The notes under the pieces were generated by a model. That model was not told the DNA's origin. It worked only from the letters and a program-made list of their open reading frames with translations, and searched no databases. Shown here in pieces: positions 1 through 26,716 of a stretch of DNA of 26,716 nt. The translations under genes and the position numbers were made by a program. The DNA is from a virus. The DNA lies in the IMG/VR virus record IMGVR_UViG_3300033998_000372, positions 1 to 26,716 of that record; one strand, written 5' to 3'. Positions within the stretch are counted from its first letter, which is position 1. Every line of letters starts with the position of its first letter.

Positions 1-144
1 TATGGATTGCCTCTCAATTTCTGCGTGAGACAAAATTCCTCTTTGCAAAATAGACGGAACATTGTCGATATGAGTAATGTAATACAACCCTTCACCCAAG
101 TCTTCAAACACCTCTTCAATTTCTCTTAGAATCTTCTTATCCAT
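1..144 (-). CDS. darT: DarT-like DNA ADP-ribosyltransferase, N-terminal part
   Basis: Partial gene: 48 codons are open from ATG at 144 down to the window edge. The visible protein has a charged helix (MDKKILREIEEVFEDL) followed by LYYITHIDNVPSILQRGILS, the pattern that opens DarT/DUF4433 enzymes (aromatic-x-x-TH-x-x-N-[LVI]-x-x-I-x-x-x-G-[IL]-L-S). DarT enzymes ADP-ribosylate thymidine in single-stranded DNA using NAD; they are usually paired with the antitoxin DarG and act in growth arrest and phage defence. The start is fixed by GGAGG (complement of 153-157) 8 nt upstream. The gene is transcribed away from the phage late genes. The catalytic glutamate region and any darG would lie left of the window and cannot be seen. 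It could be another ADP-ribosyltransferase of related fold. Confidence 0.68.
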   Translation of the reverse strand, partial: MDKKILREIEEVFEDLGEGLYYITHIDNVPSILQRGILSHAEIERQSI

Positions 145-179
145 TTCCCACACCTCCCATTTTTATTTTGTTCGATATA

Positions 180-208
180 AATATATCACTATATTCTATT
201 CCTGTCAA
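180..208 (-). promoter_or_regulatory. sigma-70-type promoter of the DarT-like gene
   Basis: On the minus strand TTGACA (complement of 203-208) and TATATT (complement of 180-185) are separated by exactly 17 bp. Transcription would start near 172 and give a short leader of about 28 nt carrying the GGAGG site. It is the best vegetative promoter in the window, in contrast to the weak -35 regions of the late genes, so the toxin-like gene is probably expressed independently of the lytic programme. Confidence 0.8.
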
Positions 209-270
209 TAACAAAAGCGTTAAGAAAACATTACATATATATTTCTGCGATTATTTTATATCGTTCACAA

Positions 271-510
271 CATGCTTGAATAGTCCGTACACGCTTGAAT
301 ATTCTGTATACGCTTGAATAGTCCGTTAATATTATTAATATTCAACACGCTTATATCACAACACGCTTGAATAGTCCGAATAAGCTTGAATAGTCTGTTA
401 TAGTCTGTATACGCTTGTAATATGGTCTGACATACGTTAGAATAGACCAAATAAGCATGTAATATGGTCCGAATAAGCATGAATAGTATGAATAAGCATG
501 AATAGTATGA
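271..510. repeat. imperfect 19-bp tandem repeat array
   Basis: A degenerate unit close to GCTTGAATAGTCCGTATAC recurs. Clear copies of the 14-nt core (GC[TA]TGAATAGTCYG or close variants) start at 274, 293, 312, 365, 384, 477 and 496; diverged copies with GTAATATGG in the middle start at 413 and 455, and another diverged one at 436. Start-to-start spacing is 19 bp for 274-293-312, 365-384, 436-455 and 477-496. Units abut without spacers, and the right half shifts from GCTTG to GCATG. There is no credible gene in the array. It resembles iterons, as found at replication origins, partition sites or packaging sites; the role is not known. Confidence 0.8.
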
Positions 511-547
511 GAATATACTATAACTCACGCGTATATCAGTCTGTTAT

Positions 548-635
548 TATACGGTCCGTTTATATATTTTTTTTTTATTTTTTTTATACAGTCTATATAC
601 GGTCCATTTATATTTTTTATTTTTTTTTTATAGTC
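548..635. repeat. two direct copies of a TATACGGTCC plus poly-T block
   Basis: Copy 1 (about 548-593) and copy 2 (about 595-635) each read TATACGGTCC, then [GA]TTTATAT, two T tracts of 6 to 10 nt split by one A, then ATA and AGTCT. The T tracts lie at 567-589 and 613-629. The copies are nearly adjacent. The AGTC and GGTCC words link them to the 19-bp array just left. Poly-T tracts like these bend and unwind DNA easily; whether this is an origin-type unwinding element or an intrinsic barrier to transcription cannot be told. Confidence 0.7.
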
Positions 636-662
636 TGAATAAGCATGTATTTAGACGGTTTA

Positions 663-701
663 AGACTGTACAGTCTATATACAGACTATATACAGACTAT
701 A
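663..701. repeat. 14-bp perfect palindrome followed by 11-bp direct repeats
   Basis: AGACTGTACAGTCT (663-676) is a perfect palindrome. It runs straight into CTATATACAGA at 675-685 and again at 686-696, with CTATA starting a third copy at 697. The half site AGTCT/AGACT is the same word that ends the 19-bp units and the poly-T blocks, suggesting that one DNA-binding protein recognises the whole region. No gene overlaps it. Confidence 0.75.
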
Positions 702-882
702 CCCCCGTGTATTCATGCTGTATTTTTTATAGTATACAAAAATATCCAGTCTAAAACGGACGTACATATTTCGCATATATATGCTTAGACAGACTGAATA
801 GTCGTATAGAATATGCGCATAGAATACGCATATACGAGCGTGTTTTTACGTAGTAAAAGAATAGATACCACATGTTTTACAT
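702..882. other. AT-rich gene-free stretch with short palindromes
   Basis: No open frame with a ribosome site is visible. The stretch holds more AGTCT/AGACT words (750-800), the palindrome TATGCGCATA (812-821), and an inverted repeat TTTTAC-GTA-GTAAAA (about 844-858). It connects the repeat region on the left to the GTGCA-box promoter region on the right. Confidence 0.55.
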
Positions 883-885
883 GTG
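869..885. repeat. inverted repeat CACATG-TTTTA-CATGTG
   Basis: Two perfect 6-bp arms (869-874 and 880-885) flank TTTTA. It overlaps the first of the GTGCA boxes. The size and symmetry fit an operator for a dimeric regulator, or a small hairpin; there is no T tail for a terminator. Confidence 0.5.
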
Positions 886-1060
886 CAGTAGTTCAAGGTG
901 GGTATGAACGTGGTGCAGTAGGGATGGTATAACGTAGAAAAAGGCAGGATTTAGTGCATGATATAGTGCATATGGTCTATGATATAATAGAGTTGTTGAG
1001 GTTTAGGTGCACAAGGAAGTGCAATGATATGCAATTAATATGCAATTAGCGTGATATAAT
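883..1060 (+). promoter_or_regulatory. probable late promoter region with GTGCA boxes and two extended -10 elements
   Basis: GTGCA occurs six times on the plus strand in 141 nt (883, 913, 954, 966, 1007, 1019). Within these, GTGCAGTAG is repeated at 883 and 913, TAGTGCAT at 952 and 964, and TGCAAT at 1020, 1030 and 1041 (10- and 11-bp spacing). Two identical extended -10 elements TGATATAAT lie at 980-988 and 1052-1060, neither with a good -35 box. This fits promoters that need an activator bound to the boxes. A terminase-binding (pac) role for the repeats is also possible because the small terminase gene follows at 1090. Confidence 0.6.
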
Positions 1061-1089
1061 TGTAATGAATAGGTAAGGGTGGTGATAGG

Positions 1090-1458
1090 TTGAAGATATG
1101 GTTTGACACGCTTGACTATTCGAAGATAGACGATCCTGATTTTACATTTGAGAATGTTAAGCAGTTATACGAGAACATAAGCAATGGTGTTAGTATAGAG
1201 GATGCGTGTGCGCTTGTGATGATAACGCCGGAGCAGTACACAAAATGGTTTGAGTATGATGATTTTCGTATTCTCATGCAACATGCTGAGGCTAAATTTA
1301 GGGCTGAGCTTACAAAGAGGGTTACACGTGCGAGTCAGCAGAATCCTGTGCTTGCGTTCAAGCAGATGATGGAGTTGATAAAGCGTAGTGGGACAAAGGA
1401 GTCTGACATTTATGATGATTTAGTGAAAGCTGCTATGCGTGGTGGTAAAGATGGCTAA
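1090..1458 (+). CDS. terS: probable terminase small subunit
   Basis: 122 residues starting at TTG, chosen because GGTGGTGA ends 4 nt upstream and no in-frame ATG is nearby. Small terminase subunits bind the packaging site and feed DNA to the large subunit. The N-terminal half (about residues 20-60, ENVKQLYENISNGVSIEDAC then ALVMITPEQYTKWF) reads as a helix-turn-helix of the kind in small terminases: a 'tireless' helix, a turn at ISNGVS, and a second helix. The C-terminal half is helical and charged. The gene is immediately upstream of, and overlaps, the large terminase gene, the usual order. The family assignment rests on this context and the helix-turn-helix look, not on a specific signature. 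Confidence 0.75.
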   Translation: MKIWFDTLDYSKIDDPDFTFENVKQLYENISNGVSIEDACALVMITPEQYTKWFEYDDFRILMQHAEAKFRAELTKRVTRASQQNPVLAFKQMMELIKRSGTKESDIYDDLVKAAMRGGKDG

Positions 1459-2866
1459 CATGCTTATAGATATGATAAACAGGTACAAAGAGAAACCTTT
1501 AGCGTTTGTGAAAGAGGTACTTAAGGCTAAGCCAACGCGACAGCAGGAAGAGGTATTGATTGACTTACCGAATACGCGGAACATAGCTATCAAATCTGGG
1601 CATGGAACTGGTAAGACTGCTTTACTGTCGTGGTTGGTGTTGTGGTATATGTTCACAAGACCGATGTGCAGGATACCGATAACTGCGCCTACCATGCACC
1701 AATTGAATGATGTATTTTGGGCGGAGTTAAGTTTTTGGCTTGCAAAGAGTGAGCTGTTGAACAAACTGTTTGAGAAGACTGCTTCGAAGCTAATGCCGAA
1801 GAGTGACAAATACAAGAATTCATGGTTTGCAACGCTTGTATCTGCGAGGAAGCCTGAGAACATGCAGGGATTTCACGGTCAGGATTTACTTTTCATTGTT
1901 GACGAAGCGAGTGGTGTTAATGATGGCATGTTTGAAGTTATAGATGGTGCGCTTACGAATGAAGGTGCGAGGCTTGTTATGGTTGGTAACCCAACGCGCA
2001 ACAATGGATATTTTTACAACGCATTTCACGGAAATGCTGATGTATTCAAGACTTACACATTTTCATCGCTTGAATCACCTTTAGTATCTAAAACATGGTT
2101 GAAGAAGATGGAGAGGCTTTATGGTGTTGATAGTGATGTTTATAGGGTTAGGGTATTGGGTGAATTTCCGCGAATTGACTCTAATTTTGTGATACCGTTA
2201 TCATGGATTGAGCAAGCGATTTTGAATGAAGACAAAGTATATGGTGATGTTGTTATTGGAGTTGATGTTGCGAGGAGTGGTGATGATAAGACAGCTATAG
2301 TTGTGCGCAATGGTTATGTGATTGAGAAGATTTTTGTTTACAGTAAGCTTGATACTGTTGAGGTTGCGGATGAAGTTGATAAGATAGCCAATCTATATCG
2401 TGCAAAGATAGTTGCGATTGAAGCGGTTGGTTTTGGTGCTGGTGTTCTTGATATTATTGCTCACAGGATAAAAAAAGAAAAGCGTAAGTATAAGCTGTAT
2501 CAATTTATACCGCAAGCAAAGGCGGTTAAGTCTGAACAGTTTGTAAATGCGATGACAGAAGCGTGGTGGAATTTGCGTGGTTTGTTCAAGCCAACCGCTG
2601 CAGGTTTTCCAATAATTTCCATGTATGAAGATGAGCTTGCAATACAGCATTTATCGTGCAGAGAGTATGAAGTTGATGACAAAGGTAAGATATCTTTGAT
2701 GGACAAAGTCACCACGAAAAAGAAGTATGGTTTTTCGCCAGATATTGGTGATGCAATGGCTATAGCATTCTATAACAACTTACAACCTGCTAAGCATTCT
2801 GTAAAAAGCTCGATTAAAGTATTACGAAGGAGGCATAGCGAATGGGCAGAGTACCGAAACTTCTAA
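1451..2866 (+). CDS. terL: terminase large subunit (packaging ATPase and nuclease)
   Basis: 471 residues. The ATPase domain shows Walker A GHGTGKT (50-56), Walker B LLFIVDEAS (146-154, with D151 and E152) and a coupling motif MVGNPTRNNG (177-186). The nuclease domain shows RNase H-like acids: VIGVDVARSGDDKTA (D272), VAIEAVGFGAG (E324) and SPDIGDAMAIAF (D431, D434). This enzyme pumps DNA into the prohead and cuts it. Length is normal for the family. ATG at 1451 is preferred over GTG at 1439 because GGTGGT lies just before it; the gene overlaps the small subunit gene by 8 nt and the portal gene by 25 nt, so translation is probably coupled. Confidence 0.96.
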   Translation: MANMLIDMINRYKEKPLAFVKEVLKAKPTRQQEEVLIDLPNTRNIAIKSGHGTGKTALLSWLVLWYMFTRPMCRIPITAPTMHQLNDVFWAELSFWLAKSELLNKLFEKTASKLMPKSDKYKNSWFATLVSARKPENMQGFHGQDLLFIVDEASGVNDGMFEVIDGALTNEGARLVMVGNPTRNNGYFYNAFHGNADVFKTYTFSSLESPLVSKTWLKKMERLYGVDSDVYRVRVLGEFPRIDSNFVIPLSWIEQAILNEDKVYGDVVIGVDVARSGDDKTAIVVRNGYVIEKIFVYSKLDTVEVADEVDKIANLYRAKIVAIEAVGFGAGVLDIIAHRIKKEKRKYKLYQFIPQAKAVKSEQFVNAMTEAWWNLRGLFKPTAAGFPIISMYEDELAIQHLSCREYEVDDKGKISLMDKVTTKKKYGFSPDIGDAMAIAFYNNLQPAKHSVKSSIKVLRRRHSEWAEYRNF

Positions 2867-4002
2867 AGCAGTTTTATAATCCTTACAGTCAGTTTTCTGC
2901 TTTTAATGCAGAGAATATTTTACTTTCAAGCTTTATGCAGGTTTCGCTCGACAAGCTTGAAGCAATGTATAACGATCCTGATATAGAACGTTTTGTTGAA
3001 ATGAAAGCACAGTGGATGGCTTTGATGGTAAACGGTTATGAACATTCTAACAAGGAGATTGAAGATTTTGTCTGGAATGCGTTAAGTGATGTCGAAGGTG
3101 GTTTTAGTAATATACTTATCGACGCATTTGCTGACAATATAGTTTATGGGCATCACATCTCTGAAATAGTTTGGAATGTTAAAAATAACAAAATGGTTCC
3201 AAAGAGGTTTGTCTATATTCCACCAAGTGAACGTATGATGCTTGTAAATTCAAAAGGTGATTTCGTTGGTATAAAGCTTATGAATGGTGTTGAGATTAAT
3301 CGTGATAAGCTGTTCTACTACAATATGAGACCAAATCATGGGCTGTTTGGAAAATCTAGAATAGCAAGCTTGTATCCGTACTATCTCTTGCTTAAAACTG
3401 CAACGTATAACTATGGTAGAATACTTGAAAGATTTGGTATTCCATGGGCTATAGGGAAATCGCTTGATACTGATAAAATGCTTGCTTTGCTTAAAGAAAT
3501 GTATAATGTTGCTTCTGCTGCAATAGATCCTGATGAAACGATTGAAATAATTGAGCCGCGTGATACAGGTGAGATATTTGAGAGAGCGATTGATGTAGCG
3601 CTTGGTGCGTTTATCAGGCATCTTGGTATTCCTGAACTTATGGTCAATGTTAAGAAAACGGGTACTTACAACCTCGGAGAAGTGCAATATAACTCGTTTA
3701 TGGACGAAATTGAAAGTCTTGCCAGAAAGCAAAACAGGCCGTTAGTTGGTGCTTTGGCACAACTTATGATAAAATTAAATTGGGGCGATATGGAAGATTA
3801 TGGTAATTTTGTTGTAATTAAGGATGCAAATGTTGAAAGCATGAAGGGATATGCAGCTGTATTGCAGATGATGAATCAAGCAGAAAGCTTGAACGACGAG
3901 ATAAGAGCTTGGATTTATGAAAGAATGGGTATTCCGAAGGATAAGATGGGTTTGGAGGTGAATGATAGTGATAGAGTTAACGACAAAGTTTCAAAAGACT
4001 GA
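2842..4002 (+). CDS. portal protein, DUF935 (Mu gp29-like) family
   Basis: 386 residues. The portal ring sits at one capsid vertex and is the channel for DNA and the base for the tail. The sequence follows the DUF935 pattern: an N-terminal region with repeated short helices, VEMKAQWMALMVNGYEHS, then a beta core (HHISEIVWNVKNNKMVPKRF, RMMLVNSKGDFVGIKL) and the segment DKLFYYNMRPNHGLFGKSR, followed by a helical stem with LERFGIPWAIGKS. AAGGAGG (2827-2833) precedes ATG by 8 nt. It sits between the terminase and the protease genes as in Mu-like heads. It is a little shorter than Mu gp29. Confidence 0.9.
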   Translation: MGRVPKLLKQFYNPYSQFSAFNAENILLSSFMQVSLDKLEAMYNDPDIERFVEMKAQWMALMVNGYEHSNKEIEDFVWNALSDVEGGFSNILIDAFADNIVYGHHISEIVWNVKNNKMVPKRFVYIPPSERMMLVNSKGDFVGIKLMNGVEINRDKLFYYNMRPNHGLFGKSRIASLYPYYLLLKTATYNYGRILERFGIPWAIGKSLDTDKMLALLKEMYNVASAAIDPDETIEIIEPRDTGEIFERAIDVALGAFIRHLGIPELMVNVKKTGTYNLGEVQYNSFMDEIESLARKQNRPLVGALAQLMIKLNWGDMEDYGNFVVIKDANVESMKGYAAVLQMMNQAESLNDEIRAWIYERMGIPKDKMGLEVNDSDRVNDKVSKD

Positions 4003-5179
4003 TTTGTGGCATAATGCTTTGCCGATAGGCAAATTTCATCACAATCTTTACGGTGAGATTGAGATAACAGAAGACATGGTTAAGCAAATGGCAAAGAATT
4101 TTAAGGCAAATGTACCGCATTATAAGCCACCAGTTAATATAAGCCATAACGATGAGAAGGGTGCTTATGGATATGTTGATGAAGTTGAAGCAAGGGAAGA
4201 TGGATTGTGGGTGCATTTGGTTTTGACGGAAGAAGGCGCGAAACTGCTTGAAGAACAGAAGTTCAATTATTTATCTGCTGAATTTACTGAGAATTACGTT
4301 GATCCTAAAACAGGCAAGAATGTTGGTGCTGTTTTTCTTGGTGTTGCTTTAACTAATAGACCTGCGCATCCTTATATGCAACCTTTGAAATTTGGTGATA
4401 TTATTGGTGCCTTAAAACAGACGGTTGTTAAGTTACTATCGTTTGTTGCAAACGATGAGGTTATTGAACTTGCGAGCATGCCATTAGACGATTCAAGCTC
4501 TTGGGATTGGGATTGGGCAAGAGACGCAAATGCGATAATTGAAAAGCTCGGCTGGAGTGGTTTGGCGAGGGCATGCGCTTATGTAAAACGTGAAAATGGG
4601 AAGCTACCAGAGAAGAAAGAGAACTACAAGCTGCCATTTGCAAAACTTAAGAATGGTAAACTAACTATTTACAAAAGTGGTGTTATAGCTGCCATGCGTG
4701 CTTTGCTTGGCGCACGTGGTGGAGTGGATATACCAGCAGATGAAAAGAAGACTGTTTATAACAAGCTGGCAAGACTTTACAGACTGTTTGATATGACACC
4801 ACCAGAGTTTCACAACGAACAGGAGGTTGAGAGCATGGAACTTGAGGAACTCAAGAAATCTCTTGAGGAAGCACAGAAAGAGCTTGAAGAAAAGAATAAA
4901 GTGATCGAGGAGTTGAAAGCAAAATTGGTAGAATATGAACTTGAGGCATTCAAGAGCAAGAAGGTTGCAGAAGGATACAAACCTGCAAATGTTGACAAGA
5001 TACTTGAAATGGTGAAAGCAGGTAAGATTGATTTAGAAGCAGCAGATGAAATGGTTAATCTCACAGAAAAGGTTGAACTTGAACAGAAGTATTATGCTAC
5101 TCAGTTAACGAATGAAGAAGATGTTATTAAAATGGCAGAGGAAGATGCCAAAAGATTAGGTTTTAAAAAGGAGGTTTGA
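3968..5179 (+). CDS. prohead protease (Mu I-like) with C-terminal scaffold
   Basis: 403 residues from GTG 3968, chosen since GGAGGTG (3954-3960) gives 7-nt spacing; ATG 3962 is too close. Three parts are visible. Residues 1-140 are the Mu I-like protease: LWHNALPIGKF, PVNISHND (H60), GAYGYVDEVEA, FNYLSAEF (S103 is a candidate nucleophile) and GVALTNRPAHP. Residues about 171-278 are a separate domain with YKLPFAK, SGVIAAMRALLGARGGVDIP and VYNKLARLY, known as an add-on in several phage proteases and also found alone. Residues 290-403 are a coiled coil rich in E and K, the scaffold. The protease is expected to cleave scaffold during head maturation. The gene overlaps the portal gene by 35 nt. 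Confidence 0.88.
   Translation: MIELTTKFQKTDLWHNALPIGKFHHNLYGEIEITEDMVKQMAKNFKANVPHYKPPVNISHNDEKGAYGYVDEVEAREDGLWVHLVLTEEGAKLLEEQKFNYLSAEFTENYVDPKTGKNVGAVFLGVALTNRPAHPYMQPLKFGDIIGALKQTVVKLLSFVANDEVIELASMPLDDSSSWDWDWARDANAIIEKLGWSGLARACAYVKRENGKLPEKKENYKLPFAKLKNGKLTIYKSGVIAAMRALLGARGGVDIPADEKKTVYNKLARLYRLFDMTPPEFHNEQEVESMELEELKKSLEEAQKELEEKNKVIEELKAKLVEYELEAFKSKKVAEGYKPANVDKILEMVKAGKIDLEAADEMVNLTEKVELEQKYYATQLTNEEDVIKMAEEDAKRLGFKKEV
4821..4827 (+). promoter_or_regulatory. internal ribosome binding site for nested scaffold
   Basis: AGGAGGT lies inside the protease gene with 7-nt spacing to an in-frame ATG at 4835. It is as good as any gene-start site in the window, and it sits exactly at the boundary between the protease domains and the coiled coil. 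Confidence 0.8.
4835..5179 (+). CDS. nested capsid scaffold protein (internal start)
   Basis: 114 residues in the same frame as the protease gene, sharing its stop. The product begins MELEELKKSLEEAQKELEE and is almost wholly coiled coil (about residues 1-50), then a helical tail with GYKPANVDKILEMVKAGKID. Scaffold proteins made from an internal start of the protease gene are known in Mu (I/Z) and lambda (C/Nu3). The capsid protein gene follows after the decoration gene, so the assembly module is complete. A separately translated scaffold is inferred from the ribosome site, not proven. Confidence 0.78.
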   Translation: MELEELKKSLEEAQKELEEKNKVIEELKAKLVEYELEAFKSKKVAEGYKPANVDKILEMVKAGKIDLEAADEMVNLTEKVELEQKYYATQLTNEEDVIKMAEEDAKRLGFKKEV

Positions 5180-5185
5180 TGAGGT

Positions 5186-5707
5186 ATGGCAACAGTATAT
5201 CCAAAACCAAAGTCAAGATTTTCTTGGTTTGACAGGCATGATGTTATTCCGCTTGCTGTTGCGGAAGATGTCTATGAAGGTGAAATTGTAGGCAGAGTGA
5301 CTGCGAATGGGAACATAGTTGCATACAATCCAGCTGCATCAGATGGTTCTGAAAATCCAATAGGTGTAGTGGTTTATGCAGATGCTGCAAGTGGCAATTT
5401 AGCTAACATAGCTTTCAGAGGAACATTTGGTGATGTTTTTGCTGCTGTAAAAACAACGGATACTTTTAGTGGTGATGGTGCAACAACCGAATTCACACTT
5501 TCACGCGGCGCTGTTAAAGTGCTTAGTGTTAAAGTTGGTGGTGTAGAAGTAACGGACTATGAGGTTGATGGTACTACTCTTACTTTTGGAACTGCACCAG
5601 CTTCTGGTGTTGACAATGTTGAAGTAGTCTATCTTGGTAAACCAGACAGCACGGATTTCTGGAAACTTGCACCAAATATCTTGATAGAAACAGTTACTGA
5701 GTATTAA
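5186..5707 (+). CDS. head decoration protein with inserted Ig-like domain
   Basis: 173 residues. Residues 1-90 look like a lambda D-type or DUF2190-type capsid decoration protein: EDVYEGEIVGRVTANGNIVAYNPAASDGSENPIGVVVY. Such proteins bind as trimers on the expanded capsid. Residues about 91-151 are a beta domain (FSGDGATTEFTL, VLSVKVGGVEVTDYEVDGTT, LTFGTAPASGVDNVEVVYLG), of a type common as surface domains on phage virion proteins. The end (DFWKLAPNILIETVTEY) returns to the decoration pattern, so the Ig-like domain appears inserted rather than appended. ATG 5186 follows AAGGAGG at 5168-5174 with an 11-nt gap. Position directly before the capsid gene supports the role. Confidence 0.75.
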   Translation: MATVYPKPKSRFSWFDRHDVIPLAVAEDVYEGEIVGRVTANGNIVAYNPAASDGSENPIGVVVYADAASGNLANIAFRGTFGDVFAAVKTTDTFSGDGATTEFTLSRGAVKVLSVKVGGVEVTDYEVDGTTLTFGTAPASGVDNVEVVYLGKPDSTDFWKLAPNILIETVTEY

Positions 5708-5724
5708 GTAAGGAGGGATAGATA

Positions 5725-6777
5725 ATGCTTGAACCAACCAAGAATTGGCAATATTTTACAGAACTCGTGAGAGTTCTTGATGTTGACACTGACTTTTTGA
5801 CCAAATCATTGATAGGCAATATCAATCTTAGAGGTGGCAATTCAAAAGTTTCTGCAAGTCCGATAGAACACATAGAATACGAGTATGAGACTGTCCCACT
5901 TTCTGCTGCACCATTAAGAGGTTTTCATGATGATTATGTTCCTGTATCAAGCGCAACACAGAGAAAGAAAAAGGTCGTTAATGTCTATTCAATACCACTC
6001 GAAGATGATGTTGACCTGAAAGGCGCATTTGACTTTGTGCCTGCGCCTGCAACTGACACTCAGGCTTCATTTGCAAAGCTCAATGATGTAATTAAAAAGC
6101 AAATTGCTGACAAGCAAGCATTCATGAAGAAGATGGTAGCAAGAAGAATTGAGGTAATGCTCGGGCAGATACTGAAAGAAGGAAAGATAACTTATAATGA
6201 TGGTGTATTCAGCATAAGTGAAGATTTTGAACTTGATCCAGAAATGTTCTATACAGTTAGCACTTTGTGGTCTGATGCAAATGCAGAACCAATGAAAGAC
6301 CTTATGGATGCAAGAAAACTTTATAGCAAAAAAACTGGTGCTGCACCTGACTTGATACTTGCTGGTGAAAACGTTGTTGATAATCTGCTTTACAATCCTG
6401 ACGTAACTTCTAAGCTGAATGTAATCAATGCTGACTACGGAATGGTTAGACCAAGGTTCAACGACAGTAATCAGAGCATGTATCTCATGACTGTAAGAGG
6501 CGTCGGTGAAATCTATTCTTACTACGGTGCATATGACAGTTCTGGTTCTCTTGTTTCTTATCTTGATCCTGACAGAATTTACATGGTTAACACAAGTTTC
6601 TTTAGACTTGCTTATGGTGGAATTTACAGCACATTACTTGACGGAGTAAAGGCGCTTGACTTCTTCTCCTATGTTGATGAGAAACCAAATCACAGAGGTT
6701 ACAGATTGTTCCTTGAATCCAAACCAATGCCTTACGTTGTACATCCAAGAGCAATTCTTAGTATAAAAGTAGTGTGA
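5725..6777 (+). CDS. major capsid protein, lambda gpE-like
   Basis: 350 residues, the normal length for the lambda E family (341). The N-terminal part has alternating strands (NSKVSASPIEHIEYEYETVP, APLRGFHDDYVP), then a long helix with NDVIKKQIADKQAFMKKMVARRIE that reads as the HK97-fold spine helix, followed by LGQILKEGKITYN, DLMDARKLYSKKTGAAPDLIL and GEIYSYYGAYDSS. The gene is preceded by AAGGAGGG and lies after the decoration gene, as D precedes E in lambda. A strong hairpin overlaps its stop codon (6774-6803), likely to help set its high output. The protein would form the icosahedral shell. Confidence 0.88.
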   Translation: MLEPTKNWQYFTELVRVLDVDTDFLTKSLIGNINLRGGNSKVSASPIEHIEYEYETVPLSAAPLRGFHDDYVPVSSATQRKKKVVNVYSIPLEDDVDLKGAFDFVPAPATDTQASFAKLNDVIKKQIADKQAFMKKMVARRIEVMLGQILKEGKITYNDGVFSISEDFELDPEMFYTVSTLWSDANAEPMKDLMDARKLYSKKTGAAPDLILAGENVVDNLLYNPDVTSKLNVINADYGMVRPRFNDSNQSMYLMTVRGVGEIYSYYGAYDSSGSLVSYLDPDRIYMVNTSFFRLAYGGIYSTLLDGVKALDFFSYVDEKPNHRGYRLFLESKPMPYVVHPRAILSIKVV

Positions 6778-6803
6778 TAGACGTGCGCGAGCACGTCTAT
6801 CAC
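6774..6803 (+). terminator. 13-bp GNRA-loop hairpin at the capsid gene end
   Basis: GTGATAGACGTGC (6774-6786) and GCACGTCTATCAC (6791-6803) pair perfectly around the tetraloop GCGA, a GNRA loop. The capsid stop codon TGA (6775-6777) lies in the left arm. No U tract follows, so it is more likely a leaky or protective 3' structure than a full terminator; the connector gene downstream starts 17 nt later behind its own ribosome site. Confidence 0.75.
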
Positions 6804-6820
6804 CTTTAGAGGTGATTTAG

Positions 6821-7228
6821 ATGTACGCGACACCTGAAGATTTAAGAAAACGTTTAGACCAAAGAATAGTTCAATATCTTAGTGATGAACTTGAACTTGG
6901 AATTGAGAATAGTGAAACAATTACTTCTACGATTTCTGGCGCTTCTGCTTATATTGCAGCGATTTTACCTGAAAGATTCAAGAGTAATGTTGAGTTTGTA
7001 AAAGAGCTTGAATTGCTCAAGGCTATGGCAATGCTTTACAGAAGATTTGGTTATTTCTCAGAAGCTTCTGTTCTTGAACAGCAGATAGATAATGATATTA
7101 AGCTTGCGATTGATTCGTCAGTTGAATCTGGTAGGACTGAGTATAACAGAGACCCAAAGTATTACGCTGAAAATCCGATAGTGCCGCTTAATGAGTGGAG
7201 GAGTGCTTTCGAGTATGATGAGTTTTAG
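6821..7228 (+). CDS. head-tail connector, DUF1320 (Mu gp36)-like
   Basis: 135 residues. The start MYATPEDLRKRLDQRIVQYLSDE and the following helical region (SGASAYIAAILPERFKS, FVKELELLKAMAMLYRRFGYFSEAS) match the layout of DUF1320 and related head-completion proteins: a short strand, a helix pair, an 'xxAYI' helix, and a domain that ends in a charged loop. These proteins form the ring under the portal. AGAGGTGAT precedes ATG by a normal distance. Its place after the capsid gene and before the gpG-like gene is the Mu-type order. Family call is moderate because the sequence is diverged. Confidence 0.68.
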   Translation: MYATPEDLRKRLDQRIVQYLSDELELGIENSETITSTISGASAYIAAILPERFKSNVEFVKELELLKAMAMLYRRFGYFSEASVLEQQIDNDIKLAIDSSVESGRTEYNRDPKYYAENPIVPLNEWRSAFEYDEF

Positions 7229-7679
7229 AATGAATGTTAACATGGAAGGGTTAAAACAGTTAAGGGGTGAAGTAGAGAATAAAATAAAAGAAATTGTTCA
7301 CATTGGTGCAATAGGTTTAGGTGAATATGAGCGTGGTGTTTTCAACTCACAAGGTAAGTTAGCTGGCTCTGAATGGAAACCTATTACTGAGCGAACAAAG
7401 AAAAAGAGAGCAAAATACGGTGTGAATCCTAATAATCCTATATTGCAGGCACGTGGTGTTCTTGTGAGAAGTTTTAATACAGGTTATACTGTAGGTTTTC
7501 CAGAATCAGAAATAAATTTAAAGTTTGGTGTTGTTTTGAGTGAATGGGATGAGCATCGTATAGATTTAGTTAAGGCGCACCATGAAGGCAATCCGCCTAG
7601 GTACCCGAAACGACCGTTGTTTACTTCAGAAACAGCAGTTGAATATGTGACGCGGTTTATAAACGAGAAGGTGAGCTAA
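7215..7679 (+). CDS. virion morphogenesis protein, Mu gpG-like
   Basis: 154 residues from ATG 7215; GGAGGAG (7197-7203) lies 11 nt upstream. An earlier ATG at 7191 has no ribosome site. The sequence shows the gpG/PF05069 pattern: GEYERGVFNSQGKLAGSEWKPITERTKKKR, then PILQARGVLVRSFN (the 'iL..tG.L..S' motif), then VKAHHEGNPPRYPKRPLF (the 'H..G.....p.R.F' motif). These proteins act in joining heads and tails, and resemble neck or tail completion proteins. It overlaps the previous gene by 14 nt. Confidence 0.8.
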   Translation: MMSFRMNVNMEGLKQLRGEVENKIKEIVHIGAIGLGEYERGVFNSQGKLAGSEWKPITERTKKKRAKYGVNPNNPILQARGVLVRSFNTGYTVGFPESEINLKFGVVLSEWDEHRIDLVKAHHEGNPPRYPKRPLFTSETAVEYVTRFINEKVS

Positions 7680-8128
7680 TGGCGTTATTCGAGAGTGTTT
7701 ATCCAAAGGTATATGAGACTTTTTTAAGCATTTTAGAAGAAACATTTCCAGAGCATCGAATTTATCCATATGAGGTTTCAGATATTGATAGGATTGTTTT
7801 TCCGTATATTGTGGTGTATCCATACGCAATGCCACGAAAGAGGTATCTGAAAGACCAACGAAATCTTGAATTTGATTTTCGAGTAAGATTTGTTGACAGA
7901 CCACCTGTTGGCAAGTCTGTTGAAAAAACGCTCGAACTCCTTGCTAATATCGGGAAGTTTATTGATAATTTTGATGCACGTTACTATGATATAACTATTG
8001 ATGATAAAACTTATAAGTTTTTGGGGGATACGCAAGATATGGGAGTATCAACCACTTTTGTACGAGACAATACTTATGTTATAATTGGTATGAGCTTCGT
8101 GTATCATTTTGAGATTGCTAAGTATTGA
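7679..8128 (+). CDS. probable tail terminator or completion protein
   Basis: 149 residues; ATG shares one base with the previous TAA, and AAGGTGAG lies just upstream. The fold reads as a helix (VYPKVYETFLSILEETFP), strands (PYIVVYPYAMPRKRYL, EFDFRVRFVDRPP), a helix (VEKTLELLANIGKFIDNF) and strands, with VYHFEIAKY at the end. This alpha/beta order is typical of tail terminators of the lambda gpU or Mu gp37-type, which cap the tail tube. The position between the gpG-like gene and the tube protein supports this; the sequence itself gives no diagnostic motif. Confidence 0.6.
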   Translation: MALFESVYPKVYETFLSILEETFPEHRIYPYEVSDIDRIVFPYIVVYPYAMPRKRYLKDQRNLEFDFRVRFVDRPPVGKSVEKTLELLANIGKFIDNFDARYYDITIDDKTYKFLGDTQDMGVSTTFVRDNTYVIIGMSFVYHFEIAKY

Positions 8129-8141
8129 GGAGGTGAAATAA

Positions 8142-8729
8142 ATGCCGCTTTATACATCAGCGAGAGTATTTGATAGATATTCAAACGCTCGAACAAGAGG
8201 TTTCAATGGTTATGCTTCGTCAACGGATAGTGTTGGTGTAACTGATTACAGTGGTATTTTGCTTAATTCAGAAGTACAGATACCACTTCTTGGGACAGGC
8301 ACTTCTTTTACTACTGTACCGTTTCCTGAAAGATTGAGTGCTTCTGCGAGATATGGAGATAGAGTAACATATTCAGCAACGATTATTGGGTACAAAGACA
8401 GTTCTTTTTCTATTGCCACTAACACTGATTTAGGTGCTGTGCAAATACATTGTGGCAATGAATTTAACTGGAATGTGTCATTGAGCTATGACGGCCCTGC
8501 TTGTGGAAAGTTGCGTGTTAGTGGTATTAGTGGTAGTTTAACTATCTATCAAGCTGGCTCTGCTCCTACACAATCATGGGCTTATTTTCCTGGAACAGCG
8601 CCAAGCGGGACTGTAAGTGAAGATGGTGTTGATTATAGTGATACAGAGGGCGAAAGATATTATACAACGTGGGAAGTTATGGGCATGAGTGGTATTCCAT
8701 GGTCTGATTGGGTAGATATACCAGTTTAA
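8142..8729 (+). CDS. probable major tail tube protein
   Basis: 195 residues, nearly all beta strands, with many S, T, G and Y and very few charged residues. It has the strongest ribosome site of the region (GAGGAGGTGAAATAA before ATG), fitting a highly made protein. It lies between the tail terminator and the tail chaperone, where the tube protein belongs in siphoviruses. Motifs such as KLRVSGISGSLTIYQAG and ERYYTTWEVMGMSG resemble tube strands. No family is recognised directly. Confidence 0.6.
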   Translation: MPLYTSARVFDRYSNARTRGFNGYASSTDSVGVTDYSGILLNSEVQIPLLGTGTSFTTVPFPERLSASARYGDRVTYSATIIGYKDSSFSIATNTDLGAVQIHCGNEFNWNVSLSYDGPACGKLRVSGISGSLTIYQAGSAPTQSWAYFPGTAPSGTVSEDGVDYSDTEGERYYTTWEVMGMSGIPWSDWVDIPV

Positions 8730-8740
8730 GGGGTGATTAG

Positions 8741-9193
8741 ATGACAGTAGAGATAGGCAATTTGAAGATAGATTTTAGAAAGCCTACGGCATTTGAAGCC
8801 GTGGGCTTTGTTCCACTTTTTTCACGTTATTTATCTGTTATTGAGGATGCAAGGAAAGCTTATGAAAAACAGTTATCAGCCGCAAAGACCGATGAGGAAA
8901 AGAAAAAAGTTGAAGAAGATTATTTACTAAATCGTGAACGCATGCTTGCATCCTATTTTAGAACTTTTGATGCTTTTACGAGAAAGGAGCTTGTTAAATA
9001 CATTGCAAGCTTGATTGTTGACTGGAATTACAAAGAGAAACCAAAACCAGAGATTATAGAAAATTTGCCACCTATGCTTTTATTACCACTTTTTGAAAAT
9101 GTTGCAGTACTTACGCTTTTCGGGGATGATACTTCTATAAATTTTTTCGAAAGCATATCAGACTCGCAAAACGAGAAGGAAACAAAGGAATAA
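8741..9193 (+). CDS. tail assembly chaperone, short form (gpG-like)
   Basis: 150 residues: a short beta start (MTVEIGNLKIDFRKPTAFEAV), then helices with KAYEKQLSAAKTDEEKKKVEEDY, and an acidic end (NFFESISDSQNEKETKE). Siphoviruses carry a helical chaperone just before the tape measure gene, of which part is made with a -1 frameshift extension; it binds the tape measure protein and brings tube subunits. The same arrangement is present here (see 8741-9324). AAGGGGTGATTAG precedes ATG. Confidence 0.78.
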   Translation: MTVEIGNLKIDFRKPTAFEAVGFVPLFSRYLSVIEDARKAYEKQLSAAKTDEEKKKVEEDYLLNRERMLASYFRTFDAFTRKELVKYIASLIVDWNYKEKPKPEIIENLPPMLLLPLFENVAVLTLFGDDTSINFFESISDSQNEKETKE

Positions 9194-9324
9194 TATACAT
9201 CACAAAAAAGTATATTGAGAACTTAATCAAGACATCATCGAATCTTACATCTGACCAGCTCATGTTTTTAACGTTCCTTGAGCTTGAAGTTGAGAAGGAG
9301 CTGATTGATGATGGCAAACGTTGA
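8741..9324 (+). CDS. tail assembly chaperone, frameshifted long form (gpGT-like)
   Basis: A -1 shift near 9139-9148 makes a 194-residue product. The -1 frame is closed by TGA at 9127 and open from 9130 to TGA 9322-9324, and it encodes a well-formed helical segment (GIIYITKKYIENLIKTSSN, LTSDQLMFLTFLELEVEKE). Frame-0 codons AAT TTT TTC give two perfect slippery heptamers, A AAT TTT and T TTT TTC, in the narrow permitted stretch. The coding capacity of the gap between 9193 and the tape measure gene is otherwise unexplained. The G/GT fusion is conserved in siphoviruses and many myoviruses. Confidence 0.75.
8779..8809 (+). other. 12-bp hairpin inside the tail chaperone gene
   Basis: AAAGCCTACGGC (8779-8790) pairs with GCCGTGGGCTTT (8798-8809) with one G-U pair and a 7-nt loop ATTTGAA. 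It starts 38 nt inside the gene, over codons 13-23. A T6 run lies further on (8816-8821), too far for a classical terminator. It could slow ribosomes or adjust message level. Confidence 0.6.
9139..9148 (+). promoter_or_regulatory. -1 frameshift slippery site, tail chaperone
   Basis: AAATTTTTTC holds overlapping heptamers A AAT TTT (9139-9145) and T TTT TTC (9142-9148) in the zero frame of the chaperone gene. Only a weak 4-bp hairpin (CTCG 9163-9166 with CGAG 9172-9175) follows. The site lies just after the last stop in the -1 frame (9127). Confidence 0.72.
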
Positions 9325-11845
9325 ACTTAATTTAATTTTCAATGCAAGTGATGTTTTTAGAGCTCTGGATGAATTAGAAGCACGGCTTGCTAAATTTCAA
9401 GGGCAAGCTTTTCAGCTAAATATTGGTGGTAATTTTCAATCAGTTACGCAACAGGCAAAATCATTATCGAATGTTCTGAATGAGCTTAGGACAAAAGGCG
9501 CAATTGATATTAAAGCCACTTCGAATTTGTCTAATACTGTAAGGCAGATAAAAGACGAAATTGATAAAATTTCTGATAAAAGAATATCACTAACGCAAGT
9601 TGGAAGCCTTTACATGTTATCTAATGTTTTCGATAGATTTGCGAGCAGATTAAGTTCTATTTTTGATTCTGCTTTTAATGCTTTTCAACAGTCTGCTACG
9701 GCTTTGCAGAAAACAAGGATTGTTTCGGGTGCACCAACAGCTGAATATGATAAATTTGTGAGTGAACTGCGAAAGTTAGCACCACAAGTTATGATACCCT
9801 TTCCAGACCTTGCTGAGATTGCTTATTCCTTTGCTACAAGAGGTTATGCAAATCTTGCTACTGCGCCTGATGTTTTGCGCCCGCTTGCTATTTCATCGCT
9901 TATAACTGGCGAGACGCTTGACACTATGGCACGTTCTATATTGAGTTTGATGCAGTCGTGGAACCCACGTTCTTTACAGTCGCTCGAAAATCTTGCACCG
10001 ATGCTTGTTAGACAATTTTCAGACTTGATGAGTTATGCATTTGCAAAATCACCATTGGAAGTTAGATGGTTTAAGGATATTGCAAACTATGCAGCGCCTT
10101 TGTTTGCACAGTTAGGATATTCGCCAGCAGAGACAATGGCATTCTTCATGTCGATGGCGCAACAAATACCGACACCAGGAATTGGTGCGCGTTCCGCAAG
10201 GATGTTGCTGTTCAACGTTCAGGATATTGAAAAAAGTTTCAAGATTTATGAAAAGTATGGTATAGATGCTGCTGGAATATTCAGAGAAGTTTCAGAAAAT
10301 GGTGGCACGCTTGCAGACGCATTCAAAGCGTTATATGATGCTTTGCAGTCGTTGCCAAAAGAACAGCTTGTTAGTGTTTTCAAGCAACTTGGTGGTGGCG
10401 TACGTGGTGGTATGGCAGCAATGATGCTCGGGCAAGGCGAGTTGCTTGAAAACATTTCAACATACATTGATAAGCTTACACGTGAATCAATCGGTTATAC
10501 TTCTATTGTTGCAGCACAGTATCGTACCACACCTGTTGGTATCTTTGAATCTGCACAAGCTAATTTGACTGCTAAGCTTAGTGAACTTGGTGAATCTGTT
10601 GCAATTGCAAAGGCTGCTTTGTTGGAATTTCAAGCTTCACTCATTGATGTTGTTAATAAGTTGCCAAAAGGGATTGTAGCTTTTGGATATGGTGCTGCAC
10701 AAGGCGCACAGTTTTCATCAAGGTATATAATTGATACAATAGCTAATATTGGTCTTGCTTCTTATGTTACCAAAATGCTTGGTAGCGGTGTGCTATCTTC
10801 ACTTATCACAGGCGGGTTGATAAGTGCAGCAATTTTGCCATTAGTAGCAGGTGGTTATACTGCTTACAAATATGTTCAGGCTAAGCAGGTGAGCACTGAA
10901 GCACGAACTGTTCAGGAAGCTATTGTGGGCGAATCGCCAGTAGAGGCTGCAGCAAGAATTTTAAGAACGCTAGAGACAAAATTGGAAGTTGCACCTGGCG
11001 AACCGTATGTTATTATGCCTATTTCTTTACGGGCATATGAGTTTGAAACGCTGGAAGGAAAACAAAAAGTTTACAATAAAGAAGCATTTATGCCAATTCT
11101 TTCTATTCTTGAAGAGTATGGTAACGTATTAGAAGATAGTGTGATAAGATTTTCAGGGAGGCTTGGAAGCGGTTCTTCTACTTTTAGAAAGCAAGCTTCT
11201 GAATTAGAAGTTGCGGCTAAAAGTTTCTTTAGTGATTTGTACAAAACTTTCAGCTTTAATGAAACACAATTTGCTGATGTTAGTGGTTGGGAAAAGATAT
11301 TCAAAAAAATGGGTTTGGAAAATGCAGATGTTCTGACTTCAAACGTTGCTACAATAATTGATCGTTTGAAAGAAGGTGGAAAAGGAATACTTAGTGATAA
11401 GGGTGTAGCAGCAGGTTTGCAACAAATTATAGCGGCAGGTTTGATAGAAAAGGCAACAAGTGCTGAAGGATTTACTGAGTTTGTTGCAAGCATATATAAT
11501 ATTGACCTGTCTATGCAAGACATAGAGGCTTTGATTTCTACAATTGCACAAAGTATTCCTGAAATATCGCAAAAAGTTTCAGAAATAGCTTCACAGCAAA
11601 CAACTAGGCAAGAACCGAGCTATGCAAGCTTGCTTGATTTGTGGCTAAAGGGTGCAATAATGGAGCCTTCACTTATGACTGAGTTGCCAGCATTGAAAGC
11701 AGGTGATTGGCCTGTCGAACGAACATGGGTTAGCGGAAATTATGCAGATACTGTTGCGATAGGTTGGAAAGTTCTAACACCAGAAGCAATAACAACAAGC
11801 GCGAATTTGGATGCTGCAATAAAACCAAGTTTAATATTCCAATGA
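9308..11845 (+). CDS. tape measure protein
   Basis: 845 residues; ATG 9308 with AAGGAG 7 nt upstream is favoured over TTG 9305. It is the longest gene and follows the chaperone, overlapping its long form. The N-terminal 220 residues are helical (LDELEARLAKFQGQ, LSNVLNELRTKG), then a region typical of phage tail tape measure proteins (EVRWFKDIANYAAPLFAQLG, FFMSMAQQIPTPGIGARSAR, LPKEQLVSVFKQLGGGVRGG). Residues about 460-520 are hydrophobic (GSGVLSSLITGGLISAAILP), probably the segment that enters the host membrane. At about 0.15 nm per residue the tail would be near 125 nm. It sets tail length and helps deliver DNA. Confidence 0.92.
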   Translation: MMANVELNLIFNASDVFRALDELEARLAKFQGQAFQLNIGGNFQSVTQQAKSLSNVLNELRTKGAIDIKATSNLSNTVRQIKDEIDKISDKRISLTQVGSLYMLSNVFDRFASRLSSIFDSAFNAFQQSATALQKTRIVSGAPTAEYDKFVSELRKLAPQVMIPFPDLAEIAYSFATRGYANLATAPDVLRPLAISSLITGETLDTMARSILSLMQSWNPRSLQSLENLAPMLVRQFSDLMSYAFAKSPLEVRWFKDIANYAAPLFAQLGYSPAETMAFFMSMAQQIPTPGIGARSARMLLFNVQDIEKSFKIYEKYGIDAAGIFREVSENGGTLADAFKALYDALQSLPKEQLVSVFKQLGGGVRGGMAAMMLGQGELLENISTYIDKLTRESIGYTSIVAAQYRTTPVGIFESAQANLTAKLSELGESVAIAKAALLEFQASLIDVVNKLPKGIVAFGYGAAQGAQFSSRYIIDTIANIGLASYVTKMLGSGVLSSLITGGLISAAILPLVAGGYTAYKYVQAKQVSTEARTVQEAIVGESPVEAAARILRTLETKLEVAPGEPYVIMPISLRAYEFETLEGKQKVYNKEAFMPILSILEEYGNVLEDSVIRFSGRLGSGSSTFRKQASELEVAAKSFFSDLYKTFSFNETQFADVSGWEKIFKKMGLENADVLTSNVATIIDRLKEGGKGILSDKGVAAGLQQIIAAGLIEKATSAEGFTEFVASIYNIDLSMQDIEALISTIAQSIPEISQKVSEIASQQTTRQEPSYASLLDLWLKGAIMEPSLMTELPALKAGDWPVERTWVSGNYADTVAIGWKVLTPEAITTSANLDAAIKPSLIFQ

Positions 11846-11854
11846 GGTGGTAGC

Positions 11855-13498
11855 ATGTTTTGTCCTACTGTGAATGGCGTTCAGGTTATAAAATCCAATT
11901 TTACGATATATTGGGGGATTGAGCCAGCACAATTAACTGCTACTGTTCCATTCGAGACGCCACCAAGCGAGATAACATATGGTGGATATAATATATCTCT
12001 TAACATGCACGTTATAAATTGGACGAAAGTAGAAGAAGGGATATATATTATTCAAGCAGCAGATGACCCTTATTTTTGGAAAAATTTACGCTTGACTGTG
12101 AAACATGATGATCCAATTAATGGTGTGCCAATAGTTGTATTTGCTGATGCTATTGCAAACGAAACAGGTTGGACAGTTGAACTTGAAAGCGATGAAGTTG
12201 TTCCTTATTTACTTTTTTCTGGTAGTGTTGTAGAAGCTATTGAGGTGTTAGAACGTTTAAGTGGTAAATTTGCTACGCTTGACCATTTGAACAAAAAAAT
12301 TGTTTTTGTTGACTCTATACCAAACAACAATGCGCCAGAAGGCATTGTGATTGAAGAGGGCAGTTCTGCGCCAACCGCTTCGAATGTTGTATGTTATGGC
12401 ACTTTGCTTAAACTTGCGCAGGACAATTTTTCTGCTGCATCAGAAATGGGAATAGATGAGTTCAAGTTTCTTGATATGGCTGTTCCGCCTGAAGGCTGGG
12501 AAATAACTACTGCTACGCCTTTAGGAACTTCTGAAAATATTGTAGGTACAGTTACAGAATATTATGATGACTATAAGCCTTATGATGCTGGGGTGCAATT
12601 CACGACTGTTTCTAAAACTACTGAATTTGTAGAACGTGGTGTAAACATTGTTTTTATAGCAACTACGCTTGCTTTAAAGCAAGATGAAGTTTTGCTTGTT
12701 CCACCAATTGCTAATTCTGTCAAATCTGGTGATGTTACTCTTGAGGTACAAACACGAGAATTTGGCGGTGAAGTTTATTTCGATGCGCCATCAGGAGCAG
12801 CAACTATTGATATAAAGACAGGAAAGCCTAACGTTTCTTATATTTCTTCGCAAATTCCTAATGAAAGAGTGTTCTTTTTGGCAAATCCAGATAGTGCTTC
12901 CACCAAGGCAAATGAAATACTTGATACGCTTTCTAGTGGTAGCGTAGAGGGGATATTTATAATAGTAACACCAAATTATTCAAATACTTCTGAAACTACA
13001 ACAAGCGACTATTATTTTGGTTTTAGGGCTTTTGTTATTGGAAGAGTTTTCGTGCCTTATCTTATATACCAAAGAGTTACTGAAAAAAGGGTTGTTAATG
13101 GTGTTTTACGTGAACATCAAGTTTCTGGTTTGAATAGTTTGCCTGATGCTCCAGTGGTGGATAATGCCTTTATATCGCTTTATTTACGAGAACGCTTATT
13201 ACGCAACTTGCGTTTCAAAGTGCTTCTAGATGGATATAGAGTAAAGTTTCCATATTTCGTAGATGCTTTTGGTAATCGAGGGAAAGTGCTTGACCCAAAT
13301 CAGGATAGTACTATGTTTATTCAGTTAAATGAAGCGCCAAGCATAGAAGCAGCAATAAGCTATGCTAAACTTTCGTTAGATGTGTTAAAATATACAGGGT
13401 ATGTAGGAGTATTGGATGCTTCGCCAGATGGCACAACTAAGTATGTAGAAGATTTTGGTGGAAACTTATTTAGAGCAATAGGATATTTTAGAAAGTGA
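11855..13498 (+). CDS. tail hub or tail-associated protein
   Basis: 547 residues; GAGGTGGTAG precedes ATG. It directly follows the tape measure gene, where hub (gpL/Tal-type) proteins lie. The first 200 residues have the hub layout: short strands (GGYNISLNMHVINWTKVEEGIYIIQA, then PYFWKNLRLTVK), and VVEAIEVLERLSGKFATLDHLNKKIVF, which resembles the domain in which a reduced 'order' helix is followed by strands. The C-terminal half carries AFISLYLRERLLRNLRFKVLLDG. No hydrolase motif was seen. Function is by position and fold impression. Confidence 0.55.
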   Translation: MFCPTVNGVQVIKSNFTIYWGIEPAQLTATVPFETPPSEITYGGYNISLNMHVINWTKVEEGIYIIQAADDPYFWKNLRLTVKHDDPINGVPIVVFADAIANETGWTVELESDEVVPYLLFSGSVVEAIEVLERLSGKFATLDHLNKKIVFVDSIPNNNAPEGIVIEEGSSAPTASNVVCYGTLLKLAQDNFSAASEMGIDEFKFLDMAVPPEGWEITTATPLGTSENIVGTVTEYYDDYKPYDAGVQFTTVSKTTEFVERGVNIVFIATTLALKQDEVLLVPPIANSVKSGDVTLEVQTREFGGEVYFDAPSGAATIDIKTGKPNVSYISSQIPNERVFFLANPDSASTKANEILDTLSSGSVEGIFIIVTPNYSNTSETTTSDYYFGFRAFVIGRVFVPYLIYQRVTEKRVVNGVLREHQVSGLNSLPDAPVVDNAFISLYLRERLLRNLRFKVLLDGYRVKFPYFVDAFGNRGKVLDPNQDSTMFIQLNEAPSIEAAISYAKLSLDVLKYTGYVGVLDASPDGTTKYVEDFGGNLFRAIGYFRK

Positions 13499-13508
13499 GG
13501 TGTAAATA

Positions 13509-13892
13509 ATGGCGTTTAGCAATACCAACTACACAAATTATTTGATTAACAATGCGACTTTAGTTCCTTCTGAATCGGTTTGGTCACCTGTAATAGATAC
13601 AACGCATGATATGCGCATTGTTTTGCAGATAGATTCAACCACTGACCAGTCATATGATCCGCCTGCAAATCCATCTCAAAGCTTCAAAGTCGCATTGTAT
13701 AATATTGCATATCTTGACACGCAAGACACAACACCAGTTTTAACAAAAAGCGTAACAGTTTTTGGCGACAGAGGAATAGGTTCGGTATATTTTGACACAA
13801 TAGGATTTTCGAAAGTAAGAGTACAAATAATAAACAACAATGATTTTGGTGTATATCTAACGGTTAGATTAACGGAGGCGAAATTACAATGA
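13509..13892 (+). CDS. small beta-sandwich tail-tip protein
   Basis: 127 residues, almost all strands. GAGGTG precedes ATG by 7 nt; the stop overlaps the next gene's start (ATGA). The last 30 residues (GFSKVRVQIINNNDFGVYLT, then VRLTEAKLQ) resemble the end of the 118-residue protein at 17236 (LEFRNLAVSVVNNTNASITYS, then a short strand), with N-N in the middle of a hairpin in both. The family is not named here; it is probably a structural subunit of the tail tip. Confidence 0.6.
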   Translation: MAFSNTNYTNYLINNATLVPSESVWSPVIDTTHDMRIVLQIDSTTDQSYDPPANPSQSFKVALYNIAYLDTQDTTPVLTKSVTVFGDRGIGSVYFDTIGFSKVRVQIINNNDFGVYLTVRLTEAKLQ

Positions 13893-14194
13893 TAGCAAGG
13901 TCTCGCACATTTGAAGTGTTTGAAGGTAGTACTTGCACTATTGCTTATTATGTTGTTGATGCCGAAGGAAACGCTCTGGATGCTGAAAGTGCTTCAGGAA
14001 AATTGTATGATAGTAATATGTCTGTGCTTGCTACACTTGATCTTTTAGAAGATACAACTGGTGTTTTTAAAACAACTATTGATACCACATCGCTTGGTTT
14101 GAACGAAGGAAAATATATCATTGAATTTACATGTTTAGCAAATGGTAATTCTTACGCAAGACGTGATTATCTGAACGTGCGAAAGTTCTTATAA
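13889..14194 (+). CDS. Ig-like tail-tip protein
   Basis: 101 residues, starting MIARSRTFEVFEGSTCTIAY. The order of strands (TIAYYVVDAEGNALDAESA, SGKLYDSNMSVLATLDLLED, TTGVFKTTIDTTSLGLNEGK, then YIIEFTCLANGN) is an Ig/MG2-like sandwich, with the GxY-E motif (NEGKYIIEF) common to such domains. GGAGGCG precedes ATG, and the start overlaps the previous stop. Two cysteines (C17, C87) could pair. It probably serves as an assembly link in the tail tip; no catalytic features. Confidence 0.6.
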   Translation: MIARSRTFEVFEGSTCTIAYYVVDAEGNALDAESASGKLYDSNMSVLATLDLLEDTTGVFKTTIDTTSLGLNEGKYIIEFTCLANGNSYARRDYLNVRKFL

Positions 14195-14206
14195 GGGGGA
14201 ATGCAA

Positions 14207-14425
14207 ATGTTTTTCGACCAATTAGCGAAAAAGAGATTCAAGCTTGAAAATGATTCAACATTATTCAACACATTTCAAGGAAGAGTTAAGAGCACTAATT
14301 TCAATTATACTACGTTAGACACGCCACTTGGTGATTTAAAAGTAACTCCTGCTGCTGGAGACAGGATTGGTTCGAGGCGCTTTCACATAAAGACTTCTAC
14401 AGGGGAGACTGATAACCCTTTTTGA
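14207..14425 (+). CDS. 72-residue N-terminal part of a frameshifted tail protein
   Basis: ATG 14207 lies 7 nt after GGGGG; ATG 14201 is too close to it. The protein starts MFFDQLAKKRFKLENDSTLF and continues with short strands (FNTFQGRVKSTNFNYTTLDT, PLGDLKVTPAAGDRIGSRRF). It ends TGETDNPF at TGA 14423. The last codons before the stop, AAC CCT TTT, form a perfect -1 slippery heptamer, followed by a strong hairpin. The product released at the TGA is either a separate small protein or the unshifted form of the long protein. Confidence 0.65.
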   Translation: MFFDQLAKKRFKLENDSTLFNTFQGRVKSTNFNYTTLDTPLGDLKVTPAAGDRIGSRRFHIKTSTGETDNPF

Positions 14426-16389
14426 TTCCGCTTCCACAATCTTGTGGTTCAAGCGGATATGGTTTTTTTATTGTAGGAAAAGAAGGCACAAACTATGGCA
14501 AGCAGGTATGGCTTGCTACTCGCAGTAAAATAACAAAAATATTTGAAGTAAATGATGGATACATAGTAGCAGACAGCAGATACAATACAGTAAACTATTC
14601 GAACAATTTAATTGCATTGCACATAAGATATCTTGAACCACATTCTTCTGAGTTTAAATTTTATTATGATGGCATTGTGATAATAGATGCAACTGGTCGT
14701 GTTGTTGGTTCTTTCATGTTCAGAGACCTTGCAAAGTTCATTTGCGATATAATAATGAAGCACATGAAGCATTGGAAATATTTCAAAATGTATTTTGGTG
14801 TTATGAATCAAGCTATACTTACGAAACAAAGATATATAATGTCTTTTCCAGATACTTCACCGCGCGGTTTACAATTAATTACGATTTCTTCTGAAGGCGG
14901 GTTTATAACAGATATACATCCTGAATACAAGCCTGAAAACAAGATACCTGCTGGACTATTCGCGTATAATTTTTCAATAGACCAAGGTGAACAAGCAGAA
15001 ATATATCGTGATTTTTCTGTTGAAAATGCTTTTAATTTTGAACAAACGCAGACTTATATGCCTTTACCTACTTCACCTTATGTTAGTGCTTATGTTTACA
15101 TTCTTGGTGAAGATTTTGATAAAGTTTTTGTGTTTGAGCCTATTGCAGTTCTGCCGAAGGCAGTCTTGGATGCTACTGCTTTTGACTTAGAAGAAAAGGT
15201 TATAGATGCAAGCAAAGCACTAAGAGGAGACGAAAGTTTAATTGGCGCATTTGGTTTTTATTCACGTGGTTTTTACAACCAATGGTTTATTACACCTAAT
15301 TATGTTGGTGCTATGTCGGTACAGTTTGTTGGCTGGGATAGTGGCATAACTGCATTTAAAATAGATGCACGTAGAATAGATGATGTTTTAGACATTGCGC
15401 GACCTGCTTATAGAACTATTAGCGATCCTGAATTCAAAGCGCTTGTCATGTATATTGAGTATTCAAAATACAGGGACCAATTTGTGCTTAGTGATTTAGG
15501 CGGTGCAATAGAGATTTTTTGGCGTTTAGGTCCACCTATGTGGATGTATTCAGTTTATGATATGTATGCAGGGCTTATTACATATGTTTCGGTTGAATAT
15601 GAGGATGCAGTTCATTTTCTAAACGACACGCCTATTTATGTTGGTGATTTAGAATTTAAGATTTCGAACTATACTGCAAAGATATTGCGTAGAGGGAAAG
15701 ACGCTTACATATTTGGTTGGGATTCAACAGAAGGTACATATAGGTTATATAAGGGCACATGGGGTCTTGAAACTGTACGTGAATTTGATAGAGCAAAATA
15801 TTATGTTGGTCCAGAGATTATGATTGGTAAGAATGGAAAAGATGTTTTCTTATTTCAAGGCATTTCTAAGCAAAAAGAAACATTTCCTATGATACGCTAC
15901 AAAGATTTGATAGCGAAAGATGAAGTAATGCCTTCGAAAATAATAGGCACAAATGCTTTCTTAGCTTTGCGTAAAGATGGTGATATTGAGAACGCACCAC
16001 TCTTTTCTCTCATATTTTATGGCTGGACATCACAAAATAATAAAACTATGACTGATGGGGGTATATCGATTATCGATTACTATCCTGTAGGCGTTTTAGG
16101 AAATTTTGTGATAAAAGGTTACGTTGATAATATAGTTGGTGCGTTTAATTCTGCTTTTGTTGAGATGAATGATGTTTATTCTAAGAAATATTTATTTGCT
16201 GACTTCAATGGTTGGATAAACGAATTGAAAGATTTTTGGTGTGAAGAGAATTGGTATGTAAGAAAAGTTAAAGAATTTACTACTTTCGACAAATTTTTAG
16301 CTGATAGTTTCGAATATGATACAATAGATATAGTGAATGCCAACAAGAGACTACAAGTTTTGAAGTTTCTTGAAGGGGAGGTAATATAA
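14207..16389 (+). CDS. long tail-tip protein made by -1 frameshift (predicted 727 aa)
   Basis: A -1 shift at 14416-14422 joins the 72-residue ORF to the next, which has no good start: its first start codon, TTG 14422, has no ribosome site near it, and the first in-frame ATG is almost 100 codons in. The fusion point reads DNPF then LIPLPQSCGSSGYG. The long part is beta-rich with many aromatic residues and no recognised domain; stretches such as QWFITPNYVGAMSVQFVGWD and DAYIFGWDSTEGTYRLYKG may be propeller-like blades. It lies in the tail-tip block and ends with AAGGGGAGGT for the next gene. If no shift occurs, initiation at TTG by coupling would be needed. Confidence 0.7.
14416..14456 (+). promoter_or_regulatory. 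programmed -1 frameshift signal: CCCTTTT, spacer and hairpin
   Basis: C CCT TTT (14416-14422) is followed at once by TGA in the zero frame. After a 5-nt gap a hairpin runs from 14428 to 14456: CCGCTT (14428-14433) pairs with AAGCGG (14451-14456), CCACA (14434-14438) pairs with TGTGG (14443-14447), loop ATCT, bulge TTC (14448-14450). The spacer and stem length fit known stimulatory elements. Confidence 0.78.
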
Positions 16390-17223
16390 ATGGTTTATGT
16401 ATATCGTCCAGCAAGAAAAGATACGTTAAAATATGATGTATCGGCTGGAGCAACTACGTGTGTAGTCGATGGTGATGTGTCGGCTATTGCATATTACCAA
16501 ACAGGCAAGAAAGTCGTGCTTACTTCAGGCGATACGTGGGAAAAGTTAGAGGTGCAAGGTATTGCTTATGATGATGTAGCAGGCGAAACCACAATCACAT
16601 TCACTACTGCGACTGATAACGCTTATTCTGCTGGTGCATATATTTATGGCTTGTCTGACGTGAAATTGCAGGTAGGAAGGCTTGATGGTGATGATGAAAC
16701 GACTTCGTTTAGTGTTGCTGCACAACCGAATGAAGTGCGATTATATAATTCTGCGAGTCCATATGGAATAGTATTGCAGGAAAATGATCCACCAACAGGA
16801 AATCAATGGAAATACAATTCAAGCACGCAACAAGTTGAACTTGGTTTTACGCCAACAACAGGCGATACGGTGGTTGCGTTTTCAGGCGAGACATGGATAT
16901 TCAATGATGGTTTTCTTGCTTCCGAGCTTTCAGAAACTATGGAAGAAGAGATATTTCTTGAACCAGATATTGATTATGACTGTATCTATGTTGGTTTTAG
17001 CGAGTATGCTTCCGCTGATGTTACTTCAACTTGGTTGAGTATTGGGAAAGAGATAGCGCAAGGACAATGGGAATACTATAACTACCATACCTTCTGTGGA
17101 TATTCTGCTGGTACTATGTTCAGGGCAAAAGTTAAAGCACAACTTCTTAATGCGAATGCGGAGATTTATAATTACTACAACATTGCATTGTATCTTGGGC
17201 ATATAGTTATGCCAACAAATTAA
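16390..17223 (+). CDS. tail-tip protein with EVR module (A)
   Basis: 277 residues; GGGGAGG precedes the ATG, which abuts the previous stop. Residues 1-90 carry strands such as KKVVLTSGDTWEKLEVQGI and TITFTTATDNAYSAGAY, a beta domain of the tail-fibre type. Residues 92-174 are the 'EVR' module (QPNEVRLYNSASPYGIVL, QWKYNSSTQQVELGF, DTVVAFSGETWIFNDG), shared with genes at 19281, 22611 and 25773. Residues about 175-277 are a further strand-rich domain ending in YNIALYLGHIVMPTN. No function can be named; the module design suggests a changeable receptor-binding or spacer part. Confidence 0.65.
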   Translation: MVYVYRPARKDTLKYDVSAGATTCVVDGDVSAIAYYQTGKKVVLTSGDTWEKLEVQGIAYDDVAGETTITFTTATDNAYSAGAYIYGLSDVKLQVGRLDGDDETTSFSVAAQPNEVRLYNSASPYGIVLQENDPPTGNQWKYNSSTQQVELGFTPTTGDTVVAFSGETWIFNDGFLASELSETMEEEIFLEPDIDYDCIYVGFSEYASADVTSTWLSIGKEIAQGQWEYYNYHTFCGYSAGTMFRAKVKAQLLNANAEIYNYYNIALYLGHIVMPTN

Positions 17224-17235
17224 GGGGTGATATGA

Positions 17236-17592
17236 ATGCCTGTAATTAAGACATTACCGCTTAAAATAGGTTCAGGAACGCTTTCTGCAAGCACAACTTC
17301 AAGTTTTCACGGTACAGATGTATCAGATTATGTAACAGTTGGTATTGATTTTGAGTTTTCTACGGCTGCAACTGAAGGAGAAGTTTATTTAAAAATTTAT
17401 GGTTGTAATGATTATCAATATTCAACTAATACAAAATTCAACATAATAACTTACAAATTTGATCTGCTTAGCACTTCGCAACATTTTGCGGTAAAATGTT
17501 TAGAATTTAGAAACCTTGCTGTTAGTGTTGTAAATAATACTAATGCTTCGATAACCTATTCAATAAAAATGGTGGGTGTGAGGTTAACGTGA
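17236..17592 (+). CDS. small beta-sandwich tail-tip protein
   Basis: 118 residues. AAGGGGTGA lies 5 nt before ATG 17236. The sequence is strand-rich (VTVGIDFEFSTAATEGEVYL then KIYGCNDYQYSTNTKF) and its end FRNLAVSVVNNTNASITYSI resembles the end of the gene at 13509, so the two are probably diverged copies. It overlaps the next gene (GTGA). The role is structural by position only. Confidence 0.6.
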   Translation: MPVIKTLPLKIGSGTLSASTTSSFHGTDVSDYVTVGIDFEFSTAATEGEVYLKIYGCNDYQYSTNTKFNIITYKFDLLSTSQHFAVKCLEFRNLAVSVVNNTNASITYSIKMVGVRLT

Positions 17593-19031
17593 AGGTTCGA
17601 AGCGTTGCTAATGACGGTCTTCTTGTGTATGTTGATTTATATGCAGAAGAGCCGTACGAAAAGGTAGTTGAATTGCGTTTCGAGCATGAGACAGATGAAC
17701 ATTATACTGCGCAACTATGGGGCAATTATTTGCCTTTGTATTTTATGTATGATGAAACCAGAAACGTTGATAGAGTTTTTATAAAATTGCCATATCTTGA
17801 AAGCAGAATGGTTTTACCAATTTACTTGGAAAGAACGCTTGTGAACAGAATGGTTTTTAATGAGCCGTTATTCTTGCTTTATGATAGAGGCAAGATGCCA
17901 CAGTATGTAATCGGCAAATCTGGTGATTATCATATAGACCAAGAAGGATTTCATTTAGTTAATGGTGTTATAGCGCTCAATTATATAGGCGCATTACCTT
18001 TAAAGGTAAAAATGATGTTAGCAGACCCTTCTTTTAGTGCTACATTTGATTTGTTTGACCCGATTAATCTACTGAAAAAATGGACCGTTGATATAAACAA
18101 TGGTGTTTTAAGCATAAACGGGGCACAAGTTACTACACTAACACAAGGTTTGCGTGAAATTGATTTTGGGATCAGTAACAACAAGCTTGCACTTGCTTTT
18201 TACGAGAACGATGAGCTTGTTTATACTGTTACCAACACAACGCCTTTAAATGAAGTTGCAGACCCTGATATCACAATAATGCAAGTATCTGGGCAGAATG
18301 TAATCGTCGAAGACTATATGGTTTTAGCTTCAGCACCTGAACCTGTTGTTATTGCAGGCTATCAAGAATATACTGACATTTTGGAGCTGATTACTTCAGG
18401 ACAACCAAAGCTTAACTATCCACAGCGCAATGGCATGTCGGTTACGATCGGTGAAAAATTTACTGATACATTTACAAGTATAAGAAAAGTTGCTTCTGCG
18501 CAAGATTTTCAGGTGAACGGTAATAAGATAGTCGTAGGTGAATATCATGTAAGCGACAGTCCAATTGAGCTTGTGATAACTGAAGACGTAGATGGTAGAT
18601 TTGGCTGTGAACTGATAGTCACGCAGGATATTACTGATGATTTTGGTGCAGAACTTAAACTGGTTACTATAGTTGAGGAAGCAAATGCTGGAATAAAAAT
18701 AACTATTCCTTCACTCGATATATGGTATTATGGCATTCTGAATGAATTACGAGAATGGTTTGAAAATAGTTATCCGACAATCAGAAGCATTCAAGGGTTT
18801 GATGAAGCGTATCAAGGAATAAGGGTTACTGTTACTATGCAGGATTTTGAGGAAGTCGCAAAATATGGTGTATTCATGGATATAGAAAAATTCAAGGAAA
18901 CGATAGTTGATTACCTTGTAGTCGCGATGAAAAAGTATTATGGTTTTGCAAAAGTTGTACCTGCACAAGAGAGTGGTGTTAGCATAATTGCTGATTACTA
19001 TACTGTGGAGGTGAACGCATATGAGGAATGA
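17589..19031 (+). CDS. large tail-tip protein with LamG-like region
   Basis: 480 residues from GTG; GGTGTGAGG precedes it. The first 100 residues (RFEHETDEHYTAQLWGNYLP, VDRVFIKLPYLESRMVLPIY) recall the DUF2341 layout, in which a 'DIRFT' strand is followed by a 'WVKVP' strand. Residues 140-230 (ATFDLFDPINLLKKWTVDIN, NGVLSINGAQVTTL) have the layout of a LamG-like jelly roll. The last 230 residues are mixed; WYYGILNELREWFENSYPTI begins an alpha/beta end domain. This matches in outline the gene at 23460. The role is probably attachment; the calls for both domains are weak. Confidence 0.55.
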   Translation: MKVRSVANDGLLVYVDLYAEEPYEKVVELRFEHETDEHYTAQLWGNYLPLYFMYDETRNVDRVFIKLPYLESRMVLPIYLERTLVNRMVFNEPLFLLYDRGKMPQYVIGKSGDYHIDQEGFHLVNGVIALNYIGALPLKVKMMLADPSFSATFDLFDPINLLKKWTVDINNGVLSINGAQVTTLTQGLREIDFGISNNKLALAFYENDELVYTVTNTTPLNEVADPDITIMQVSGQNVIVEDYMVLASAPEPVVIAGYQEYTDILELITSGQPKLNYPQRNGMSVTIGEKFTDTFTSIRKVASAQDFQVNGNKIVVGEYHVSDSPIELVITEDVDGRFGCELIVTQDITDDFGAELKLVTIVEEANAGIKITIPSLDIWYYGILNELREWFENSYPTIRSIQGFDEAYQGIRVTVTMQDFEEVAKYGVFMDIEKFKETIVDYLVVAMKKYYGFAKVVPAQESGVSIIADYYTVEVNAYEE

Positions 19032-19284
19032 TATCGAACTTAAACAATTTCAGGAAAAAAGATTTGAAATAGAAAGTGGTAAGTTATATGTTTTAAAATT
19101 GAATGCAGATAAGCTTACAGAAGTTGATATTGTGTTTATTGCTGGCGATGATATAGTTGCTTCTATGCAAGTACTCGTTGACATTCATGGAATACGCTTG
19201 CCTATTCGTGCGCTTGGTGAAACGATTGCACTAACAAACCTTACTGATGCACAAGTATATGGTTATATGGAGGAATTGACATGA
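19021..19284 (+). CDS. small tail-tip region protein, unknown
   Basis: 87 residues; GGAGGTGAACGCAT precedes ATG, and the gene overlaps the previous one by 11 nt and the next by 4 nt (ATGA). It has a charged N-terminus (ELKQFQEKRFEIESGKLYVL) then strands (EVDIVFIAGDDIVASMQVLV). The tight overlaps show that it is a true gene of the block. No family is recognised. Confidence 0.6.
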   Translation: MRNDIELKQFQEKRFEIESGKLYVLKLNADKLTEVDIVFIAGDDIVASMQVLVDIHGIRLPIRALGETIALTNLTDAQVYGYMEELT

Positions 19285-19826
19285 CTGTAAAGGATTTAAA
19301 ATCAGGTGCAGACTTAAAACGTGTTTTGTGCGAAATAACAAGTGGAACAACTGCTACTGTTGGTGAAGCACCTGCGGAAGTAAGGCTTTTCAGTCCTACC
19401 CATCCAAACGGTGAAATAATAGACGGATGGACTTATGATCCGCAGACTGGTCTGTTAACTATACCAAATGCACCGCAAGCGGGCGAAGAAGTGGTTGCTT
19501 TTTCGAGCGGTGATTATATATTCAATACGCTTTCCATGATAACTAACATTGCTGGTTATGATAAAATCGAAAGTGGAATAGTTATTCACGATCCTGATTA
19601 CAGGCTATTAAATCTTACGGTTGATATTGCAGGACCAAATTACCTTACACCGACCGTAAAATGGTATGATGATACAGGTGAATACGATTTTCCGTACACG
19701 CTTACAGAATTGGCAAGGGATACAGCGCTTTCGTTGAAAGTGAGGATATACTTGGGCACAGAAACATTTGGGAACTATAGAGACTTGTGGCTCAAAGTTT
19801 CTTGTGCTAAAGCGAGGGACAACTGA
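19281..19826 (+). CDS. tail-tip protein with EVR module (B)
   Basis: 181 residues. Residues 10-84 hold the EVR module in its shortest form: APAEVRLFSPTHPNGEIIDG, WTYDPQTGLLTIPNAPQAGE, EVVAFSSGDYIFN. Residues 85-181 are another beta domain (NLTVDIAGPNYLTPTVKWYD, then LSLKVRIYLGTETFGNYRDL). The 'YRDLWLKVS' end recalls LRNVAIRL and LRDVYVTV in the genes at 22611 and 25773. GGAGG lies 9 nt before the ATG. Confidence 0.65.
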   Translation: MTVKDLKSGADLKRVLCEITSGTTATVGEAPAEVRLFSPTHPNGEIIDGWTYDPQTGLLTIPNAPQAGEEVVAFSSGDYIFNTLSMITNIAGYDKIESGIVIHDPDYRLLNLTVDIAGPNYLTPTVKWYDDTGEYDFPYTLTELARDTALSLKVRIYLGTETFGNYRDLWLKVSCAKARDN

Positions 19827-20089
19827 TGAAGTTGAATATAAACAGGTTTTTATTCGACTGCGGTAAGCCGTTTCGAGACGAAGCATGGTTCTTCTGTAGC
19901 GTGCGAAGCATAAAACCGTCAAGAAAACTGTACACCATCCACTTCTTACAATTTACTGATGAACATTCATTCACGCCAACTTCTATGCTTTTTTCGCCAC
20001 AAGCAGGGCAAAAAAGCCCCTACTATTCAACCAATGATGAAACTATTTCATTTTATCCTACTGCGTTTGGAGCGTGGAAATATGTATGA
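19826..20089 (+). CDS. small tail-tip region protein, unknown
   Basis: 87 residues, starting at ATG that shares a base with the previous TGA. The upstream GCGAGGGAC is a moderate ribosome site. Sequence: MKLNINRFLFDCGKPFRDEA then WFFCSVRSIKPSRKLYTIHF, ending TAFGAWKYV; two cysteines and many aromatic residues. It overlaps the next gene by 8 nt. The function is not known. Confidence 0.55.
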   Translation: MKLNINRFLFDCGKPFRDEAWFFCSVRSIKPSRKLYTIHFLQFTDEHSFTPTSMLFSPQAGQKSPYYSTNDETISFYPTAFGAWKYV

Positions 20090-20573
20090 AGGCAGATATA
20101 GAATCATAGTGAATCCGAATACGGCTAACGAAAAGATATATGAAAACAAGAACATGATATTGCGTAGAGCAAAAACATATGCGTTTGGTGGACCATTATG
20201 GGCAAAATATCCACAGAATGAAAAAAAGATAGCTTTTTATGTTTTTAATAATTATTTAGACGATAACACTTTAAGAAATATGTATTTTAGTGGTGAGCAT
20301 AGCGACTGTGGCGCTCTTGGTGTATTTATAGGAATTTTCGATAAGCTGGTAGATTTGTCTGGAGATGAGTTGACAATTACTTCAACAACAGATGTAAAGA
20401 CAGGACCAATAGATATTCATGGCATTTGTATTGAATGGTTTTATGAAAAAGATTACGGTTTGTACATAACAAAATATTATTATCCAATAGCCGTTTCGCG
20501 TATTAACCCATATCTTTCACTTTCGGATACAGATACTTATGTTGTTCAGTACGTATTGAAACTGAGGTGGTAA
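20082..20573 (+). CDS. tail-tip region protein, unknown
   Basis: 163 residues from ATG 20082 (MYEGRYRIIVNPN). The frame is open further up to 19959, but that part overlaps the previous gene and has no ribosome site, while GGAGCGTGG lies just before 20082. Strands alternate with short helices; KKIAFYVFNNYLDDNTLRNM and GALGVFIGIFDKLVDLSG are notable; the end TDTYVVQYVLKLRW resembles virion proteins that close with a strand. No family is recognised. Confidence 0.6.
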   Translation: MYEGRYRIIVNPNTANEKIYENKNMILRRAKTYAFGGPLWAKYPQNEKKIAFYVFNNYLDDNTLRNMYFSGEHSDCGALGVFIGIFDKLVDLSGDELTITSTTDVKTGPIDIHGICIEWFYEKDYGLYITKYYYPIAVSRINPYLSLSDTDTYVVQYVLKLRW

Positions 20574-20574
20574 A

Positions 20575-22596
20575 ATGCAACTGACACAAGCAAAAGTTTT
20601 TAAGCTTCTTGTACATAAAATGCCTTTATTTGAGATATCTGATATTAATAGGGGACCTTTGTTTTACCCAAGGTGCAGGTTTACATTCGTTCCTAAGAAT
20701 AGCAAGATAATGTGGTTTTTACCACTTAGTACGTACTCTTTTTCGGAAAGTAGTTTTTCAGCTTCAATGACGAAAGCTTGTTTGACGTATTATAAAACTT
20801 TAAATTCTTCGGGTGTTATTGTTAATTCAGTCAACCCGTTTTTATATGCTTACTACTACTATGTAAGTGCTGTTTCTACTAGCTACTATCACTACTATGC
20901 TTCATATTTTCCTGCAGAAGAGATATATGACAAGACAGTTTCATCAGTATTTAACACAACAACCATGCCTTCAACGACAGATGAATTTCTCACGTTTTCC
21001 GCTGAAGAGTTAGGACAGTCTCTTGCAAAAGTTTCTGTTCAATTGCTTGGTGGTTGGGCTTACAATCAAAACGAACATTCAAGCAGAGCAGTTCATTACG
21101 TATTGAAAATAACAAAGAGTGGAGGATTAAATGAGGCGGAATTTGTATGGACTAAACTTCCGATAAACATAACACCAGCTTATTATAAACCGAATAAAAC
21201 GAGTATTTATTCTGAAAGCATTCCAATGTATTTTAACGATTCGAGTACCATTCGATGTTACAACTTAATTGATCCTGGTTCATACACAAGAAGTACTTTA
21301 TTTTTTATAGACAGCTCCGCAATTTGGGCAGAATCACGCAGACGTGTTCCTTCTGTAAAAGATGTTTACGTATATCTTGCTTTGCGCCCAGACAAGAGAA
21401 CTGTTGTTGCATTTGAAACGCCTTACGAGTTTGAACCAGAGAAGATTTTTGAAACTACTTTGTCATTTGATGCTAAACAGGTGACGTGGTTTAATAATAA
21501 AATAATCGTTTTAGAAGACAAAGACCCTTATGCCATTCACATACTTGATTTAGACGGCACTGTAACCAAAGTCGCAGACACTACTATACCACAAGGTTCC
21601 AATGTTTTGCTTGTAGCACATCCAGACCAAGATGTATGTTATTTATTTTCAGAAAACGAGCAGTGGATTTTATATAGTGATCTAACACATGAGACAACAA
21701 CTTTCGATTTAACAGGTTTGATTAGCTTTAATCATTTACAGTTTGATATAGATGGCTATGTTTGGTTTGATGGCAGTAAGAGAGACAAGCAGTTGCTTAC
21801 AGAAGTTTTAAACGTGCCTAATGCAAGGTGTAATTACACATATATTGCAGTCGATAATGGTGATGGGACTTATTCCGCATATCATCTTGATGGCACTACT
21901 CCTATTTACAACTTGCCTACAGAAGCTATGAGCGTGCTTTTCTGGTCAGGTGTTGCCTACCGGTATCCACAGAAGGTTGTCGTGCCTTACAATGCTACTG
22001 ATTTACAGCTTCTTTCGCAGAATGGTGATTTGTTAAATCCATACTGGTATGGTTGGGATGGTACGCAATGGGTACACTATGATGGTTCAAATGCGCGCCT
22101 AATAGACAGCACGACTATCGAACTTGAAGACGGTGTACAGCTAACATTTGATTTTTCGAATGGTGGCTTTGCACAAGATGAGTATATTTACTTCACTGTT
22201 GCGGAAGGAATAATCAAAGATGCGCTTTCAGAAGTTGAGATAAAGCGCGTATTTGACTTGCGTTTTTGGGAATATCATTATATTGACATTTCGCTTTCGC
22301 TCTCAAACTCTGATATAATAGACAATGGTGATGGGACATATTCATACTATATTCCTGAAGCATCTAACACGACATTTTGGGAATTAGACACATTCTTGGC
22401 AAAGGCTACATTCGATGATCCAGAGCAAAATGGTTCGGGTATGGGCGCAGAGATTGTTACTGACAGTGGTGACCTTGCTTCAGGCAAAGTGCTTGTAGAT
22501 ACAGCAACTGGCAAACTCACATTTGTGCAGGATGATATAGGCAGAACATTCCAAATGCACTACTATGTTATTGTTGATGTTGATTGTCCTTATTAA
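20575..22596 (+). CDS. large tail-fibre-type protein
   Basis: 673 residues, with GAGGTGG before ATG. The N-terminal half is rich in Y, S and T (YAYYYYVSAVSTSYYHYYAS). The middle (VTWFNNKIIVLEDKDPYAIH, ILDLDGTVTKVADTTIPQGS, NHLQFDIDGYVWFDGSKRDK) has the rhythm of beta-propeller blades. Two DNGDGTYS motifs occur, at about 427 and 584, so the last part probably has two similar domains. The final domain runs to VIVDVDCPY. It is likely a receptor-binding or tip protein; no enzymatic motif was found. Confidence 0.6.
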   Translation: MQLTQAKVFKLLVHKMPLFEISDINRGPLFYPRCRFTFVPKNSKIMWFLPLSTYSFSESSFSASMTKACLTYYKTLNSSGVIVNSVNPFLYAYYYYVSAVSTSYYHYYASYFPAEEIYDKTVSSVFNTTTMPSTTDEFLTFSAEELGQSLAKVSVQLLGGWAYNQNEHSSRAVHYVLKITKSGGLNEAEFVWTKLPINITPAYYKPNKTSIYSESIPMYFNDSSTIRCYNLIDPGSYTRSTLFFIDSSAIWAESRRRVPSVKDVYVYLALRPDKRTVVAFETPYEFEPEKIFETTLSFDAKQVTWFNNKIIVLEDKDPYAIHILDLDGTVTKVADTTIPQGSNVLLVAHPDQDVCYLFSENEQWILYSDLTHETTTFDLTGLISFNHLQFDIDGYVWFDGSKRDKQLLTEVLNVPNARCNYTYIAVDNGDGTYSAYHLDGTTPIYNLPTEAMSVLFWSGVAYRYPQKVVVPYNATDLQLLSQNGDLLNPYWYGWDGTQWVHYDGSNARLIDSTTIELEDGVQLTFDFSNGGFAQDEYIYFTVAEGIIKDALSEVEIKRVFDLRFWEYHYIDISLSLSNSDIIDNGDGTYSYYIPEASNTTFWELDTFLAKATFDDPEQNGSGMGAEIVTDSGDLASGKVLVDTATGKLTFVQDDIGRTFQMHYYVIVDVDCPY

Positions 22597-22610
22597 GGAG
22601 GCTGAGATTG

Positions 22611-23180
22611 ATGGTTAAGCTTTACAAAGATACAACCTCGCTTAAGTATGTTGTAGGTCAAGCAAGTAATACAGACATAATACCTTGTTCAGAGCAACCG
22701 AATGAAGTGCGTATATACAGCGAAAGCAATCCTAACGGCGTGCTTTTAACGCTAAATGTTGATGCCACGCTTGGTCCTGATGAATGGGAGTGGGATGATA
22801 CAAATAAAGAAGTACATTTAGGTGAAGTGAAAGCAGATACGATAGTATGTTTTGCTGGTAGTACTTGGCTTTATAACAATGTGCCTGTTCCTGTGAATAG
22901 TGATTCTGTTGAACAAGTAAGAGTAGTTAATGAATCAACGACTTTAGTCGCACAGAACGTTACTTTATCTGGCTATGAGATATTTGACTATTCAGGTTCT
23001 GAACCAACAATACTTACATTTTCGATAGATGGAAGTACTTACTCTCCAAGTTTGAATGTAGGCAATTTAGAGCCAAGCACTGAAACGATGGTGTACGTAA
23101 AAGCGACTGCAGGAAGCAATCCTGTAACGCTTAGAAATGTTGCTATTCGTTTGCAATATACTCTTATTTTTAAGGAGTGA
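22611..23180 (+). CDS. tail-tip protein with EVR module (C)
   Basis: 189 residues from ATG 22611, 9 nt after GGAGG (22597-22601); the longer frame start at 22584 has no ribosome site and overlaps the previous gene. Residues 5-90 are the EVR module (EQPNEVRIYSESNPNGVLLT, EWEWDDTNKEVHLGEVKADT, IVCFAGSTWLYNN). Residues 95-189 are an Ig-like domain: TTLVAQNVTLSGYEIFDYSG, TFSIDGSTYSPSLNVGNLEP, STETMVYVKATAGSN, then VTLRNVAIRLQY. It resembles the C-terminal domain of the gene at 25773 most closely. Confidence 0.65.
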   Translation: MVKLYKDTTSLKYVVGQASNTDIIPCSEQPNEVRIYSESNPNGVLLTLNVDATLGPDEWEWDDTNKEVHLGEVKADTIVCFAGSTWLYNNVPVPVNSDSVEQVRVVNESTTLVAQNVTLSGYEIFDYSGSEPTILTFSIDGSTYSPSLNVGNLEPSTETMVYVKATAGSNPVTLRNVAIRLQYTLIFKE

Positions 23181-23185
23181 TATTC

Positions 23186-23476
23186 GTGATATTTTTTGAT
23201 TATCACGGGCATTTCTGGGATTTATGGCGTGAAATTCAAAACACAAAGATTGAAGACTGCATAGTTGTTGATATGAATAATCATCCTGTTATTTGCGGTT
23301 TTGCAGCGTTAGCACTCTATTTCGCACAAAGAAATGTGATAATTTACCTTTACAATGTCGGGAAGGTTTGTGATAAAGTGAAAGAATATATGGAAAAAGC
23401 AGACCCTTGCAATCTTTATGTATTCGAAGATAAGCCTGACTTTTTAGGAGGAAGTGAGAATGGCATGGTTAAGTGA
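23186..23476 (+). CDS. small protein of unknown function in the fibre block
   Basis: 96 residues from GTG 23186, 8 nt after AAGGAG (23172-23177); GTG 23177 lies inside the ribosome site. Unlike its beta-rich neighbours it reads as an alpha/beta protein: IFFDYHGHFWDLWREIQNTK, CIVVDMNNHPVICGFAALAL, YFAQRNVIIYLYNVGKVCDK. Several cysteines (4) are present. It overlaps the next gene by 17 nt. It may be a chaperone for a fibre or a non-virion factor; this is only a guess from composition. Confidence 0.6.
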   Translation: MIFFDYHGHFWDLWREIQNTKIEDCIVVDMNNHPVICGFAALALYFAQRNVIIYLYNVGKVCDKVKEYMEKADPCNLYVFEDKPDFLGGSENGMVK

Positions 23477-24458
23477 TTATAGATATCGTAAAAAAATTAC
23501 AATTACAGGTTCACAAGGAGCAGGAACAGGTTATCAAGTGTTGCTTAATGTTGGTGAAAGTAGCGGTTCTGTTGGTGCGGACTTTCATCTTGAAAACCAC
23601 TCTTTTGATTTTCCTAATGATATCCGCTTTACATCAAGCGATGGAATTACTGAATATAGTTATTGGATAGAAGAGGTAACGGGCACAGCACCCAATAGGA
23701 CTGCGAAGATTTGGGTCAAAGTTGATGAAAGTTTGGATACTGACGCAACTGTTTGTGTATATTACTATAAGGAAAATGCTACTGGCGCAAGTAATGGTGA
23801 TGATACTTTTTTACTTTTTGATGATTTTGAGGGTACAATTTTAGATACTGAAAAATGGAATATTGTGGTGAATGAAGGCACTCTCGAGGTAACTAATGGG
23901 TATTTGCGAATGTATAGACCAGAAAAAAAGAAGATTGAAATAGCGTCTAATATTTTGTTGAATGGTAGTATAGCTTTGGAATTTAAACATAAAATATTGC
24001 AAAGCAACTACTATTTCGGAAGTTTTTATTATGGTGATTCTACATATTCAAGTATAGGTTATGCGCTATATTCCGGTTATGAGTCTGCTCTATTTACAGG
24101 CAATTCAAAGTACCCGCCACGTTGTGGTGGTTCTACATCTACTGATGGTGATGTAATAACAAATCCTGCATATAATACATGGTTTAGAGAAAGCTTTAGA
24201 ATTCCAGGCGGCTACCTAAGCCGTGTAATAAATAATAACTTGTCAGAAGTTAGCAGTCGTTACACAGGAGTAAACACAGGTTTTGTTGGAATTTATGCAG
24301 CCGCAGCATACAACGTTTCAATGGAAAGTCATACTGACTGGATTGCTGTAAGAAAATATATTGAACCCGAACCAACATTCTTTGGTGCAAGTTCCGAAGA
24401 ATTGCATTCACTCTCTACGAAAGCATATCTTGCTTGCAAAAGCGAATGCAACCTTTGA
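23460..24458 (+). CDS. DUF2341 and LamG-like domain tail protein
   Basis: 332 residues from ATG 23460, 7 nt after AGGAGG (23447-23452). Residues 2-106 match DUF2341: YRKKITITGSQGAGTGYQVL, FPNDIRFTSSDGITEYSYWI, AKIWVKVDESLDTDATVCVY. Residues 118-310 are a concanavalin/LamG-like region (LLFDDFEGTILDTEKWNIVV, EGTLEVTNGYLRMYR). The ending DWIAVRKYIEPEPTFFGA is the typical end of secreted DUF2341 proteins. In bacteria and archaea this pair is found in cell-surface adhesins, so here it is a plausible receptor- or glycan-binding tail protein. It is the last gene of the block before the lysis cassette. Confidence 0.78.
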   Translation: MAWLSDYRYRKKITITGSQGAGTGYQVLLNVGESSGSVGADFHLENHSFDFPNDIRFTSSDGITEYSYWIEEVTGTAPNRTAKIWVKVDESLDTDATVCVYYYKENATGASNGDDTFLLFDDFEGTILDTEKWNIVVNEGTLEVTNGYLRMYRPEKKKIEIASNILLNGSIALEFKHKILQSNYYFGSFYYGDSTYSSIGYALYSGYESALFTGNSKYPPRCGGSTSTDGDVITNPAYNTWFRESFRIPGGYLSRVINNNLSEVSSRYTGVNTGFVGIYAAAAYNVSMESHTDWIAVRKYIEPEPTFFGASSEELHSLSTKAYLACKSECNL

Positions 24459-24499
24459 TTTAGTCACTACTTTCATGTTTTAAGTTTTTCCACCACATT

Positions 24500-24508
24500 T
24501 GGTATAAT
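24500..24508 (+). promoter_or_regulatory. extended -10 promoter before the lysis cassette
   Basis: TGGTATAAT (24500-24508) is an extended -10 element in the 66-nt gap that follows the fibre block. No clear -35 box lies 17 bp upstream. Transcription would begin near 24515, only about 10 nt before the ATG at 24525. No terminator hairpin is visible between 24458 and this site. Confidence 0.55.
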
Positions 24509-24524
24509 AATAATGGTGATGCCT

Positions 24525-24887
24525 ATGAAATTTACCTTTGATGTTATTCCATTGCTTAAGTTGAAAGAACTACAAAAACCATTAAAAAAAAGAGATGGTG
24601 AATGGTATTCAAACATCTATCACCCGATGTATTTCTATCCATTCAAGCGCTTGCTTGAACATTATAGAAGATTCATAAGCGACCTGCTTTCTTACAATTT
24701 AGACGAATATGATGACACAAAGCATTCAATAAACTATAAAGCTATTTATTTTTCACCAGAAGCATTTGATTTAATACGCGAAAGTATACATCCAGAGTTT
24801 CAAGATACTTACCTACCATCGTTTAGGTTCGATTTAGCATTTAACGAGTGTTATGTTGACGTGGACCATGTTTTGAAAGGAGGTTGA
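24525..24887 (+). CDS. lysis-cassette protein of unknown function
   Basis: 120 residues from ATG 24525, which has GGTGAT (24515-24520) 4 nt before it; an ATG at 24513 has no ribosome site but could serve a leaderless message. The protein begins MKFTFDVIPLLKLKELQKPL and is rich in aromatic and charged residues (HPMYFYPFKRLLEHYRRFIS), with no signal peptide or membrane span. It precedes the holin/endolysin gene and could be a regulator or a further tail protein. Its end TTGA overlaps the ribosome site of the next gene. Confidence 0.6.
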   Translation: MKFTFDVIPLLKLKELQKPLKKRDGEWYSNIYHPMYFYPFKRLLEHYRRFISDLLSYNLDEYDDTKHSINYKAIYFSPEAFDLIRESIHPEFQDTYLPSFRFDLAFNECYVDVDHVLKGG

Positions 24888-24892
24888 AAAAG

Positions 24893-25133
24893 GTGACAAA
24901 TGACGAAAGATTAGCACGGCTTGAAGAGCGAGTAAACAATCTATGTGATGATTTAAAAGAATTAAAAGATGGGCAAAATAGGATACTTGGCATGTTGCAA
25001 AATGGTTATTTTGAGCAAAAAGTAAAGAATGTTATCAAACAGCAAATAGGCGGCTGGATACTTGGAATTTTTTTTTTCTGGCTCGTTTATTGCTTTCCTT
25101 ATAATGTATTTGCTAAGGAAGGTGTTGGGATGA
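24893..25133 (+). CDS. holin-like protein if one T of the T10 run is dropped (alternative)
   Basis: Reading with nine T rather than ten gives a 79-residue protein: the same coiled coil, then a membrane span GWILGIFFSGSFIAFLIMYL and the basic end LRKVLG, with TGA at 25131-25133. This is a classic XhlA-like holin layout, and the TGA would overlap ATG 25130 of the transglycosylase (ATGA), the coupling used elsewhere in this window. It could arise by RNA polymerase slippage or +1 ribosomal shift on the run, or show that the true sequence has T9. Confidence 0.45.
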
Positions 25134-25570
25134 AACTAAAAGACTATGCAAATATAGTTCAGAAGTATTGTGGTGGTATAAAACCTGAGCTTGTAATGGG
25201 AATAATTGAAAAAGAAAGTGGCTTTAATGTCTACGCTATTGGTAAAGCAGATGATAAAGGTTTGATGCAATTAACTCCAATTGCGCTTGAACACTTGAGA
25301 CAGCTCGGTTATGAAATAGGTGATGTAATGGACGCAGAGGAAAACATACGCTTAGGTTGCGCATACTTGCAATATATTTATGATACTTTAAAAAACAAAG
25401 GCATTGAAACCAATATTGATTTTTGGGCTTTATGTGCTTACAATGGTGGTATTACTTATGTGCTTGATTGCATAAGCAAAGGCATAAAACCTGATAATTG
25501 GCATTACGCAATTGATGTTATCGCTTATTCAAAAAGATATAAAGGACTTTTCGGAGAGGTGAAAGAATGA
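24893..25570 (+). CDS. holin-like membrane domain fused to lytic transglycosylase
   Basis: 225 residues from GTG 24893, chosen since AAAGGAGGT (24876-24884) is 8-9 nt upstream; TTG 24884 is inside that site. Residues 1-50 are a coiled coil (DERLARLEERVNNLCDDLKE) and 54-70 a membrane span (WILGIFFFWLVYCFPY), as in XhlA-type holin-like proteins. Residues about 81-222 are a soluble lytic transglycosylase: EKESGFN (catalytic E108), GLMQLTP (123-129), CAYNGG (181-186). The enzyme cleaves cell-wall glycan at lysis. After the span VFA-KEG (residues 72-77) could be a signal peptidase site. The join lies on a T10 run (25068-25077), so the fusion depends on exact run length; see the findings. Confidence 0.75.
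   Translation: MTNDERLARLEERVNNLCDDLKELKDGQNRILGMLQNGYFEQKVKNVIKQQIGGWILGIFFFWLVYCFPYNVFAKEGVGMKLKDYANIVQKYCGGIKPELVMGIIEKESGFNVYAIGKADDKGLMQLTPIALEHLRQLGYEIGDVMDAEENIRLGCAYLQYIYDTLKNKGIETNIDFWALCAYNGGITYVLDCISKGIKPDNWHYAIDVIAYSKRYKGLFGEVKE
25068..25077 (+). other. T10 homopolymer at the holin-endolysin junction
   Basis: Ten T in a row inside the membrane-span codons. All three readings through it stay hydrophobic: frame 0 continues into the transglycosylase, minus one T ends at 25133, and plus one T ends at TAA 25102-25104 (FFFLARLLLSL). Confidence 0.85.
25130..25570 (+). CDS. lytic transglycosylase endolysin from an internal start (alternative)
   Basis: ATG 25130 begins MKLKDYANIVQKYCGG, exactly at the start of the transglycosylase domain, with AAGGAAGGTG (25115-25124) upstream. 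The 146-residue product lacks any signal or membrane segment, as a canonical endolysin that needs a holin would. It is in the same frame as the fused gene, so both forms could be made from one message, or only this one if the upstream gene ends at 25133. Confidence 0.6.
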   Translation: MKLKDYANIVQKYCGGIKPELVMGIIEKESGFNVYAIGKADDKGLMQLTPIALEHLRQLGYEIGDVMDAEENIRLGCAYLQYIYDTLKNKGIETNIDFWALCAYNGGITYVLDCISKGIKPDNWHYAIDVIAYSKRYKGLFGEVKE

Positions 25571-25770
25571 AAATAGGTGTTAATGACAAAAAGATTGCTC
25601 TGTTTTTTGAGAATGTTCAAGAAGCTATTGAAGAGCTTGCTAAACTTTCTAAAAGTACAGAGCACTATTTAAAAGTGGACAATAAGGTATTAAAACTGTC
25701 GAATATAAATGATTTTATTGCAAATGTTATAATAGAATGTGAATATGAAATTGTGAAGGAGGCTGAATAA
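25567..25770 (+). CDS. small protein of unknown function after the endolysin
   Basis: 67 residues; GGAGAGGTGAAAGA precedes ATG, and the start overlaps the endolysin stop (ATGA). The protein has a central helix (FFENVQEAIEELAKLSKSTE) and an acidic end; no membrane span or signal. The tight coupling makes it a real gene of the lysis cassette; the role is not known. Confidence 0.6.
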   Translation: MKIGVNDKKIALFFENVQEAIEELAKLSKSTEHYLKVDNKVLKLSNINDFIANVIIECEYEIVKEAE

Positions 25771-25772
25771 AA

Positions 25773-26414
25773 ATGGCATTGAAATTTTATGCAGATAGTG
25801 GATTTACACAGAGAATAATGGAAATTCTTGGGACTTTAAGTGATAGCGGTTCACAGTTTACTGTTTCAGAAGAACCTGCTGAAGTAAGGATATTCGAAGC
25901 AGGAAAACCATACGGACAACTTCTAACGAAGAACACATCTACTCCAACAAGTCCTGCTGCAGGAGAATGGGGATATTCTGGTGGTACAGTCTATCTTGGT
26001 TCTGCACTTACATCAGGGCAAACTGCTGTTGCGTTCAGCACAGGACAGAGAATATTTGAAGGCGTAAACACACTTTCAGGTAAATCAAAGTTTCTCTCAA
26101 GTTCTGCCGATGCAAACGACAGAACCAAAAAACAGCAGATATGGATTAAAAATGATGCAGCTGATAAACAATATACAAGCGTATCCGTTGCTTCTGTGAA
26201 TGATTTACTTGCGTCTGAAGGTGCCGATCCATCATGGATTACGCTTTCTGCTGATAACACTACATACAATTCTGCGCCATTGTCACTCAGCGATATTACG
26301 GCAAGTGGTTCTGTATCATTTTGGATTCAATGCGTTGTGCCGCAAAACACGCCTGTTGAAAATCTACGCGATGTTTATGTTACTGTTGAAGCGCTCGAAG
26401 AATCTACTAATTAA
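25773..26414 (+). CDS. tail-tip protein with EVR module (D)
   Basis: 213 residues; GAAGGAGGCTGAATAAAA precedes ATG. Residues 4-99 are the EVR module: EEPAEVRIFEAGKPYGQLLT, EWGYSGGTVYLGSALTSGQT, AVAFSTGQRIFEG. Residues 100-213 are an Ig-like domain (QQIWIKNDAADKQYTSVSVA, WITLSADNTTYNSAPLSLSD, SVSFWIQCVVPQNTPVENLR) ending DVYVTVEALEESTN. It is like the gene at 22611 in both parts. Its place after the lysis genes shows that the tail-tip block continues or has been interrupted by the lysis cassette. Confidence 0.65.
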   Translation: MALKFYADSGFTQRIMEILGTLSDSGSQFTVSEEPAEVRIFEAGKPYGQLLTKNTSTPTSPAAGEWGYSGGTVYLGSALTSGQTAVAFSTGQRIFEGVNTLSGKSKFLSSSADANDRTKKQQIWIKNDAADKQYTSVSVASVNDLLASEGADPSWITLSADNTTYNSAPLSLSDITASGSVSFWIQCVVPQNTPVENLRDVYVTVEALEESTN

Positions 26415-26425
26415 GGGGTGAGAAT

Positions 26426-26716
26426 ATGACAGTTAGCGAAATGCTTGACCAGCTTAAACAGAAATTTGTATATGTTGCGCCATTAAGCCTGCCTTCTGAG
26501 ACAAAAGAAGGCTTAACAGGACCGTTCTTATTCAACGTTATAAAGCAAATTGATGATGCATCAGTATCAAACATGACGCTAAAAATATACGTTAAAGATT
26601 TAAACATGCCAACAGAGGAGGTGCTTTTCGATGGATATAATCCATTCAAGGAAACTACAGCACCGCAGACTACTTTCACGCAAGAAGTCCAAGAATATAT
26701 CAAAACGCTCACGCAA
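26426..26716 (+). CDS. partial gene of unknown function at the right edge
   Basis: 97 codons open to the window end. AAGGGGTGAGAAT precedes ATG 26426. The sequence starts MTVSEMLDQLKQKFVYVAPL and includes MTLKIYVKDLNMPTEEVLFD, then a stretch rich in T and Q (TTAPQTTFTQEVQEYIKTLT). By position it belongs to the same operon as the EVR gene before it. Too little is visible to name it. Confidence 0.6.
   Translation, partial: MTVSEMLDQLKQKFVYVAPLSLPSETKEGLTGPFLFNVIKQIDDASVSNMTLKIYVKDLNMPTEEVLFDGYNPFKETTAPQTTFTQEVQEYIKTLTQ

Follow-up and report, generated by a model that had tools for sequence, protein, structure and literature searches.

Organization of the locus

The stretch of DNA analyzed here (the window) is a 26,716-nt contig from IMG/VR, IMGVR_UViG_3300033998_000372, which belongs to an uncultured tailed phage. 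Downstream of the tape measure gene are found, in this order, a gene for a 547-aa tail protein, a short reading frame (ORF1) that overlaps a much longer frame in the -1 register (ORF2), and a series of genes for proteins with a repeated domain (Table 1). The site at which ORF1 meets ORF2, at position 14416, lies 2.6 kb past the tape measure gene. The repeated domain, recognized by eye as E/QPxEVRxY...W.Y...vxLG...G...vaFs...W.fn, is common to four window proteins (16390-17223, 19281-19826, 22584-23180, and 25773-26414) and is perhaps a tail-end decoration module. Also by eye, the protein encoded at 24884-25570 begins as a coiled coil and has a stretch, MGIIEKESGFNVYAIGKADDKGLMQLTP, that resembles lytic transglycosylases.

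Table 1. Coordinates of the features discussed in the text.
Feature	Position	Strand	Remarks
Terminase	1439-2866		
Portal	2842-4002		
Chaperone-like pair	8741-9324		
Tape measure	9305-11845		Tail-end genes come next
Shine-Dalgarno sequence of ORF1, GGGGG	14195-14199	+	7 nt upstream of ATG 14207; pairing with the anti-SD, -10.4 kcal/mol
ORF1	14207-14425	+	72 aa from ATG 14207 (74 from ATG 14201)
23-nt identical block, ACAGGGGAGACTGATAACCCTTT	14399-14421	+	Shared by all three phages; 29 nt when only L005 is compared
Internal Shine-Dalgarno-like AGGGGAG	14401-14407	+	Presumed to stimulate the shift; 8 nt before the heptamer; invariant in three phages
Slippery heptamer C CCT TTT (C CCT TTC in L010)	14416-14422	+	In register with the 0 frame
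ORF2, -1 frame	14416-16389	+	655 aa after the shift; predicted fusion with ORF1 of ~727 aa
0-frame stop TGA (TAA in L010)	14423-14425	+	Directly 3' of the heptamer
3' hairpin	14427-14457	+	12 bp (7+5), 3-nt bulge, 4-nt loop; RNA folding; presumed stimulator

ORF1 encodes 72 residues, as the sequence-only reading had it: ATG 14207, with its properly spaced Shine-Dalgarno (SD) sequence, is a better start than ATG 14201. No usable family match to ORF1 was found in PHROGs, Pfam, or PDB sequences, and its AlphaFold model was poor (pLDDT 60). The earlier claim that the 655-codon ORF2 lacks a usable start was also borne out: the sole nominal early start is TTG 14422, which lies 14 nt from the nearest SD, a distance greater than that of every other window gene with a recognizable SD. 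Upstream, the -1 frame is blocked by TAA 14413-14415, and the overlap of ORF1 and ORF2 is limited to 14416-14425; therefore, any switch of frame is confined to these ten bases.

Elements around the slippery heptamer

The X XXY YYZ heptamer and the immediate zero-frame stop are both present as originally described, the 3' end of ORF1 reading AAC CCT TTT TGA. Twenty-three in-frame heptamers of this type occur in the genes of the window, and a long -1 frame (657 aa) follows only the one at 14416; the runner-up, with a -1 frame of 61 aa, is the tail chaperone. A near-identical second assembly of the phage has the same five T's, with 1 difference in 7971 bases.

RNA folding predicts a downstream hairpin of -15.7 kcal/mol (z-scores of -3.5 to -3.7), with four unpaired bases between the heptamer and the stem. 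The hairpin first proposed, of 11 bp with a 3-nt bulge after a 5-nt spacer, is the same fold without the closing U-A pair. Among 40-nt windows of the contig, its energy is within the bottom 0.3%.

A third element, absent from the sequence-only reading, lies upstream. The duplex between AGGGGAG and the anti-SD at the 16S 3' end was calculated at -8.3 kcal/mol, compared to -7.4 kcal/mol in the same calculation for the dnaX element. An SD stimulates bacterial -1 shifting when it is 9 to 14 nt upstream, and dnaX and ~56% of IS elements make use of one (PMC5009743); the 8 nt that separate AGGGGAG from the heptamer are just under this published range, and the distance is 10 nt if AGGGG pairs.

Conservation in divergent phages

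ORF1 and ORF2 were scanned against 2.9 million viral contigs, which yielded the near-identical assembly (L002) and two divergent phages, L005 and L010. The L005 genome (52.2 kb) is probably complete, since it has a 114-bp terminal repeat; that of L010 is 49 kb. Identity to the window is 73% (L005) and 70% (L010) for ORF1 and 68% and 65%, respectively, for ORF2, and in both phages the break between the two ORFs falls at the same codon as in the window. The genome of the L005 phage, probably a complete circle, also carries a complete tmRNA gene (L022:1105-1457; Rfam, 181 bits) with the tag ANKEPVAA, and no tmRNA gene was found in the window or the L010 phage contig. The 34 bases at the 3' end of this tmRNA gene match a stretch of a Moorella phage that is annotated as integrase, and they may point to an attachment site or to the host group.

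Both reading frames are under strong purifying selection. In comparisons with the relatives, ORF1 has a pN of 0.18 to 0.25 and a pS of 0.73 to 0.84, and for the two ORFs outside the 23-nt block, pN is 0.18 to 0.27 and pS is 0.70 to 0.84, which is near saturation. The block ACAGGGGAGACTGATAACCCTTT is one of two 23-mers in the 26.7-kb window that are common to all three phages, the other encoding the terminase P-loop. Where the amino acid is invariant, ~32% of codons across 24 genes are the same in all three phages, so that the chance of seven invariant codons in a row is 0.316^7 = 3e-4; only two runs of seven identical synonymous-capable codons were found, GHGTGKT at the terminase P-loop and TGETDNP at the proposed frameshift site. 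Since synonymous sites elsewhere in ORF1 and ORF2 are nearly saturated, the block is maintained by something besides protein sequence.

Alignment of homologues, which had been suggested as a check on the original proposal, showed that in L005 and L010 the heptamer is kept slippery and a hairpin is predicted at the same place. The predicted hairpins begin 4 to 5 nt past the heptamer in all three phages and differ in sequence; those of the relatives rank within the bottom 0.2% (L010 phage) and 0.6% (L005 phage) of the folding energies of their surroundings, and the z-scores of the single hairpins in these relatives are modest, -1.3 to -2.1, with three lineages in all.

The L010 site has been rewritten. 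Its 0 frame reads AAC CCT TTC TAA and its -1 frame CCC TTT CTA AGT GCC TTG CCA CAA; thus, TTT TGA of the window is replaced by TTC TAA in the 0 frame and TTT TTG by TTT CTA in the -1 frame. Pro-Phe-Leu is retained in the -1 frame together with the 0-frame stop, the T run is reduced to three (TTTC), and the Leu codon is changed from TTG to CTA, which is not a start. Because tRNA-Phe reads both UUC and UUU, C CCT TTC remains slippery. This variant argues against a restart at TTG, slippage of RNA polymerase, and sequencing error.

Discussion

In this study, we have described a site that we consider, with a probability of about 0.9, to be a programmed -1 ribosomal frameshift cassette of the dnaX or insertion-sequence type. 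A programmed -1 shift was the central proposal of the sequence-only reading, and it is now strongly supported by two divergent phages, one of which has the rewritten site C CCT TTC / TAA / CTA. In the proposed mechanism, ribosomes would translate ORF1 and the 3' end of their 16S rRNA would pair with AGGGGAG while the hairpin held back the ribosome front; tRNA-Pro on CCU and tRNA-Phe on UUU (or UUC) would then each move back by one base and pair with CCC and UUU. Without slippage, ribosomes would stop at the next codon and release the 72-aa protein; with it, they would produce a protein of ~727 aa with the join ...TDNPF-LIPLPQS. Some bacterial dnaX genes have also been reported to carry a zero-frame stop immediately 3' of the shift site (PMC5009743). 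From the genomic comparisons we infer that slippage at 14416 does occur, and the set of three elements suggests a rate above the few percent of lambda G-T, perhaps in the tens of percent.

It can also be envisioned that ORF2 is expressed by translational coupling, whereby ribosomes would terminate at TGA, be retained by AGGGGAG, and reinitiate at the TTG of the TTGA overlap to produce a separate 655-aa protein. In both the window and L005 this TTG shares bases with the stop, an SD precedes the stop, SDs before stops have been proposed to retain 30S subunits (PMC5009743), and a conserved SD, taken alone, could also serve such coupling. However, L010 has CTA at this position; its nearest -1 start candidate, TTG 5016, has no SD in range (the spacing is more than 20 nt) and aligns with CTT in the window, and no start position for ORF2 is common to the three phages. 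Furthermore, the SD-to-TTG distance is 14 nt, and coupling would need neither an invariant slippery CCCTTT nor Pro-Phe-Leu in the -1 frame. We consider coupling improbable. Still less probable is transcriptional slippage, in which RNA polymerase would add a U in the T5 run and so join the ORFs in part of the mRNA: T5 does follow C3 in the window and L005, but L010 has only TTTC, a T5C5 run slips only in a special context (PMC5009743), and the SD and 3' hairpin would have no role. A sequencing error or recent mutation that split one continuous ORF can be dismissed, since a one-base length change at the T run would suffice to join the ORFs but the same split is found in the near-identical assembly and two divergent phages, and L010 would make the same shift with a different sequence.

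The ribosomal frameshift proposed here resembles that of E. coli dnaX (tau/gamma) in the order of internal SD, heptamer, and 3' hairpin, with similar spacing (an SD distance of 8 nt here and 10 nt in dnaX); the heptamers differ, being C CCU UUU here and A AAA AAG in E. coli. Here the shift would yield the long product, as in some other bacterial dnaX genes (PMC5009743). The arrangement is also reminiscent of OrfA/OrfAB of the IS3 family, where a short upstream ORF is fused to a much longer -1 ORF and SD and hairpin stimulators are common; unlike those elements, the locus encodes no transposase, lies in a phage tail operon, and has an overlap of only 10 bases.

Phage frameshifts have been described for tail chaperones and for extension of the capsid or tail-tube protein (PMC5009743, PMC8718954). 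Like the G/GT shift of tail assembly chaperones, the shift at 14416 would move ribosomes into the -1 frame within the tail module of a tailed phage; however, G/GT lies between the tail tube and the tape measure, whereas this site comes after the tape measure and ORF2 is far larger. GT is absent from virions (PMC5009743). The frameshift-extended capsid and tail-tube proteins (T7/T3 gene 10, A2, PSA, A118, and SPP1 gp17.1*) likewise occur in a shorter and a longer version, frameshifting close to the stop being the source of the latter. In those cases, however, the shorter version is by itself a full major virion protein and gains a small, often Ig-like extension, whereas the shift at 14416 is predicted to add 655 aa to a 72-aa form. 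We found no programmed frameshift for a tail-tip protein in the open-access literature, which does not prove that none exists.

The window also contains a separate chaperone gene with its own slippery site, before the tape measure, in agreement with the original placement of the 14416 site outside the chaperone gene. The ORF at 8741-9193 holds A AAT TTT TTC at 9139 (A AAT TTT or T TTT TTC, 9139-9148), after which the -1 frame is open to 9324, and this arrangement, with AAATTTTTTCG, is conserved in the three phages. Judged by these features, 8741-9324 would be a typical tail-assembly-chaperone frameshift; therefore, the 14416 site would be the second frameshift in the same operon.

The long product had been called a large distal tail protein. 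Its location after the tape measure gene and the gene for the 547-aa tail protein makes this plausible; neither a family match nor a usable structure was obtained. ORF2 had no match in PHROGs, Pfam, or PDB sequences, in genome_contigs, or, by profile search, in 24 genomes from a terminase scan of genome_contigs, a scan that returned only generic relatives (33 to 39%). Similarly, tblastn of ORF2 and its neighbors against 50,697 phage records gave no match, no paralogy with the 673-aa protein at 20575 was detectable, and the AlphaFold model was poor (pLDDT 38, the structure models having been built from three sequences). From gene position, the product of ORF2 is likely to be a distal tail structural protein; the label "tail-tip" rests on that position. 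More tentatively, and at rather less than even odds, we postulate that a tail-distal structural protein of ~727 aa is made solely by an SD- and hairpin-stimulated -1 shift, that the free 72-aa product is also functional, and that the ratio of short to long product has been selected for tail-end assembly, beside the frameshift in the chaperone gene. The further suggestion of the sequence-only reading, that the two forms may determine the number of long subunits in a ring, drew no support from the present analysis and is a guess.

In conclusion, a dnaX-like three-part cassette that joins a tiny ORF to a large tail-end protein would widen the list of phage frameshifts, and automatic annotation would miscall two genes at such a locus. 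With two independent frameshifts, a single tail operon would permit a direct test of how product ratios control tail assembly.
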